Of a DNA stretch of 64,000 nucleotides, positions 1-64,000 are shown piece after piece. The stretch spans positions 1-64,000 of the forward strand of contig JALONP010000026.1 in assembly GCA_025454875.1 (NCBI GenBank). The letters run 5' to 3'. Source of the DNA: Bacteroidia bacterium (GTDB lineage: Bacteria > Bacteroidota > Bacteroidia > UKL13-3). Both the position numbers and the translations under genes were made by a program. Each line of letters starts with the position of its first letter. Position 1 is the first letter of the stretch. Below the pieces are notes generated by a model that saw only the letters and a list, made by a program, of their open reading frames with translations, did not search any database and was not told the origin of the DNA.

Positions 1-124
1 TAACTGAACAAGGATGGCATTAACAACAGAATCGGCAGAGAATGCAGGATCAACAAATGCACGCACATTAAGTACAATTGCTTGTGCAGAGTCGAAGTTG
101 GCAGCAAGTGTTAACTGACCATTT
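1..124 (-). other. Shifted-frame continuation of the large secreted protein
   Basis: Read on the minus strand one frame away from the gene that stops at 68, this stretch stays open to the window edge. It encodes a normal-looking extracellular segment (NGQLTLAANFDSAQAIVLNV, then a VDPAFSADSVVNAI-like stretch). The upstream gene's own frame here gives an implausible Cys-rich tail. The two frames join if one base is removed from the AAA on the minus strand (TTT at 122-124). I therefore read this as the same gene continuing after a one-base insertion or a sequencing error. The rest lies outside the window. Confidence 0.6.
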
Positions 125-1651
125 GCGTACATTTGCTCCTCCCGATGGCGTGCTTCGTCTGCCAATTACAACAGCACTCACTGGGTTTGAACCTGTTCCA
201 ATTACAGATATTCCATTATCATTCCAATAAACGGTATCCGCATTGGTAATTGGAACTCCGGCTGATGTTAGTCTGCTGATGATGAGTCCATTTGGGTTTT
301 CTTCTACATCTAAAAATGGAAAGTGTACCTCACCACCCATAAGAAATACACGAACAGTAATTGTGCCCGCACCACTAACATTTGCTCCTAACCCGTTTTT
401 GCCGTCCCAATAAACAGCGTTACTTCCAAATGAAGCAGAGCCTGTTAGTCTTCTATCCACTGCATCAGCATAAGACCCGTTCCCATTAACATCGATATCA
501 ATTGCATAGTTCGATGCATCACTTGCGGTGAAGGTAATATTTCCTCCCGCAGGATTGGTTCCTGCAACATTTGGTGTTCCTTCGATTCCAACAAATCCAA
601 AATTGGAAACAATGGGAGCAACTGGCGCTGAAAGCCTTAACCAAGTATTTCCAGTAGGAGTTATTGAAGTTGTGGGCAAGTCTGATGCTGGTATAGTGTA
701 AAATACCTTGTTTACGATATCATTGAATGCATCTGGTGTTCTTGGGTCCTTAATAGGAGGGTTGGTGGTTGAGTTGAAGCTCCTGTAACTTGCGTTACCT
801 GTAGAGTCTTTTATTCCATTATTATTACTAAACCACGCGAAGTTTAATCCATTTTGACCATTATTATCTACTAAATAATTGTATCCATCTTTAGTCAAAA
901 CATAAAATTTACCAGTAAAACCGCCCGTTGCACCTGTGTTCATTACACCGTGAAACATATACGTGAACACTCGGCCGGTTACCAATGCGCCACTTCTCAC
1001 AACGGAAGCATCCCACGCAGCTATCATGTTACCAGATCCTGGCGCAGCCGACCATTCTGCATCAGCCAAAATATTAGTCGGGTTGTTTGTAACATTCGTA
1101 TCTTGTGAAATGAAGTTCACCTGCCAAATTCCTTCTTCAGCGGCACTTACAAGCCTCGCATAAGGAGTATAACCGTTTGTAACACCTGTTCTACGTGGTC
1201 CAGCTAGCTCTTGCGCTCTATTCGAAATCCTACCTACTGTAGTTGAGTTACCCGATGAGTATGTTGTTCCATTAGGAGCTGTTAGACGTATGGTACCAAT
1301 TCCAATACCTTGTACGCTAGAACCTACATATATAGAGTCACCAGCCCTCGCATAAACATAAGTTGCCCCAGTTGTTGGGAAGGGATTGTATGATTGGATT
1401 TGAACATGACTACCAAGATAAGCCCTTGACCCTGTAGCCCCAGATGGATACAGGTCCCTACTACCATCAGCAAACGCAACTGTGCCATATAGTAAGCAAA
1501 AAATACTTACAATAATGGGTTTTAAACGAAATTGTTTTAGGAAAAGGTAGGTAGAATGTATCACCCAACGTAAATCTTGCAGCATAGACACCTTTTGCTT
1601 CAATTGTTTTAAATTGGAGTTAGATTGAGTATTTTTAAAAATCATAAGCAC
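68..1651 (-). CDS. N-terminal part of a large secreted surface protein (apparently frameshifted)
   Basis: This is a 527-residue frame with a late hydrophobic segment (about residues 45-62, PIIVSIFCLLYGTVAFA) that looks like a signal peptide ending AFA before ADGSRDLYPSGA. Met-23 (position 1585) would give a shorter leader and is an alternative start. The rest is rich in Gly, Ser, Thr and Asn, with beta-rich segments such as ASNYAIDIDVNGNGSYADA, as expected of a cell-surface or secreted protein. From memory, openings of this kind occur in large Bacteroidota adhesin-like proteins with C-terminal T9SS domains; no such domain is visible because the gene runs off the window. The final 20 or so residues are Cys-rich and out of character, while another frame continues sensibly, so the stop at 68 probably follows a frameshift near 122-124. 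Exact function unknown. Confidence 0.6.
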   Translation of the reverse strand: MLMIFKNTQSNSNLKQLKQKVSMLQDLRWVIHSTYLFLKQFRLKPIIVSIFCLLYGTVAFADGSRDLYPSGATGSRAYLGSHVQIQSYNPFPTTGATYVYARAGDSIYVGSSVQGIGIGTIRLTAPNGTTYSSGNSTTVGRISNRAQELAGPRRTGVTNGYTPYARLVSAAEEGIWQVNFISQDTNVTNNPTNILADAEWSAAPGSGNMIAAWDASVVRSGALVTGRVFTYMFHGVMNTGATGGFTGKFYVLTKDGYNYLVDNNGQNGLNFAWFSNNNGIKDSTGNASYRSFNSTTNPPIKDPRTPDAFNDIVNKVFYTIPASDLPTTSITPTGNTWLRLSAPVAPIVSNFGFVGIEGTPNVAGTNPAGGNITFTASDASNYAIDIDVNGNGSYADAVDRRLTGSASFGSNAVYWDGKNGLGANVSGAGTITVRVFLMGGEVHFPFLDVEENPNGLIISRLTSAGVPITNADTVYWNDNGISVIGTGSNPVSAVVIGRRSTPSGGANVRKWSVNTCCQLRLCTSNCT

Positions 1652-1972
1652 GCTAAAATGCAGTCACAAAAGGGGATTCCCTCTAAGAATTACACAGGGA
1701 TAAGAAATTCATAATTATTAGCATACCAAGAAAATGGAAAGTGTAAATCAGACACAATTTGTTAGAGCATTGCGCTTCGGTCCATTGGTTTTAATAATCA
1801 ACCGCTCATTTCAATTATTTAACACTTAAGTAGTAAATGTTTGTAATAATCAATAAGATAGTTAGTGGAACACGAAAGTTATTGGTAAAACACAACTTAC
1901 TGCCATGTTATTGGATATTTTTGCACGGCATAAGTATCCAGATTATCTTTTAATTGTTGTAATTTAAGTTTC
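1652..1972. other. Divergent intergenic region (about 320 bp)
   Basis: This AT-rich spacer separates the minus-strand secreted protein from the plus-strand M23 peptidase. I see no open frame with coding character, no tRNA and no strong hairpin. It should hold both promoters. TATTTTTG at 1916-1923 matches the TAnnTTTG -7 box on the plus strand, but I found no well-spaced -33 TTTG. Confidence 0.5.
1916..1923 (+). promoter_or_regulatory. Candidate -7 box for the M23 peptidase gene
   Basis: TATTTTTG fits the Bacteroidota TAnnTTTG -7 consensus and lies about 50 bases before the start codon at 1973. No convincing -33 element is present at the usual distance, so the call rests on the box alone. Confidence 0.35.
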
Positions 1973-3727
1973 ATGAGTATTCTACTTCAAAGCCAATCCA
2001 ATTTTTTTAAATACATATGCCTCGCACTTCAAATAATTACTTTTGGATTAGCTACACAAGTAATTGCTCAAGCGAAGTATCCGTTGGATATATTTCAGTA
2101 TCCATTAGATACACCTCTTATTGCGAGTGCACCATTTGGCTCTTTGCGTGAAAATCATTTTCACAGTGGTATGGATATTCGAACACAAGAACGTGAAGGT
2201 TTGCCTGTTTATGCAGTTGCTGATGGTTTTGTAAGCAGAATTAAATATTCGGCTGTAGGGTATGGGAAAGCCATTTACATACAACACCCAAATGGATACA
2301 CCTCTGTATATGGTCATTTACAAAGGGCAAACGGTGAAATTGCCTCTTATATCAAAACATACCAATACCAGCTTAAGCGATTTGAGTTCGATCATTTTCC
2401 AACAGCAAATCAATTGCAAGTGAAAAAGGGAGACATTATTGGATGGAGTGGCAACAGCGGCACCTCATCAGGTCCTCATCTGCATTTTGAAATTCGCAAT
2501 AGCCGAACCGAAGAAATCATCAACCCACGGTTATTTGGCATTCACTTTACAGACTTAATTAAACCCAATATCAACAAGGTCGTTGTTTTACAAAACTCAG
2601 CCTATGGAATGAAACAGGCATTTACATTGGCTGTCGACTCAGTATTATTCACTCCAACTGATTCGGGCTGGATGGCAAAGCAATTGATAAAGGTACCATT
2701 TTCAACTGTTGGCTTCGGCTTTCAGGCTGCCGATTGGATAACCGATTACAAGAATCAAGTAAGCATTTACAAAGCCTTATTGTCTATTGACGGAAAATTG
2801 CAATTTGCAATGAAGCTTGATCGCTTTGCATTTGCTGATTCTAAAAGCATCAATGTTCATATCGATTATGAACACTTTAAGCAAACAGGAGAGCGTATTC
2901 AAAAGTTGTGCTTGGATGATGGCAATTCCATTAAGGTATATCCGTTTGTTAAAAACAAAGGTTGGTATGGATGTGCCGATACGGCTGTGCATTTAGCTAA
3001 AATAATTGCGGCAGATTTTGATGGACAAGAACAGGTGGTGTATTTGCGTTTTCAATGGACAGGTAATGAAACAGCGTTTAAACCACCTGATTTTAAAGCC
3101 CGTGTATTGCCAAGAAAAAAAACAGAGTTGCAATTGGGAGAATTTACCGCCCAATTTTCAACTGCATCTTTGTTCGATACCTTGTATCTAAAAATTGAAA
3201 AACTTCCAGAAATGGAAAAGGGTCTTTTATCATCTTCATTCGCAATCTACCCTGCAGAAGTTCCTTTACAACAATCAATCTCAGTCTCAATTAAACCTAC
3301 CATTTTTGTCGATTCACTTTTACAGCCAAAATTGATGATGTTGCAGCAACAATCAAAAGGTAAATGGCGAAGCATTGGTGGCGAATGGGATGGAAAGCAA
3401 CTTACAGCCAATGCAACTGGTTTAGGTGTTTTTGCAATTGGAATTGATACTGTTTCGCCCTTGGTTGTGGTACCGGTAAAAACCAACCAAACACAGACTG
3501 ATTCAGCCTCATTGCGTTTTACTGTAAACGATTTTGGTAGTGGAATTTGTTGTTACGAATTGTTGGTGAACAACAAATGGGTGTTGGTAGAGTATGATGC
3601 AAAAAATGACGAACTTAGATATGATTTTGATGAAAATACACCAATTGGAAAACTCCTTTGTGAATTAACTGTTTGGGATAAAAGAAACAATCAAACAAAA
3701 AAATCATTTACCATTAATCGAAAATAG
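1973..3727 (+). CDS. M23 family metallopeptidase (LytM-like), exported
   Basis: This is a predicted zinc endopeptidase acting on peptidoglycan cross-links in the periplasm or cell surface. Residues 1-32 form a signal peptide ending near VIAQA. The peptidase domain (about residues 40-190) has both zinc-binding signatures: H64-x3-D68 in HFHSGMDIR, and the H169-x-H171 motif in GPHLHFEIR preceded by GWSGNSGTSSG. The remaining 390 residues are a beta-rich C-terminal region without a motif I recognise; long C-terminal extensions are common in Bacteroidota members of this family. The gene is followed after 2 bases by bcp and probably shares its transcript. The ATG at 1973 gives a good signal peptide. 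The domain is clear; the exact cell-wall substrate is not. Confidence 0.9.
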   Translation: MSILLQSQSNFFKYICLALQIITFGLATQVIAQAKYPLDIFQYPLDTPLIASAPFGSLRENHFHSGMDIRTQEREGLPVYAVADGFVSRIKYSAVGYGKAIYIQHPNGYTSVYGHLQRANGEIASYIKTYQYQLKRFEFDHFPTANQLQVKKGDIIGWSGNSGTSSGPHLHFEIRNSRTEEIINPRLFGIHFTDLIKPNINKVVVLQNSAYGMKQAFTLAVDSVLFTPTDSGWMAKQLIKVPFSTVGFGFQAADWITDYKNQVSIYKALLSIDGKLQFAMKLDRFAFADSKSINVHIDYEHFKQTGERIQKLCLDDGNSIKVYPFVKNKGWYGCADTAVHLAKIIAADFDGQEQVVYLRFQWTGNETAFKPPDFKARVLPRKKTELQLGEFTAQFSTASLFDTLYLKIEKLPEMEKGLLSSSFAIYPAEVPLQQSISVSIKPTIFVDSLLQPKLMMLQQQSKGKWRSIGGEWDGKQLTANATGLGVFAIGIDTVSPLVVVPVKTNQTQTDSASLRFTVNDFGSGICCYELLVNNKWVLVEYDAKNDELRYDFDENTPIGKLLCELTVWDKRNNQTKKSFTINRK

Positions 3728-3729
3728 CT

Positions 3730-4173
3730 ATGTTAAAAGTAGGAGATAAAGCACCAGCATTTAAAGGAATTATTGAAACCGGTGATGCTGTTTCGTTGGC
3801 AGATTACAAAGGAAAAAAACTAGTCATTTATTTTTACCCAAAAGATGGAACTCCAGGATGCACAGCAGAAGCATGTGATTTGAGGGATAACTATACATCA
3901 TTTGTTAAGCAAGGATATGCAATTTTGGGCGTTAGCCCTGATTCTGTTAAGTCACATATGAACTTTAAGAAAAAACATGACTTGCCATTTTCATTAATTG
4001 CAGATGAGGACCATTCGATAGCAGAAGCATTTGGTGTTTGGGGTGAAAAAAGCATGTATGGTAAAACTTACATGGGCATTATTCGCACCACTTTTGTGAT
4101 TGACGAAAAAGGGAAAATAATTACGGTAATTGAAAAGGTAAACACCAAAGAGCATTCAGCTCAATTACTCTAG
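3730..4173 (+). CDS. bcp: Thioredoxin-dependent peroxiredoxin (Bcp/PrxQ type)
   Basis: This cytoplasmic thiol peroxidase reduces hydrogen peroxide and organic hydroperoxides using thioredoxin. The 147-residue length is typical of the family. The signature FYPKDGTPGCTAEACDLRD carries the peroxidatic Cys44, and Cys49 five residues later is the resolving cysteine, as in E. coli Bcp. The gene starts 2 bases after the M23 peptidase stop, so the two are probably cotranscribed. Its last 9 bases overlap the end of the convergent membrane-protein gene. No missing residue or other oddity seen. Confidence 0.95.
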   Translation: MLKVGDKAPAFKGIIETGDAVSLADYKGKKLVIYFYPKDGTPGCTAEACDLRDNYTSFVKQGYAILGVSPDSVKSHMNFKKKHDLPFSLIADEDHSIAEAFGVWGEKSMYGKTYMGIIRTTFVIDEKGKIITVIEKVNTKEHSAQLL

Positions 4174-4755
4174 TTTTTTAGCGCCTATATAAATCATCCA
4201 TAACCCGATAGCGATGATTAAATGGTTGATATCTTTAGGTGTTAACCATTCATCAGAAAACGAGATATCGAAAAAAGAGATCATGCCAGTGAGCATTGTA
4301 AATGCAATGCTCCCCACAATCCATCCTCCCGTTTGTTTATTCCCATTGCCAAACAAATGAGTTGGAATAACAAGTATGATCATTGTGAAAATAGTATCAA
4401 AAGTTACCCACCTGAATTGTTGCGTGTACAACACAATAATGCCGACCACGACTGCTTTTGCAAACAAAATGATTCTTAAAGGTTCTTTTTGAGTTAATTG
4501 AAGACAAGCTAAGCCTATCGAAGTGTTGGCCACAATAGCAAAACACCATCCCAATGCTTTTAAATTGTTACCAGTGTGATACGAAAGCAAGTGACCAAAT
4601 CCGGCAACAACGGCTGCACATCCAGTGTAAAGGAGAAATAGTTTGTAATAATTCCCAATCGACTCACGTTGGGGATTGAGTTTAAAATAGCCAAGCAAAG
4701 CTACACTGGCCATTACCATATCTGAGGCAAATAAATTTACTTCTGTAAAAATCAT
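4165..4755 (-). CDS. Multi-pass membrane protein of unknown function
   Basis: This 196-residue, strongly hydrophobic protein has about six to seven predicted membrane helices (for example residues 8-25, 38-58, 66-85, 93-110, 117-135, 145-162 and 175-192). The order is similar to the uncharacterised DUF6962-type membrane proteins of Bacteroidota, but that assignment is from memory and weak. Its 3' end overlaps the convergent bcp gene by 9 bases. It follows the phospholipase D-like gene on the same strand after 6 bases, suggesting cotranscription and perhaps a membrane-lipid context. No catalytic motif is recognised. Confidence 0.75.
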   Translation of the reverse strand: MIFTEVNLFASDMVMASVALLGYFKLNPQRESIGNYYKLFLLYTGCAAVVAGFGHLLSYHTGNNLKALGWCFAIVANTSIGLACLQLTQKEPLRIILFAKAVVVGIIVLYTQQFRWVTFDTIFTMIILVIPTHLFGNGNKQTGGWIVGSIAFTMLTGMISFFDISFSDEWLTPKDINHLIIAIGLWMIYIGAKKLE

Positions 4756-4761
4756 TTAAAA

Positions 4762-5907
4762 CTACTTTAGTCGGTCGCGTTTCATAAATGCAAATAACAA
4801 AAAAAGGGAAAAACGTAACAATTGATAACAACACCACCAATAAGCTTGCTTAAACAAATTGATAGTTCCTTTAAATGATTCGGGATTCACGGGTTCACAA
4901 CCTTCAGCAATAATGGATTGGATAAAGACACGTGTATCTTGATTTACTTTTTCATCTAGGATTTCCACATTTAATTCTAAACTACCATAATCACTCAATG
5001 CATTTAAATTATAAGAACCAATGGTTGCCCATTTGGCATCAGCAACTGCAAACTTTGCGTGCAGCACACTCTGTTTCCATTCGTAAATTCGGATGCCTTG
5101 TTTGAGTAAAATAGTATATAAATAATATTGGGCAGCCCTAATAAATGGGACGTCACTTAACCGCCCAACAATGAGCGTAATGAATACACCTCTTTCAGTT
5201 GCTTTTTGCAAAAGCCTGCGTTTGCGGTAAGATGGTAAAAAGTAGCTTGCAACCAAAATCAAATCGTTTTGTGATTTGCGTATGGCATTTCGGTAACTTC
5301 TCGAGATTTCAATTTTGCGTCTCCACCAATCGTTTTGTGTCAAACGAATCTTTGTAGGCATCTTTAAATCAAAAGAAGGCGAGCTATGTTTTAATCGTTT
5401 TCGCATTCTTCGGGGCCAACTGTTTTTGCAAATCGTTTCTACTGCGTTGCATACTGGACCTGTAATCTCTGCGGCAACATCTAACCATGTATTTGAATAT
5501 GCCAATCCACTATATTTATTGGCAATATTGATTCCACCAATCAGGGCAGTTTGCCCATCTATCAGTACAATTTTGTGATGCATTCTTCTTCCAATTTTAA
5601 AAGTATGAATGCGAAAAGGAGCAAACCGCTTTACATTCCAACCATATTGCTGCAATTCAGCAACACGCCCATCGGTGAATCCAGGTGATGCATATGCATC
5701 TACCACCAACCAAATAGCAACTCCGCGCGCACTTGCATTCCGAAGTGCTTCAATTACCTTATAGCCTGTTTCGTCCCAATCAAAAATATACACTTGAATA
5801 TGTATCGTATGAGCAGCCCTTTCAATAAGTTCGATTAAGCGAGTAAAGTATTGCGCTCCGCTACGAAGCAACTGAAATTGATTGGAAGTAAATATGGTTG
5901 ACTGCAT
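4762..5907 (-). CDS. Phospholipase D / cardiolipin synthase-like protein
   Basis: The protein belongs to the phospholipase D superfamily, whose members make cardiolipin or transfer phosphatidyl groups. Both HxKxxxxD motifs are present: HHKIVLID followed by GGINIANKYSG, and HAKFAVAD followed by GSYNLNALSDYGSLELN near residues 280-300. A short hydrophobic patch near the C-terminus (LLRFSLFLLFAF) may anchor it to the membrane. The open frame extends to 5940, but the first 11 codons lie over the stem of the lpd terminator, so I chose the internal ATG at 5907 (MQSTIF), giving 381 residues. The usual N-terminal membrane helices of ClsA are absent, so it resembles the ClsB/soluble type. It is followed closely by the membrane-protein gene. 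Confidence 0.88.
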   Translation of the reverse strand: MQSTIFTSNQFQLLRSGAQYFTRLIELIERAAHTIHIQVYIFDWDETGYKVIEALRNASARGVAIWLVVDAYASPGFTDGRVAELQQYGWNVKRFAPFRIHTFKIGRRMHHKIVLIDGQTALIGGINIANKYSGLAYSNTWLDVAAEITGPVCNAVETICKNSWPRRMRKRLKHSSPSFDLKMPTKIRLTQNDWWRRKIEISRSYRNAIRKSQNDLILVASYFLPSYRKRRLLQKATERGVFITLIVGRLSDVPFIRAAQYYLYTILLKQGIRIYEWKQSVLHAKFAVADAKWATIGSYNLNALSDYGSLELNVEILDEKVNQDTRVFIQSIIAEGCEPVNPESFKGTINLFKQAYWWCCYQLLRFSLFLLFAFMKRDRLK

Positions 5908-5920
5908 TGTGAATGGAGGC

Positions 5921-5951
5921 AAAAAAAAGCCGAAGGACACCTTCGGCTTTT
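5921..5951 (-). terminator. Intrinsic terminator of lpd copy 1
   Basis: GCCGAAGG (5929-5936) pairs with CCTTCGGC (5940-5947) around a 3-base loop. On the minus strand the stem is followed by eight T residues (complement of 5921-5928). It lies 17 bases after the lpd stop codon. The plus-strand T run is shorter (four), so minus-strand termination is the main reading. Confidence 0.88.
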
Positions 5952-5967
5952 ACAAGTATTGTTAAAT

Positions 5968-7356
5968 TTATAAATGAATACACTCTCCGTAAGCTTGGGC
6001 TGCAGCTTCCATTACAGCTTCACTCATGGTAGGGTGCGGATGAACGGTTTTGATAATTTCCATTCCAGTAGTTTCCAATTTACGAGCAGCTACCACTTCG
6101 GCAATCATTTCAGTAACGTTGGCACCTACCATGTGTGCACCCAGAAACTCACCGTATTTTGCATCAAAAATCACTTTTACAAATCCATCTTTTGCGCCTG
6201 CAGCACTGGCTTTTCCGCTTGCACTAAAAGGAAACTTTCCAACCTTAATTTGGTAACCAGCTTCTTTAGCAGCTTTTTCGGTATATCCAACAGATGCTAC
6301 CTCAGGAGAGCAATAAGTACAACCAGGAATATTGTTGTAATTCAAAGGCTCAGGATGATGCCCTGCTATTTGTTCAACACATATAATGCCTTCTGCGCTC
6401 GCAACATGAGCCAGTGCTGGTCCTTTTACAATATCACCAATGGCATAAATACCTTTTACAGAAGTTGCGTAGTAATCATCAACAATAACTTTTCCCTTAT
6501 CCGTTTTTACACCTACTGTTTCAAGTCCTAAATTTTCTAAATTGGTTTGAACACCTACTGCCGATAGTACAACATCTGCTTCCAATACAACCATACCGGT
6601 CTTTGTTTTAACACTTACCTTACATCCTGCACCTTTGGTATCAACCGATTCAACAGATGCTTCCGTCATGATTTCAATGCCACCTTTTTTAAATTGTTTA
6701 GCCACCTCTTTTGATACATCTTCGTCTTCTACTGGAAGAATATTTGGCATAAACTCTACAATGGTAACTTTGGTTCCCATGGCATTATAAAAATAGGCAA
6801 ACTCACATCCGATTGCGCCACTTCCCATCACAATCATGCTTTTAGGTTGTTTTGGTAAAACCATTGCATCGCGGTAGCCAATAATTTTTTGGTTATCGAT
6901 TTTTACATTCGGCAGTTCTCTGCTTCTTGCTCCTGTTGCTAAAATGATGTGTTTGGCATCGTACGTTTTTTTCGCGCCAGCAGCATCCGTTACTTCAACC
7001 TTCGATGCTGAGGCAATTTTACCCGTACCCATAATTACATCAATCTTATTCTTTTTCATCAAAAAAGCGATTCCTTTGCTCATACCATCAGCAACACCAC
7101 GGCTTCTTTTTACAACAGCATCAAAATCATGCGAACTGTCTTTTACTTGTATGCCATAATCTGCTGCGTGTTTAATGTACTCAAAAACTTGGGCTGATTT
7201 AAGTAATGCTTTAGTTGGAATACAACCCCAATTGAGGCAGATTCCACCAAGGCTTTCACGCTCAATGATTGCGGTTTTAAGTCCTAATTGGCTTGCACGG
7301 ATTGCGGCAACATAACCACCTGGTCCGCTACCTATAACAATAAGATCGTAATTCAT
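5968..7356 (-). CDS. lpdA: Dihydrolipoyl dehydrogenase (E3), copy 1
   Basis: This FAD enzyme reoxidises dihydrolipoamide on 2-oxoacid dehydrogenase complexes, with NAD+ as acceptor. The N-terminal FAD-binding motif is GSGPGGYVAAIRA (residues 9-21), and the redox-active disulfide is C40-LNWG-C45. A central NAD-binding motif (GSGAIGCEFAYFYNAMG) and the C-terminal HPHPTMSE (about 439-446) with its catalytic His and Glu are present. The open frame runs to 7419, but MNYDLIVIGSG at 7356 matches family starts and is served by a promoter at 7377-7406. A strong terminator follows, so the gene seems to be monocistronic. A second paralogue lies at 49577-50974. Which complex each copy serves cannot be read from context here. 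Confidence 0.96.
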   Translation of the reverse strand: MNYDLIVIGSGPGGYVAAIRASQLGLKTAIIERESLGGICLNWGCIPTKALLKSAQVFEYIKHAADYGIQVKDSSHDFDAVVKRSRGVADGMSKGIAFLMKKNKIDVIMGTGKIASASKVEVTDAAGAKKTYDAKHIILATGARSRELPNVKIDNQKIIGYRDAMVLPKQPKSMIVMGSGAIGCEFAYFYNAMGTKVTIVEFMPNILPVEDEDVSKEVAKQFKKGGIEIMTEASVESVDTKGAGCKVSVKTKTGMVVLEADVVLSAVGVQTNLENLGLETVGVKTDKGKVIVDDYYATSVKGIYAIGDIVKGPALAHVASAEGIICVEQIAGHHPEPLNYNNIPGCTYCSPEVASVGYTEKAAKEAGYQIKVGKFPFSASGKASAAGAKDGFVKVIFDAKYGEFLGAHMVGANVTEMIAEVVAARKLETTGMEIIKTVHPHPTMSEAVMEAAAQAYGECIHL

Positions 7357-7376
7357 GGTAAATGGTAATTTTGGCT

Positions 7377-7406
7377 GCAAAATAAACAAAATATCCTGTT
7401 TGCAAA
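7377..7406 (-). promoter_or_regulatory. Promoter of lpd copy 1
   Basis: On the minus strand TTTG (7403-7406) is followed after 18 bases by TATTTTGC (7377-7384). This is a close match to the Bacteroidota housekeeping promoter (-33 TTTG, -7 TAnnTTTG, with one base fewer in the -7 box). It lies about 20 bases upstream of the ATG at 7356 and supports that start over the longer frame. Confidence 0.6.
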
Positions 7407-7456
7407 CAGCAATTGGCAACTGCGAATTTGCCTATTCGGTGTATACTTGCAATCCA

Positions 7457-8014
7457 ATGCATTACATGCTTTACAAGCCATATGGATTTATCAGTCAGTT
7501 TGTTTCTGAAAGCCGCAAAAAGAAGGTGCTGGGTGAACTGTATGCTTTTGCACCCGGAACCATGGCCATAGGCCGATTAGATGAAGATAGTGAAGGACTT
7601 TTATTGCTTACAACTGATGGCAAAGAAAGCAATCGAATTCGAAGTAAATCCATCGAAAAGGAATATTATGTGCAGGTTGATGGGTTAATAGATGAGCATG
7701 CCATTAATTTATTGATGAATGGCGTGTCGATTTCAATTAAAGGAAAATCATACACTACCTTGCCCTGCAAGGCACAATTGTTACACCATTTACCACCATT
7801 GCCTGAGCGTGCTAAGCAAATCAGGAGCGATCGGCATGGGCCAACAAGTTGGGTATCGATTGTTATTACAGAGGGAAAATTTAGGCAGATTCGAAAAATG
7901 ACAGCTGCAGTGGGTTACCCAACATTAAGACTTGTTCGTGTGCGCATTGGTGTGTTAACAGTTGGGTTAATGCAACCAGGCGATGTAATCGAGCTTCAAC
8001 ATATTGCAGTATGA
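7457..8014 (+). CDS. rluE: 23S rRNA pseudouridine synthase, RluE/RsuA family
   Basis: The protein isomerises a uridine to pseudouridine in rRNA. The catalytic-Asp motif GRLDEDSEGLLLLTTDG is near residues 37-53, and the C-terminal signature EGKFRQIRKMTAAVGYPTLRLVRVRIG is typical. It has no N-terminal S4 domain, as in RluE (23S U2457 in E. coli) rather than RsuA or RluB. The open frame extends back to 7355, but MHYMLYKPYGF at 7457 is the conserved start and leaves room for the divergent lpd promoter. TATACTTG at 7442-7449 resembles a -7 box just ahead of the ATG. The stop overlaps the next gene's start (ATGA). Confidence 0.9.
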   Translation: MHYMLYKPYGFISQFVSESRKKKVLGELYAFAPGTMAIGRLDEDSEGLLLLTTDGKESNRIRSKSIEKEYYVQVDGLIDEHAINLLMNGVSISIKGKSYTTLPCKAQLLHHLPPLPERAKQIRSDRHGPTSWVSIVITEGKFRQIRKMTAAVGYPTLRLVRVRIGVLTVGLMQPGDVIELQHIAV

Positions 8015-8799
8015 AAAGGTGGTATCAGCCAATTGTAGATTCGTTGCCTACTGGTTATCGCAATAATGATTTGCCCATTGGTACGGTATTTAACGCATCG
8101 TATTTTCCACAACAAAAACTTTTTTTGCATTGGGTATCTTTAGACCCAGTCGTTTTGAAAAGCTGTAGCACAGATTATTTTTCGATACTTACAACAACTC
8201 TTTTGCAACAAGGAATTCAGTGCGTGCATGTGTGGGAAGATGTGCATAAGCGCAACCCTGATTTGGTTGTGTCACGCATTGCCGCTTTATTAGGTATTCG
8301 CAAGCGTATACATGCAAGAACGGGTTTGGTTAAGCGCATTGATAAACCTACAGCTAAATTGTTTTGTGAAACAAACCATATGCAAGGATACGCAAATGCA
8401 TACTATCATCTTGGTTTGTTTGTAAAAGACGAATTGGTTGCAATTGCTTTATTTAGCAAAGGCAGAAATATGAAGGATGAAGAAAATGTTTACCGGAGTT
8501 ATGAGTGTGTTCGGTTCGCAAGCTTAAAAGGAACCACTGTAGCTGGTGGGTTGGGCAAATTGTTGGCCGCGTTTAAAGCGAGTGTTCATCCCGACCATGT
8601 TATGACATATGTAGATAGAGATTGGGGAACAGGATCTGGTTTTATAAAACTTGGTTTTAGCTTGAGCAGAACAACTCCTGCCGAACAATTTTATTGGAAT
8701 GGTGATGAACGAATTCATGTGCGCAAGAAAGTAGAAAATAATCCAACACATATTCCCATTTATACCTCGGGCAATGCGAAATATACTTGGCGAAAATAA
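8011..8799 (+). CDS. Protein resembling phage Vsr-like/homing-endonuclease C-terminal region
   Basis: I recognise a pattern common in phage- and plasmid-borne endonuclease-like proteins. A segment VHVWEDVHKRNPDLVVSRI (about residues 71-90) resembles the end of a Vsr-like nuclease fold. It is followed by HARTGLVKRI, then the FCETNHMQGYANA motif, a GLF..DELVAIALFSKGR strand pair, RFAS...TVAGGLGKLL and YVDRDWGTGSGFIKLGF. The N-terminal 65 residues are shorter than a full nuclease domain and no complete catalytic triad is obvious. The second half has a GNAT-like look. The gene begins inside the rluE stop (ATGA), so it is translationally coupled to a housekeeping gene, and composition is like its neighbours. 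Function unknown; nuclease activity is not shown by the sequence. Confidence 0.6.
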   Translation: MKRWYQPIVDSLPTGYRNNDLPIGTVFNASYFPQQKLFLHWVSLDPVVLKSCSTDYFSILTTTLLQQGIQCVHVWEDVHKRNPDLVVSRIAALLGIRKRIHARTGLVKRIDKPTAKLFCETNHMQGYANAYYHLGLFVKDELVAIALFSKGRNMKDEENVYRSYECVRFASLKGTTVAGGLGKLLAAFKASVHPDHVMTYVDRDWGTGSGFIKLGFSLSRTTPAEQFYWNGDERIHVRKKVENNPTHIPIYTSGNAKYTWRK

Positions 8800-8811
8800 C
8801 AATTAGATAAC

Positions 8812-9114
8812 CTATTTTTCGTAGTCAACTACCACCCGTTGAGCCCTAGCCTCTGCGATAAAAGGCATAAGGGCCAAATGCAAGGGATGCTGTTGGTAAA
8901 AGGCAAGTGCTTCTTTGTTTTGAAAGGTGCTGTACAAAACAACATCAGCTGATTCAGGTGAATGCAAAAAATCAATTCCAACTTCTATTTGCAACAAACC
9001 TTCTATTTGTCCGTTTAGCGCCTCTAATTTTTGTTTAATGGCCAACGCATTTTGTTCTTTTGTTTGACCATGCGCTTCATCTTTCAGTTTCCAAAGCACG
9101 ATATGTACTACCAT
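8812..9114 (-). CDS. Dabb family (stress-responsive alpha-beta barrel) protein
   Basis: This 100-residue protein begins MVVHIVLWKLKDEA and contains a VGIDFLHSPESADVVLYSTFQNKEALAFYQQHPLHL-type core. This is the pattern of the small dimeric ferredoxin-like Dabb domain. Family members bind small hydrophobic ligands or have unknown roles; no catalytic residue can be assigned. It lies convergent to the preceding gene and divergent from miaA, so it is probably transcribed alone. Confidence 0.85.
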   Translation of the reverse strand: MVVHIVLWKLKDEAHGQTKEQNALAIKQKLEALNGQIEGLLQIEVGIDFLHSPESADVVLYSTFQNKEALAFYQQHPLHLALMPFIAEARAQRVVVDYEK

Positions 9115-9148
9115 TGTTTTTCAAATTATAAATACCAAAGGTAATGCA

Positions 9149-9156
9149 TAATTTCG
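9149..9156 (+). promoter_or_regulatory. Candidate -7 box for miaA, very close to the start codon
   Basis: TAATTTCG (one mismatch to TAnnTTTG) ends 7 bases before the GTG start at 9164. If used, transcription would begin almost at the start codon, giving a leaderless or near-leaderless miaA mRNA. Confidence 0.35.
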
Positions 9157-9163
9157 CCTCCTC

Positions 9164-10087
9164 GTGAAACCAGATTCAATTTTTGTGATTGGCCCTACAG
9201 CAAGCGGAAAAACTCGTCTTGCAGCGCATCTTGCTGCCTTGTATCAAACGGATGTGGTGAGTGCAGACTCTAGGCAGGTGTATTCGCATATGAATATCGG
9301 TACCGGAAAAGATTATGAAGATTATACTGTGCATGGAGTAAAGATTAAAGCGCATCTTCTAGATATTGTTCAGCCGGGTCAAGCATTCCACATTCACCAA
9401 TACAAATTAGCAGCAGCGAAAGTGATTGAGCATTTACAACATCTGGGTAAAATGCCCATTGTATGCGGAGGCTCTGGATTGTATTTGCAAGCTTTGGTTA
9501 ACAACCTTCAGTATACAGCAGTTCCTGTAAATACCATTTTAAGGGCGCAGTTAAACCAATTAAGCCAAATGGAATTGCAACAATATTGGCAACAATTAAA
9601 ACCAACAGCATTCAATAACGTTGCTGATACAGGAACGGTTAAAAGATTGATTCGGGCTATTGAAATCAATACCTATTTGCAGCAATTTCAACTTGCAGAT
9701 GATACCCCAATTTGTAAACATCCAATTATATTTGGATTGGAATTAACCGTGGTCAAACGAAGAGAGCGTATTCACCAGCGTTTGTTGCAGCGGTTGGAGC
9801 AAGGCCTTGTTCAGGAGGTAGAACAGTTGCTTACAAATGTATCGGCTGAGCAACTTATTTTTTACGGATTGGAATACAAAATTGTTACCCAATATTTGCT
9901 CAATCAATATTCCTACGCTCAAATGGTCGAACTCTTAACCACCGCAATTCAACAATTTGCCAAAAGACAAATGACGTTTTTTAGAAAGATGGAAAAAGAC
10001 GGTTTGGTTATTCATTGGTTAGATGCAGATAGGCCTACCGAGGTTATCGTAAATGATGCAGCAAAACTTATTGGCGAATACTTATGA
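9164..10087 (+). CDS. miaA: tRNA dimethylallyltransferase
   Basis: The enzyme transfers a dimethylallyl group from DMAPP to N6 of adenosine 37 in tRNAs reading UNN codons. The P-loop GPTASGKT (residues 10-17), VSADSRQVYSHMNIGTGKD, the HLLDIVQP motif and the GGSGLYLQAL motif are all in order. The C-terminal KRQMTFFRKM is also typical. Length (307) is normal. Translation starts with GTG; no upstream ATG is in frame. The TGA stop overlaps the ATG of a small zinc-ribbon gene (ATGA). Confidence 0.96.
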   Translation: MKPDSIFVIGPTASGKTRLAAHLAALYQTDVVSADSRQVYSHMNIGTGKDYEDYTVHGVKIKAHLLDIVQPGQAFHIHQYKLAAAKVIEHLQHLGKMPIVCGGSGLYLQALVNNLQYTAVPVNTILRAQLNQLSQMELQQYWQQLKPTAFNNVADTGTVKRLIRAIEINTYLQQFQLADDTPICKHPIIFGLELTVVKRRERIHQRLLQRLEQGLVQEVEQLLTNVSAEQLIFYGLEYKIVTQYLLNQYSYAQMVELLTTAIQQFAKRQMTFFRKMEKDGLVIHWLDADRPTEVIVNDAAKLIGEYL

Positions 10088-10239
10088 CAACATGCGGATA
10101 TATTTGCCCACAATGTGAAGGACGAGGTTTTCTCGAATCGGGAGAGACATGCGATTGGTGCGCACCAACTACACATATGAATCCAAACACCATTGAAGTA
10201 GATGATTTACCAAAAAAAGAATTACCTTCGGAAGACTAA
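10084..10239 (+). CDS. Small zinc-ribbon protein, 51 residues
   Basis: The frame begins MTTCGYICPQCEGRGFLESG and ends PKKELPSED. It contains CPQC and CDWC pairs (Cys8/Cys11 and Cys23/Cys26), a classic four-cysteine zinc ribbon, followed by an acidic tail. The ATG overlaps the miaA stop (ATGA), implying translational coupling, and the stop is 5 bases before the next gene. The CxxCxGxG-like half-motif recalls DnaJ/RNA-binding zinc ribbons, but I cannot assign a function. Both the cysteine spacing and the tight operon position support a real gene. Confidence 0.75.
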   Translation: MTTCGYICPQCEGRGFLESGETCDWCAPTTHMNPNTIEVDDLPKKELPSED

Positions 10240-10244
10240 TCTCA

Positions 10245-11000
10245 ATGCACATGAAAAAATGGCTACTCTTTACGCTGCTTTTGGTTTCAATGTTCAAAGG
10301 TTTTGGACAATGTGAACCGTCACTGGATTTTAACTACAATGGTATTTACCCCTCTACTTTGCCTCCAATAATGGAAGGGTATCCATATGAGGTAACGCTA
10401 AGTTTTAAAATACCACGCGATTCGGTAATTGTTGTAAATGGTTTTACCGTTCCGGTTACCATCGACTCGGCTCGAATGCTTGGCATTAACGGATTGCCTA
10501 AAGGGTTGCAATATGGATTTTGCAATAGGCAAAACTGCACTTGGTTAGGTGGTTCAAGAGGTTGTGCTAAAATAACTGGATTTATCGATACTGCTGACCA
10601 CTTGGTTGGCGACCATCCTGCTACTGTGTATATCATGACTTGGTTTACAGCGGCTGGAATTGGTAACCAAACCAGAATAGACTCATCAGAGAACCAATTA
10701 GTGAAAGTGGTTCAATACAATTCAATTGCTGAAGTGGGTAAGGTTCAAAAGTTGTCAATGTTCCCGAATCCAGCCCAATCAGTTGTAACCATACATTTGC
10801 CAAAATTTACCCAAACAACCCAACAATTAACGGTAATGAATGCCGTTGGTCAAATAGTGTATGAGAAGCAATTAATCGCATCTGACGGACAGAGCGAATT
10901 TGCTTGGGACTGCAGCAAAGAACCTTCAGGCTTATACTACGTATACCTTAAAAATGGAACCAATGTTTGGAGTAACCGCCTGATGGTAAATGGACGCTAA
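10245..11000 (+). CDS. Secreted protein with type IX secretion (type A) sorting domain
   Basis: The protein has an N-terminal signal peptide (KKWLLFTLLLVSMFKGFGQ) and a short Cys-containing middle domain. The C-terminal sorting domain of about 80 residues has LSMFPNPAQSVVTIHLP, LTVMNAVGQIVYEKQL and PSGLYYVYLKNG, typical of Por secretion type A signals. It should cross the outer membrane through the T9SS and be attached or released outside. The start may be 10245 or the second ATG at 10251 (MKKWLLF). Its stop overlaps the end of the convergent TonB receptor gene by 4 bases. The role of the middle domain is unknown. Confidence 0.85.
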   Translation: MHMKKWLLFTLLLVSMFKGFGQCEPSLDFNYNGIYPSTLPPIMEGYPYEVTLSFKIPRDSVIVVNGFTVPVTIDSARMLGINGLPKGLQYGFCNRQNCTWLGGSRGCAKITGFIDTADHLVGDHPATVYIMTWFTAAGIGNQTRIDSSENQLVKVVQYNSIAEVGKVQKLSMFPNPAQSVVTIHLPKFTQTTQQLTVMNAVGQIVYEKQLIASDGQSEFAWDCSKEPSGLYYVYLKNGTNVWSNRLMVNGR

Positions 11001-13357
11001 AGCGAAATGCGCATTTGCAAGTTTACACTCCTAAAAGGCTCAATACGCGTAGGTCGTGATGCGTAGGTATGATTGGTTAAATTATTAACCAATAACGACA
11101 ACGTAAATTGTGGGGTAAAGGCGAAGGCTGCGCGTATGTTATGGACCCAATCTCCCGGTTGTGATTGGTTTAAAAAGTTACGCAAGCCAGCAATCACATA
11201 TAAAGGTTCGTCAATTTTTTCGTAGATGCTGGTGTATTGTGCATTGTAGCCAAAGCTCATTTTTTTATAGCTGCACTCAATATCTATTTTGCCTAAATGC
11301 CTGTTGCGGTAAGGTATTAAACTGTTAAGGCCTACGTGTCCGCTATCCATAAAGGTAAAGTTTTGCCTAAAAGCTTTCATGTAATTACCCGCATTTTGCA
11401 ATGATGGATCCGCATTTAAATCAATTGGGTAAGCATAATTGTAACCGCACAAGGTTCGAATATATACAGGGCCAATTTTACCTTCGCCCTCCAAACTCAG
11501 CTCAATACCTGCTGTGCGACTCAAGTCTCTGTTCTCGGCCCTAAAGCCAACACGGTCCCTTCCCACTACCACTAGCTGAAAAGTAACCGTATCAAAATAA
11601 TAACTCGCACGTTCTTGCTGGTTAAACAAAAATTCAATCATGTTTTGGTATTCCATCCAATAAAAACAAGCATCGGCAAAAGCATTAAATCCACCGAGAG
11701 TAAATCCTTGTTTAACGCCAACTTCGGTATACCAACCGCGTTCTGTTTTTAAACCTGGGTTTGGGAAAATTTCAAGTCCCGAAGCATTGTCTTCTACGTA
11801 GCGTTCTGCAATGGTGGGGAATCGAAAACCTTCACCGTAGGTGGCTCTGATAAATGTATTGCGTGCAGCTTGGTAGTTTACCCCAAAACGAAACAATGGC
11901 CTTTGTGTTTGTTGAATGGCTCCTAATGCATTGGCTTCATAACGGCCACCAGCAGTAAAATTCCACCGTTTGATATGGTATTCGAGTTGTGTAAATGCAG
12001 CACCCGAATAGCCTGTTCTGTCGCCTGGATACACATTGCCCACCGCATTAAAGCTTGTACCATATAAGCCAGATGTGCTGGTTAAGCGTTTTGTAAGTTG
12101 GTAAATAACCGATACGTCAAGCGCATTAATTCTGGCTACAGCATCATTTGTTGGTGTTAATGTGCGGGAGCCAAAAGTGCCATCACGGTTAATATGGTAA
12201 TACCTGTATTTAGCTGATACAGTATATTTATTACGCAGCAACGTAACATGCGGATCCACCATAAAAATGGAATACTTATCATAACCAACTTCGCCATCAA
12301 ATGGTTTGAGCATGTTAGAGTCGCCATCATTCCAAATGAAAAAACGTCCTGCTTTTTTTGCCATCACAGTTCCGTTTATACCCACACTTAGACCTTTTAC
12401 TTTTTGAAAACGGTACCGGGTTTTAAGATATGCCCTAGCTCTAAACTCATCGTTTTCTTGAATATGGCTTCGATTGGCAAAAACATTGGCGCTACCAACA
12501 ATATCAAACTGTTTAAATTTTTGTTTGTGAACCAAAAAGGCACCTGTGTTAAAAGGTTGCGTGGTGCGTTCCCACCAAATGGCATTTTTGTTTCGAGGAT
12601 TGTCTTGTACTCCTTGAAAAAAAGTGACCTTGGTAACCGGTTTGTTCGTAGGCCAACCTGTGCGCACATTAATGGTTCCTGTACTTGCCGATCCACCGTA
12701 CAAAACAGATGAAGGACCTTTCATTACTTCAATATTTTCTGCTGCCTCTATGGGCAATAAGTCCCATTGTACATCTCCTAAATCGGGTCCCATTAATGGC
12801 ATATCATCTAATAATACCATAACCCTGCTGCCCACACCATAACTCCAACCCGAAAGTCCCCTAATATTGGCTTGCCCTTCAATTACATTTACTCCTGGCA
12901 CATAATTAAGCACTTCTGAAAGTGATTTGGCATTGGTGTTTTCGATTAGTGTGCTTTTAACTGAAGTAACCGACATGATTTCGCGTGCAATTGATTTTTC
13001 TTGACGGCTGCCCGATACCACAACCCGATCAAGCTCATTTATTTTAGGAGTTAAATAAATGGTAATGCGTTTGCGTTCTTCAAAACCAAGTTGAATGGTT
13101 ACGGTTTCGGATTTATAACCCACTAACGAAACAGTAAGCGAGTGCTTACCAGGCTCCAGTGTGAACATAAAATAACCAGTACTATCTGTCTTGCCTGTTT
13201 TTTTACCGTCAACCACTAATGAGGCCATTGAAAGGGTATCACCATTTTGGTTATTGCGGATATATCCGTTTACCACTGCCGTTTGGGCGAAAAGGCCCAT
13301 CGGAACAAGTATACAGCAGCATAATAAAAACCGATTAATCAGTTGTAAGTAACCCAT
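10997..13357 (-). CDS. TonB-dependent outer-membrane receptor
   Basis: This 786-residue receptor has a signal peptide ending LFAQ and a carboxypeptidase-like regulatory domain (about 25-115; VNGYIRNNQNGDTLSMASL...). A plug domain follows (about 125-235; SLSEVLNYVPGVNVIEGQANIRG and VMKGPSSVLYGGSASTGTINVRT), then a 22-strand-type beta barrel ending with NLTNHTYASRPTRIEPFRS and a terminal aromatic-free MRISL. Receptors of this layout import siderophores, cobalamin or other scarce ligands; the ligand cannot be deduced. No DUF4249 or SusD partner is adjacent. It is convergent with the T9SS protein gene and divergent from the small membrane-protein gene. Confidence 0.92.
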   Translation of the reverse strand: MGYLQLINRFLLCCCILVPMGLFAQTAVVNGYIRNNQNGDTLSMASLVVDGKKTGKTDSTGYFMFTLEPGKHSLTVSLVGYKSETVTIQLGFEERKRITIYLTPKINELDRVVVSGSRQEKSIAREIMSVTSVKSTLIENTNAKSLSEVLNYVPGVNVIEGQANIRGLSGWSYGVGSRVMVLLDDMPLMGPDLGDVQWDLLPIEAAENIEVMKGPSSVLYGGSASTGTINVRTGWPTNKPVTKVTFFQGVQDNPRNKNAIWWERTTQPFNTGAFLVHKQKFKQFDIVGSANVFANRSHIQENDEFRARAYLKTRYRFQKVKGLSVGINGTVMAKKAGRFFIWNDGDSNMLKPFDGEVGYDKYSIFMVDPHVTLLRNKYTVSAKYRYYHINRDGTFGSRTLTPTNDAVARINALDVSVIYQLTKRLTSTSGLYGTSFNAVGNVYPGDRTGYSGAAFTQLEYHIKRWNFTAGGRYEANALGAIQQTQRPLFRFGVNYQAARNTFIRATYGEGFRFPTIAERYVEDNASGLEIFPNPGLKTERGWYTEVGVKQGFTLGGFNAFADACFYWMEYQNMIEFLFNQQERASYYFDTVTFQLVVVGRDRVGFRAENRDLSRTAGIELSLEGEGKIGPVYIRTLCGYNYAYPIDLNADPSLQNAGNYMKAFRQNFTFMDSGHVGLNSLIPYRNRHLGKIDIECSYKKMSFGYNAQYTSIYEKIDEPLYVIAGLRNFLNQSQPGDWVHNIRAAFAFTPQFTLSLLVNNLTNHTYASRPTRIEPFRSVNLQMRISL

Positions 13358-13423
13358 TGTGAAACATCGAATATAAAAAATTTATCGATTGACAGAAACG
13401 TTATTTACCATTGTAGTTTATTT

Positions 13424-13759
13424 ATGGCCGAAGAAAATAAATTAAGGGTTACCGAAAACTTTCATATTGTACTGTGGCTCATTAAAGACACATGTTGGTT
13501 GCTCACCTTTACCTTGGCTGGCACACTTATGATAGCACCCACTTTGGTATTGGCTTATTATTTGGCTTGGCGCACCCGGTTACGCCCATTATTGTTTTGG
13601 CCCAATATGGCGGTAGCGAGTTGGATAACCGCAAACAGCATATGGATGCTTGGCGAGTTTTTTGATTTTAATCATAAACCCTATTCGCTCGTGCTTTTTG
13701 TTTTAGGTATTGTGTTTATGGTGGCTTACGCATTCGCTTATTTTCAGCCTCGTAAGTAA
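13424..13759 (+). CDS. Small integral membrane protein of unknown function
   Basis: This 111-residue protein has three hydrophobic segments (about residues 27-47, 52-75 and 82-105), a polar start MAEENKLRVTENFH and a positively charged end. I do not recognise a family. It is separated from the divergent TonB receptor gene by 66 bases and from gltA by 122 bases. A short GCTTG/CAAGC hairpin follows the stop but has a poor T run. Confidence 0.7.
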   Translation: MAEENKLRVTENFHIVLWLIKDTCWLLTFTLAGTLMIAPTLVLAYYLAWRTRLRPLLFWPNMAVASWITANSIWMLGEFFDFNHKPYSLVLFVLGIVFMVAYAFAYFQPRK

Positions 13760-13816
13760 GCTTGAGCCAAGCATGAAATTTTCCCGTCATTTTTCTGTAT
13801 TTGTTAAAACAAATCG

Positions 13817-13824
13817 TAATTTCG
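13817..13824 (+). promoter_or_regulatory. Candidate -7 box for gltA
   Basis: TAATTTCG (one mismatch to TAnnTTTG) lies 57 bases before the citrate synthase start. TTTG at 13800-13803 is closer (13 bases) than the usual 18-21, so the -33 assignment is uncertain. Confidence 0.35.
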
Positions 13825-13881
13825 GGCGGTTTAAAATCTCATTAACCAATCTATTCACCTCATTATAATCTGGTACCTGAA

Positions 13882-15204
13882 ATGGACAAATTAAAAAACA
13901 CGTTTGAAGAAAAAGCGCTTCCAAAAGCAGCAGAAATTAAAGAATTTATCAAAGCCAATGCTGATCATGTATTGGGATCATACAATGTAGATTCAGTATT
14001 TTCAGGTATGAAAGGAATGATTGGGTTGATTACCGAAACATCCTTATTAGATGCCGAAGAAGGAATCCGTTTCAGAGGATACAGCATTCCAGAACTACGC
14101 GAAAAATTACCTCGCTTGGAAGGAACAGAAGAAGCCTTGCCCGAAGGTTTGTTTTATTTAATGCTTGTTGGCGAACTGCCAACCTATGAAGATATGTGGG
14201 AAGTAGGAAGCAATTGGACCAAACGTGCTGTGGTGCCAAAGCATGTATACGATGTAATTGATGCGTTTCCAATCGCAACGCATCCAATGACCCAGTTTTC
14301 GGCAGCTATTATGGCAATGCAAACGGAGTCGGAGTTTGCAGCTGCTTACCGCAAAGGGGTGAACAAAAAAGACTATTGGTATTATACGTTCGAGGATTCG
14401 ATGAATTTGATTGCTCGCTTACCACGCGTTGCAGCTTATATTTACCGCAGAACATACAAAGGAGGTGTGCATATTGAACCAAATCCGAAATTAGATTGGG
14501 CAGCAAATTTTGCGCATATGCTTGGTTTTGGTGACAACGAAGGATTTAAAGAATTGATGCGTTTGTATATGGTGATTCATGCTGACCACGAAGGAGGCAA
14601 TGTTTCGGCTCATACAACCCATTTGGTTGGTTCGGCATTAAGTGATCCATACTTGGCATTTTCAGCAGCAATGAACGGATTGGCAGGCCCACTACACGGG
14701 TTGGCAAACCAAGAGGTTATTCGTTGGGTGCTTGACCTACAAGCCGATTTGGGTGGTGGCAAACCAAGCAAGCAACAAATTGAAGAATATATTAACAAAA
14801 CCATAAATGAGGGTAAAGTAGTGCCAGGCTACGGTCATGCTGTGTTACGCAAAACAGATCCACGATTTACCGCACAAATGGAGTTTGCTAAAAAACACAT
14901 GCCCACAGACGAGTTAGTAAATATTGTTTGGGATGTGTACGATGTTGCTCCAACCATTTTGGGTAACTACAAAAAAATTAAAAACCCATGGCCAAATGTT
15001 GATGCACACTCTGGAGCATTGCTTGTACATTACGGCATGAAAGAGTACGATTTTTACACCGTATTGTTTGGGGTATCACGCGCATTAGGTGTACTGGCTT
15101 CACTTATTTGGGACCGTGTTTTGGGATTGCCACTGGAGCGACCTAAATCGGTTACCATTGATTGGTTAAAAGCCAATATTGCCAAAGCTAAGGCTTCGTC
15201 ATAA
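13882..15204 (+). CDS. gltA: Citrate synthase, mitochondrial-like type
   Basis: The enzyme condenses oxaloacetate and acetyl-CoA to citrate. Catalytic residues are visible: His272 in NGLAGPLHGLAN, His319 in GYGHAVLRKTDPR and Asp374 in PNVDAHSGALL. The stretch LVGSALSDPYLAFSAAMNG and VVPGYGHAVLRKTDPR match the eukaryotic mitochondrial enzyme much better than the hexameric E. coli type, as judged from memory. Length 440 is in keeping with that class. The ATG of the next gene overlaps the TAA stop (15204), so gltA and the LptE-like gene are coupled. Confidence 0.93.
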   Translation: MDKLKNTFEEKALPKAAEIKEFIKANADHVLGSYNVDSVFSGMKGMIGLITETSLLDAEEGIRFRGYSIPELREKLPRLEGTEEALPEGLFYLMLVGELPTYEDMWEVGSNWTKRAVVPKHVYDVIDAFPIATHPMTQFSAAIMAMQTESEFAAAYRKGVNKKDYWYYTFEDSMNLIARLPRVAAYIYRRTYKGGVHIEPNPKLDWAANFAHMLGFGDNEGFKELMRLYMVIHADHEGGNVSAHTTHLVGSALSDPYLAFSAAMNGLAGPLHGLANQEVIRWVLDLQADLGGGKPSKQQIEEYINKTINEGKVVPGYGHAVLRKTDPRFTAQMEFAKKHMPTDELVNIVWDVYDVAPTILGNYKKIKNPWPNVDAHSGALLVHYGMKEYDFYTVLFGVSRALGVLASLIWDRVLGLPLERPKSVTIDWLKANIAKAKASS

Positions 15205-15719
15205 TGCGAGCTGTTTTTATCCAATTGTTTTTGCTTGTTTCAGCCGGATGGTGCATCACACTCTCCGGCTGTGGCTTTTATTCGCACAGTGGAGCGTCTG
15301 TTTCGCCCGATGCCAAAACGTTTTCGGTAGAGTATATTCAAAACCTTGCAAGCATTGTTCAGCCAACACTTAGCCAAGTGCTTACCGAAAAGTTGAAACG
15401 GAAATTTATCAATGAAACACAACTAAAACTTGCCCAATCAAATGGTGATGTGAGGTTTAGTGGTAAAATTATTGATTACAGAACTGCACCGGTTGGTGTG
15501 CAAGGCAACCAACAAAATGCGGTGAATCAACTTACAATTGGTGTTGAAATTACCTATGAAAATACCAAAGACGAGAAGCAAAACTTCAAACAGGTATTTA
15601 GTACGTTTGTGAATTACCCTGCAGACCAAAATTTGGCGGCAGTTGAAAACCAGTTGGTGCAAACTGCCACCGACCAATTGGTTACTGATATATTCAACAA
15701 GGCTTTTATCAATTGGTAA
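15204..15719 (+). CDS. lptE: LptE-like outer-membrane lipoprotein
   Basis: In the family this lipoprotein plugs the LptD barrel and helps insert lipopolysaccharide into the outer leaflet. The signal peptide ends in a lipobox LSGC with Cys23 as the predicted acylation site, followed by GFYSHSGASVSPDAKTFSVEYIQN. The core NLASIVQPTLSQVLTEKLKRKF and FSGKIIDYRTAPV fits Bacteroidota LptE (a short alpha/beta domain). Length 171 is normal. It overlaps the gltA stop and is followed by a TPR gene and secG, an arrangement I remember from other Bacteroidota. Homology is inferred from pattern rather than a search. Confidence 0.8.
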   Translation: MRAVFIQLFLLVSAGWCITLSGCGFYSHSGASVSPDAKTFSVEYIQNLASIVQPTLSQVLTEKLKRKFINETQLKLAQSNGDVRFSGKIIDYRTAPVGVQGNQQNAVNQLTIGVEITYENTKDEKQNFKQVFSTFVNYPADQNLAAVENQLVQTATDQLVTDIFNKAFINW

Positions 15720-15771
15720 AGCCTTTCATAGTTCACAAAAAGTTGTTATTTCGCATTTAAGGTAAATCAAT

Positions 15772-16854
15772 TTGAACCGTACGGAATTCATATCACTAAT
15801 AGAGCAGCCTGAGTTGTTAACCAAGCCTAGAATCGCTGTTTTAAAGCAAGTAGCTTCTGATTTTCCATACTTTCAAGTGGCCCAAGTATTGCTAACCAAA
15901 GGCTTATACAATGAGCAACACTATGAATACGAAAAAATTCTCAAGCACACGGCAGTAATGGTGCCTGATAGGGCGGTATTGTTTAGGTATATTCACGGTA
16001 TTGTAGAGGAGCAAGTGGTTGTGGAGCAACCACAAGTAGTTGAAACTACGGCAGTCGGAAGTGCAAAAGAAGAAACGCAACCAGAAATAGCACCGATCAT
16101 TGAATTTAGATTACCTCAGGAAACAATAGAAGTTCCAGTAAATGAGCAAGCAGTAGTTGAAGTTTCAGAAGAGCCCGAAACATTCCAAGATGCTGAAGAT
16201 TTGATGCAAACGGTTGATGCAGCGCTGGAAGAAACGAACGAGCAGATTGTACCTGTTTTACAAACACCATTACCCGAAGAGGAACTTGCACCAATTGAAC
16301 CTGCGGTGCCCGCAATAGGTGAAACGCATTCTTTTGCTGAGTGGCTGCAACTGCAAATTCAAAAACCTTTGGATTTACGGGCAACGGCAATTGAACCTCA
16401 AGAGGAGTTAATGGCACCGGAACCTACAGTAACTGAGCAAGCAATCACTGAAAGTGAAAGCCAACCAGAAACAGTACCTGTTGTAAATATAACTGAGGAT
16501 GAGGTTTCTTTGCTTCCACCGGTAATCAATGAGCGGGAAATGCGCATTGAGATTCAACAGCAAGTAGAACGAAGCAATATCAATGATTTTGAGTCGATTC
16601 TGGATAAATTTATCCGCGAAAACCCACGTATAAGCAGGGGTAAGGCGGAGTTTTACAACCCGGTTAACATGGCCAAACAAAGCGTGGAAGAAGATGAAGA
16701 GTTGGTAACCGAAACCTTAGCGAATGTGTATTATAAGCAAGGCCACTACAAAAAAGCCATTCGTGCCTACGAAAAATTGTGCTTGATATATCCTCATAAA
16801 ATGCCGTATTTCGCTGGCCTTATTCAAAAAATTAAAACCGAAATCAAAGACTAA
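15772..16854 (+). CDS. TPR-containing protein with acidic central region
   Basis: The N-terminal 75 residues (NRTEFISLIEQPELLTK..., then LKQVASDFPYFQVAQVLLTKGL) form a helical domain found upstream of secG in Bacteroidota. The middle (about 75-280) is highly acidic, rich in Glu, Pro and Val and probably disordered. The C-terminal 70 residues include TLANVYYKQGHYKKAIRAYEKL, one clear TPR. No signal peptide is seen, so a cytoplasmic role is likely. The start codon is TTG at 15772; no nearby ATG is better. secG follows after 1 base. Function unknown; its constant place beside secG suggests envelope biogenesis. Confidence 0.8.
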   Translation: MNRTEFISLIEQPELLTKPRIAVLKQVASDFPYFQVAQVLLTKGLYNEQHYEYEKILKHTAVMVPDRAVLFRYIHGIVEEQVVVEQPQVVETTAVGSAKEETQPEIAPIIEFRLPQETIEVPVNEQAVVEVSEEPETFQDAEDLMQTVDAALEETNEQIVPVLQTPLPEEELAPIEPAVPAIGETHSFAEWLQLQIQKPLDLRATAIEPQEELMAPEPTVTEQAITESESQPETVPVVNITEDEVSLLPPVINEREMRIEIQQQVERSNINDFESILDKFIRENPRISRGKAEFYNPVNMAKQSVEEDEELVTETLANVYYKQGHYKKAIRAYEKLCLIYPHKMPYFAGLIQKIKTEIKD

Positions 16855-16855
16855 T

Positions 16856-17215
16856 ATGTTTATCTTTTTTAGCATCCTCATTATTGTAGCCTGTGTATTG
16901 TTAACCTTGGTGGTATTGATTCAAAATCCTAAAGGAGGAGGGATTGCATCAAACTTTACCGCACCAAACCAATTAATGGGGGCACGCAGATCGACTGATG
17001 TGGTTGAAAAAACAACTTGGATATTGGCAATCGTATTGATTTCTTTTTCATTGTTGTCAAACTTTTTCCGCCCAATTGGTGAAACCCAAAGCAGCAATGA
17101 ATCACGTTTGAAAGAAGATATTGAAAACGTGGAAATGCCTGCAGCAACGAATCAACAACAAGCACCTGTTTCGACTCAACCTGCAGAACCAACTGGAGAT
17201 TCTGCTGCTCAATAA
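16856..17215 (+). CDS. secG: Preprotein translocase subunit SecG
   Basis: SecG is the small subunit of the SecYEG inner-membrane channel. Two membrane helices (residues 2-22 and about 53-70) flank the conserved cytoplasmic loop LIQNPKGGGIASNFTAPNQLMGARR. The C-terminal 45 residues form a polar, Gln/Pro/Ala-rich tail, longer than in E. coli but common in Bacteroidota. The gene begins 1 base after the TPR gene stop. Confidence 0.93.
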   Translation: MFIFFSILIIVACVLLTLVVLIQNPKGGGIASNFTAPNQLMGARRSTDVVEKTTWILAIVLISFSLLSNFFRPIGETQSSNESRLKEDIENVEMPAATNQQQAPVSTQPAEPTGDSAAQ

Positions 17216-17301
17216 TTATTCGCTATCTCGCTCACAAATAATATGCTCCATTTACCAATAATGGGCTATGGAACAATTGCATTTTTGGTATTTTGTGTGG
17301 T

Positions 17302-18933
17302 TTAAAAGCGCTTACGCAAGCACATGTTCAATCCAACAAAGTACGGATGTTGCTGCACCCAACTTGGATTACCAATAATGGATTGCAAACCGTATTTAAA
17401 TGAGGGAGCAATGCCAATCGACACTTCTTGTCCGAAGGTATAGCTTACTTGTGGAATAACGGTTGCGAATAAGGTGTTTCGAATTTGCGGAAACGCGTCT
17501 TTGTCTTGCGCAACCAAAATGCCTTTGTTATCGTACGAAACAATGCCCGCATCAATAGTTCCAATAAAACCATAACTCATCCCAAATTGGATATCAGCAT
17601 TCCAGCGTTTGCCTTTAGCCGCGGTATAGTTAAACCAAATAGGAATTTCGGTCCACGAATACCGTATGCGATCCGAATAACGGTTACCAAAAATAAATGA
17701 ATCAGACGGGTTGAGCACTGGGGCACCTATTTCAGCAGGGTTTGCCGGAACCAATGCTTGGGTAGTATCGAATTGGAATTTTTGGTTAAACTGAACAAAT
17801 AATACACCTGATGAAACCATCCAACGTTCTGTTAAATGGTAATCAATTAAAAATCCGCCAGACCAATCAATAGCAGGCCTTTCCAATTGTTTTCTGAAAG
17901 CGATATTCTCATCAAAATTTAAGGGGCCAGATTGTGGTTTTGCATAGTTTGTAAACGAATAATGGGCACCTGCATAAATGCTAATTGAAAACCGTGTAAG
18001 TTCATTCTCATTGGTTTGCTTTGTTTCATTAGTTGAAACAGGTACCACAAGAGAAGTATCTGTTCCAGTTAACTCTCGCACTTTGGCTACTGAAGGATTG
18101 ATGCTTGAATCTATTTTCGCAATTGTATTTTTTTCGAGGTATTGGTTATTGTTTGCTTGTTGTGCAGATAGTGAATCGGTATTTGCTGTTGTTAAAATTG
18201 CAGTAGCTTGTAATGAAGGTTGAGTAGGATTTACGGCAGCACTACGGGTTGCTGAGTCAATATTGATTGGAGGTAAGGTCTGTTTTTGAGGGGCTAATTC
18301 ACGATTATTTTGGTTATTGTTTAACGGTGTTTGATCATTGGCAACCAGTGCTTGTTGACCAGGGGTAGTTGTACTTGGAGCCGTTAACACCGAAGGGCCT
18401 TGAGCAGGAGTTAGGTTTCTAGAGTTGGATAGAACAATCGCTTCCTTTGAATAGGGCATTTGTTTTTGGGTTACAGGATTGGATTCATCTGTACTACGCT
18501 TGCTGTTGGTTTTAGGTAAAGGTTTAATTTCTGGTGAAGCAAGTTTACCGTTGTTTGACGGTGTTTGAGGCTGAATAACCTCAGGTTTCTTCATTGAAGC
18601 AAGTTGGTTTTGGAGTTTTGGTTGGGGGTTGTTCAGCAAGGCAAAAGTGAGCAAAGCCAAGAGCAGTGCGCTGGCACCTCCAATAAAGAATCCAATACGT
18701 TTTCGTTGTTTAATTTCGGCAGCAGTCAAGGCATCCTCTATGCGATTCCAAGTACTTGGATTGGGTATTGTTTCAAAAGAGTCAACTTTTCCCCTAACCG
18801 CTTGCTCAAAAGCGTTCTCTTCCAAGCGGCTATCAATTTGATTCCACAATGAGTCAGTTGGCTTAAACTCAGCATCAGCCAATTGTTGTTGGAGTTGTTG
18901 TTCAAATGATTTATGTTTCTTGAAAAGGCTCAT
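17302..18933 (-). CDS. Membrane-spanning protein with C-terminal beta barrel, partner of the upstream ECF sigma factor
   Basis: This 543-residue protein is built of three parts. Residues 1-72 are cytoplasmic, with two related segments (PTDSLWNQIDSRLEE and PNPSTWNRIEDALTA) and a basic patch. One membrane helix follows (about 76-96, FIGGASALLLALLTFALL), then a long Gln/Asn/Pro/Thr-rich linker to about 310. The C-terminal 220 residues look like an outer-membrane barrel (SIYAGAHYSFTNYAKPQ ... WFNYTAAKGKRWNADIQFGMSYGF). The start overlaps the sigma factor by 23 bases, so it probably works as its anti-sigma factor, spanning both membranes; that role is inference. The open frame runs to 19017, but MSLFKKHKSFEQ at 18933 is the natural start. 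Confidence 0.8.
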   Translation of the reverse strand: MSLFKKHKSFEQQLQQQLADAEFKPTDSLWNQIDSRLEENAFEQAVRGKVDSFETIPNPSTWNRIEDALTAAEIKQRKRIGFFIGGASALLLALLTFALLNNPQPKLQNQLASMKKPEVIQPQTPSNNGKLASPEIKPLPKTNSKRSTDESNPVTQKQMPYSKEAIVLSNSRNLTPAQGPSVLTAPSTTTPGQQALVANDQTPLNNNQNNRELAPQKQTLPPINIDSATRSAAVNPTQPSLQATAILTTANTDSLSAQQANNNQYLEKNTIAKIDSSINPSVAKVRELTGTDTSLVVPVSTNETKQTNENELTRFSISIYAGAHYSFTNYAKPQSGPLNFDENIAFRKQLERPAIDWSGGFLIDYHLTERWMVSSGVLFVQFNQKFQFDTTQALVPANPAEIGAPVLNPSDSFIFGNRYSDRIRYSWTEIPIWFNYTAAKGKRWNADIQFGMSYGFIGTIDAGIVSYDNKGILVAQDKDAFPQIRNTLFATVIPQVSYTFGQEVSIGIAPSFKYGLQSIIGNPSWVQQHPYFVGLNMCLRKRF

Positions 18934-19471
18934 TGAGTATTTGATAATGTTTGGCAAGTACGGCTTGCATAAATTGTTTGGCACGAGCGTACTGCGATTT
19001 GGAAGTGCCTTCAGCAATGCCTAATAATGAGGCAATTTCACGGTGGTTGTATCCTTCTATTGCATATAGGTTAAAAATCATTCGGTATCCTTCAGGCATT
19101 TGCTGCACCAACGCAATAATTTCTTTTGCAGCAATTTTTTCTACTACATTGTCGTCATAGGGCGCATCATATCCTTCTGCGTCTAGGTCTTCTTGAAATT
19201 TACGGCTTCTATGTTTAAACCAGTTAATTGCAGTAAAAATCATAATCCGCCTAACCCATCCTTCAAAACTGCCTTCATGCTTAAATTTAGTAATGTTTTG
19301 AAATACTTTGATAAAACCTTCCTGCAGCATATCCTCAGCCTCTGCTCGGTCTTTGGCATAACGGATACAAACACCGAGCATTTTTGCAGCAAAATGTTCA
19401 TATAAACATTTCTGGCTCAGTCGCTTTCCTTCGACACAACCTTGGATAATATCTTTTTCTACGTATACCAT
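18911..19471 (-). CDS. ECF-type RNA polymerase sigma factor
   Basis: This 186-residue group IV sigma factor has region 2 (ARYAKDRAEAEDMLQEGFIKVFQNI and FKHEGSFEGWVRRIMIFTAINW, about residues 35-80) and region 4 (QMPEGYRMIFNLYAIEGYNHREIASLLGIAEGTSKSQYARAK, about 125-165). The first gene of a two-gene unit with the membrane/barrel protein. Its target promoter sequence is not evident here, and I found no copy of the TAGGGG motif upstream, so it is probably distinct from the second sigma factor at 56828-57427. Confidence 0.93.
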   Translation of the reverse strand: MVYVEKDIIQGCVEGKRLSQKCLYEHFAAKMLGVCIRYAKDRAEAEDMLQEGFIKVFQNITKFKHEGSFEGWVRRIMIFTAINWFKHRSRKFQEDLDAEGYDAPYDDNVVEKIAAKEIIALVQQMPEGYRMIFNLYAIEGYNHREIASLLGIAEGTSKSQYARAKQFMQAVLAKHYQILNEPFQET

Positions 19472-19549
19472 TCAGTTACCTTAGTAAGGATAAGTCAATA
19501 TACACTAAAATTCGGTTGTATGACAAGCTTAATGTTTTCTTGGCAGCAG

Positions 19550-19571
19550 GCACTGTAAAAATGAGTGCTAA
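19550..19571 (+). promoter_or_regulatory. CIRCE-like inverted repeat upstream of groES
   Basis: The right half GAGTGCTAA (19563-19571) is identical to the right half of the HrcA operator CIRCE. The left half is degenerate; only GCACT (19550-19554) pairs with AGTGC (19564-19568), and the spacer is 2 bases shorter than in CIRCE. No hrcA gene is in the window. It lies 90 bases before groES. Confidence 0.4.
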
Positions 19572-19599
19572 ACTGGAAAAACTGTCACAATTTATTGGC

Positions 19600-19614
19600 T
19601 GGCATTAATTCTGA
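19600..19614 (+). promoter_or_regulatory. Sigma-54-like promoter element before groES
   Basis: TGGCATTAATTCTGA resembles the -24/-12 sigma-54 promoter (TGGCA-N-TTGC) in its upstream half and spacing, but the -12 GC is GA here. It is offered as a weak candidate for the groESL promoter, 47 bases before the start. Confidence 0.25.
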
Positions 19615-19661
19615 TAACCTGAAAGTACTTAAAAATACAATCATTATTTATATATAAAACT

Positions 19662-19937
19662 ATGTCAGTAAGCTTAAAACCATTAGCAGACAGGGTTCTG
19701 GTAGAACCAGCTGCAGCCGAAGAAAAAACAGCATCGGGTATTTTTATTCCTGATACCGCTAAAGAAAAACCTCAAAGAGGGAAAGTAGTTGCCGCGGGAG
19801 CAGGTAAAAAAGATGAGCCGATGACCGTAAAAGCAGGTGATACGGTATTGTATGGTAAATATGCAGGTACCGAAATTACAGTAGACGGTAAAGATTATTT
19901 AATCATGCGCGAGTCAGACATTTTCGCCATCATTTAA
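19662..19937 (+). CDS. groES: Co-chaperonin GroES
   Basis: This is the heptameric lid of the GroEL folding chamber. It starts [23 protein letters not shown], has the mobile-loop segment [21 protein letters not shown] (about residues 20-40) and ends with [17 protein letters not shown]. Length 91 is standard. It is 58 bases upstream of groEL on the same strand, and a possible heat-shock operator precedes it. Confidence 0.97.
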
Positions 19938-19989
19938 AACGATTCAATCATTTAGTATCAAATTAACAAATCATCAAATTAGTAAATAG

Positions 19990-21630
<1,641 letters not shown>

Positions 21631-21640
21631 GCCATATAAA

Positions 21641-21689
21641 GTTAAACTAAAGCCGAACTGCAACAGCAGTTCGGCTTTTTTAGTTTAAC
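21641..21689. terminator. Bidirectional terminator between groEL and a convergent gene
   Basis: GCCGAACTGC (21652-21661) and GCAGTTCGGC (21666-21675) form a perfect 10-bp stem with an AACA loop, flanked by AAA and TTTTTT. The symmetry extends outward (GTTAAACTAAA against TTTAGTTTAAC, with a small bulge), so it should work in both directions. It overlaps the stop codon of the minus-strand gene at 21685. Confidence 0.92.
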
Positions 21690-22371
21690 GAAATTGATAA
21701 CCCAACCCGATAGCAGTTATAAATGCTTGAACGCCTAAGTTGGTCGGAGTGGTATTGTTGCTTAAGTAGTTTCCGTCCAATTGCGGATTGGCAAAAAATT
21801 GATCAGCTGATAACTGCAAGTACCAATGATTGGTTAGTGCTGCCTTGCAGGCAATTCCCCAACCTAAAGTACCAGTAATTGCCGTACGATTAGGAGAAAC
21901 AACGGTATTGCTGGTTTGAACATAATTGGTTTGGGTTTCCAATTGAGCCATTTGAAAATGCATAAAGCCAACTAATAAGCTTACATGAGCAGTAATACGT
22001 TTTTTTCCCAATTGCAAACTAGGTCCAACCAACATGCTGGTTGTTTGGTAATCGTTTAAAGCTTTTACATTGAAGTAACTTCCAGGAACCACAATTTGCC
22101 TATTTAGTTCTGCTGCATAGGCACTCACATCAAACCCAAAGCGGCAATGGGTGGCCATTGCAGTAAAGCCAATATTGGATTTAATAGGATAATTAACTTC
22201 CATTCGAATGGCACTGCCACTATAGGCAAATCCGTTGTTTTCACGTAACGATTCATTCGAGAAAGTGCTAGTGGGTATTGCAAAACCTGCGTTCAATGAA
22301 ACTGACTGTGACATCGTTTGTGTGTGTACAACAACCAACAAACAAAAGAATACACAACGAATGGTTTGCAT
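21685..22371 (-). CDS. Outer-membrane beta-barrel protein
   Basis: This 228-residue protein has a signal peptide (MQTIRCVFFCLLVVVHTQTMSQ). The mature part has alternating hydrophobic strands (SVSLNAGFAIPTSTF, RMEVNYPIKSNIGFTAMATH, HVSLLVGFMHFQM, ITGTLGWGIACKAALTNHWYLQL) and a terminal YQFR, as in eight- to ten-stranded barrels. The open frame extends to 22464 inside lspA, but the ATG at 22371 gives the signal peptide and starts 1 base after the lspA stop. Function unknown. Confidence 0.78.
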   Translation of the reverse strand: MQTIRCVFFCLLVVVHTQTMSQSVSLNAGFAIPTSTFSNESLRENNGFAYSGSAIRMEVNYPIKSNIGFTAMATHCRFGFDVSAYAAELNRQIVVPGSYFNVKALNDYQTTSMLVGPSLQLGKKRITAHVSLLVGFMHFQMAQLETQTNYVQTSNTVVSPNRTAITGTLGWGIACKAALTNHWYLQLSADQFFANPQLDGNYLSNNTTPTNLGVQAFITAIGLGYQFR

Positions 22372-22372
22372 G

Positions 22373-22963
22373 TTACGCTGTAATTTCTTTTTGTGCTTGC
22401 TCGTTTTCAAGATACGAGCGTTGGAAAAGTAAAATAAGCAAGAAACCAATACTAATTGAGGCATCTGCTATGTTAAATACTGGACTAAAAAACTCGAAAT
22501 AGTGGCCAGCCCATATTGGAGAATTTTCGGGAATGGTTGTTTGAATGATGGGGAAGTAGAGCATATCTACAACCCTCCCGTGAAACCAAGTATCGTAACC
22601 AAACCAAACACCATAAAAAATGCTATCAATTAAATTGCCAATTGCACCTGCTAAAATGAGGGTCCAAGAAGTAATATAAGCAATGCTTGTTTGTTTTTTA
22701 ATTAATGAAATTAAGTACCAAACGATAAACCCAATGGCTGCAATTCGAAAAAAAGTGAGCAATAATTTTCCAGTTTTGCCGCCAAATTCCATACCGAACG
22801 CCATGCCGTAATTTTCGGTAAAATGAAGCCTGAACCAATCTCCGATTACGTTAATTTCTTCTCCTAAATAAAAATGCGTTTTAATATAATACTTCACCCA
22901 CTGATCGATGGCCAATATGCTTAAAAGGATTGAGAAGGGCAGAGCATAGTTTATTTTTTTCAT
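22373..22963 (-). CDS. lspA: Lipoprotein signal peptidase (signal peptidase II)
   Basis: The inner-membrane aspartyl protease removes signal peptides from acylated prolipoproteins. Four membrane helices are visible. Catalytic aspartates lie in the conserved blocks GAIGNLIDSIFYGVWFGYD and FNIADASISIG, and FTENYGMAFGME is typical. Bacteroidota members often have Ser after the NLID Asp where E. coli has Arg. Start: the open frame reaches 22999, but MKKINYALPFS at 22963 is the standard start and avoids the upstream terminator (23001-23029). The many lipoproteins in this window are its likely substrates. Confidence 0.95.
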   Translation of the reverse strand: MKKINYALPFSILLSILAIDQWVKYYIKTHFYLGEEINVIGDWFRLHFTENYGMAFGMEFGGKTGKLLLTFFRIAAIGFIVWYLISLIKKQTSIAYITSWTLILAGAIGNLIDSIFYGVWFGYDTWFHGRVVDMLYFPIIQTTIPENSPIWAGHYFEFFSPVFNIADASISIGFLLILLFQRSYLENEQAQKEITA

Positions 22964-23000
22964 ACCGAACAAATGTAACAAAATTAGTTCCTGCTGCATA

Positions 23001-23029
23001 AAAAAGACGCCCTTTTGAGGCGTCTTTTT
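23001..23029 (-). terminator. Intrinsic terminator after the DksA-like gene
   Basis: AAAAAGACGCC (23001-23011) pairs with GGCGTCTTTTT (23019-23029) around a 7-base loop; T runs flank it on both strands. It lies 22 bases past the stop of the DksA-like gene and just ahead of lspA, separating their transcripts. Confidence 0.9.
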
Positions 23030-23050
23030 AAAATGTATTTACAATATAGA

Positions 23051-24058
23051 CTATCTGTATTGTTTAAGTTTAGCTTCCATGCTTAAGGTAGTATGCGGAA
23101 CTGCGCGTAAGCGTTCTTTTGAAATGAGTTTACCTGTTTCTCTGCAGATGCCATAGGTTTTGTTCTCAATACGGATGAGAGCCATTTCTAAGTTTTCGAT
23201 AAACTTTTTTTGACGCGCAGCAAGTTGACTTACATATTCTTTTTCAGCAGTAGAAGAACCATCCTCCAATGTTTTATAAGAATTGTCTGAATCATCACCC
23301 GCGTTCATACCTGGGTTTTGCATTTGGTCAATAAGGTTAGATAGTTCTTCACGAGCTACTCCTAATTTTTGGTTGATTAACTCTTTAAATTCAGCTAATT
23401 CTTTATCACTGTATCTTTTAGATGATTCATTTACAGGCTCTGCTGGTGTTTCTTTCTTTTCTGTAAATGGAATTGCTTTTGGTGTAGCAGGTTTTGCAGC
23501 CACTGCTGGTTTCGAAACGGTTGGTTTTGCTACCACTTTAGGAGCCTGTTTAACAGGAGCTTTTGTTTTTTGAGGCGCAGTTTTAGGAGCTACTTTAGGA
23601 GCCACTGATTTTTTTGCAGGCGCTTTAGCCACCTTTTTAACTGGCGCTTTCGTTACTTTTTTAGGAGTTGCCTTTTTCGCAACTACTTTTTTAACAGGAG
23701 CTTTGGTTACTTTCTTAGGAGCGACTTTTTTAACCACTACTTTTTTTGCGGGTGCTTTGGTTGCCTTTTTGGGAGCCACCTTTTTTGCAACCGGTTTTTT
23801 TGCAGGTGCTTTGGCTATTTTTTTAGGAGCTACTTTCTTAACGGCTGCCTTCTTAATAGGAACTTTAGTTACTTTTTTAGGAGCTACTTTTTTTCCAGTT
23901 GATTTACCGCTTTTAGCGGCACTCTTTTTCACTGGCGCTTTGGTCGCTTTTTTAGGAGCTACTTTTTTAGCCACCGGTTTTTTAGCTGCGGCTTTTTTGG
24001 CTACTGCTTTTTTAGCCGGAGCTTTAACGGCCGTTTTCTTTACTACCTTCTTTGCCAT
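23051..24058 (-). CDS. DksA/TraR-like protein with long Lys/Ala/Pro-rich histone-H1-like N-terminus
   Basis: The 335-residue protein has two halves. Residues 1-200 are low-complexity, built of near-repeats such as KKVAPKKATKAP(A/V)KK, resembling the C-terminal tail of histone H1 and strongly basic, so probably DNA- or RNA-binding. Residues 215-335 are a DksA/TraR-type domain (YSDKELAEFKELINQKLG..., ENLEMALIRIENKTYGIC and GKLISKERLRAVPHTTL). DksA acts in the RNA polymerase secondary channel with ppGpp. Its four-Cys zinc finger is degenerate here, with only Cys in GICRETGK, a form common in Bacteroidota. A separate terminator follows. Direct effects on transcription are inference. Confidence 0.88.
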   Translation of the reverse strand: MAKKVVKKTAVKAPAKKAVAKKAAAKKPVAKKVAPKKATKAPVKKSAAKSGKSTGKKVAPKKVTKVPIKKAAVKKVAPKKIAKAPAKKPVAKKVAPKKATKAPAKKVVVKKVAPKKVTKAPVKKVVAKKATPKKVTKAPVKKVAKAPAKKSVAPKVAPKTAPQKTKAPVKQAPKVVAKPTVSKPAVAAKPATPKAIPFTEKKETPAEPVNESSKRYSDKELAEFKELINQKLGVAREELSNLIDQMQNPGMNAGDDSDNSYKTLEDGSSTAEKEYVSQLAARQKKFIENLEMALIRIENKTYGICRETGKLISKERLRAVPHTTLSMEAKLKQYR

Positions 24059-24073
24059 AAGCTTATGTTTCGT

Positions 24074-27000
24074 TTAATTTTTGAATAACTTAACTTCAAT
24101 TTGGTGTTCGTCTACTTCAATCGCAGCTCCACTATTTATGGACTCCACTATTTCTAAGTCGCTCGCCAAAATTTCCGTGCAAATATATGTTTTGAAACCA
24201 ATTATGGAATTTTCGATGTAATTATGTTTTTGTATTTGAACTTGAATACGGTCGGTTACTTCAAAATTTTGCTCTTTGCGTAAATTCTGGAGCTTGCTCA
24301 CCAGTTCACGGGCAATACCCTCTTGCCTTAGAGAATCGCTGATTTCTACATCCAAAGCTACGGTAACCTTACCATCGTTAGCCACCTTATAACCAGCAAT
24401 ATCCGCTGTTAAAATTTCCACATCTGTGGAAAGTATTTCCACTCTTTCAGCCTCAATATCAAGGTTAATTTTCCCATTTTGTTCCAATTCATGGATTTGC
24501 GAGGCATTCAGTTGGGTGATTGCATCTCCAACTGCCTTCATTTTAGCCCCTACTTTTTTACCCAATACCCTGAAATTTGGCTTTACCGTTTTTTCAATTT
24601 CAGCAATAAATTCAAGCTCTTTCACATTCACCTCACTCAAAATCAAGTTTTGAACGTGTTTGATTTCGTCTTTTATGCGGGGGTCAACCATTGGAATGAG
24701 CATTTTTTGTAGTGGTTGTCTTACTTTAATGTTTTCTTTTTTACGAATGCTTAAGACCAATGAGGATATTTTTTGAGCATATTCCATTTGTTCTTCCAAC
24801 ACACTATCTATTAATCGCTCATTATACATTGGTAGATCTGTTAGATGCACCGATACCATTTTACCCTTTAAATTTTGGTAAATCCAATCGCTAAAAAACG
24901 GAGCAAACGGACTGCTTAATTGTGAAATGGTGATGAGGCATTGATACAAGGTTTCGTACGCGGCTTTTTTATCCGCATTCATTTCTCCCTTCCAAAAACG
25001 CCTTCTGCTTAACCTGATAAACCAATTCGAGAAATGGTCGCCTGTAAATTCTTCAATTGCACGCACAGAAGGTGTTGCATCGTAGTCGTCCATCTTTTCA
25101 CGAACCAATTTTACAAGGCTGTTCAGTTTGCTCATAATCCAACGGTCGAGTTCGGTTCGCTCGGCAACGGGTGTTAAATTTTGGGCATCAAATTCGAATC
25201 CATCAATATTGGCATAGATGGCAAAGAAGGAATAGGTATTGTATAGTGTGCCAAAAAACTTACGTTGGCTTTCAGCAACACCTTCAATATCAAATTTCAG
25301 ATTGTCCCAGGGATCGCTGTTGCTCAGCATATACCATCTGTTAGCATCTGCACCATACTTTGCCATTGCTTCAAACGGATCTACAACATTCCCTAAGCGT
25401 TTGCTCATTTTATTACCGTTTTTATCAAGCACCAAACCATTGGCAATTACATTTTTAAAAGCAATGCCTGGGTTGTTCACTTGGGCGTTCACCGCTTTAA
25501 TTTCATCGCTGCATTCACTTAGTAAAACAGCTAACGCATGCAACGTAAAAAACCAACCGCGCGTTTGGTCTACACCTTCGGCAATGAAGTCAGCAGGGTA
25601 GTTTTTAGAAAATACTTCATTTTCCCCAAATGGAAACGCCCATTGGGCATAAGGCATTGCGCCACTATCAAACCAAACATCAATTAAATCAGGTTCGCGC
25701 AGCATAGGTGCACCAGTGCTTGATACCAATACGATATTGTCAACATAGGGTTTATGCAATTCAATCTCTCCTTTTGCATTTTTGTAAGCGGCATTCGAAT
25801 CCATTAAACCAGCAGCAATAGATTTGTCTATCTCTGCTTTTAATTCGGCTTGTGAGCCAATGCATTTTTGTTCGTTACCGTCAACAGTTCGCCAAATAGG
25901 TAACGGAGTTCCCCAGTAGCGTGAGCGTGACAAATTCCAATCTACTAAATTCTCCAGCCAGTTACCAAAGCGCCCTGTTCCCGTGTGTTCTGGTTTCCAA
26001 TTAATGGCTTTATTGTTTGCAATTAGTTTGTCTTTTACCGCTGTGGTTTTAATAAACCAACTTTCGAGTGGGTAATATAAGATAGGCTTATCTGTGCGCC
26101 AGCAATGAGGGTAGGTATGGTCGTACTTCTCTTTTTTAAACAGTTTGTTTTCTGTTTGCAATTTTAACACAATACGTTCATCTACACTTAAATAATTAAG
26201 CTTTGAAGTATCGTGAATAATGCCTGTGAGTTTCTCTTTTTGTTTAGCGAGTGCTGTTGCTTTTTCTTGTTCTGTTAAATAGGCTTCTTTCACATATTCT
26301 TCGCCATATAAAAACTGTCCGTCTTGTACTTCGGGTAAAAATTTACCGCGCTTGTCAACCAAGGTTAAACTTCCAATACCATTTTGTTTGGCAACCCTAA
26401 AGTCGTCAGCACCAAAGCTCGGAGCAATATGCACAATACCTGTTCCATCTTCAGTGGTTACAAAATCACCCACAATTACCTTAAAGGCATCGCCATTTTC
26501 AACCTTTGCAAAAGGCAGCAATTGTTCGTAGCGCATTCCTGCCAGATCTTTTCCAGTAAGTTCTGCTACAATCTGGAATGGGATTTTTTTATCACCTGCT
26601 TTGTAAGTATTTAAACCCAACTCAGCGTTTTCAGCAGCAAAGTATTTTCCCATTAATGCTTTAGCTAAAATGATCGTGCATGGTTGATGAGAATATTGGT
26701 TAAATGTTTTGACAACGGCATAGGTTATCTTTTCGCCAACAGCCAATGCAGTATTTGATGGCAACGTCCATGGTGTGGTTGTCCATGCTAAAAAGAATAC
26801 ATCTTCGTTTACTCCAGCTATGTTTGTATCAATGGCTTTAAACATGGCCACTGCAGTCATGTCTTTTACATCTTTGTATGTTCCGGGTTGGTTTAGTTCA
26901 TGTGAACTAAGTCCAGTTCCCGCAGCAGGTGAGTAGGGTTGTATGGTGTACCCTTTGTATAAAAAACCTTTGTTGTACAATTGTTTTAACACCCACCACA

Positions 27001-27478
27001 ATGATTCGATATACTTGTTTTCATAGGTGATGTAAGGATCACTCAAATCAACCCAATACCCCATTTTACGAGTGAGTTCATTCCACACATCGGTGTACTT
27101 CATTACATCCTTTCGGCAAGCCTCGTTGTATTCAGCCACACTTATTTTTTTGCCAATATCATCTTTGGTAATACCCAACATTTTTTCTACTTGCAATTCA
27201 ACAGGCAACCCGTGTGTGTCCCAGCCTGCTTTGCGTTTAACTTGCTTCCCATTTAATGTTTGGTATCTGCAAAAAATATCTTTTACAGTACGTGCCATTA
27301 CGTGGTGAATGCCAGGCATACCATTGGCACTTGGTGGTCCTTCGTAAAAAACAAAAGACGGAGCCCCTTCACGGTTGCTTACGCTTTTTTCAAAAATGCC
27401 ATTGGCCTCCCAGAATTTGAGTATTTCTGCTTCAAATGCAGGGAAGTCAAGTTTTTTATACTCTTTGTACTTTGTCAT
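24074..27478 (-). CDS. ileS: Isoleucyl-tRNA synthetase
   Basis: The enzyme charges tRNA-Ile. Class I signatures are present: the HIGH-like motif appears as GIHHVMA in GPPSANGMPGIHHVMART (about residues 48-65), and KMSKR lies in NKMSKRLGNV (about 690). The editing (CP1) domain is large, with WTTTPWTLPSN and GTGIVHIAPSFG. The 1134-residue length is that of the eukaryote-like IleS2 branch, which tends to be mupirocin-insensitive; this is known for the family but not shown here. The upstream leader holds repeats that may form an attenuator. The preceding gene on the strand is far upstream, so ileS starts its own unit. Confidence 0.97.
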   Translation of the reverse strand: MTKYKEYKKLDFPAFEAEILKFWEANGIFEKSVSNREGAPSFVFYEGPPSANGMPGIHHVMARTVKDIFCRYQTLNGKQVKRKAGWDTHGLPVELQVEKMLGITKDDIGKKISVAEYNEACRKDVMKYTDVWNELTRKMGYWVDLSDPYITYENKYIESLWWVLKQLYNKGFLYKGYTIQPYSPAAGTGLSSHELNQPGTYKDVKDMTAVAMFKAIDTNIAGVNEDVFFLAWTTTPWTLPSNTALAVGEKITYAVVKTFNQYSHQPCTIILAKALMGKYFAAENAELGLNTYKAGDKKIPFQIVAELTGKDLAGMRYEQLLPFAKVENGDAFKVIVGDFVTTEDGTGIVHIAPSFGADDFRVAKQNGIGSLTLVDKRGKFLPEVQDGQFLYGEEYVKEAYLTEQEKATALAKQKEKLTGIIHDTSKLNYLSVDERIVLKLQTENKLFKKEKYDHTYPHCWRTDKPILYYPLESWFIKTTAVKDKLIANNKAINWKPEHTGTGRFGNWLENLVDWNLSRSRYWGTPLPIWRTVDGNEQKCIGSQAELKAEIDKSIAAGLMDSNAAYKNAKGEIELHKPYVDNIVLVSSTGAPMLREPDLIDVWFDSGAMPYAQWAFPFGENEVFSKNYPADFIAEGVDQTRGWFFTLHALAVLLSECSDEIKAVNAQVNNPGIAFKNVIANGLVLDKNGNKMSKRLGNVVDPFEAMAKYGADANRWYMLSNSDPWDNLKFDIEGVAESQRKFFGTLYNTYSFFAIYANIDGFEFDAQNLTPVAERTELDRWIMSKLNSLVKLVREKMDDYDATPSVRAIEEFTGDHFSNWFIRLSRRRFWKGEMNADKKAAYETLYQCLITISQLSSPFAPFFSDWIYQNLKGKMVSVHLTDLPMYNERLIDSVLEEQMEYAQKISSLVLSIRKKENIKVRQPLQKMLIPMVDPRIKDEIKHVQNLILSEVNVKELEFIAEIEKTVKPNFRVLGKKVGAKMKAVGDAITQLNASQIHELEQNGKINLDIEAERVEILSTDVEILTADIAGYKVANDGKVTVALDVEISDSLRQEGIARELVSKLQNLRKEQNFEVTDRIQVQIQKHNYIENSIIGFKTYICTEILASDLEIVESINSGAAIEVDEHQIEVKLFKN

Positions 27479-27488
27479 GTGTTATAAA

Positions 27489-27565
27489 AAAATGAGTGAA
27501 TGAGTAAAGTTTTTGATGAATAAATAATACCCTTTTATTCACTCATTTTAACGTTCACTCATTTT
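27489..27565 (-). repeat. Inverted/direct repeat in the ileS leader
   Basis: TTCACTCATTTT occurs at 27538-27549 and again at 27554-27565, with its complement AAAATGAGTGAA at 27489-27500. On the minus strand this lets a 12-bp stem form 15 or so bases before ileS, followed by a T run (CATTTTTTTAT). It could act as an attenuator or simply be a leftover repeat. No T-box features are seen. Confidence 0.45.
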
Positions 27566-27679
27566 AAAAAATGGTGTGCGAAAATAGGAGTTAGGGATTA
27601 GAAATGAAAGGGTAAGATTGCCGTATCTATTTAAGAGAGCGTATACAAAACAGAGTGCTCAGAATTCAATGTTCACCTA

Positions 27680-30040
27680 CTAATCCTCATCTGTAGGCTC
27701 TGGCTCCAATTCTACGAGCGTTTTGCTAAATTCTTCTTTTGCGTTAATACGTTTTTCAAGTGATAACAACAAAGAAGGTAGCAATAACAAATTCATCAGC
27801 ATGCCGAACAAAAGCGAGAGTGAAGTGAGTACTCCCAAAGCAACCGTTCCGCCAAAATTGGATGCGGCAAAAATGATGAATCCGAAGAACAAGGCTACCG
27901 CAGTATAGATAATGCTCGGACCGGCCTCTGTTAAACTTTGTGGAATGGCAATTTTCATGTCCCAATTATTGCGTTTTAAGGCATTGCGGTATTTGGCCAA
28001 ATAATGGATGGTAAAATCAACCACAATACCATAGGCAATACTGAAAATAATAATTGTAGAAGGCTTTAACCGAATTCCAAAAAAGCCCATGATTCCAAGT
28101 GTCATCAACAAAGGAACAATATTGGGAATAAGTGAAATGAGCACCATTTTCCAACTGAAAAACAAAAAGGCCATCATCAATGAGATAATGATTAATGCAG
28201 AAACCATGCTTTGCAACAGATTTTCAACCAGGTAATCATTTCCTTTTAAAAAAATTAAGCTTGTTCCCGTAATGCTCACTTTGTATTTGTCGGGAGGAAA
28301 CAAGGCTTCTACTTCTTTTTGAACCGTAGCGGTTAGTGGCTTCATTGCAGCAGATCCAATATCGGCCATTTGTACGCTGATTCTAGCTTGGCTAAATGTA
28401 GAATCAACCATTGATTTTATTAAATTACTCTGTCCTCTGCCATTTTGTGGAAGGTAGGTTAAAATATCATTGATTTCTAAAACGCTTGGTACGATATAAT
28501 AACGCTTGTCGCCATCATGGTAGGCTTGATTGGCATATTTAAGCAAGTCGGCTATACTAACAGATTTTGAGAATTCAGGATATGTTAAAAGTTGTTTTTG
28601 AAGTTTGCTAATTTTTTGAAGGGTATGGTAATCTTTTACACCACCTTGTTTTACCGTTTGAATCTGAATTTCAAAAGGCAAAACGCCTTTTAAATGGGTT
28701 TCAAAAAACTTTAAATCAGTGTACACTTTATCATGTTGTGGCAAATCATCAACCACATATCCTAAGTTTTGAACTTTAAAAGCGCCCCAAACAGATAGTG
28801 CGCAAATAACCAAGGTAACGGCATAAATACTTCTGCGGTGATTGTACACTACCCGATTACACCATTCCATTACTTTGTTTAATCCGGTGCTGTCTAAGTG
28901 TTTGGTGTGTTTGAGTTTAGGAGGTGGTAAGTAGCTATAAACAATGGGTATAAAAATGAGCGAAACCAGGTAAACCAACATGATATTGATTCCAGATACT
29001 ATTGAAAACTGATCGAGCATGGCAGTACCAGAGAAACTGAAAACGCAAAAGCCCACAGCAGTGGTTACGTTTGTTAAAAACAACGGCAAGCCGTTTTTCG
29101 AAATCAGCCTAATAATGGCTAGCATTTTATTGCCATGTGCCCTAAACTCTTGGTGGTACACATTAAGCAGGTAAATGCAATTTTGGATACCAATAATAAC
29201 CATTAATGGGGGTAAAATACCTGTGAGCATCGTTATTTTGTAGCCAAACAAAGGCATTGTGGCCGAAGTGCACAGAACCGAAATAACTACTACGATAAGG
29301 GAGAAAATAACTGCAGATAAGAACCTAAAAAAGATGAAGATAAAAATAGCAGTGATGGCAATGGATAAGTAAGTGAACACAATAATCTCATCAGCTACTT
29401 TTGATGAGTACATGGTACGCACATAGGGCAAACCAGAGTAGTGCATATCTACTTGGTGTTTTGTACCAAACGCGTTGCAAACACGTTCAATTTCATTCAC
29501 CAATGCGATGCGTTCTTTTGAATCAAGTTTTTGCTTGTTGAGGGTAATGGCAAGTAAGGTTACATTTGATTCGGGATTGTACAATAAACCTTGATAAAAA
29601 GGAAGATTCGAAATGATTTGTTTAATCGAGTCAACTTCAGTTTGGGTGAGCGTAGCGCCTTTTACAATGGGAGCTAGTTTAAAAGATTGCAATGAATCGT
29701 TTTTCTGCAGCACATATAAGTTCCCCAATGATAAAATTTGCTCAACACCATCAATCGCTTTCACTTGGTTGGTTAAATTTACCCACTCATTAAAAAAGGA
29801 TTGCTCAAACAACCTATCCGTTTGAATACCGACAACCAATACACTCCCATCTTCGCCAAATGTTTTTTTAAACGCAAGATAGTTTACAAAATCAGGATCA
29901 TCCGCAGGAACCGCCTTTGCAAAGTCATATTGCATCTGCACCTTGGTTGCCTCATACCCGGCTGCTGCTGTTAATACCCCAAGCGCAATCAATAACCACA
30001 GTCGGTTGCGTAAAATAAACGTTCCTAGTTTTTGCCACAT
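27680..30040 (-). CDS. RND/MMPL-family efflux transporter
   Basis: This inner-membrane transporter of about 786 residues has two repeated halves, each with one N-terminal helix, a large periplasmic domain and five further helices (12 in all). Typical MMPL segments are FGEDGSVLVVGIQ, FFRFLSAVIFSLIVVVISVLC, IIGIQNCIYLLN and IFSIAYGIVVDFTIHYLAKYRNA. It is of the HAE3/patched-like kind, often moving hydrophobic or lipid-like substrates. Substrate unknown. MPAM at 30049 and MWQKLG at 30040 are both possible; I chose 30040. No membrane-fusion protein or TolC is adjacent. Confidence 0.85.
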   Translation of the reverse strand: MWQKLGTFILRNRLWLLIALGVLTAAAGYEATKVQMQYDFAKAVPADDPDFVNYLAFKKTFGEDGSVLVVGIQTDRLFEQSFFNEWVNLTNQVKAIDGVEQILSLGNLYVLQKNDSLQSFKLAPIVKGATLTQTEVDSIKQIISNLPFYQGLLYNPESNVTLLAITLNKQKLDSKERIALVNEIERVCNAFGTKHQVDMHYSGLPYVRTMYSSKVADEIIVFTYLSIAITAIFIFIFFRFLSAVIFSLIVVVISVLCTSATMPLFGYKITMLTGILPPLMVIIGIQNCIYLLNVYHQEFRAHGNKMLAIIRLISKNGLPLFLTNVTTAVGFCVFSFSGTAMLDQFSIVSGINIMLVYLVSLIFIPIVYSYLPPPKLKHTKHLDSTGLNKVMEWCNRVVYNHRRSIYAVTLVICALSVWGAFKVQNLGYVVDDLPQHDKVYTDLKFFETHLKGVLPFEIQIQTVKQGGVKDYHTLQKISKLQKQLLTYPEFSKSVSIADLLKYANQAYHDGDKRYYIVPSVLEINDILTYLPQNGRGQSNLIKSMVDSTFSQARISVQMADIGSAAMKPLTATVQKEVEALFPPDKYKVSITGTSLIFLKGNDYLVENLLQSMVSALIIISLMMAFLFFSWKMVLISLIPNIVPLLMTLGIMGFFGIRLKPSTIIIFSIAYGIVVDFTIHYLAKYRNALKRNNWDMKIAIPQSLTEAGPSIIYTAVALFFGFIIFAASNFGGTVALGVLTSLSLLFGMLMNLLLLPSLLLSLEKRINAKEEFSKTLVELEPEPTDED

Positions 30041-30115
30041 AGCTGGCAAAAATAAGCATGTTCATGTATTATCAGTTATGTAAAGCTTAATTTAACCGCT
30101 AATCAGAATATTTTC

Positions 30116-30123
30116 TACTTTCG
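30116..30123 (+). promoter_or_regulatory. Candidate -7 box for the porZ-recO unit
   Basis: TACTTTCG (one mismatch to TAnnTTTG), followed by CGG, lies 45 bases ahead of the chosen porZ start at 30169. A weak -33 (TTTA, 30091-30094) is 21 bases upstream. Confidence 0.4.
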
Positions 30124-30168
30124 CGGTATACCTATTTGCAAACAATTGGCGTTAAGGTACCATACAAT

Positions 30169-32460
30169 ATGAGAATTTTTCTACTGATTATTTTAGCATG
30201 GAACATCCTTTGGCCTGCTGGGGCACAAACGGTTCGCCCTGCAACAAGTGGCTGGCGTGTGCATGGAGCTTATAAAACCAACAATTGTATTGAACAAGCG
30301 GGAGAACTTATATATGTAGGAAACAACAGTTCCTTGTTTAGCTACAATCAGTCTGATATGAGTATTGAGATCTTATCTCGCGTAACGGGTTTGTCAGATG
30401 TAAATGTGCAGTTTTTGAAATATCACCAACCAACCGAAACACTCATCATCGTTTACGACAACCTCAATATTGATTTGGTTCAGGCAGGTATTGTATACAA
30501 TATAGCTGATGTGCAAAACCGCATTATTATTGGCGAAAAGAAAATAAACAATATTAGTTTACAAAGTGGTAAAGCTTACCTAGCTTGTAGTTTTGGTATT
30601 TTGGTATTGGATATTGGTCGCAAGCGGTTAGTGGATAGTTACGTGAACTTAGGTGCCAACGGAAGCAATTTACTGATAACAGACGTAGCGGAATACCAAG
30701 GTAGTTTGTATGCGTCAACTCCTTTGGGCATTTACCGCGCATCATTAAACAGTTTAAACCTGAGTGATTACAATTTTTGGAGCCGCATATTGCCAGCAAG
30801 TTTTAGCAATCAACTCGAAGTTTTTTCCAACCAATTGTATGCGGTAGTCGATTCCAATATTGTTCGATTTGATGGTAATAACTGGACACCTGTTAATGGA
30901 ACAGACCGTTCTTTTACATCCGATTTAAGGGTATCGAGTAACCGATTGCTCATTGTGCAACAAAACCAAATCCTGGCCATTAACAACCAAGGTTCAACTA
31001 CACTGTTTCCGTACCGGTTGGTTACGGCTGCCACTTTTGGTGTAAATAACGATTTGTATTGCATTGCTCCGGATAATTACATGTTTAGGATAAACGCAAG
31101 TAATGGAGTCATTGATTATTTGAGCCCTTCTGGTCCTTACGCAACCACCGCAACACGCATGGCTTATGGTGATAAACGCTTATGGATTGCCGGAGGCAGT
31201 ATTGGTGGGTTTGGTGTTACTGGCGGCTGGGGGCCGTTATACAACAACAATAAATTTTACACCATTGAACAAAACAATTGGTATAATTTTAAGTCGAGTA
31301 CAGACCCTCGAATTGTGAATGGCCGCGATTTCATAGATGTATGCATCAGGCCGAGCACGCAGCATGCATTTGTTGCAAGTTTAACAAGTGGAGTCATTGA
31401 GGTTGCGGGAACACAAGTGGTTAATTTATTTGATACAACCAACAGTGAGTTAGACAAACCAGCAGCAGGTGGTGATGCCTTGGTTCAAGTATCAGGTATT
31501 GCTTTTGATAATGACGAAAATATGTGGATGAGCAATTTTGCCGCAGTAAAACCATTGGTGTTGCGCACCGCTGGCGGTCAGTGGCGAGCATTTTCATTCC
31601 CAACGTCTATTTCACCATATACAGGTTTTATTACTGTTGACGATATTGGCCAGAAATGGATGACGCATAGCAAGGGTATCGGACTTGTGGTATACAACTC
31701 AGGTGCCGATATCTTAAGTGATAATGACGATCAAATAAAATTACTCACCACCCAAAAAGAAAACGGCTTTTTACCAAGCAACAATGTTTTATGCATTACC
31801 AAAGACCAAGATGGTGCATTGTGGATCGGCACTGACCAAGGATTGTGCATTATTGATCGCCCGCAGAATGTGTTTAGGCAAGGACAAGATTTTGATGCAA
31901 GGCAAATTGTAATCAAAACGGGCCTGGTTTTTTCTAACTTTTTAGGAACCACCCAAATTAATTGCATTCGCGTAGACGCTGCTAACCGAAAGTGGATTGG
32001 CACTTCTAATGGCGTTTGGCTTGTATCTCCAGATGGGTTCACCATCATTCATAATTTTAACATGAGCAATAGTCCCATATTATCCAATATTGTATATGAT
32101 ATCGGAATTGACGAACAATCAGGTGAAGTATTTTTTGCCACTGAGAAAGGGCTCATTTCATTTGTGGGTGACGCCACAACTGCAAGTGATAAGCACAACA
32201 ATGTACTGGTTTATCCAAACCCAGTCACACCTGCGTTTGATGGACTCATAACCATTTCTGGTTTGGTAAATAACGCCTACGTTAAAGTAACCGATTTAAA
32301 AGGCCAATTGGTGCATGAAACCAGAGCCAATGGCGGAACTGCTACATGGAACGGACTCACCTTTCAAAATAAACGAGCCGCTACAGGAGTATATCTTGTA
32401 TATTCTTCAAATGCGGAGGGCACCGAAACCAATGTTGGAAAAATTGTTTTTATAAAATAG
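30169..32460 (+). CDS. porZ: PorZ-like beta-propeller protein of the type IX secretion system
   Basis: PorZ is a surface component of the T9SS attachment complex that helps the sortase add A-LPS to cargo. Signal peptide: MRIFLLIILAWNILWPAGAQ. The mature protein has WRVHGAYKTNN..., GLSDVNVQFLKY, LIIVYDNLNIDLVQ and repeated two-component propeller blades (GFLPSNNVLCITKDQDGALWIGTDQGL). It ends with a sorting domain (VYPNPVTPAFDGLITISGL ... RAATGVYLVYSSN). This order matches PorZ from P. gingivalis and relatives. The open frame begins with TTG at 30136, but the ATG at 30169 gives the signal peptide. recO follows after 1 base. Confidence 0.85.
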   Translation: MRIFLLIILAWNILWPAGAQTVRPATSGWRVHGAYKTNNCIEQAGELIYVGNNSSLFSYNQSDMSIEILSRVTGLSDVNVQFLKYHQPTETLIIVYDNLNIDLVQAGIVYNIADVQNRIIIGEKKINNISLQSGKAYLACSFGILVLDIGRKRLVDSYVNLGANGSNLLITDVAEYQGSLYASTPLGIYRASLNSLNLSDYNFWSRILPASFSNQLEVFSNQLYAVVDSNIVRFDGNNWTPVNGTDRSFTSDLRVSSNRLLIVQQNQILAINNQGSTTLFPYRLVTAATFGVNNDLYCIAPDNYMFRINASNGVIDYLSPSGPYATTATRMAYGDKRLWIAGGSIGGFGVTGGWGPLYNNNKFYTIEQNNWYNFKSSTDPRIVNGRDFIDVCIRPSTQHAFVASLTSGVIEVAGTQVVNLFDTTNSELDKPAAGGDALVQVSGIAFDNDENMWMSNFAAVKPLVLRTAGGQWRAFSFPTSISPYTGFITVDDIGQKWMTHSKGIGLVVYNSGADILSDNDDQIKLLTTQKENGFLPSNNVLCITKDQDGALWIGTDQGLCIIDRPQNVFRQGQDFDARQIVIKTGLVFSNFLGTTQINCIRVDAANRKWIGTSNGVWLVSPDGFTIIHNFNMSNSPILSNIVYDIGIDEQSGEVFFATEKGLISFVGDATTASDKHNNVLVYPNPVTPAFDGLITISGLVNNAYVKVTDLKGQLVHETRANGGTATWNGLTFQNKRAATGVYLVYSSNAEGTETNVGKIVFIK

Positions 32461-32461
32461 C

Positions 32462-33190
32462 ATGTTGGTTAAATGCAAAGGCATCGTTATTAAAACCATT
32501 GCCTACTCAGAGAACAGTGTTATTGTAAAGTGTTATACCGATGCATATGGCTTGCAATCATACATGGTTAATGGAGTGCGGTCTAAAAAAGGAAGCATCA
32601 AACCATCACATTTAATGCCACTCAATTTGCTCGAAATGGAGGTATACCATCAGCAACAAAAAAATTTGCAGCGTGTAAAAGAAATTCGGTGTGTGCCTCA
32701 GTTGCAATCACTTCATTTCGATACCATCAAAAGTGCAATCGGTATGTTTACGGCCGAAGTGTTGCACAAAGTAATTAAAGAAGAGAACCAGCCTGATGCA
32801 GCATTGTTTTCTTTCGCCTACAACGCTATTCAATGGATTGATTTGCAAACTGAGCCTGTGGCAAATTTTCCAATTGCTTTTATGGTGCAATTATCAAAGT
32901 ATTTGGGGTTTCAACCTAAAGGAACATATACTAACCAAACAAACGGATTCGACTTACAACAAGGAGTTTTCGAGACATACCATTTGCAGCATCCCTATCA
33001 GTTGAATCCTGAATTAAGTTTAAAACTGTACCGTTTTATCGCTGATGGTTTTTCAAACATGCAATACAACGAGTTAAGCCATATCCAGCGGACACAATTG
33101 TTGGATGCAATGATGGAGTATTACCAACAACATATTGATGGGTTATTCGATATCCAGTCACACAAGGTTTTAGCAACAGTTTTGGCTTAG
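32462..33190 (+). CDS. recO: DNA repair protein RecO
   Basis: RecO loads RecA at gaps with RecF and RecR and anneals single strands. The N-terminal OB-fold is recognisable (VKCKGIVIKTIAYSENSVIVKCYTDAYGLQSYMVNGVRSKKG), followed by LMPLNLLEMEVY, and the C-terminal helical region. A full zinc-binding Cys cluster is not obvious, as usual in Bacteroidota. Length 242 is normal. It lies 1 base after porZ, so cotranscription is likely. A GC-rich palindromic element begins at its stop codon. Confidence 0.92.
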   Translation: MLVKCKGIVIKTIAYSENSVIVKCYTDAYGLQSYMVNGVRSKKGSIKPSHLMPLNLLEMEVYHQQQKNLQRVKEIRCVPQLQSLHFDTIKSAIGMFTAEVLHKVIKEENQPDAALFSFAYNAIQWIDLQTEPVANFPIAFMVQLSKYLGFQPKGTYTNQTNGFDLQQGVFETYHLQHPYQLNPELSLKLYRFIADGFSNMQYNELSHIQRTQLLDAMMEYYQQHIDGLFDIQSHKVLATVLA

Positions 33191-33315
33191 GGCGTTGCCC
33201 GTTGGGCCGGGTTGTGCACTGTATCTTTGCTACGCAAAGGATGCCGTTTCCACCCCTAACGCAAACGAGTCGCGGCCTGCAAAGCAGGCCCCCCCCCCCC
33301 CCCCCGCGACTCGTT
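33187..33315. repeat. GC-rich palindromic repeat element with 17-C tract
   Basis: This 125-base GC-rich island has several hairpins: CTTTGC-TAC-GCAAAG (33225-33239), and a large one whose arms are AACGAGTCGCGGCCTGC (33264-33280) and GCAGGCC (33284-33290) plus GCGACTCGTT (33306-33315). The two right-arm pieces join into the exact complement of the left arm, split by 15 extra C residues (C tract 33289-33305). It begins TTAGGGCGTTGCCC and includes CCCCTAACGC. From memory, similar TTAGGGCGTTGCC... elements are scattered in Bacteroidota genomes. It may also terminate recO transcription. Confidence 0.7.
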
Positions 33316-33333
33316 CATTTATCCATACTCCGT

Positions 33334-33906
33334 TTAAACAGATTTTGGCCTGTAAGTATTTTGTGTTCCTGCACCTTTGCTACTCACCTTTGCTGCTTGG
33401 TCTTTTACCTTTGGAGCTTTTGGTGTTTTAGGTGCAGCAGCTTTTTTAGCAGCGGCCTTTTTTGGTTTTTCAGTTTCAGTTACTTCTTCTGACACGGCTT
33501 CCGTAGTTTCACCTGCTGCCATTGCAGCAAAATCCAACGAACCTTTTAACAAATTATACCACGTAAGTAATTTCTTGATGTCTGAATCGTACACACGCTC
33601 ATTGTCTAAGTTAATGGCAGCATGCACAAAGGCACGTTGTGTTTGAGCATCTGCTTTTGCGTCAGGCGCAGCATTACCCGCTTGCTCAGCAGCATTCAAT
33701 TTCACAAATACTTGCGTTAATGCCACATCACCTTCCATTGTATACATTGATATATCCTCCAAAACCGAAACTTTATCATGCATACCTGTTGCAAACCTTT
33801 TTTTAGGTTCAGCCAGTGTTTCTAAAATCAACCCGGTTTTACTCCGACCAATAATTTTGTGTAATCCGCCAATTCCGGCAATCGCAACTAGTTCTTTTAA
33901 ATCCAT
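33334..33906 (-). CDS. DUF5606 family protein
   Basis: The N-terminal 130 residues (MDLKELVAIAGIGGLHKIIGRSKTGLILETLAEPKKRFATG...) look like the DUF5606 family of Bacteroidota, whose role is unknown. A Lys/Ala/Pro-rich tail (about 150-190, KPKKAAAKKAAAPKTPKAPK) is basic and probably disordered, echoing that of the DksA-like protein. The open frame extends to 33969, but MDLKELVAI at 33906 is the conserved start and lies 20 bases after a perfect -7 box. It converges on the recO palindrome. Confidence 0.8.
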   Translation of the reverse strand: MDLKELVAIAGIGGLHKIIGRSKTGLILETLAEPKKRFATGMHDKVSVLEDISMYTMEGDVALTQVFVKLNAAEQAGNAAPDAKADAQTQRAFVHAAINLDNERVYDSDIKKLLTWYNLLKGSLDFAAMAAGETTEAVSEEVTETEKPKKAAAKKAAAPKTPKAPKVKDQAAKVSSKGAGTQNTYRPKSV

Positions 33907-33926
33907 TCGTTCAATATTAAGGGCCA

Positions 33927-33934
33927 CAAATGTA
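33927..33934 (-). promoter_or_regulatory. -7 box for the DUF5606 gene
   Basis: On the minus strand TACATTTG (+ strand CAAATGTA) is a perfect TAnnTTTG match, 20 bases before the ATG at 33906. No clear -33 TTTG was found. It also supports that start codon. Confidence 0.5.
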
Positions 33935-33978
33935 GCATTTTTTGAAAATTTGCCACCATCATGTAACATTGCGCCACA

Positions 33979-34737
33979 ATGCGAGTGGTAATTGCAGGTA
34001 TGTTATTTTGCTTGTTTGCCACGCTTGTTTTTAAGGCCCAAGCACAAGTGGTCAATATCGAAAGCAGGCGTTTGCAAACCAATGTATTGGGTTGGAGCGG
34101 CCAAGGTGAGTTCGGCTACGCCTACATCCAAAACCAAAATGCAATTTCTAACCTAAATACCCGACTTAATTTTATACACCATACTGCCAAACAAAACTGG
34201 TTACTACTAGCAGATTTATCCCTTATTCAATCCAATAAGGGCGATTTTGAAAACGCAGGATATCAGCATGTAAGGTATCAGTATACGCTTTCATCCAAAC
34301 TGTCATTGGAGGCATTTACACAACTGCAGTTCAGCAAACAAATGCGCTTGTACCCGAGGTGGATTTTGGGCGCAGGTCCACGTTATACGGTTTTAGAAAA
34401 AGACAGTGTTCAAATATATTTGGGCGGTTCGCTTTTTGCCGAGCATGAGGCCTTACGCGACCCTGAATCTACCAACTCAAGCGAGCGCCTCAATTGTTAC
34501 GTTTCAGTTGTGTTTCACCAAATACCCAATGTGGTAATTGATTTGTTTTTAATGTACCAACCTCGGCTTTTAAATCCTGCAGATAGGCGTTTGCAAAGCG
34601 AAATCAGGTTCGATTTTCCAGTAAGCAAACACTTGCAGTGTCGCTTTGCTGCCACTGTGTTTAATGATACTAAACCGCCTTCAGGGGTGCCACAAACATT
34701 TTCGAGCATGCGCAGTAGCATCATCTACAGCTTTTAA
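33979..34737 (+). CDS. DUF481-like outer-membrane beta-barrel protein
   Basis: Residues 1-22 are a signal peptide ending KAQAQ. The mature part has paired beta strands (VLGWSGQGEFGYAYIQNQNAIS, RLNFIHHTAKQNWLLLADLSLIQSN, YQYTLSSKLSLEAFTQLQFSKQM, RWILGAGPRYTVL) typical of DUF481 (YdiY-like) barrels. Length 252 and final YSF fit. Role unknown. It is divergent from DUF5606 by 72 bases. Confidence 0.75.
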   Translation: MRVVIAGMLFCLFATLVFKAQAQVVNIESRRLQTNVLGWSGQGEFGYAYIQNQNAISNLNTRLNFIHHTAKQNWLLLADLSLIQSNKGDFENAGYQHVRYQYTLSSKLSLEAFTQLQFSKQMRLYPRWILGAGPRYTVLEKDSVQIYLGGSLFAEHEALRDPESTNSSERLNCYVSVVFHQIPNVVIDLFLMYQPRLLNPADRRLQSEIRFDFPVSKHLQCRFAATVFNDTKPPSGVPQTFSSMRSSIIYSF

Positions 34738-34764
34738 AGCCTTATGAAATGTAGGTTATTCTGT

Positions 34765-34772
34765 TAAATTTG
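34765..34772 (+). promoter_or_regulatory. -7 box for icmF
   Basis: TAAATTTG is a perfect TAnnTTTG match, 27 bases before the ATG at 34800. No good -33 element stands at the usual distance. The box overlaps a TTG of the longer open frame, so that frame's start is unlikely. Confidence 0.45.
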
Positions 34773-34799
34773 TCGCTCTTTACATGCAATTGTACCGTT

Positions 34800-37700
34800 A
34801 TGGAAACAGTAGAAATATACAAACCAAAACATAAAATTAGGGTGGTAACTGCTGCCAGTTTGTTTGACGGGCACGATGCTGCCATCAACATCATGCGCAG
34901 AATTATCCAAGCAAGTGGGGCTGAGGTTATTCACCTGGGTCATGATCGCAGTGCCGAGGAAGTAGTGAATTGTGCCATACAAGAGGATGCAAATGCCATT
35001 GCCATGACCAGCTACCAAGGCGGGCACGTGGAGTATTTTAAGTTTATGTATGATTTGTTGCAACAAAAGGGTTGTGGCCATATCCGAATTTTTGGTGGAG
35101 GCGGAGGTACCATTTTGCCCGAAGAAATAAATGAGTTGCATGCATACGGTATCACACGCATTTATCATCCCGATGATGGACGTGCTATGGGCTTGCAAGG
35201 AATGATTAACGATATGCTGCAAAAATGTGATTTTGCAACAGGCCAAAATCTAAACGGAGAAGTAACCCACCTGCAAGAAAAAGACTACAAGTCTATTGCG
35301 CGTTTGATATCAGCAGCCGAAAATGATCCTGAGAACTTTACCACCATTCTAAAACAAATAAACCAAACGGTTAAGCAACCCATAAAAACTCCCGTGTTGG
35401 GTATTACAGGAACAGGTGGTGCAGGTAAATCTTCGTTGGTTGATGAATTGGTGCGCAGGTTTTTAATTGATTTTAAAGACAAAACAATTGCCATTATCTC
35501 GGTTGACCCGTCAAAGAAAAAAACCGGAGGTGCCTTGTTGGGCGATCGCATCCGAATGAATGCCATTAAAAACCCAAGAGTATACATGCGTTCGTTGGCA
35601 ACACGCCAAAGTAACCTTGCACTTTCAAAGCATGTTCAAGAAGCTATAGATATTGTAAAGGCAGCACAGTTTGATTTGATTATTCTCGAAACTTCGGGTA
35701 TCGGACAAAGCGATACCGAAATTATGGATCATAGTGAAGTGGCTCTTTACGTAATGACCCCTGAGTATGGTGCTGCAACACAACTTGAAAAAATCGATAT
35801 GCTCGATTTCGCAGACATTATTGCTATAAACAAGTTTGATAAAAAAGGAGCACTTGATGCCCTCCGTGATGTGAAAAAGCAGTACCAACGAAACCACAAA
35901 TTGTTTGACCGCAATCCAGACGAAATGCCAGTATTTGGTACCATTGCCAGTCAGTTTAATGATCCGGGAATGAATAGCTTGTATAAAGCGGTAATGGATA
36001 AAGTAGTTGAAAAAACGGGAGCAAAACTTCAATCCAATTATCAAATTAGTGAGGAGATGAGTGAAAAGATTTACATCATTCCTCCTGCTCGTGTACGTTA
36101 TTTATCAGAAATAAGTGAGAACAACCGCAACTATGATAAATGGGTAAATAAACAATGTGAAATTGCAGAGAAATTGCACGGATTAAAGACGTCTATCGAC
36201 ACCATCAAAGCTTCGAAACTTGATGATAAGGACAGGTTGGTAAAGGCATTGGATGAAACCTACCACCAAATTGCGCTCGACTTAGATCCACGCAACAGAA
36301 ACATATTGGAAACATGGGAAAGCAAAAAGGATTTGTTTCGAAATGAGTATTATGTTTTTAAGGTACGCGATAAAGAAATTAAAATTAAAACGCATACAGA
36401 GTCTCTTTCGCACACACAGATACCTAAAGTTGCTGTACCCAAATACAAAGGTTGGGGGGATATCTTACGGTGGGCATTGCAAGAGAACTTTCCTGGCGAT
36501 TTCCCATACACTTCGGGTATTTATCCATTTAAACGCGAAGGTGAAGATCCTACGCGCATGTTTGCAGGCGAAGGTGGTCCAGAGCGAACCAACAAACGGT
36601 TTCATTATGTATCACAAGGAATGCCGGCTAAGCGTTTAAGTACCGCTTTTGATTCAGTAACCTTGTATGGAAACGACCCTGATCACCGTCCAGATATTTA
36701 TGGCAAAATAGGCAACTCTGGTGTGAGTGTATGGAGTTTAGATGCCGCCAAAAAATTGTATTCAGGTTTTAATTTAGCTGATCCGAAAACTTCTGTTTCA
36801 ATGACAATTAATGGTCCTGCCGCAATCATTTGTGCATTTTTTATGAATGCTGCAATTGACCAACAATGCGAGTTGTACATTAAGGCAAATGGTTTGGAAG
36901 AAGAGGTGAATCAAAAAATTGATGAATTGTTCAAAGCCAAAGGAATCCAACGTCCTAGGTACAATGCATCAGAATTACCAGAGGGCAATGACGGATTAGG
37001 ACTAATGTTATTAGGTGTTACAGGCGATCAAGTATTGCCGCAGGAGGTATATCAAAAGATAAAAACTGAAACACTTAAGCAAGTACGTGGAACCGTTCAA
37101 GCAGATATCTTAAAAGAAGATCAAGCTCAGAACACCTGTATTTTTTCAACCGAGTTTTCGCTACGTGTGATGGGAGATGTGCAACAATATTTTATTAATA
37201 ACAATGTACGCAATTTCTATTCGGTTTCAATAAGTGGTTACCATATAGCCGAGGCAGGTGCGAATCCAATTACCCAATTGGCGCTTACCCTTTCAAATGG
37301 ATTTACGTTTGTGGAATACTACCTCAGCCGAGGGATGAATATTGACGATTTTGCGCCCAATTTGTCTTTCTTTTTTTCAAATGGAATTGACCCAGAGTAT
37401 TCTGTAATTGGCAGGGTGAGTCGCAGAATTTGGGCAAAGGCGATGAAGTTAAAGTATGGAGCAAATGAACGTAGTCAAATGCTCAAGTACCATATTCAAA
37501 CGTCAGGCCGTTCGTTGCATGCCCAAGAAATTGATTTTAATGATATACGTACCACCTTGCAAGCGCTTTATGCCATTTATGATAATTGCAATTCACTTCA
37601 TACCAATGCATATGATGAGGCAATTACCACTCCAACTGAAGAAAGTGTGCGCAGGGCAATGGCCATCCAACTAATTATTAACCGCGAACTTGGGTTGGCT

Positions 37701-38186
37701 AAAAATGAAAACCCATTGCAAGGTTCGTTTATTATTGAAGAACTTACAGACTTAGTAGAAGAGGCTGTGCTTAGCGAGTTTGATCGCATTACAGAGCGTG
37801 GTGGTGTATTGGGTGCCATGGAAACCATGTACCAACGAACCAAAATACAAGAAGAGAGTTTGTATTATGAAATGCAAAAGCACACGGGTGAATATCCAAT
37901 TATTGGGGTAAATACATTTTTAAGTAGCAAAGGCTCACCCACCATTGTTCCTGCAGAAGTAATTCGTTCAACCAAAGAAGAAAAGGAGTACCAAATTGCG
38001 ATGCTCAATGAATTGAAAAAAGGAAACGCTGCCAAAGGTGCTGAAATGCTTCACCGTTTGCAACAAGTGGCGGTACATAACCAAAACATCTTTGCCGAGT
38101 TAATGGAAACGGTTAAATATTGTTCCTTAGGTCAAATAACCAACGCATTATTTGAAGTAGGTGGGCAGTATAGAAGAAACATGTAA
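34800..38186 (+). CDS. icmF: Fused isobutyryl-CoA mutase (IcmF)
   Basis: IcmF interconverts isobutyryl-CoA and n-butyryl-CoA using adenosylcobalamin, with its own GTPase chaperone. Domains in order: B12-binding (residues 1-140; base-off motif [10 protein letters not shown] with His25 as cobalt ligand), MeaI-like GTPase (about 190-430; P-loop GTGGAGKSS at 204-212), linker, and substrate-binding TIM barrel (about 510-1128; [22 protein letters not shown]). [10 protein letters not shown] is of the isobutyryl type rather than the methylmalonyl-CoA mutase type; this is from memory. Total 1128 residues matches IcmF. The ORF extends to a TTG at 34770, but METVEIY at 34800 is better. Confidence 0.93.
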
Positions 38187-38379
38187 TGCTTGGTTTTTGG
38201 ATTTGAATATGCAACTAAACTAATGGAGTTAATGTGTTATTTTCTATCATCGGTTTTGCATACCCTTTTTCAAAAGTGCTGTATGTTATGAATCTCGTTT
38301 AGCTCAAAAAGATTAAATAAAGCAAGCGAATGTATACGCACTATAAAAATGGTATAAGTGAAAATTGTTACATCTAGTT

Positions 38380-41292
38380 ATGCTCATAAATCCTTATACG
38401 TTGTGTATTCGTTTTGGTTGGTTATTGCTCATATTACTAGCAACACAACCTGGTTTTGGGCAACATTTTGAATTAAGGCAATTCCAACTACAATCATCAT
38501 TACCTAGTACGTTTGTTTACAAAGTGCATGAAGACCAACGAGGGTTCATTTGGTTTTTAACCGATAAGGGCATAGCTTACTACAACGGGAGTCAAGTAAA
38601 GTATATTAGCCAAGCAGATGGATATGAATCGGCTGGGGCTTTTCATGTGATTGAAGATAAAACAGGCGCGTTATGGTTTTTAACAGTTGACTTTAAGATA
38701 TACAAATTTACAAACAACAAATTTTTTCGCATACAAACACCAATTCGAATAGGCTGGATTGATAAAGACCAACGAGGTAATGTATACGCAGCTTCGCGTG
38801 ATTCAGTAGATGGTTTTTCTGTTTATCGTATTCTGTCATCTACTTTACAATTGCTTCGGATAAGCAAACCGTTCAACGATATTGTTTTTAATATGTTGGT
38901 TCTAGATACCAATCATTTACTGTTTGGGTTTGGTAGCAGTATCGACTACTATAAGAACAAAAAGCGTCATACGCTTTTGCCATCACGAACATATTTAGAC
39001 AGAATACCTCCAAGACTACACCGCACACCGCGCGGTATTTTTATTTCAAATTATTTTGGTTTGTACCTATATGATACCAGTTCATGTCAAATCAAATTGG
39101 TATATCCCTTCCCAGAAAAGGAAATTATTAGCTTAAGTTATATTGATGGTTCGTATTGGGTAGCTACACAAAGAGGATTGTTTAGGTTTTATGATACAAT
39201 AACACCCCAATCAAAACCTGAAGTTTATTTAGCCGAATATGCAGTAATGGGGATTGTGAAATCACATGATCAGATGTATTGGATACCTACTTATGAACTT
39301 GGAGTTTTTGTTTCTAATTTTCAATCCAAACAAATTAATGCCAAAGAAGGGCTGCTAGCTGAAAAGATATCACATATTCGAATAGATGGAGACGATCTCT
39401 GTTTTTTTGGCAGAAGCAAGTCTTATTACAGGTATCATAATGGGATGGTTGAGTCGTTCAAACTCCCCGTATTTCATCCATATAAGCACAGCACAAATTA
39501 CGCAATGAATGTATTTGTGCTTCCAGATTCATCATTGTTTGTGCATGGCAAAAGTAATGGAGTAATTAAGAAAGGTAAGGTATATCAAGATCCCTATTTG
39601 CTTGGTGGGTTGCCCCCCATTTTATCAATCAATTCAAAGGGTTTGGTTTATTTTTATGATGGAGCATTATGGCTAAATGGGGTTAAGCAGTGCTTGGTTA
39701 CCAATGAGCAGTTACTTCAACTAAGAGAAGAAGTTCTTGCTCAGAATTTCACGTTAGCTAAACCTATACCAGTTTATATCGACAACGATGAGTACTATTT
39801 TCAAACTGACAAAGGCTTAATAAGAGCTAGTTGGGATGCAAAACAAATTAAACCTAAATGGAATGATTTACGCATAAGTGGTAAGATATCACATATATGT
39901 AAATGGCAAGAAGCCTTAATTGTGAGCACACAAAACGAAGGTTTATACATTGTAAATGGAAGTAAAATTACCCATTTCACAAGCTTAAATGGGTTATTAT
40001 CAATGTATGTTGAAAAAGCAGTTGTACTTAACAACCAGTTATGGATATGCACCAACCAAGGTTTAAGTTCAATATCCGATTTGAAATCAATGCAAATCAG
40101 ACATTTTACTGCAAACGATTATTTATTGGATAACGAAGTACAAGATGTCGCATTGTTTAACGATACTCTTTTTGTTGCGACTGCAACTTCGGTTTCATTA
40201 TTTCCCAAGCAAGCAACTATTCCAGCTTTCATTCCATCCGTTATTGTCGAAAAGATAGAGATTAACCATCAGCCTTGGCTGCTAACAGATAGGTACGTAT
40301 TGGATTATCACCAAAACAATATTTTACTTCAAGTCGCATCTCCTGGTTATCGTTTTGCAAATCAAAAAAGGTATCGTGTATTTATTAAGAAAAATGCCGA
40401 GACCGATACGCTTTATTATCGCTCGGGCAATATTCAATTATCTGCATTATCGAGTGGATTGTATAAAGTATCTGTTGCTGTTCAGCATATTGACGGTAAT
40501 TGGAGCATGCCATCTTCTGAACTGGTTTTTGATATTAAACCACCATTTTGGCAAACAATTTGGTTTTGGTTGTCATTGGTGAGTACATCAGTGGTAATTG
40601 TTGTATTGTGGATTCGGACTCGTTTTTTAAACAAACAAAGGCTGTTGGAAAGCAAACGTAAAATTGCAGAAAGTGAACTCAAGTCGCTTCGGCTTCATAT
40701 GAATCCTCATTTTATATTTAATATTCTAACGTCACTCCAATCATTTATTTTAACAAACCAAAACCGCAAAGCAGAAGTATTTATTGCAAAGTTTTCTAAA
40801 TTAATACGCGCAATTATGGGTTACTCTGTTAAGGGACAGTTGCTGTTAAGCGAAGAGGTTGCGTTTTTAAACAATTATATTGAGTTGGAAAAAACCAGGT
40901 TTCAATATCCTTTTCAACACCATATTCATTGGTCTTCCAATATAGAGCCTCATCACTTAACCATCCCATCGCTATTGGTTCAGCCTTTTGTAGAGAATGC
41001 TATTAAACATGGAATTAAGGACCAAGAGCCACAAGCGGGAAGCATAGAAATTTATTTTTATAAAATTGAAAACCGTATTTGGTGTCGAATAGAAGACAAT
41101 GGTATAGGACGTAATCTTGAAAAAAATATACAACACGAATCTACTGGCATTCGATTCACCGAAGAGCGTATACAATTGTTGTTAAATAAACCACAATCAC
41201 AAATGGTTTTTATTACCGACCTTAGCAACCAAAATAAACCTTGCGGAACACGCGTTGAAGTGTGCATCCCTGATTTAACCCAATATGATTAA
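38380..41292 (+). CDS. LytS-type sensor histidine kinase with beta-propeller sensor
   Basis: This 970-residue membrane kinase has a signal peptide (about 1-28), propeller repeats (Reg_prop-like, FVYKVHEDQRGFIWFLTDKGIAYYNG, then GLLSMYVEKAVVLNNQLWICTNQGL) and a Y_Y_Y-type domain (about 600-700). A helix follows (FWLSLVSTSVVIVVLWIRT), then a coiled coil and a His_kinase domain with LHMNPHFIFNILTSLQ about 200 residues before the end and ATPase motif IEDNGIGRN. The phosphoacceptor is the His in the LHMNPHFIFN block. The ORF begins with TTG at 38365; ATG at 38380 is better. It overlaps the response regulator gene by 8 bases. The signal sensed is unknown. Confidence 0.93.
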   Translation: MLINPYTLCIRFGWLLLILLATQPGFGQHFELRQFQLQSSLPSTFVYKVHEDQRGFIWFLTDKGIAYYNGSQVKYISQADGYESAGAFHVIEDKTGALWFLTVDFKIYKFTNNKFFRIQTPIRIGWIDKDQRGNVYAASRDSVDGFSVYRILSSTLQLLRISKPFNDIVFNMLVLDTNHLLFGFGSSIDYYKNKKRHTLLPSRTYLDRIPPRLHRTPRGIFISNYFGLYLYDTSSCQIKLVYPFPEKEIISLSYIDGSYWVATQRGLFRFYDTITPQSKPEVYLAEYAVMGIVKSHDQMYWIPTYELGVFVSNFQSKQINAKEGLLAEKISHIRIDGDDLCFFGRSKSYYRYHNGMVESFKLPVFHPYKHSTNYAMNVFVLPDSSLFVHGKSNGVIKKGKVYQDPYLLGGLPPILSINSKGLVYFYDGALWLNGVKQCLVTNEQLLQLREEVLAQNFTLAKPIPVYIDNDEYYFQTDKGLIRASWDAKQIKPKWNDLRISGKISHICKWQEALIVSTQNEGLYIVNGSKITHFTSLNGLLSMYVEKAVVLNNQLWICTNQGLSSISDLKSMQIRHFTANDYLLDNEVQDVALFNDTLFVATATSVSLFPKQATIPAFIPSVIVEKIEINHQPWLLTDRYVLDYHQNNILLQVASPGYRFANQKRYRVFIKKNAETDTLYYRSGNIQLSALSSGLYKVSVAVQHIDGNWSMPSSELVFDIKPPFWQTIWFWLSLVSTSVVIVVLWIRTRFLNKQRLLESKRKIAESELKSLRLHMNPHFIFNILTSLQSFILTNQNRKAEVFIAKFSKLIRAIMGYSVKGQLLLSEEVAFLNNYIELEKTRFQYPFQHHIHWSSNIEPHHLTIPSLLVQPFVENAIKHGIKDQEPQAGSIEIYFYKIENRIWCRIEDNGIGRNLEKNIQHESTGIRFTEERIQLLLNKPQSQMVFITDLSNQNKPCGTRVEVCIPDLTQYD

Positions 41293-42022
41293 TTGTTGTA
41301 TCATTGATGATGAAGAAAATTGCCGCACTGCGTTGCGCGCGTTGTTAACTCGCAACCACCCAGAGGTGCAAATAGCGGCTGAGTTTGCAGATATTGAGTC
41401 CGCATATCAGTTTTTGTCTCAACCATTGCCCAAACCATTTATTGTATTCCTCGATATTCAACTAAAAGGGGGAACAGGCTTCGATTTATTAAGTCAACTT
41501 CCCGGATTTACATTTTCTGTTATTTTTACAACTGCGTTTGATCAATTTGCCATTAATGCCATTAGGCATTCAGCAACTGATTATTTGCTAAAGCCAATTG
41601 ATGCTGAAGAGTTGGAAGAATCGCTAAGCCGGTTTAAACAGCTTCAGAACACAAGGTCAGATACATCAGTTGGTATTGCCAAGCCGTTCGAAACGCTTGC
41701 TGTAGTATCTTTGTCAGAGACCCATTATATTCCTGTTGATGATATATTGTATTTTAAGAGCGATAACAACTACACATACGTATTCCCCAAAGTGGGCAAT
41801 CCCATTTTATCGTCTAAAAACATCGGATATTATGAGTCACTTTTCCAAGAACATTTTTTCTTTCGTTTGCATAATTCATTTATTGTAAACCTCAAATCGA
41901 TTGCAAAACTAGAAAAGGGTAAGGTCTGGGAAATTACTTTGGTTAACGGTACCCGATTACCAATTTCTACCCGCAGAAAGGATGATTTTTTGTCAAAATA
42001 TATTCAGTCAACCAAAGGCTAA
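41285..42022 (+). CDS. LytTR-family response regulator
   Basis: The receiver domain (residues 1-125) has the acidic pocket (Asp8, Asp9), phosphoacceptor Asp57 in IVFLDIQLKGGTGFDL, and the DYLLKPID Lys. The C-terminal LytTR DNA-binding domain (about 145-245) includes DILYFKSDNNYTYVFPKVG and RLHNSFIVNLKSIAKLEKG. It is the cognate regulator of the overlapping kinase. No LytTR-type direct repeats were identified near it. Confidence 0.95.
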   Translation: MINCCIIDDEENCRTALRALLTRNHPEVQIAAEFADIESAYQFLSQPLPKPFIVFLDIQLKGGTGFDLLSQLPGFTFSVIFTTAFDQFAINAIRHSATDYLLKPIDAEELEESLSRFKQLQNTRSDTSVGIAKPFETLAVVSLSETHYIPVDDILYFKSDNNYTYVFPKVGNPILSSKNIGYYESLFQEHFFFRLHNSFIVNLKSIAKLEKGKVWEITLVNGTRLPISTRRKDDFLSKYIQSTKG

Positions 42023-42194
42023 TTGCAAATTCTCAGCCATTAGCTACAAATTCTCACTTTAGGTTTCACTCTTGTATGCAGATTGTATTTTCGATTGCGT
42101 AAACGTAACCCTTGTACGGAATTGAAGAGCTCAAAGTGCATTCGTAGAACCCTGTAAGTCGATTGTGAAATGAATGCTTTTGCCCTATGAACTA

Positions 42195-42221
42195 AACCCG
42201 AATATGATGAATATTCGGGTT
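42195..42221. terminator. Hairpin between convergent genes
   Basis: AACCCGAATAT (42195-42205) and ATATTCGGGTT (42211-42221) form a perfect 11-bp stem with a 5-base loop, between the response regulator and the DUF1684 gene. It has no strong T run on either side, so termination is suggested only by position and stem. Confidence 0.5.
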
Positions 42222-42227
42222 CTAAGT

Positions 42228-42824
42228 TCAATTAAATCCTGTTTCACCTGCCTCAATTTGAATTGGTAAATTGTTTTCCAACGGTACTTTTGGACAAGAA
42301 AACCTTGAAACATAAGCGCAAAGTGGGGCATAACATAAGTTAAAATCCAGCACTACTTCTTTGTGGTTGTCTACATAGGCCAAATCAATGTATCGCCCTC
42401 CATGATAGGTAGATTTTCCGTTTGATGCGTCTGTAAAAGGGATGAATAAAATTCGTTTTTCCCGCATTTGTTGCGTTTGGTAACCATTTAAGGTAAACGT
42501 TGAATCCAACAGTTCAAATGCAACAATGGCCGTATGCATGTAAGTGGTTGTGCTTCCATCGGATTGTTGAATAGCTATGTATTCTGGAAAAGGCAACCAA
42601 GTTATTTGTGCGTTTGCACAGTACGTTTTTTTTACCGCTGCAAATCGCAAGCCTTTAAACGTTTTTAACTCATTTTGGGTAAAAGGTGAGGATGCAGGAT
42701 CTAGAAATGCATTGTTTCTGTTTTGTTGAAATGCAAGCACTTCTCGTTTGTATTGTTCTTCGTTATTGCATCCTAAAGTAAGAGCACAAGCTATGAAACA
42801 ACAACTAATAATCCAATTCCACAT
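42228..42824 (-). CDS. DUF1684 family lipoprotein
   Basis: The predicted lipoprotein signal (MWNWIISCCFIACALTLGC) puts the acylated Cys near residue 19. The DUF1684 core is clear: FIPFTDASNGKSTYHGGRYIDLAYV ... LDFNLCYAPLCAYVSRFSCPKVPLENNLPI. The family has no known biochemical role. The open frame extends to 42875; MWNW at 42824 gives the lipobox, though MYTK at 42842 is possible. It overlaps the Omp28-related gene by 20 bases, so the two are coupled. Confidence 0.85.
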   Translation of the reverse strand: MWNWIISCCFIACALTLGCNNEEQYKREVLAFQQNRNNAFLDPASSPFTQNELKTFKGLRFAAVKKTYCANAQITWLPFPEYIAIQQSDGSTTTYMHTAIVAFELLDSTFTLNGYQTQQMREKRILFIPFTDASNGKSTYHGGRYIDLAYVDNHKEVVLDFNLCYAPLCAYVSRFSCPKVPLENNLPIQIEAGETGFN

Positions 42825-43746
42825 GGTTGCTTTGGTATACATCTTTTCGCGTATCGTTGCGGTGAACATAACCAATCACATGTAGTTGCTTCTTAACCCA
42901 AACTGGATTGGTAAATGTGTATTTATAACGCTTTTTGTATACACGACCAGCTACAATAGGTGCATCAGCTTTATTTAACAAGTCGCCTGTAGCATTGGTT
43001 AAACAAGCACGCATAATATGCATGTGCATGTAATTGTCATTAAATGCAGGTGCAGGTATTGGACCAGAGTAATCAATGTATTCCTGAACATCTACAATGC
43101 TGTCTTCTATAAGCACCAATGTTAAGTAATTTTTATTTGTATCTGTCGGTACTTGAGTGTATTCAACGGTTACCTCTAACAATAATTCATTTTCTGGAAT
43201 GGGGTAACCCTCTACTTCCTTGATATGTGTTAAGGTAATGTTTACTGGCGTGGGCTCATTCAATTGCGCATTTGTTTTTGCAGTCCAGTCGGTTCGATCC
43301 ATTAACAAATCAGTTTTGTCAGGAAACTTCACCCTGTCAATTGCCCCTTTGGGTAATGAATTCGGAACCCCTAAAATATTGGTGCAAAAATCGGCACCCG
43401 CCTGTGTTCTAAAATCTTGACGACTCTGATGACCTTCTTTGTTGATCGGGTTGGTGAAAGTTGGCAATAAATTTAATGGGTGAATGCCAATTACATTCAC
43501 TCTTCCTGGATTAGCGGTTTGCAGCGCTTTTGCAATAGCCGCAGCATCAGGGCAATTTACACATTGCACTCCTGTTACATCTTCAAGCAGTACTTGCTTT
43601 ACTTGTGGTGCCGATGGGGTGGGTTTTACCCAAGTGGTATCCAACGTGGTTTTAGGCGGATCATAGTTGATAAAAGGAGGTTCTTCTTCGCAACCCAACA
43701 AAAGTGCAAATGCTGCTATGCTTAAAAATAGAATCCTGTTTTTCAT
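42805..43746 (-). CDS. Omp28-related outer-membrane lipoprotein
   Basis: The lipobox is LLLGC (Cys19), followed by EEEPPF and a Pro/Thr-rich spacer. The Omp28-like region begins at about residue 50 with VKQVLLEDVTGVQCVNCPDAAAIAKAL, whose Cys62-x2-Cys65 pair is thioredoxin-like. The mid and C-terminal portions are beta-rich (TPVNITLTHIKEVEGYPIPENELLLEVTVEY). The family is outer-membrane associated; function unsettled. It lies between DUF6029 and DUF1684 genes in a three-gene unit. Confidence 0.85.
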   Translation of the reverse strand: MKNRILFLSIAAFALLLGCEEEPPFINYDPPKTTLDTTWVKPTPSAPQVKQVLLEDVTGVQCVNCPDAAAIAKALQTANPGRVNVIGIHPLNLLPTFTNPINKEGHQSRQDFRTQAGADFCTNILGVPNSLPKGAIDRVKFPDKTDLLMDRTDWTAKTNAQLNEPTPVNITLTHIKEVEGYPIPENELLLEVTVEYTQVPTDTNKNYLTLVLIEDSIVDVQEYIDYSGPIPAPAFNDNYMHMHIMRACLTNATGDLLNKADAPIVAGRVYKKRYKYTFTNPVWVKKQLHVIGYVHRNDTRKDVYQSNHVELDY

Positions 43747-43758
43747 CTTGCGTTTTGT

Positions 43759-45423
43759 TTAAAAATTAGTGGTAATGGTAAGCCTGCCTCCACTAAATGC
43801 AGGTTCTACACGGCACACCCCCCCAGTACAGTTCACACCTTGTGGTTGCTTTAAGAAAGCAGCTGTTAAACGTGTTGTTTTATAAGTATACGAAGTGAAG
43901 AAATTATAGTAATGGATGATTTCAAATTTTTCTCCTGGCAATGGCTTATTCAAGAAACCACTTCTAAAATTAACCAAATCACCAGCTGAAAAACTCCAAT
44001 GAGGTGCCACATTATATTCAACTAATGCATTGACAAAACTACCCAAATCTTGTTCTGTATTCATGTATTGCCATTCAAAGCGCAATGAGCGTTTGGTATT
44101 GAGTTTGTAAGTCATTTCACCAAACAAAGTTAACGCTTCTACATATGGTGCTGAGGCCTTGCCTTCAAACAATTGTTGGTTATAGCCTATTGATTGGACC
44201 CCAACCATGGCTTTAAACTTTTTATTGAATTTATAGGCAACGTCCGTATACACTTCTCTAAATAATTTGGTTTGGTTGTTCCACACATACCCATCTGCAA
44301 AGGTTAAACCTGCTAACGTATTTACAATCGAACCATTGAGATTTATTTGTAAACTTTTGGTCGGTTTTAAGGTAAATTCAAGCTGGGCCGCATTCTCTCC
44401 AAGTTCCTGCACTACTGCATTGTATCGCGCTAACAAGCGGTAAGTATTTTGCCGCGTAAGTGCAGGTAAATAATTAATGGGTCCGTTGTTTGGTAATGGT
44501 GCAATTTCAAGTGGATTTACCCTGAGCAAAAATGATTCGAGCCTTTTGAACTGAACATTTACCCCAAATCCGGTAGTGGAATACGATAAACTAGTGTAAA
44601 AGATATTTCCTGGTTTGTTAATCAAGGTATTCGAATAATCTAAAATAGCTTCTGGTGTTTTGAGGTTGTACTCCACAAACCAAGTAAAGTTCTTATAGTT
44701 GAGGGTATTATATACATTGTATCCAAACACGTTGTACTTAGGGTCAAAACGTTGTTCAAGCGGATAGCTGTTAATCGTAGAAGCAATGCTACTCATGGTA
44801 TTTTGATCAAGTGTTCGGTTCACAACTGATGCTCCCAACTCAGCGTTTAGTTTATCAGAAAATACCATACGGTGCTCAATATTGGCTCCTTTAATAATGG
44901 GTTCGCGGATATCAAATCGAAACTTTTGTTGACCAGTAAATGCCTTGATGCGTGTGTTTTCGCTAAAATTATAAATAACCCGAGCTCCTTGAATAGCAAA
45001 GTCAATTCCGATGTTTCGGTCTTCGTATGCCCTAAACAAGGCACCTGTTCCAAATTGGTCGTAAAAGTACCCCAATGTAAAATTAAACTTATCTACATCT
45101 TTGCTTACCTGCCAAAATCCAATACCCGATTTTGAGTATGCTTGCTGTGGGTTAAATAAAGGTGAGTTGTTGAACAAATCATATCGAACAGAGAAGTTAA
45201 AACCTTTGATTTTATAATTCATGAACAGCCAGGCTTCAGCCGATGACAATTCACGCAGGTATTGGGTAGTGTTCGCACCAATGCGGTCATCACGCATGTA
45301 AAACTGGGCATTGGTTTGAAAGTTCCCTGAAAATTCTCCCTTGTCTTCTTTTTTCTCTGAAGTTTGGGCAAATAAGGCGCAACTAATAGCGAGTGAAATG
45401 GTGAGTAAAACGTATTTATTCAT
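43759..45423 (-). CDS. DUF6029 family outer-membrane barrel protein
   Basis: The signal peptide is MNKYVLLTISLAISCALFAQ (start 45423; the frame extends to 45450). The mature protein begins EKKEDKGEFSGNFQTNAQFYMRDDRIG and continues with many amphipathic strands (FNFTLGYFYDQFGTGALFRAYEDRNIGID). It fits DUF6029, found in Bacteroidota beside Omp28-related and T9SS proteins. It is followed after 12 bases by the Omp28-like gene. A hairpin separates it from the large surface protein upstream. A TATTTTGC-like -7 box is 22 bases before the ATG. Confidence 0.85.
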   Translation of the reverse strand: MNKYVLLTISLAISCALFAQTSEKKEDKGEFSGNFQTNAQFYMRDDRIGANTTQYLRELSSAEAWLFMNYKIKGFNFSVRYDLFNNSPLFNPQQAYSKSGIGFWQVSKDVDKFNFTLGYFYDQFGTGALFRAYEDRNIGIDFAIQGARVIYNFSENTRIKAFTGQQKFRFDIREPIIKGANIEHRMVFSDKLNAELGASVVNRTLDQNTMSSIASTINSYPLEQRFDPKYNVFGYNVYNTLNYKNFTWFVEYNLKTPEAILDYSNTLINKPGNIFYTSLSYSTTGFGVNVQFKRLESFLLRVNPLEIAPLPNNGPINYLPALTRQNTYRLLARYNAVVQELGENAAQLEFTLKPTKSLQINLNGSIVNTLAGLTFADGYVWNNQTKLFREVYTDVAYKFNKKFKAMVGVQSIGYNQQLFEGKASAPYVEALTLFGEMTYKLNTKRSLRFEWQYMNTEQDLGSFVNALVEYNVAPHWSFSAGDLVNFRSGFLNKPLPGEKFEIIHYYNFFTSYTYKTTRLTAAFLKQPQGVNCTGGVCRVEPAFSGGRLTITTNF

Positions 45424-45475
45424 GCGGTAGTAAAGGTTGCAAAATACCATTATTTCCGTGAATTGAAAATACCAA

Positions 45476-45505
45476 GCTGTTATGCAATGAATATTGCATA
45501 ACAGC
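45476..45505 (-). terminator. Hairpin after the fibronectin-III surface protein gene
   Basis: GCTGTTATGCAAT (45476-45488) and ATTGCATAACAGC (45493-45505) form a perfect 13-bp stem with a GAAT loop, 18 bases past the gene stop on the minus strand. The following T run is weak (TTGGTATTTTC), so it is a probable rather than certain terminator. Confidence 0.6.
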
Positions 45506-45522
45506 CTTTAATCTTGTAAAAA

Positions 45523-48500
45523 TTAGTGAATCACCAATTTGCGCGCAATGCTGCCTTGAACAGTTTCAATGGTTAAGGTGTATACTCCCGGTGCAACATG
45601 CTCAATAGATAATTGCTGGTTGCTTCCCCATGCCACACGTTTCCCGGTAATGTCAAACACTTGCAGCGACTTTACGGCAATACCATACACGGTAACAAAG
45701 GTTTGTGCAGGATTAGGGTAAACTACTACTTGCGTTGTACCAAGCTCTGATAAACTATTTACCAACCTATTGGTAATTGCAATTGCAAATGTATCTGTTG
45801 ATACTCTGGTTACCGAGCCACTTTGCGCGCTTACCCTCCAACGTCCGTAATACGATTGTGACTGGCCAACACCAATACTTGTAAGCAAGTTTACAAGGTT
45901 TGCGTTGGTTATGGTTGTAAACGTGTCTGTAGTTGAAATGGAGATTAGTGGAGCAGCAAAACTGTCGTCAACGGTATCAAGTTCTAATGTATACTCAGGC
46001 AATGCCAATCCTATGGAAGGTATTGCTCTTTGCCAATTAAACAGTATGCTATCATTGATATTGTTATTGGTGAGCACAATGCTGTCGTTGTTGGTTGGTA
46101 GTTGCAACCCAAATGCAGCAATCGAATCAATTGGGTCAGCAATAGGTGTAATATCGAACTCGCCCCGCGGAATCATTTGGTAACCAATAAATGGAAATGG
46201 AGCAGCGGTGCTGCTGCTAAATTGAATTCCTAAACCTGCAACTTTAAACAAGTTTGTAGTTGGTATTGGTTTGCCTGCCAAAGGTGAAGTGCTTAATACC
46301 CGCACAACCACGGTATCACCCGCTGTATTCAAGGTTAATACATTGGTTGAGTTTGTAGGCCAATTGTCATTAGGAAGATTGGTAATCAACCTGAGGCTAT
46401 CTATCCAAATCAGTTTATTCTCTGTTGCCTCGCTTAACAATACTGCTTTTTGTGTTGCATTCAAAAATGAAGTGGTTGTATCAATCACTATTACTGTATC
46501 CAATACAAGCTGGTTTAAACCTCTAAATGTACTAACGGTACCCGTTAAGCGAACCCGATTTCCTTCCCTTACCGTATATCCAAAATTACGGCTGCTGTTA
46601 AATGCGGTGATACCTCCGGTACTATCCGATACCAAAAATTGCAAACCACTTAACCGTTGGTTAAATCCAATAACGCGTCCTTCAACTGTAGCACGTAAGC
46701 CAATACTATCTGGATTGCCAGTTGTTAGATTGGTTGTATTAATTTGCCCAATTGCATACAATTGAGGCGGGCCTTGTGTAGATCCGTTGCCTCTGGTAAT
46801 TGTACTATTTGCTGTTATTGATGAATCAAGATCTCTTTGCACAAATACAATTGCTTCATAAGCCGTTTGACTTGAAAGTCCAGTAACTGTAACCCCAGTT
46901 GTGTCACCTTTAAATACGCAGTATGCTAAGTTATCACTTGGCAAGCTGCTTCCACTCCCAAAAACAGTTGAAGCTGTTACGGCTGATGCAAATACACCTG
47001 TAATTGGCGTATTGATAGCTCCTTGTTTTAAGTATACCAATGTGGTATGTGTTGAATTGGGGATACCTGCAGGTTTGGTCCAATTAATTCGAACCGAAGT
47101 TTCTGAAATGCCTGTTATCAATACATTGGTAACAGCGGGAGGAGGTAATGCTGCTGTTTGGGTAAATGCGGTAACTGCCGAAGAATACGTTGGCACAGAG
47201 TCGTTCACAACCCAAACATTAAAGTAATAAGTTGTTTGAGGCGAAAGCCCTGTTAAATCAACAATATTATTATCGCCATTGTAAATGCAAAATGCTTGCG
47301 AATCATTTTCATAAACACTTCCGTTGCCAAATACCGAAGCAGCAGTATACGTATTGGGTAATTTTGAGTTCACACCAGCATTAATGGCGCTGCCAGCTTT
47401 GGCAAATACAAGAATGGTTTGAGTGCTGTCTACATACCCAACAGGTTTATCCCATAAGGCTGTTAGTTCTGTAGGTTGCACAGGTACTTGAAAACGAAGG
47501 TTAGTTGCAGCAGTAGGAGGAGGGGTCGCGCCAAATGTGGTGGTATTAGCACTTGTACCGTTTGAGTAGGTGCTATCAGCATTGCGGTAAGTAAATACCG
47601 AAACAAAATAAGTTGTTTGTGCTTGCAAGCCAGTTACAGTAAGTGAATCTCCATCAGCATTCCAAACACAACGAGCGTTTGAGTCGTTTTCGAGACGGCC
47701 AGTTGTGATTGCATAATCTGTATTTGCTGGGTAATTTCCGTCTGCTAATATCGGTGTAGTCGTAATGGAACTGTCTGCTTTAATCCATGCTAACATCGTA
47801 AACGCGGTATCGGAATATCCGGCAATGCGGTTAAATTTTAACTTGATACTTGTTTGTGATAAGGCCGTAAGTTGCAGTTGGCCTGGTGCTGCTGGTTGTG
47901 CAGATGATTGACCGCTGGTAGTGTTTGCTGTTGAGTATAAAGAATCAGCATCAGTAACTGCAAATGCCAATAAATGATATGTTGTACCCTGAGTGAGTCC
48001 GGTTAATGTAAACGCTGCTAAATCGCCTTTGTAAACACAACGTGCAGCAGTATCGTTTTGGTAAATGGTTCCGTTGTTAGATTGTATATCTCCATCTGCA
48101 GTGTATGCATTTACCCCAAATGTAGGAGAGCCTTGGTTAATGGAAGCATTCGGTTTGGCAAAAACCAATACCGACATGCTGCTGTCAACATAACCTGTGG
48201 GTTTGGTAAAAGAAATATCGGCAGTTGATTTAGTTTTACCTGTGAACGTAAGTGCTGTAATAGGAGCGGGAGGCTGTGCACCGGATGGTACAAAGTCGTT
48301 CCAATTAGAACTCAGCATTATCCCATCAATAATTGCTGCTGAAGTTCCTCCTGTTCCTTGTCTTATGCAAAATGATGCGATACTGTTTAAATCAGTTTGA
48401 GTTATATCAGTTGCAACCGCAGTAGCAATACTTGGTTCAGTTGTAGGGAAAATGCTGTCGATAACATACACGTGTACACTATCATTATTAGTTCCTGCTA

Positions 48501-49056
48501 TAAACTGGTATTTTAGTACCACAGCGTAGGTGCGATTTACTTGAAAGTCGTTTGTAGAAAATGTAGAAGAGTTAGCTGCCGAACTTTTACTAATTCCAAT
48601 TTTAAAAGTGCCTGCAGTTGCCCCATCTCTCAATGATATACGTCCCCTTAAACTTGTAACCCCCGAAGTTCCACTTGCATCTGATAAGTGAATTGAATAT
48701 TCGGGAGTAGTGCCGCCTGAATTAGTTACTCGAAATAGAAATGACGTATAAACCGTTCCAGAGTTAATTGAATTAGGTAACGCTAAATTTGCATCTTCTC
48801 TTGAACCAGCGCCATTAGCAAATGATACAGATCCCCCATTTGCCGTTGCTTTATAATTAATAAATGACAAGGATGTTGTTAAGTATTGAAGAGGACTACC
48901 AGTTCCACTGTGTCTTTTCCAAAGATTTCCTCCTATTGAGGGGTTGGTCAAAGTATCAGCATTTGTTCCATAATTAAAATTTTCACTTAACAGTTGGGCT
49001 TTAGTGCTGGTAACAACACCAACAACCAATACGAAGGCATAAATAATCGTTCTCAT
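45523..49056 (-). CDS. Large secreted protein with fibronectin-III repeats, OB-fold-like domain and T9SS sorting domain
   Basis: This protein of about 1177 residues has a signal peptide (MRTIIYAFVLVVGVVTSTKAQ) and an N-terminal jelly-roll-like domain (about 20-265, LLSENFNYG...). Four repeats of about 120 residues follow (about 270-770), each like a Fn3 module with a YVDSSMSVLVFAKPNASIN-type core and a GLTQGTTYHLLAFAV-type end. Then comes an OB-fold-like, DUF5689-type region (VEGRVIGFNQRLSGLQFLV, about 790-910). The end is a T9SS type A domain (VVYPNPAQTFVTVYGIAV ... APGVYTLTIETV). Nuclease domains often attached to such architectures are not seen. The open frame extends to 49089; 49056 gives a clean signal peptide. 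A TACTTTGC -7-like box precedes it. Confidence 0.85.
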   Translation of the reverse strand: MRTIIYAFVLVVGVVTSTKAQLLSENFNYGTNADTLTNPSIGGNLWKRHSGTGSPLQYLTTSLSFINYKATANGGSVSFANGAGSREDANLALPNSINSGTVYTSFLFRVTNSGGTTPEYSIHLSDASGTSGVTSLRGRISLRDGATAGTFKIGISKSSAANSSTFSTNDFQVNRTYAVVLKYQFIAGTNNDSVHVYVIDSIFPTTEPSIATAVATDITQTDLNSIASFCIRQGTGGTSAAIIDGIMLSSNWNDFVPSGAQPPAPITALTFTGKTKSTADISFTKPTGYVDSSMSVLVFAKPNASINQGSPTFGVNAYTADGDIQSNNGTIYQNDTAARCVYKGDLAAFTLTGLTQGTTYHLLAFAVTDADSLYSTANTTSGQSSAQPAAPGQLQLTALSQTSIKLKFNRIAGYSDTAFTMLAWIKADSSITTTPILADGNYPANTDYAITTGRLENDSNARCVWNADGDSLTVTGLQAQTTYFVSVFTYRNADSTYSNGTSANTTTFGATPPPTAATNLRFQVPVQPTELTALWDKPVGYVDSTQTILVFAKAGSAINAGVNSKLPNTYTAASVFGNGSVYENDSQAFCIYNGDNNIVDLTGLSPQTTYYFNVWVVNDSVPTYSSAVTAFTQTAALPPPAVTNVLITGISETSVRINWTKPAGIPNSTHTTLVYLKQGAINTPITGVFASAVTASTVFGSGSSLPSDNLAYCVFKGDTTGVTVTGLSSQTAYEAIVFVQRDLDSSITANSTITRGNGSTQGPPQLYAIGQINTTNLTTGNPDSIGLRATVEGRVIGFNQRLSGLQFLVSDSTGGITAFNSSRNFGYTVREGNRVRLTGTVSTFRGLNQLVLDTVIVIDTTTSFLNATQKAVLLSEATENKLIWIDSLRLITNLPNDNWPTNSTNVLTLNTAGDTVVVRVLSTSPLAGKPIPTTNLFKVAGLGIQFSSSTAAPFPFIGYQMIPRGEFDITPIADPIDSIAAFGLQLPTNNDSIVLTNNNINDSILFNWQRAIPSIGLALPEYTLELDTVDDSFAAPLISISTTDTFTTITNANLVNLLTSIGVGQSQSYYGRWRVSAQSGSVTRVSTDTFAIAITNRLVNSLSELGTTQVVVYPNPAQTFVTVYGIAVKSLQVFDITGKRVAWGSNQQLSIEHVAPGVYTLTIETVQGSIARKLVIH

Positions 49057-49127
49057 ACGTCTAAAATAAGCGTGGCAAAGTACACGCAATTTGCTAATTA
49101 TGTTATTAAAATAAGGTTAAGTAAAGG

Positions 49128-49487
49128 CTATTTAGTTACCATCGGTAAGGCGCCATAAATGCGTACACCATCTACAAAATAAGCGGTTCCGCTTGCGCCA
49201 CCTCCTCTAATATTGGGTGTTTCGTTGGTGCCAGGTCTTGAGTCTACTCCGGCAGTTAATGCGGCAATTCCGTTTACATCTCTTCGAGCCAAGCGCATCA
49301 TTTCATCTCCCGAAAAGCGTTTCCCGGTGGTTTGGGTAACTTGTGTTGTACGTTGGGGAAACACATTTGTGTAATCCGTAATGATATACGTTTGTTGCAA
49401 GCGAGGGTCTAAATCTGCTTCAGTGCTTTGTTGGGCAAAACCGTAAAAACCACAACAGGTAAATATGCTTAACAAAATGAGTTTCAT
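49128..49487 (-). CDS. Small exported protein consisting of a TonB-receptor plug-like segment
   Basis: This 119-residue protein has a signal peptide (MKLILLSIFTCCGFYGFAQ). The rest resembles only part of a TonB receptor plug: MMRLARRDVNGIAALTAGVDS and NIRGGGASGTAYFVDGVRIYG, ending 8 residues later. No beta barrel follows in any frame, so it is not an obvious frameshift of a long receptor. It may be a functional stand-alone plug domain or a remnant. The frame extends to 49544, but 49487 gives the signal peptide. A 7-bp inverted repeat abuts the ATG. Confidence 0.65.
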   Translation of the reverse strand: MKLILLSIFTCCGFYGFAQQSTEADLDPRLQQTYIITDYTNVFPQRTTQVTQTTGKRFSGDEMMRLARRDVNGIAALTAGVDSRPGTNETPNIRGGGASGTAYFVDGVRIYGALPMVTK

Positions 49488-49511
49488 CTTGGTTACAATT
49501 CTGAAACCAAG
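49488..49511 (-). promoter_or_regulatory. Inverted repeat abutting the plug-only gene start
   Basis: CTTGGTT (49488-49494) and AACCAAG (49505-49511) flank a 10-base spacer directly ahead of the ATG at 49487. It may be an operator or a leader hairpin occluding the start; nothing more can be said. Confidence 0.3.
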
Positions 49512-49576
49512 GTAAGTGTTTGTGTTCACATTACGGCTACGCAATGCAATTTTTTACACAATTTTGCTTGTTGCTA

Positions 49577-50974
49577 CTACATATGAATTGGTCTATTGGC
49601 TGTAGCGGCCAAAGCAGCCTCCTTTACAGCTTCTGCATAAGTTGGGTGAGCATGACTCATGCGTGCAATATCTTCAGCGCTGGCCCTAAATTCCATAGCT
49701 GTAACTGCTTCAGCAATTAAATCGGCAACACGAGGACCAATCATATGAACACCTAAAACTTCATCTGTTGTTGCGTCAGCCAATATTTTTACAAAGCCAT
49801 CAATATCCATGCTTGCGCGCGCACGTCCCAATGCGCGCATTGGGAATGATCCTGCTTTGTACGCTATGCCTGCTTTTTTCAATTCTTCTTCAGTAGCCCC
49901 CACTCCAGCCACTTCTGGCCATGTGTATACTACGCCCGGTATCAAATTGTAATTAATATGTGGTTTTTGACCGGCAATGGTTTCAGCAACAAACACACCT
50001 TCCTCTTCGGCTTTGTGAGCAAGCATGGCTCCTTTTACAACATCGCCAATGGCATAAACACCTGCAATAGCCGTTTGCAAATGAGCATCGGTTTCAATAC
50101 GACCCCGCTCATCGGTTTTTAATCCAATTTGATCAAGCCCTAATCCTTCAGTGTATGCTTTGCGACCTACAGATACCAAGCAATAATCGCCCTTAAAAGT
50201 TACTTCTTCTCCTTTTTCATTATCGGCTGTAATGAGTACCTCTTTACCTTTGGTTTTCGCACTTTTCACTTTGTGGTTAAAGTAAAATTCGAATCCTTGT
50301 TTTTTAAGCACACGTTGCAATTCTTTTCCAAGCGAACCATCCATGGTTGGAATAATACTTGAGGTATACTCAATAACCGAAACTTTTGCTCCTAATCGTG
50401 CATATACTGAGCCTAACTCCAATCCAATTACCCCACCACCAATAATAACCAAATGCTTTGGCACCTCCGTCATTTTTAGGGCTTCTGTGCTGGTAATAAC
50501 TCTTTTTTTATCAATCTCAATTCCTGGTAAGGTTGCTGGTTTAGAGCCTGTCGCAATAATGACCTTATCAGTTTCAATCTCGGTAAGTTGATCGCCTTTA
50601 ATGCTGATTTTATTTTTCGTTACAAAAGAGCCAACACCCTTGTAAACATCAATTTTGTTTTTCTTCATTAAAAAATCGATGCCATCACATGTTTGTTTAA
50701 TGACAGCATCTTTTCGTGCAATCATTTGTGCAAGGTTGATTTGTACTTCGCCTTTAATATCAATACCGTGTGTGGTAAAGTTGGCTACTGCATTGTGGTA
50801 ATGTTCACTTGAGTCGAGCATTGCTTTGCTTGGAATACATCCTACGTTCAAACACGTTCCACCCAGGGTTGCATATTTCTCAACCAGTGCGGTTTTCATA
50901 CCAAGTTGTGCACAGCGAATGGCGGCAACATAGCCTCCAGGTCCCGATCCAATAATAGTTACATCGTATTTCAT
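49577..50974 (-). CDS. lpdA: Dihydrolipoyl dehydrogenase (E3), copy 2
   Basis: The same enzyme class as at 5968-7356, with the more typical disulfide C41-LNVG-C46 (GGTCLNVGCIPSKAML). The N-terminal FAD motif is GSGPGGYVAAIRCAQLG, the NAD motif GGGVIGLELGSVYARLG, and the C-terminal MSHAHPTYAEAVKEAA carries the catalytic His/Glu pair. Length 465. The start at 50974 lies 60 bases after a near-perfect promoter and a palindrome, so it starts its own unit. It is more like the E3 of 2-oxoglutarate dehydrogenase by its CLNVGC form, but this is a guess; sucB is 11 kb away. Confidence 0.96.
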   Translation of the reverse strand: MKYDVTIIGSGPGGYVAAIRCAQLGMKTALVEKYATLGGTCLNVGCIPSKAMLDSSEHYHNAVANFTTHGIDIKGEVQINLAQMIARKDAVIKQTCDGIDFLMKKNKIDVYKGVGSFVTKNKISIKGDQLTEIETDKVIIATGSKPATLPGIEIDKKRVITSTEALKMTEVPKHLVIIGGGVIGLELGSVYARLGAKVSVIEYTSSIIPTMDGSLGKELQRVLKKQGFEFYFNHKVKSAKTKGKEVLITADNEKGEEVTFKGDYCLVSVGRKAYTEGLGLDQIGLKTDERGRIETDAHLQTAIAGVYAIGDVVKGAMLAHKAEEEGVFVAETIAGQKPHINYNLIPGVVYTWPEVAGVGATEEELKKAGIAYKAGSFPMRALGRARASMDIDGFVKILADATTDEVLGVHMIGPRVADLIAEAVTAMEFRASAEDIARMSHAHPTYAEAVKEAALAATANRPIHM

Positions 50975-51003
50975 TGCTAACTGCTTTAGGTGTTTTATTT
51001 CAC

Positions 51004-51028
51004 ACTTTGGCTTTTATTACGCCAAAGT
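51004..51028. promoter_or_regulatory. Palindrome at the lpd copy 2 transcription start
   Basis: ACTTTGGC (51004-51011) and GCCAAAGT (51021-51028) are perfect 8-bp inverted repeats with a 9-base spacer. They begin 5 bases downstream of the -7 box on the minus strand, across the expected transcription start and leader. This position fits a repressor operator or a leader hairpin. Confidence 0.5.
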
Positions 51029-51032
51029 TTGG

Positions 51033-51063
51033 CAAAGGTAGCAGCCGTAATGAGTTAAACAAA
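51033..51063 (-). promoter_or_regulatory. Promoter of lpd copy 2
   Basis: On the minus strand TTTG (51060-51063) is followed after exactly 19 bases by TACCTTTG (51033-51040). Both match the Bacteroidota -33/-7 consensus perfectly, and the unit is 59 bases ahead of the ATG at 50974. This is the best housekeeping promoter in the window. Confidence 0.75.
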
Positions 51064-51074
51064 TGTGCTTTTTA

Positions 51075-51950
51075 TCATTGCTCCATGGTCATAAAATAGG
51101 CATCGGGTATTTGCAATGCGAAAAATCCATAACCTTTTTGAACATTGGTGGGTATGTTAATAATTTCTCCTCTTAGTTTATTGGCAACGCTATTGTATTT
51201 GCGTTGTGCAGTTAAAAAATCATAGTACCCTTTCGAAATATGAGTTAGGGCAATACCAAATGTATCCAATTGGTTACTTGTAAATTGCTTTGTAATGGAA
51301 TATCGACCATTAACCATTTGTTTGTCTGAAATCAAATCAAAATCTAAGCGTTGTTCCAATAGTCTTTTGGCGATATAATCTAGATCACCAGGTTTTTTAG
51401 GTAGGGTATCACGAGCTAAGTCTTGGGTATAAAAATTAACCACATACCAATTTTCTTCTGGACCAACGTCATCAAATGCATAATACAATTGGTACGTGTT
51501 TGTTGCATCTGGTGTTTTGGCAATGGAAAAAGTATCCAAAATGGCTTTGGTGAACATTTGTGTTTGTGAAACAATGTCTTGTCCCTTCTCTATGTCTTTT
51601 ACGGTAAGGGTATAGGTATTGCCAATTATTCCAGGCAATATTAGCGTAGCATATACACCTTTCGAAATTTCTTCAAGTTGAATTTGAATTCCATTTGATT
51701 CTACAAAAACCAAGGCATTACCTACAAGCAATTCTTCAGGAAAGGGCTGTGATGAGTCAGCCAACGTAATGCCTTTACTTTCGGTAGCATTAAAGGTACG
51801 TGTGAGCACAATAGCCAATTTGGATGAATCAAGCAGTTGCGATGCAACAACTATCTGTTGTGGTGCTTGTGGTACAGATAAGTCTAAGGGTTCGGGTTTA
51901 CACGACACGAAAGCAACTACAGCATACAAAAGAGGAATCCAGTTTTTCAT
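51075..51950 (-). CDS. DUF4249 lipoprotein, paired with TonB receptor 2
   Basis: The signal peptide MKNWIPLLYAVVAFVSC ends in a lipobox Cys (residue 17). The DUF4249 pattern follows (LDLSVPQAPQQIVVASQLLDSSKLAIVLTRTF...), with extracellular-type beta strands. In Bacteroidota these proteins are encoded directly after a TonB receptor and probably act as its surface lipoprotein lid. It starts 2 bases after the receptor stop and is likely cotranscribed. A paralogue is at 58431-59267. Ligand unknown. Confidence 0.85.
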   Translation of the reverse strand: MKNWIPLLYAVVAFVSCKPEPLDLSVPQAPQQIVVASQLLDSSKLAIVLTRTFNATESKGITLADSSQPFPEELLVGNALVFVESNGIQIQLEEISKGVYATLILPGIIGNTYTLTVKDIEKGQDIVSQTQMFTKAILDTFSIAKTPDATNTYQLYYAFDDVGPEENWYVVNFYTQDLARDTLPKKPGDLDYIAKRLLEQRLDFDLISDKQMVNGRYSITKQFTSNQLDTFGIALTHISKGYYDFLTAQRKYNSVANKLRGEIINIPTNVQKGYGFFALQIPDAYFMTMEQ

Positions 51951-51952
51951 TG

Positions 51953-54217
51953 TTAAAAATTAAAGTGATATGATACAGAAGGAATGCAGCCAAATAAACC
52001 AACCTGTTTATATTGAATGGAACCATTGGGTTGCACATCCATTCGAATGCGATAAGGCTGCGTGCGATTGTACACATTGTATACCCCGATTTGCCATTCG
52101 CTTGCAAATTTTTCGCGCTGTTTTCCTTTAATGGTAACGCTTATATCAAGTCGATGTGAGGGTGAAAGTACAATGCCATTGCGTTTGCCATAAATTGGGA
52201 GCGGAATTGCATCAGTATAATTTCCATTAGGTACGAGGTATTGTCCAATAATGGGTGTAAAACGTGAACCGCTCGCATAAGCAAAAACTGCTGAAAAGGT
52301 AATCCGATTATTGAGCGCATAGTTGCCTACAAATGAAACATCATGTCGCCTATCGAAGCGCGCGTAAAACCACTCTCCATTATTTAAATCATCAAACTGA
52401 CTTTTACTATACGCAAGTGTGTAACCAACCCAACCATTCCATTTTCCTGATTTGCGTTGAAGCAACAGTTCGATACCATATGCGCGCGATTGGCCTTGGG
52501 TAATGTCTTTTTCAAAGTCTGTTTGTGAAAAGCCAATAGTACCCTCTTTAAATTCTGAAACATGTTCCAACCATTTATAATAAGCCTCTGCTTGAAACTG
52601 GCAATTAGCCGGTAATTGCAATGTGTAACCTGCTGTTAATTGGTCTGCTAATTTGGGTTTAATCGCATCGGTTACTGGGTACCATACATCACTTGGTAGG
52701 GTAGAGGCTCCTGTTACCAAATGCATGTATTGCGCCATACGGGCATATGCAAGTTTCACAGATTGTTTGCTTGTGAGTGAATAGCCAACTTGTGCTCTCG
52801 GCTCCCAATTGGTATATAGCTTTTCATGTGCATCAGCTCCCGACAAACGCAGCCCATACTGAATAAAAAGTTTAGCATTAGGTTGATAATCGTTTTGGAT
52901 AAACACAGCTCCTTCATTTAAGGTGATTCTGTTTGATGGTGTGTTTGCGATAAAATCAGTAAATGCTGGGGAGCCTACGGATTGATTTGGGTTGAAAATA
53001 TGGTGCGTAAACTCAGCACCAAATTGCAGGTGATTGCGATTGTTGATGTAATAATCGTAATGCAACTTGGCCATATAATCATGAATGGTCGAAGTTGTTT
53101 TCCATTCATATTGATTAATGCGATTGGTCAAATTAAACCGATATTGTGTATGCACAAGAGAACTGTGTTGAAACAATTTCTGGCCTTCATAGTTATGATT
53201 CCACCTAAACGTTGCAGTTCTGTTGTAAAGGCGATTCGAAAAATCTGTTTGGTAAATGCGATCAGGCTTTTGGTTTTCATAATCAAGCACATCTTTTCCC
53301 AAATACCCACTCACAAAAAATTGGTCATATGCAGTAGGTTTATAACTCAATTTGGCGTTTATATCATAAAAATAGAATGGCAAATCAGACCTAACCAATT
53401 TGTACATCTGATCAATATAGGTTCTTCTTGCAGATACAATATAAGATGCTTTCTCTTTGATAATTGGTCCTTCAATACTTGCTCTTGCCGATAATAAGCC
53501 AACCCCGCCTGAAACCATGTGTTTATGCATGTTGCCATCTTTGGTTCGTATATCAAGAACAGATGACAAGCGGCCTCCGTAATTGGCTGTAAATCCTCCT
53601 TTTTGCATGGTTACATCCTTGATGGCATCATTGTTAAATACAGAAAATATTCCAACTAAATGTGAGGCATTGTATACCGGAGCATCATCTAATAGTACCA
53701 AATTTTGATCTCCTGCACCACCTCTAACCAACATCCCTGTGCTTCCATCGTGCTCCTTTTTAATCCCAGGCATCAACTGCAAAATTTTCACTACATCTCT
53801 TTCCCCTCCAAGTACGGGCAATGTATTGGCTTGTTTCATATCTATTTTTGTAATTCCTGTTCCCCATTTTTCCAATGGAGTAGTGCCAGTATTTCCGTAA
53901 ACCACAACCTCTTGAATAGATACCTTTTTTTCTGTTAAGGTAATTTTGAGGGGCATAATGAGTTGACGTGATACTTTAATAGTGGTGCTCTCGTAGCCAA
54001 TATAAGAGCATGTTAATAGGCAACCGCTTGGAACATCTATTGAAAAATAACCAAAGGCATCTGTAAGTGTACCTTTTAATTCTTCTGGGCAAGATACAGA
54101 AACACCAATTAGAGATTCGCCTGTTTGTGCATCAATGATATTGCCACTCACAGTAATATTTTGTGCGTGAATGTTGTAGGCAAGAAGAAGCAATATGGCA
54201 TTGAATAGTATTTTCAT
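51953..54217 (-). CDS. TonB-dependent receptor 2 (no STN domain)
   Basis: The signal peptide ends NIHAQ; a carboxypeptidase-like domain (about 20-105; VSGNIIDAQTGESLIGVSVSC) and plug (about 115-240; ERDVVKILQLMPGIKKEHDGSTGMLVRGGAGDQNLVLLDDAPVYNASHLVGIF) precede a beta barrel ending YHFNF. Length 754. The plug matches the STN receptor at 59269-61839 closely, but the STN signalling domain is missing, so it is probably a regulated client rather than a signaller. Motif copy b is 120 bases upstream of the start; the leader includes ATGGG-GCAA-CCCAT, a short GNRA-loop hairpin. It is followed by a DUF4249 gene. Confidence 0.93.
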   Translation of the reverse strand: MKILFNAILLLLAYNIHAQNITVSGNIIDAQTGESLIGVSVSCPEELKGTLTDAFGYFSIDVPSGCLLTCSYIGYESTTIKVSRQLIMPLKITLTEKKVSIQEVVVYGNTGTTPLEKWGTGITKIDMKQANTLPVLGGERDVVKILQLMPGIKKEHDGSTGMLVRGGAGDQNLVLLDDAPVYNASHLVGIFSVFNNDAIKDVTMQKGGFTANYGGRLSSVLDIRTKDGNMHKHMVSGGVGLLSARASIEGPIIKEKASYIVSARRTYIDQMYKLVRSDLPFYFYDINAKLSYKPTAYDQFFVSGYLGKDVLDYENQKPDRIYQTDFSNRLYNRTATFRWNHNYEGQKLFQHSSLVHTQYRFNLTNRINQYEWKTTSTIHDYMAKLHYDYYINNRNHLQFGAEFTHHIFNPNQSVGSPAFTDFIANTPSNRITLNEGAVFIQNDYQPNAKLFIQYGLRLSGADAHEKLYTNWEPRAQVGYSLTSKQSVKLAYARMAQYMHLVTGASTLPSDVWYPVTDAIKPKLADQLTAGYTLQLPANCQFQAEAYYKWLEHVSEFKEGTIGFSQTDFEKDITQGQSRAYGIELLLQRKSGKWNGWVGYTLAYSKSQFDDLNNGEWFYARFDRRHDVSFVGNYALNNRITFSAVFAYASGSRFTPIIGQYLVPNGNYTDAIPLPIYGKRNGIVLSPSHRLDISVTIKGKQREKFASEWQIGVYNVYNRTQPYRIRMDVQPNGSIQYKQVGLFGCIPSVSYHFNF

Positions 54218-54336
54218 TTAAACATTTTTGTTTTTCGTTCACTTAGACCATAAACTACCGATGGGTTGCCCCATTCTTGTTCTTTTTTAAGTTGAATGAA
54301 CGTTTAAGCTGATTTTATTTGATTTTCTTAGAGTAT

Positions 54337-54362
54337 GACAATCAAATTATCCAATACCCCTA
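54337..54362 (-). promoter_or_regulatory. ECF-type promoter motif, copy b (TonB receptor 2)
   Basis: On the minus strand TAGGGG, 12 bases, then TGATTGTC. It lies 120 bases upstream of the receptor start, directly after the terminator of the T9SS gene. Four other copies have the same spacing; see the finding on the local sigma regulon. Confidence 0.55.
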
Positions 54363-54372
54363 TGTATAAAGT

Positions 54373-54398
54373 AAAAAAAAGCTGCCGAAGCAGCTTTT
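54373..54398 (-). terminator. Intrinsic terminator of the T9SS protein gene
   Basis: AAAAGCTGC (54377-54385) and GCAGCTTTT (54390-54398) form a 9-bp stem with a CGAA loop, followed on the minus strand by eight T residues (complement of 54373-54380). It is 70 bases past the gene stop and 10 before motif copy b. Confidence 0.85.
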
Positions 54399-54467
54399 CA
54401 AATCAGGAGTTTTATAAAAGTTACTATTCAAATGCGAGTGAATGACCTTTTTATGCAACTTGCTTTT

Positions 54468-55352
54468 TTATTGAACCAATACCCTAAAGGTTCTGTATTG
54501 ATTACCTGCCATTACTTTGATAAAGTACATGCCCTTAGGTAATGAACCAAGGTAAATTTCATGTTTAGCAGGTGATATTTCGGAATGTTCAATCGTGTAT
54601 TGTTTACCAGTGATATCATACACTTCAATTGTAGGTGTTAAGTTTGTTTCAAGCGAAAGCAGAACCATATCTTGTGTTGGATTTGGGTACAAACTTGCTG
54701 CCAGTTGAGCTGATGGAACATCATTTACTCCTGTTGTTGGCCCTCCAGCAAATGAAAGTTCATCAACATACAAACTCACTCCTGCGTTAAATACTTCACG
54801 GTTGCTATTTTGGCCTGCTTGCATCAAGATGAATGCACTATCAGGAATAATGGTTGTATCGGCATCCCAATACATGATGGGTACAGTGAATAATTCATAG
54901 GTTGGTATTTCGGTGCTAATCTGTAGGTCACCACTTCCAATAACAGAACCATTCTTAAATACTGTTACACTGATAATACACGTATCTTTATCATTATACT
55001 CATATTTGAGATAACCTTTAAGTGCTGGACTTCGGTAGGTTAATGGAAATTTATCAATAAACTCCATCCCATTTAACTGCATGGTGCTGATACTGGCAGC
55101 AAGTTTATCTTCACTTTCAGTATTTGTTAGTTTTAATGCAAAGTTTCCGCTGTATGCATCGGTTGTAGCCGTAGCCGCAGCTGGAATGTTTTCTATCGCG
55201 TTGGAATAGTTAATGGAAAGCCAACCTTGCGGATCTGTGAAGGTTGTGCCGAAAATTGTTTTTTGTTCCCAGTTTTCAAAACCTGAGTTTGGTATTTGCG
55301 CCATTAATGGTGCGCAAATAAGGATTGTGATAATGGTGTTTAGTGTTCTCAT
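54468..55352 (-). CDS. Secreted protein with PCMD-like domain and T9SS sorting domain
   Basis: The signal peptide is MRTLNTIITILICAPLMAQ. The mature N-terminus (IPNSGFENWEQKTIFGTTFTDPQGWLSINYSN) and middle (ATTDAYSGNFALKLTNTES ... VYVDELSFAGG-like) look like a carbohydrate-binding jelly roll of the PCMD type. The C-terminal 75 residues are a type A sorting domain (ASLYPNPTQDMVLLSLETN ... LPKGMYFIKVMAGNQYRTFRV). It has its own ECF-like promoter (copy c, 25 bases ahead) and terminator, so it is monocistronic. A binding partner is not identifiable. Confidence 0.85.
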   Translation of the reverse strand: MRTLNTIITILICAPLMAQIPNSGFENWEQKTIFGTTFTDPQGWLSINYSNAIENIPAAATATTDAYSGNFALKLTNTESEDKLAASISTMQLNGMEFIDKFPLTYRSPALKGYLKYEYNDKDTCIISVTVFKNGSVIGSGDLQISTEIPTYELFTVPIMYWDADTTIIPDSAFILMQAGQNSNREVFNAGVSLYVDELSFAGGPTTGVNDVPSAQLAASLYPNPTQDMVLLSLETNLTPTIEVYDITGKQYTIEHSEISPAKHEIYLGSLPKGMYFIKVMAGNQYRTFRVLVQ

Positions 55353-55376
55353 AATTTAAATGTTAGTTGTTTGTAG

Positions 55377-55402
55377 AACAATTAGCGAAACAACTCCCCC
55401 TA
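55377..55402 (-). promoter_or_regulatory. ECF-type promoter motif, copy c (T9SS protein)
   Basis: On the minus strand TAGGGG, 12 bases, then TAATTGTT, ending 24 bases before the ATG at 55352. The spacing matches the other copies exactly. It lies between the terminator of the small membrane protein gene and the T9SS gene. Confidence 0.6.
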
Positions 55403-55411
55403 TTCATTAAT

Positions 55412-55435
55412 AAAAAAAGCTGCACTTGGCAGCTT
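55412..55435 (-). terminator. Intrinsic terminator of the 26-residue membrane protein gene
   Basis: AAGCTGC (55417-55423) and GCAGCTT (55429-55435) form a 7-bp stem with an ACTTG loop, followed on the minus strand by seven T residues (complement of 55412-55418). It starts 4 bases past the small gene's stop and uses the same GCTGC stem as the terminator at 54373. Confidence 0.8.
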
Positions 55436-55439
55436 GCTG

Positions 55440-55520
55440 TTATTGTTTTTTAAAACTTACATAGTAGGATAATCCAAAAACAATAATGATTCCGGTTATT
55501 CCAATAATAATCTCATTCAT
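55440..55520 (-). CDS. Small one-helix membrane protein, 26 residues
   Basis: The frame starts at the ATG at 55520 and encodes MNEIIIGITG, a further hydrophobic run IIIVFGLS, and the basic end YYVSFKKQ, then TAA. One membrane helix (about residues 4-19) with a positively charged C-terminus is the only domain. Support: an ECF-type promoter motif ends 25 bases before the ATG, and a T-rich terminator begins 4 bases after the stop. It is too short for ordinary gene calling. The layout recalls KdpF or toxin-like peptides, but no kdp or antitoxin gene is adjacent. Function unknown. Confidence 0.6.
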   Translation of the reverse strand: MNEIIIGITGIIIVFGLSYYVSFKKQ

Positions 55521-55545
55521 AACGATAATCTTTGGTTATCAATGA

Positions 55546-55571
55546 GACAGTTGCAAAACGAAGTACCCCTA
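55546..55571 (-). promoter_or_regulatory. ECF-type promoter motif, copy d (26-residue membrane protein)
   Basis: On the minus strand TAGGGG, 12 bases, then CAACTGTC, ending 25 bases before the ATG at 55520. It is the most divergent in its second half but keeps the A-TGT core and spacing. The remaining sequence to 55742 has no coding feature. Confidence 0.5.
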
Positions 55572-55742
55572 CTTTAGTCTACTTTTTTTAAGGTTTTAGC
55601 GTTTGTAACATAATTGCAAATGTGATGTTTGTTTATCAGATTTTGTTTGCAACTTGGTGTTGTTAGTCGCTATGTTAATATCATCTTGTAGTTGTGCTAC
55701 TTGATATGGTTTTAGTAGTTATTGCTTTTGTGAATATTAATG

Positions 55743-56816
55743 TTAAGTCTTTTGCAAAACGGTGCTGTATATTCTTACAATTTCACGGTTAAATTTTTCT
55801 GATTCTTCAAATACTGGACTGTGTCCAGATTTATCAAACAAAATAAACTCTTTATAGGGGGCATTTAAATTCGTACAGTACTTTTCTACAAGTTGCCAAG
55901 GTGTGTTATAGTCGAATAATCCAGAAATAAAAAAAACGGGTACTTTTACTTCAGGTATTTGCTCGAAGAAATTGAAATTATTGAATTCTACATCATTGAT
56001 GATGTTACCAGATGAAAATCTTGATGCTTTACTATAATTTATCAAGTCAAGAATGGAGTATTCATCTGAAAGCCAGATTGATTTTATCCAGTCAGCATAA
56101 TTCGTTTTTGCATATCGTTCACCCCCAAGCTTCAGTAGCCATTGCTTTTGTGTTACAAGGCCACCAAATCCATTTTTATACATACGTGCATACTCACCAG
56201 ATTGAGGAGGGCCAATTTGCTCCAACTCGTGTAACGCTTTTATATTACCTTGTTCCTTCGCTTTTTTGAGCGTATAATCATAAGAAATAAGTTCTCCTTC
56301 GTGTGCTGCAACTTCTTGCCCTATGCCTACATAAGCAATATAGTTTTCTGGATGCCTCTTTATGGCGTATAGACCCAATCTAGCTCCCCATGAATGTCCA
56401 ACAAGAAACACTTTCTCTTTATTAAACTGTGCTTTTAAATAATACACGAGTGTGTCAATATCTTGCAAGTAGTTCGCCACCTGAATGGTTTGCTTCGGAG
56501 TGTTTTTGTGATAGGATTTACCTGCATTTCTTTGATCCCAGTATATTACTGTAAAATACTTTTCTAATTCAAAGTTGTACTTACGTAGCAATGGTGTTGC
56601 AGATGAACCTGGTCCACCGTGTAAAAACAGCAATATGGGATTATGTGTGTTTTCGCCTCTAATTAGTATATACTGTTTAGTGCCATTAATATTAAGGTAT
56701 TGTATTTTGGAAATGCCGTTTGGAGAATTTATTTTTTGTGTATATGAACAAGATACATTTATGAGTATGAATGCAAGAATAATAGCATACACCAATCCAA
56801 TTTGTTTTTGTTTCAT
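55743..56816 (-). CDS. Alpha/beta hydrolase lipoprotein (prolyl-iminopeptidase-like, S33)
   Basis: An N-terminal lipoprotein-like signal (MKQKQIGLVYAIILAFILINVSC) precedes an alpha/beta hydrolase. Motifs: oxyanion-hole HGGPG (about residue 64), YWDQRNAGKS, nucleophile Ser in GHSWGARLG, acid Asp in SGLFDYNTP, and His in DKSGHSPVF. These match S33 peptidases such as prolyl iminopeptidases, but esterase activity is equally possible. The ORF extends to 56846 inside the sigma gene, but ATG at 56816 sits 11 bases after the sigma stop. Its position as last gene after FecR-sigma is unusual. Confidence 0.85.
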   Translation of the reverse strand: MKQKQIGLVYAIILAFILINVSCSYTQKINSPNGISKIQYLNINGTKQYILIRGENTHNPILLFLHGGPGSSATPLLRKYNFELEKYFTVIYWDQRNAGKSYHKNTPKQTIQVANYLQDIDTLVYYLKAQFNKEKVFLVGHSWGARLGLYAIKRHPENYIAYVGIGQEVAAHEGELISYDYTLKKAKEQGNIKALHELEQIGPPQSGEYARMYKNGFGGLVTQKQWLLKLGGERYAKTNYADWIKSIWLSDEYSILDLINYSKASRFSSGNIINDVEFNNFNFFEQIPEVKVPVFFISGLFDYNTPWQLVEKYCTNLNAPYKEFILFDKSGHSPVFEESEKFNREIVRIYSTVLQKT

Positions 56817-56827
56817 TAATACTCCAT

Positions 56828-57427
56828 TTAATTTAAGTAGTTCCAAACGACTGTTGCAATCATTGTTATTGTTTTGCCAATATAACTGCCAACAGATTGC
56901 CTTAAGAGTGCTAACGCTTTTCCCATTTGATTTTCAACTGTTTTAATTGACAGTTCAAGAGCCTCAGCAATTTCTTTGTAGCTTTTTTCTTCAAAGCGAC
57001 TCATTTTAAATATTAAACTGCATTTTGGCGGTAACGCGTTAATGGCATCTTCTATTTTCGATTGCAATTGTTTCGCATCTACTTGTTCAGATGCGTCAGG
57101 TATTGATAAACGGATATCGTCTTCCATATCATCTTCCATCCAATATTTTCTGTCGTTGAGTTTTAATTGATTTAGGCAGTGGTTTTTTACTGCAACATAT
57201 AGGTAAGATTTAAGTTGCATTTGTGGTGTCATTTGGTTTCGTTTTTCCCATATTTTCACAAATACCTCTTGAACCATGTCTTCAGCTTGGTCTTTGCTCT
57301 TTACAATTTCGTTTGCAAACCTTACCAAAGGTTTATAGTATTGTTTAAACAACAATTCAAGCGCTCCATGCTCATTATTGGCAAGGCGCTCCAACAATAC
57401 TCCATCATTGTTTAACTCGGTACTCAT
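56828..57427 (-). CDS. ECF-type RNA polymerase sigma factor (FecI-like)
   Basis: This 199-residue sigma factor has region 2 (EHGALELLFKQYYKPLVRFANEIVKSKDQAEDMVQEVFVKIWEK, about residues 17-62) and region 4 (INALPPKCSLIFKMSRFEEKSYKEIAEALELSIKTVENQMGKAL, about 130-175). It has a short hydrophobic C-terminus. MSTELNNDG at 57427 is the start; the frame extends to 57499. The ATG overlaps the FecR stop (ATGA), so the anti-sigma gene is upstream and the two are translationally coupled. The motif TAGGGG-N12-TGATTGTT around this locus is its likely target. Confidence 0.94.
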   Translation of the reverse strand: MSTELNNDGVLLERLANNEHGALELLFKQYYKPLVRFANEIVKSKDQAEDMVQEVFVKIWEKRNQMTPQMQLKSYLYVAVKNHCLNQLKLNDRKYWMEDDMEDDIRLSIPDASEQVDAKQLQSKIEDAINALPPKCSLIFKMSRFEEKSYKEIAEALELSIKTVENQMGKALALLRQSVGSYIGKTITMIATVVWNYLN

Positions 57428-58401
57428 TGCTTGCAGCCCTTTCCATCTAAAACAATTTGTTGGCCCTTTTGCGAATAGGTAAGTTGCAATGTTTGGCAAA
57501 CAACTGTAAGTACTTTGTTTAGTTTAGGCTTGTTAAATGTGGCAGTGAAATGACAATTGTAAATATTGGTGTCAGTTACTGAGATGGTAATGTTAAAATG
57601 GTTCTCAAGAATGCGGCATACTTCTTTCATGGACACATTGTTAAACACCAGCTGATCACTTTTCCATGCCATGTCATTGATTGCAATTGGTTCAGTAGGT
57701 TGTAATCTTCCATCTTTATCAATCAGTGCTTTTTGTCCTGCTACCACAATACCCGATTCGTTTGAATAGGCCGAAGTGAATTGTACTTTGCCCTCTGTAA
57801 CATTGAGTGAAGCAGCTTTGGTATCGGCAATAGCTTTTAAGTTAAAAGCTGTTCCCAATACCTGAACATTGGCTTGTTCTGTATGAATAACAAATGGTTT
57901 TTCGGCATTTTTGGCTACTTCAAAATAGGCTTCACCACTTAAGTCAACCACACGTTGTTTTCCCGAGAGTTTTTTTCGGTAAGATAGTTGTGAAGAGTGG
58001 TTAAGCCATACTTGGCTTCCATCAGGTAAGTTAACTTTTTTGATCTCGTTTGATGCGGTGGTAACTTGAACTGTTGGATTGTATACCGTTGAATAAATCC
58101 AAATAAAACTTGAAACAAGAATCATTGCTGCTGCAAGTTGCATCCACTGTTTACGTTGTAAAAACAAGAATTTAGCAACGGGTTGCGTTCGTTTTTGAAC
58201 CATGCTCCAAGCAGCTGTTACATCAGGTTCCCAATCTGCTGCAAGTGATTGTTCCCATAGTTGGCGACTGGTAGTAAAGGTGGCTTCATTGTCGGGTGAA
58301 GACTCTCGCCAATGCAGCAGTGTTTTTTGCTCTTCCGGAGTGGCTTCTCCAGCAAAAAACTTAGCCATGAGTATATCAGATTCGGTTGGTTTCATATACA
58401 T
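57424..58401 (-). CDS. FecR-family anti-sigma factor
   Basis: The 325-residue inner-membrane protein has a cytoplasmic sigma-binding part (about 1-80; ILMAKFFAGEATPEEQKTLLHWRES), one helix (LAAAMILVSSFIWIYSTVY, about 88-106), a FecR core (LPDGSQVWLNHSSQLSYRKKL ... GEAYFEVAKNAEKPFVIHT), and a DUF4974-like end (SMKEVCRILENHFNITISV). It passes the signal from the STN receptor to the sigma factor. Motif copy e ends only 2 bases upstream of the ATG, so a downstream start such as MKPTES (58395) or MAKFFAG (58368) may be used. The sigma gene overlaps its stop. Confidence 0.94.
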   Translation of the reverse strand: MYMKPTESDILMAKFFAGEATPEEQKTLLHWRESSPDNEATFTTSRQLWEQSLAADWEPDVTAAWSMVQKRTQPVAKFLFLQRKQWMQLAAAMILVSSFIWIYSTVYNPTVQVTTASNEIKKVNLPDGSQVWLNHSSQLSYRKKLSGKQRVVDLSGEAYFEVAKNAEKPFVIHTEQANVQVLGTAFNLKAIADTKAASLNVTEGKVQFTSAYSNESGIVVAGQKALIDKDGRLQPTEPIAINDMAWKSDQLVFNNVSMKEVCRILENHFNITISVTDTNIYNCHFTATFNKPKLNKVLTVVCQTLQLTYSQKGQQIVLDGKGCKQ

Positions 58402-58403
58402 GT

Positions 58404-58429
58404 AACAATGTAAGTGAGCAAAACCCCCA
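58404..58429 (-). promoter_or_regulatory. ECF-type promoter motif, copy e (FecR-sigma)
   Basis: On the minus strand TGGGGG, 12 bases, then ACATTGTT. It shares GGGG, ATTGTT and the spacing of the other copies, but has mismatches at the ends, and lies at the stop of the DUF4249 gene. If used, the FecR mRNA would be almost leaderless. It suggests autoregulation. Confidence 0.4.
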
Positions 58430-58430
58430 T

Positions 58431-59267
58431 TTAGGGTTTAATAAAAATAGTTTCTGTTTCCGAAATGGTATAAGCAGCAATAATTCCAATTCCATTGCTC
58501 ATATTGCTATAATCAATTGTGGGTTCTGTTGCAGGGAAAAACTCTAGGAATGATGAAGCCACCGAGTTATAATACCGTGCATAATGTAAGTCACAACTCA
58601 CAACCACCACCTGCATAAATGAGGGGACAGCCTCATCATAAGGCTTTACTAAGTTAAATTGTTGGGTTATAGATTGCCCAGGTAATAATTGTTTTATTGG
58701 TATAAATTGTTCATCAATTAGGTTCTCCATCCATCCATCTTCCATAAACAATTGCGGAAAGATGCGCACATATGCTGGTTGGCTTCCGTTTAAGGTATAA
58801 GTAATCGTTGCTTGGTACCTCGTTAGTTCGCCAAGAAAAAGCGAACTGTCAAATGTTAATGAAACAGATACGTCAACTGGTTGCGGAACCACAGCAGACC
58901 CAGTTGTTTGTTCAATCGAATCAGCTACATCAATACGGAATGTTTGTCCTGGTTCAATGGACGCGTTGAGTCCGGCATAATAGTACTGATTGTTTTCATC
59001 ATAACTTAACACGATTGGGCCACTTGGGGTGGTTAAAATCATTCTTGCGTTTTTTACATTTACTCGTTCTTGTGTTCCTGTATCACCAAATAATGGTAAT
59101 GTGTATTGTAAATAAGCAGTAGCTGAGGTATCACCAGCACCAATAAAAATACTTGGTACTAATTTTTGTTGAAAGGGCGGATACAAATCAACCTCAACAG
59201 ATTTTTGGCAACCCAAACCTACTATGGTAACCAATAGCCAAAAGCAAATTTGTAAAGTATATTTCAT
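58431..59267 (-). CDS. DUF4249 lipoprotein, paired with the STN TonB receptor
   Basis: The signal peptide ends in LLVTIVGLGC (Cys20), followed by QKSVEVDLYPPFQQKLVPSIFIGAGDTSATAYLQYTLPLFG, typical of DUF4249. The rest is beta-rich, with SIEPGQTFRIDVADS and ATITYTLNGSQPAY. It starts 1 base after the receptor stop and should form a surface complex with it. It is followed by FecR after 29 bases. Confidence 0.87.
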   Translation of the reverse strand: MKYTLQICFWLLVTIVGLGCQKSVEVDLYPPFQQKLVPSIFIGAGDTSATAYLQYTLPLFGDTGTQERVNVKNARMILTTPSGPIVLSYDENNQYYYAGLNASIEPGQTFRIDVADSIEQTTGSAVVPQPVDVSVSLTFDSSLFLGELTRYQATITYTLNGSQPAYVRIFPQLFMEDGWMENLIDEQFIPIKQLLPGQSITQQFNLVKPYDEAVPSFMQVVVVSCDLHYARYYNSVASSFLEFFPATEPTIDYSNMSNGIGIIAAYTISETETIFIKP

Positions 59268-59268
59268 G

Positions 59269-61839
59269 TTAAAATTGGATTGAATAACTCAGCGATGGCA
59301 TAATGGGGAATAGGCTGGTTCGCTTTAAAACATAAGTGTTGTCGCCAGCATTTACATCGCGTTGTGTAATTTCGTAAAAAAATGGATTTGCGCGGTTGTA
59401 CACATTATAAATACTCACTGCTAATAAACCTTTCATTCGTTTGCCTAACTCATGTTGGTATTGGAGGCTTAAATCTAAACGGTGAAATGCTTCCATTCGG
59501 AGATTGTTTTTGGCTCCATAATAATTTTGTATGTATTCACCATACACAGAGTTATGTTGGATTGGCACGTATTGGCTTGTGGGTAAGGTTAAAGGATATC
59601 CACTTCCAAACACCCAACTTGAAGCTATTTTCCAATGGGTATTGATTCGGTATTGCAAAAAGATTCCCAAATCATGTCTTCTGTCGTAATTGGCTGCATA
59701 AGGTTTACCATTATTAATACCATCTACAGTCATCATGGTTTTTGACCACGTATAACTCACCCAGCCATTCCATTTTTTGCTTTCTTTGCGAACCGAGAAT
59801 TCAACTCCGTACGCATTTGCATTGCCTTGGGTAAGCAAACTTCGCCAATCTTGTACAATGGCTTTTTCATCTAACAACGGAAGCAATAAAAAGAAAGAAC
59901 CTCCTTCTCTAAGAACAGCAATATTGGTGAGTTGCTTGTAATAACCTTCTACAGCAACCGACAAGCCTTCGATACCAACACGGTTATGTGTTACACCTAA
60001 TGTGATTAATTGTGATTGTTGGGGAACAAGATTGGCATTGGATGTGAGCCATACATCACTGGGCAATCCCAATCCGTTAAAACTTGAAATCAAATGCAAA
60101 AATTGGTTCATCATGGCATAGCTGCTCCCAATTTCTAAATATTTAGATGGCTGCCAACGAATCAATAGTCGGGGTTCTATCCGATAGTATTCAGCCTCAT
60201 TCTGGTAGTATGCAAAACGTAAGCCCGCAGATACATACAGTTGGTTTGCATATGTATTTTCATATTCAACATAGGTATACGGATTGTGTGCAACAGATGA
60301 ATCATAAACCGTTGGTGTTGTGCCAGCATTCGAACGATATAACGATGTAGAAGGATTAACAAAGTGAGTGATCCAACCAATCCCAGCCTTCAGGCGCTGC
60401 TGGTTGGTGAGTAAATAATCAATATCAGATTTAAATGTAATATCACTAATAGCTGAACGCAACTCAGATGATTCCAAGGCCTGATTGGTGGGGTTTATTT
60501 GACCATATGCAATACGTGAACGATAGTTGCTGTAGCTTACAGCAGTATTGGTAAACAGTTTTTGATTCACATAATGGTTCCATCTAAACGATAAAACACG
60601 GTTACCCCATTGAATTCCATCTCTATTCCGCGGTAATAACTCCTCCGATTGGTTTGCCATATCATCATTGCCATAATAACCGCTTAACATGATTCTGTTT
60701 TTGGAGTTGATATCAGCTGAAAGTTTCGCGTGCACATCGTAAAAGTAATAGCCTAGTTCTTGCTCTTTGTTTTGCGCCACAAGCCTACTCATTGCATCAA
60801 TATAAGACCTGCGCCCCGATACCATAAACGATGCTTTGTTTTTAACAATAGGTCCTTCGAGTACCATACTCGAACTGATAAGTCCTGCTGATGCTTCACC
60901 TTTAAGGCGCTCCCTATTGCCATCTTTCAAACTCATGTTTAAAACCGATGACAGTCGCCCCCCATAACGTGAAGAGAAGCCGCCTTTAATGAGTTCAGCA
61001 TTGCGCAATTCGCTGCCATTAAATAATGAAGACAATCCATATAAATGGTATGCATTGTAAATGGTTGCATCATCCATCAATACCAAGTTTTGGTCTTGCG
61101 AACCACCTCTCACATATAAGTAGCTGTTTCCTTCATTTCCTTTCTGCAAACCGGGCATCAACATCATGTATTTGAGCACATCCTTTTCGCCCAAAATCAT
61201 TGGAATATCACCGATTTTTTTAAGTGGCACATCTACCTTGTTAAGGACACTCTGGTTGTGAACGCCTGCCTCCGAGATAACAACTTCTGAAAGCAATGAG
61301 GATGCTTCCATTTCGATGTCAATGGTTTGGTTCGAGCCAACATCAATATTCAGGTAATACGGTTTAAAACCAACGTACAAACAAGCGAGTGTATATTTAC
61401 CGGCAGGCACTGAAAGCGCGTAATAGCCATACCCATTTGTAACGGCACCAGCGGCAACAGGGTTGGTTTGAACCACTGTTCCGATTAATAACTCGCCAGT
61501 ACCTTTTTCGTGAACGCGTCCGCTAATCGTGTACCTGTAATTGGGATTGCGGTACAGTACAATTTGGGAGCCATTGAGGTTGTATAAAATATCGGTTTCA
61601 TTAAAGAGGGCCTTTAAGGTTTGCTCAAGTGTTGCCTTTTGTAGATTTACATTTACAAGTTGGTCTAAATTAATTTGATCGCTGCTGTAAGCAAAGTCTA
61701 ATCCATACTGTTTTGTAAGTTCAGTCATTGCTACCCGTAAAGGTTGGCGTATACTTTTAAGTGTGATTTGTTGGGCGTGCGCGCTCAGCCATGCACCTAA
61801 GCACAATACTAAAGCTAGTAAATAAACCTTACGTGGCAT
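59269..61839 (-). CDS. TonB-dependent receptor with STN signalling domain
   Basis: Signal peptide MPRKVYLLALVLCLGAWLSAHAQ, then an STN domain (about 24-100; ITLKSIRQPLRVAMTELTKQYGLDFAYSSDQINL) that contacts FecR in known systems. Next are a carboxypeptidase-like domain (about 105-190; ISGRVHEKGTGELLIGTVV), a plug (about 200-330; GDIPMILGEKDVLKYMMLMPGLQKGNEG) and a barrel ending YSIQF. Length 856. The ORF reaches 61869; the chosen ATG gives the signal peptide. Motif copy a ends 39 bases before it. This makes a FecA-like surface-signalling receptor. The ligand cannot be read. Confidence 0.95.
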   Translation of the reverse strand: MPRKVYLLALVLCLGAWLSAHAQQITLKSIRQPLRVAMTELTKQYGLDFAYSSDQINLDQLVNVNLQKATLEQTLKALFNETDILYNLNGSQIVLYRNPNYRYTISGRVHEKGTGELLIGTVVQTNPVAAGAVTNGYGYYALSVPAGKYTLACLYVGFKPYYLNIDVGSNQTIDIEMEASSLLSEVVISEAGVHNQSVLNKVDVPLKKIGDIPMILGEKDVLKYMMLMPGLQKGNEGNSYLYVRGGSQDQNLVLMDDATIYNAYHLYGLSSLFNGSELRNAELIKGGFSSRYGGRLSSVLNMSLKDGNRERLKGEASAGLISSSMVLEGPIVKNKASFMVSGRRSYIDAMSRLVAQNKEQELGYYFYDVHAKLSADINSKNRIMLSGYYGNDDMANQSEELLPRNRDGIQWGNRVLSFRWNHYVNQKLFTNTAVSYSNYRSRIAYGQINPTNQALESSELRSAISDITFKSDIDYLLTNQQRLKAGIGWITHFVNPSTSLYRSNAGTTPTVYDSSVAHNPYTYVEYENTYANQLYVSAGLRFAYYQNEAEYYRIEPRLLIRWQPSKYLEIGSSYAMMNQFLHLISSFNGLGLPSDVWLTSNANLVPQQSQLITLGVTHNRVGIEGLSVAVEGYYKQLTNIAVLREGGSFFLLLPLLDEKAIVQDWRSLLTQGNANAYGVEFSVRKESKKWNGWVSYTWSKTMMTVDGINNGKPYAANYDRRHDLGIFLQYRINTHWKIASSWVFGSGYPLTLPTSQYVPIQHNSVYGEYIQNYYGAKNNLRMEAFHRLDLSLQYQHELGKRMKGLLAVSIYNVYNRANPFFYEITQRDVNAGDNTYVLKRTSLFPIMPSLSYSIQF

Positions 61840-61878
61840 ACAACAAATATATGCCGATTTTAACCCCATAGTCTAAAT

Positions 61879-61904
61879 AACAATCAATAAGCAGTTAACC
61901 CCTA
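61879..61904 (-). promoter_or_regulatory. ECF-type promoter motif, copy a (STN TonB receptor)
   Basis: On the minus strand TAGGGG, 12 bases, then TGATTGTT, ending 39 bases before the chosen ATG at 61839. It is the strongest match with copy b (13 of 14 motif positions). It lies between sucB and the receptor operon. Confidence 0.6.
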
Positions 61905-61934
61905 TTGTTTGCATTTAAATGGGTAAATAATTAC

Positions 61935-63161
61935 CTACAGCCCCAGCACCATTTTGTGCGGATCGTTTCCTGCAGTTAGGAGCAATGTTGGGTTTTCGAG
62001 CATCTGTTTTACTTTTACCAAAAAGCCAACCGACTCGCGTCCATCAATAATGCGATGGTCGTAGCTCAACGCAACATACATGATTGGGCGGATCACAATT
62101 TGTCCATCTTTTACAACTGGGCGTTCAACAATATTGTGCATCCCTAAAATTGCACTTTGCGGAGCATTAATAATTGGCGTACTCATCATACTACCAAACA
62201 CACCACCGTTGGTAATGGTAAATGTGCCTCCAGTCATTTCTTCAATACTTAGTTTGTTTTCACGTGCTTTGCCTGCAAGCACCAATACTTCTTTTTCTAT
62301 TTCGGCAAGGGTCATGCTTTCTGCATTGCGAATCACTGGAACCACCAATCCTTTAGGAGCGCTTACCGCAATCGAAATATCGCAGTAATCATGGTAAATA
62401 ATTTCTTCTCCGTGTATATAAGCATTTACCGCAGGGTATTGTTGCAATGCAATCGTAACCGCTTTGGTGAAAAAGCTCATAAAACCAAGGTTCACTCCAT
62501 GCACTTCCTTAAATTGGTTTTTGTACTGGTTGCGCAGATCCATGATGGGTTTCATATCTAACTCGTTAAACGTAGTAAGCATGGCCGTTTCATTTTTAAC
62601 AGCAACTAACCGTTTCGAGACTGTTTTACGCAACGATGTCATTTTTTCTACTCGCTCATTTCGGGTTTTGCTTTCGTTCGAAACCACTTTGAGTGTGGCA
62701 GCCATTGCATCTGCTTTGGTAATGCGCCCGTCACGTCCGCTACCTGATACTTCTTGTGCCGATAATCCTTTTTCGGCAAGTATCTTTGCAGCAGCAGGCG
62801 AGGGGTAGGGTTTATTGCCAACAACAGGTTCTTGTTTAGGTGCCACAGGTTCTTGTTTAGGCGCTGCAGTTGTAGTAGGAACAACAGGTTTTGCAGGAGC
62901 CTCGGTTACACCTTCTGGTTTGGCTGCGTTTGTATCTATGCTTGCAATCAAATCACCTACCTTAATGGTATCACCTTCGTTGCCGTGTGTGGTTAATATA
63001 CCAGCTGCCTCTGCATTAAGCTCAAATGTGGCTTTGTCACTTTCCAGTTCGCACAACAATTCATCCATCGCTACATAATCGCCCGTTTTTTTATTCCATC
63101 GGGCAATGGTTACTTCACTAATGCTTTCGCCTACGGTAGGTACTTTAATTTCTAATGCCAT
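61935..63161 (-). CDS. sucB: Dihydrolipoyllysine succinyltransferase (E2 of 2-oxoglutarate dehydrogenase)
   Basis: E2 transfers the succinyl group to CoA. The lipoyl domain (residues 1-76) has lipoyl-Lys43 in [12 protein letters not shown] Pro/Ala/Thr-rich linker with repeated APKQEPV precedes a peripheral-subunit-binding domain (about 117-150; [33 protein letters not shown]). The catalytic domain ends with the signature [24 protein letters not shown], His and Asp catalytic. Length 408. sucA is not adjacent: on the upstream side a divergent TonB receptor begins, and downstream is the STN receptor operon. E3 may be supplied by one of the two lpd copies. Confidence 0.94.
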
Positions 63162-63300
63162 AATTTTTTGTATACGGGTAAAAAGTGGAGCAAATGTAAC
63201 AAAAAGTTTAATGTTCGGTAATCTGTTCGCATCTTGCTACATGCTGCCAAGTCATCATTGGTTTGGGTATTATTAAATTATCAAATTCACCCAATCGGGT

Positions 63301-63330
63301 TTTGATACTCCCGAATTAGCATTATTTTGC
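63301..63330 (+). promoter_or_regulatory. Promoter of the TonB receptor at the window end
   Basis: TTTG (63301-63304) is followed after 18 bases by TATTTTGC (63323-63330), 18 bases before the ATG at 63349. It has the same spacing and boxes as the lpd copy 1 promoter. Confidence 0.6.
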
Positions 63331-63348
63331 CACCCGTTTTTACCGTAC

Positions 63349-64000
63349 ATGAAAAAGGCATTATTGGTTGTTTTAAATACGTTGTTGGTTACTTGGGCCA
63401 TGGCACAAACCGCTACCATTACAGGTACCATTCGTGATAAAAAAGACAACTCTGAGTTAATTGGGGTAACCGTTTTAATTAAGGGTACATCATTGGGTGC
63501 AGCCACTGATATGAACGGGCAATTCACCATTAAAAATATCAAACCAGGCGAATACACGGTTGAAGTAAGTTATGTTGGTTACAATAAAACATTACTTACG
63601 GGTATCAAGGTAAAAGCGGGTGAAGTAAAAGACCTTCAAGTAGAGTTAATACCAACCTCTGTAACAACCGAAGATGTGGTGATTGTGGGAAAAAAGCCGC
63701 TTATTGATATTGATAAAGCTCAAACAGTAAATACCATAAGCCAAGAAAATATTGAATTGGCTCCAGCCAGGCAATTGCAATCTATTGTGAACACGCAACC
63801 AGGCGTTATTCAAAGTCCGGCAGGTGTGAGCATACGCGGTGGACGCACATATGAAACAGGTGTGTATGTTGATGGGGTAAAAGTAACCGACCCTCTTGGC
63901 GGAACTGGATTTGGACTCGATATTGGCTCCAATGCCATTAGTGATATTGAGGTAACAACGGGAGGTATTGGTGCCGAAGTGGGTGATGCAACAGCAGGTG
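63349..64000 (+). CDS. TonB-dependent receptor, N-terminal part (runs off the window)
   Basis: The frame is open from the ATG at 63349 to the window end (217 codons). It has a signal peptide (MKKALLVVLNTLLVTWAMAQ) and a carboxypeptidase-like domain (about 21-105; ATITGTIRDKKDNSELIGVTV ... GEYTVEVSYVGY). The start of a plug follows (about 120-217; ENIELAPARQLQSIVNTQPGVIQ, VSIRGGRTYETGVYVDGVKV). The YETGVYVDGVKV segment resembles TAYFVDGVRIYG of the plug-only protein at 49128-49487. It is divergent from sucB. Ligand unknown. Confidence 0.9.
   Translation, partial: MKKALLVVLNTLLVTWAMAQTATITGTIRDKKDNSELIGVTVLIKGTSLGAATDMNGQFTIKNIKPGEYTVEVSYVGYNKTLLTGIKVKAGEVKDLQVELIPTSVTTEDVVIVGKKPLIDIDKAQTVNTISQENIELAPARQLQSIVNTQPGVIQSPAGVSIRGGRTYETGVYVDGVKVTDPLGGTGFGLDIGSNAISDIEVTTGGIGAEVGDATAG

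Follow-up and report, generated by a model that had tools for sequence, protein, structure and literature searches.

A putative ECF sigma factor promoter element at a FecR-sigma locus in Bacteroidota

Bacteroidota carry many ECF sigma factors, few of which have a known promoter; as of 2020, no motif was known for any ECF factor of Bacteroides thetaiotaomicron (PMC7366714). A 64,000-nucleotide stretch of a Bacteroidia genome (hereafter the window) holds an ECF sigma gene among genes for a FecR-type regulator and TonB-dependent receptors, and it raises the question of which DNA element, if any, this sigma factor reads. An earlier note, made by eye, had proposed five copies of a bipartite motif, TAGGGG-N12-YRAYTGTY, as the promoters of a local regulon. 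Here, we follow this motif through the window, the 2.98-Mb genome and related loci, and propose a circuit in which it would act.

Five sites and the genes they face

A check of the sequence places all five copies, sites a to e, where the earlier note had put them, each on the minus strand and with an identical 26-bp geometry (Table 1). Their two boxes stand at the fixed −35/−10 distance of ECF promoters, GGGG-N16-TGT, and the sites lie upstream of genes and point at them, the sigma operon included. Site e deviates in reading TGGGGG. The proposed YRAYTGTY half needs correction, the conserved core being (A/G)TAGGGGTAA...TTGTC-N-TA. ECF promoters often have an AAC-type −35 core, a feature that is common and not universal; it is absent here, where the core is GGGG (TAGGGGTAA). 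A primary sigma promoter was rejected, since the sites do not match the TAnnTTTG consensus, and they do not match the Flavobacterium psychrophilum motif SM5 (TAnnTTGY; PMC9723704) either.

Table 1. Features of the locus, in window coordinates
Feature	Position	Strand	Details
Site a	61879..61904	-	TAGGGGTTAACTGCTTATTGATTGTT; upstream of STN TonB receptor and DUF4249 genes; exact pattern match; weight-matrix rank 4, 17.6
STN-domain TonB-dependent receptor	59269..61869	-	Pfam STN (PF07660), Plug, CarbopepD_reg_2
DUF4249 protein, probable receptor partner	58431..59267	-	Pfam PF14054
Site e	58404..58429	-	TGGGGGTTTTGCTCACTTACATTGTT; upstream of fecR-sigma (putative autoregulation); weight-matrix rank 5, 11.3
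FecR-type anti-sigma/sigma regulator	57424..58401	-	Pfam FecR (PF04773), FecR_C (PF16344)
ECF sigma factor, proposed motif user	56828..57427	-	TIGR02985 169.5 bits, cutoff 126.4; Sigma70_r2, r4_2
Alpha/beta hydrolase	55743..56846	-	Pfam Abhydrolase_1; overlaps sigma gene
Site d	55546..55571	-	TAGGGGTACTTCGTTTTGCAACTGTC; upstream of short transcript; exact pattern match; weight-matrix rank 2, 22.7
26-codon ORF, putative	55443..55523	-	MNEIIIGITGIIIVFGLSYYVSFKKQ; no Pfam match; one predicted membrane helix by eye
Intrinsic terminator, ends site-d transcript	55417..55435	-	
Site c	55377..55402	-	TAGGGGGAGTTGTTTCGCTAATTGTT; upstream of type IX (T9SS) cargo gene; exact pattern match; weight-matrix rank 3, 18.0
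Type IX secretion cargo protein (C-terminal sorting domain)	54468..55352	-	PF18962, TIGR04183
Intrinsic terminator, ends site-c transcript	54376..54399	-	
Site b	54337..54362	-	TAGGGGTATTGGATAATTTGATTGTC; upstream of TonB receptor 2 and DUF4249 genes; exact pattern match; weight-matrix rank 1, 28.9
TonB-dependent receptor 2, without STN domain	51953..54217	-	Pfam Plug, CarbopepD_reg_2
DUF4249 protein, probable receptor 2 partner	51075..51950	-	Pfam PF14054

The sigma protein passes the curated cutoff of TIGR02985, a Bacteroidota sigma-70 subfamily, and its gene adjoins a FecR-family gene in a locus that also encodes an STN TonB receptor, the constellation of Fec-type signalling. For that receptor, a downstream ATG (MPRKVYL, 30 bp in) is the likelier start because of the position of the promoter. 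The hydrolase gene is probably co-transcribed with the sigma gene; none of the six nearest relatives has it at the equivalent position. At site e (window 58393-58404, minus strand) and at its counterparts in four other loci (L051, L054, L055 and L056), the fecR start codon falls 2–19 nt past the −10 box, so close that a leaderless or near-leaderless mRNA is possible.

Site d heads a predicted short transcript, for which a small RNA or leader is as likely a product as the 26-residue membrane protein listed in the earlier note. Small ORFs behind orphan sites elsewhere are dissimilar to one another, which led us to reject a conserved small protein at this position. Terminator aside, the site-d RNA folds no better than its shuffles (z −0.86).

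Rarity of the element and its conservation across loci

Genome-wide, TAGGGG-N12-YRAYTGTY is matched exactly at six places: sites a to d, one on contig C14 and one, intragenic, on C35. The binomial probability of finding at least four of the six within 7.6 kb is P = 6e-10, which errs on the optimistic side, the pattern having been fitted to these very sites. In the 64-kb window, allowing up to two mismatches gives 10 matches versus 4.3 expected, the four exact ones being a to d. The looser pattern AGGGG-N16-TGTY occurs 20 times genome-wide, versus 12 for its reverse; besides a to d and the C14 site its matches are nearly all intragenic, and one further intergenic match, on C15, is a hairpin resembling a terminator. 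The earlier note would have been refuted by a motif spread evenly, and in random orientation, over the genome; these searches did not refute it.

These genome-wide figures come from pattern searches. For the window, because the original pattern had been chosen from the sites themselves, we built a weight matrix on 105 instances from outside the window, with none from a to e. Scanned over 64 kb (~128,000 positions), this matrix put the five sites at ranks 1–5 (Table 1), with the sixth-best position scoring 2.6. The top score among 20 shuffled windows was 11.4, versus 11.3 for site e, which is thus weak on sequence alone.

The sixth exact site (G000 contig C14:47656-47681, equivalent to L064:7657-7682) stands ~10 bp upstream of a gene pair for a TonB receptor and a DUF4249 protein, the receptor having 38% identity to the STN receptor and no detected STN domain. 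This site is a probable distal member of the regulon, far from the sigma gene, so that the regulon, clustered as its five sites in the window are, is not purely local as had been supposed.

We then turned to 13 orthologous loci in other genomes and 80 named loci, all picked by homology of the sigma protein and not by the motif. Across the 80, which span 1.14 Mb, TAGGGGK-N14-TTGTY matched 77 times, compared with once for the reversed pattern, once with the spacer lengthened by one and never with it shortened by one. The hosts include Algoriphagus, Dyadobacter, Pedobacter, Olivibacter, Taibaiella and Chryseosolibacter along with many uncultured Bacteroidota. A non-redundant set held 119 matches to T[AG]GGGG-N16-TGTY, all but nine of which (110/119) precede an ORF in the same orientation, often at a distance of 20–60 bp. 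Conservation in this set extends outside the search pattern, to an A/G ahead of the first T, TAA after GGGG, a T ahead of TGTC and N-TA behind it, and an A-rich triplet recurs ~10 nt downstream of the element, at the expected start point.

Position is conserved as well. Among the six nearest relatives, a site occupies the same place before the T9SS gene in all six, before receptor 2 in three and, weak as site e is by its sequence, directly before fecR in five, while no sites precede the operon-internal DUF4249 and sigma genes; sites a and d are not positionally conserved in these six. These positions were scored with a second matrix, built without the six relatives as well, which gave the same picture as the first; only 1.3% of random 270-bp stretches from the relatives' loci reach a score of 11 or more. 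Chance similarity picked out by eye would explain why background matches appear at two mismatches and why one exact genome match is intragenic, but it is contradicted by the ranks from the out-of-sample matrix, by the 77 matches versus 1 in independent loci and by the positional conservation, and we consider it scarcely credible.

The element could instead be the operator of a DNA-binding regulator, which its sequence alone would allow, long and sharply defined as it is. Against this, the element is non-palindromic, has two boxes at the ECF −35/−10 distance and is oriented towards a gene with an A-rich triplet at the expected start; its common neighbours are sigma and FecR genes, and no regulator gene is shared among the annotated loci. 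We hold an operator to be highly improbable, and a promoter to be the better description.

Two other genomes also have intergenic sites away from their sigma loci; the genes downstream encode a putative adhesin with DUF2807 and a 206-aa protein without a Pfam match (L072:1511-2278 and L073:1552-2172).

The sigma factor that would read the element

Genomes with an orthologue of the sigma factor hold 2.6 strict matches on average, versus 0.6 in those without (P 3e-6), and a reversed-pattern control is no different between the two. Presence of the motif clusters on the sigma tree, requiring 12 changes compared with a mean of 24 after shuffling, and none of 500 shuffles came as low. Certain sigma relatives have no site in the locus DNA scanned (four Saprospiraceae-type loci, L137, L146 and L164).

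Variation in the −10 box follows the same tree. Among 28 sigma relatives initially scored as lacking the motif, 11 have a TGTA form and others single-base variants. These 11 form a well-supported subclade (Flavobacterium, Mucilaginibacter and part of Pedobacter; L125, L136, L148, L161, L163, L165, L166, L167, L168, L171 and L176) in which every locus (11/11) carries TAGGGGTAA...TGTA-N-TA, that is, a −10 box of TTGTA and not TTGTC. Here the element lies 2–3 kb upstream, heading a gene run into sigma, fecR and an STN gene. Because the subclade is a single branch of the tree, the switch from C to A counts as one event. Residues 70 and 83, both in region 2, rank with the positions most divergent between the TTGTC and TTGTA sigma groups and, given the general role of ECF region 2, may contact the switched base. 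This natural C/A specificity pair offers a handle on −10 recognition by ECF region 2.

Another sigma factor might read the element, or several ECF factors of the genome might share it. Besides the sigma protein itself, the genome has seven further matches to it, and ECF factors can overlap in specificity, as has been suggested for the F. psychrophilum SM6 promoters (PMC9723704). However, the sites adjoin orthologues of the sigma factor at 56828-57427, while the 16 loci of more distant ECF factors have zero; genomes without the orthologue show background counts; and the −10 base switches with the subclade of this very sigma factor. We therefore judge a different or shared reader improbable. The orthologous operons across genera and the sigma phylogeny both back the original proposal of this sigma factor as the likely user, and sites a to e are very probably −35/−10 promoters that it reads.

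A wider proposal, on which we find ourselves evenly divided, is that this large Bacteroidota ECF-FecR group uses a previously undescribed promoter code, in which the −35 box keeps a constant GGGG core (TAGGGGTAA) and the sigma subclade determines the final base of a TTGT-N −10 box (mostly C; A in the Flavobacterium/Mucilaginibacter/Pedobacter branch). If this is true, regulons would be readable from genomes phylum-wide, and region 2 of the group's sigma factors would select the last base of the −10 box. As the motif recurs beside related sigma factors across Bacteroidota, the genes under control become predictable from sequence, and the motif is sharp enough to allow such prediction for the regulon of the whole sigma group.

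Relation to known systems and a proposed circuit

The locus resembles Fec-type cell-surface signalling, typified by FecA-FecR-FecI of E. coli (ECF243, formerly ECF05-09; PMC9249621), in its STN TonB receptor, its FecR protein with a transmembrane segment, its ECF sigma factor and its target promoters before receptor genes. It differs in its promoter, TAGGGGT/TTGTC; in putative autoregulation, through a site that the sigma operon has of its own both in the window and in most relatives; in gene order, with fecR preceding sigma in the window; and in its targets, which take in a type IX cargo protein as well as several receptors and DUF4249 partners. No link to iron was seen for the system in the window. 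FecR-ECF pairs linked to Sus/PUL loci also occur in Bacteroidota (for PUL-embedded ECF factors, see PMC12596196). These pairs share the phylum and the placing of FecR and ECF genes next to TonB receptors; the partners here, in contrast, are DUF4249 proteins, and SusD was not found among the proteins scanned.

Among promoters, PM2 (−30/−10) of B. thetaiotaomicron (PMC7366714) is likewise a non-primary Bacteroidota promoter and has a TGTT-like −10 box (PMC12596196), a likeness drawn between the −10 halves only; it differs in being described as near-palindromic and tied to oxidative stress (PMC7366714). ECF promoters have also been proposed for B. thetaiotaomicron (PMC12596196). The SM6 promoters of F. 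psychrophilum, likewise compared at the −10 half, are ECF promoters of the same phylum whose targets include an ECF/anti-sigma operon; they differ in having a CGT −10 box and in serving type IX secretion machinery genes (PMC9723704). We found no earlier report of TAGGGGT...TTGTC in the literature, a search that motifs given only in figures would escape; the 2021 classification, which treats ECF groups systematically, lay outside the comparison, so an earlier prediction of the motif is possible. Together this suggests a system of the Fec-type kind already known, with a promoter element that is apparently unreported.

The promoter role of the element and the sigma factor as its user are strongly supported by the comparisons of sequence described above; the STN-FecR-sigma signalling steps we infer from homology. 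In the proposed circuit, FecR in the inner membrane would hold the sigma factor while ligand is absent. Ligand on the STN-bearing TonB receptor would cause the STN domain to signal to FecR and active sigma factor to be released. Sigma-bound polymerase would then fire from e (fecR and sigma, hence autoregulation), from a (the sensor receptor and its DUF4249 protein), from b (receptor 2 and its DUF4249 protein), from c (the type IX-secreted surface protein), from d (the short transcript) and from the distal C14 site (a third receptor with DUF4249). With ligand present, the cell would thus respond with a burst of proteins for outer-membrane uptake and for its surface, and a single surface signal would connect the TonB receptors paired with DUF4249 proteins to a type IX cargo protein.

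The gene that follows sigma-fecR codes, in many relatives, for a protein of 550–620 aa with STN and CarboxypepD_reg domains and no detected plug domain (for example L059:11298-13142 and L057:7093-8757), possibly a signal receiver other than a TonB receptor.
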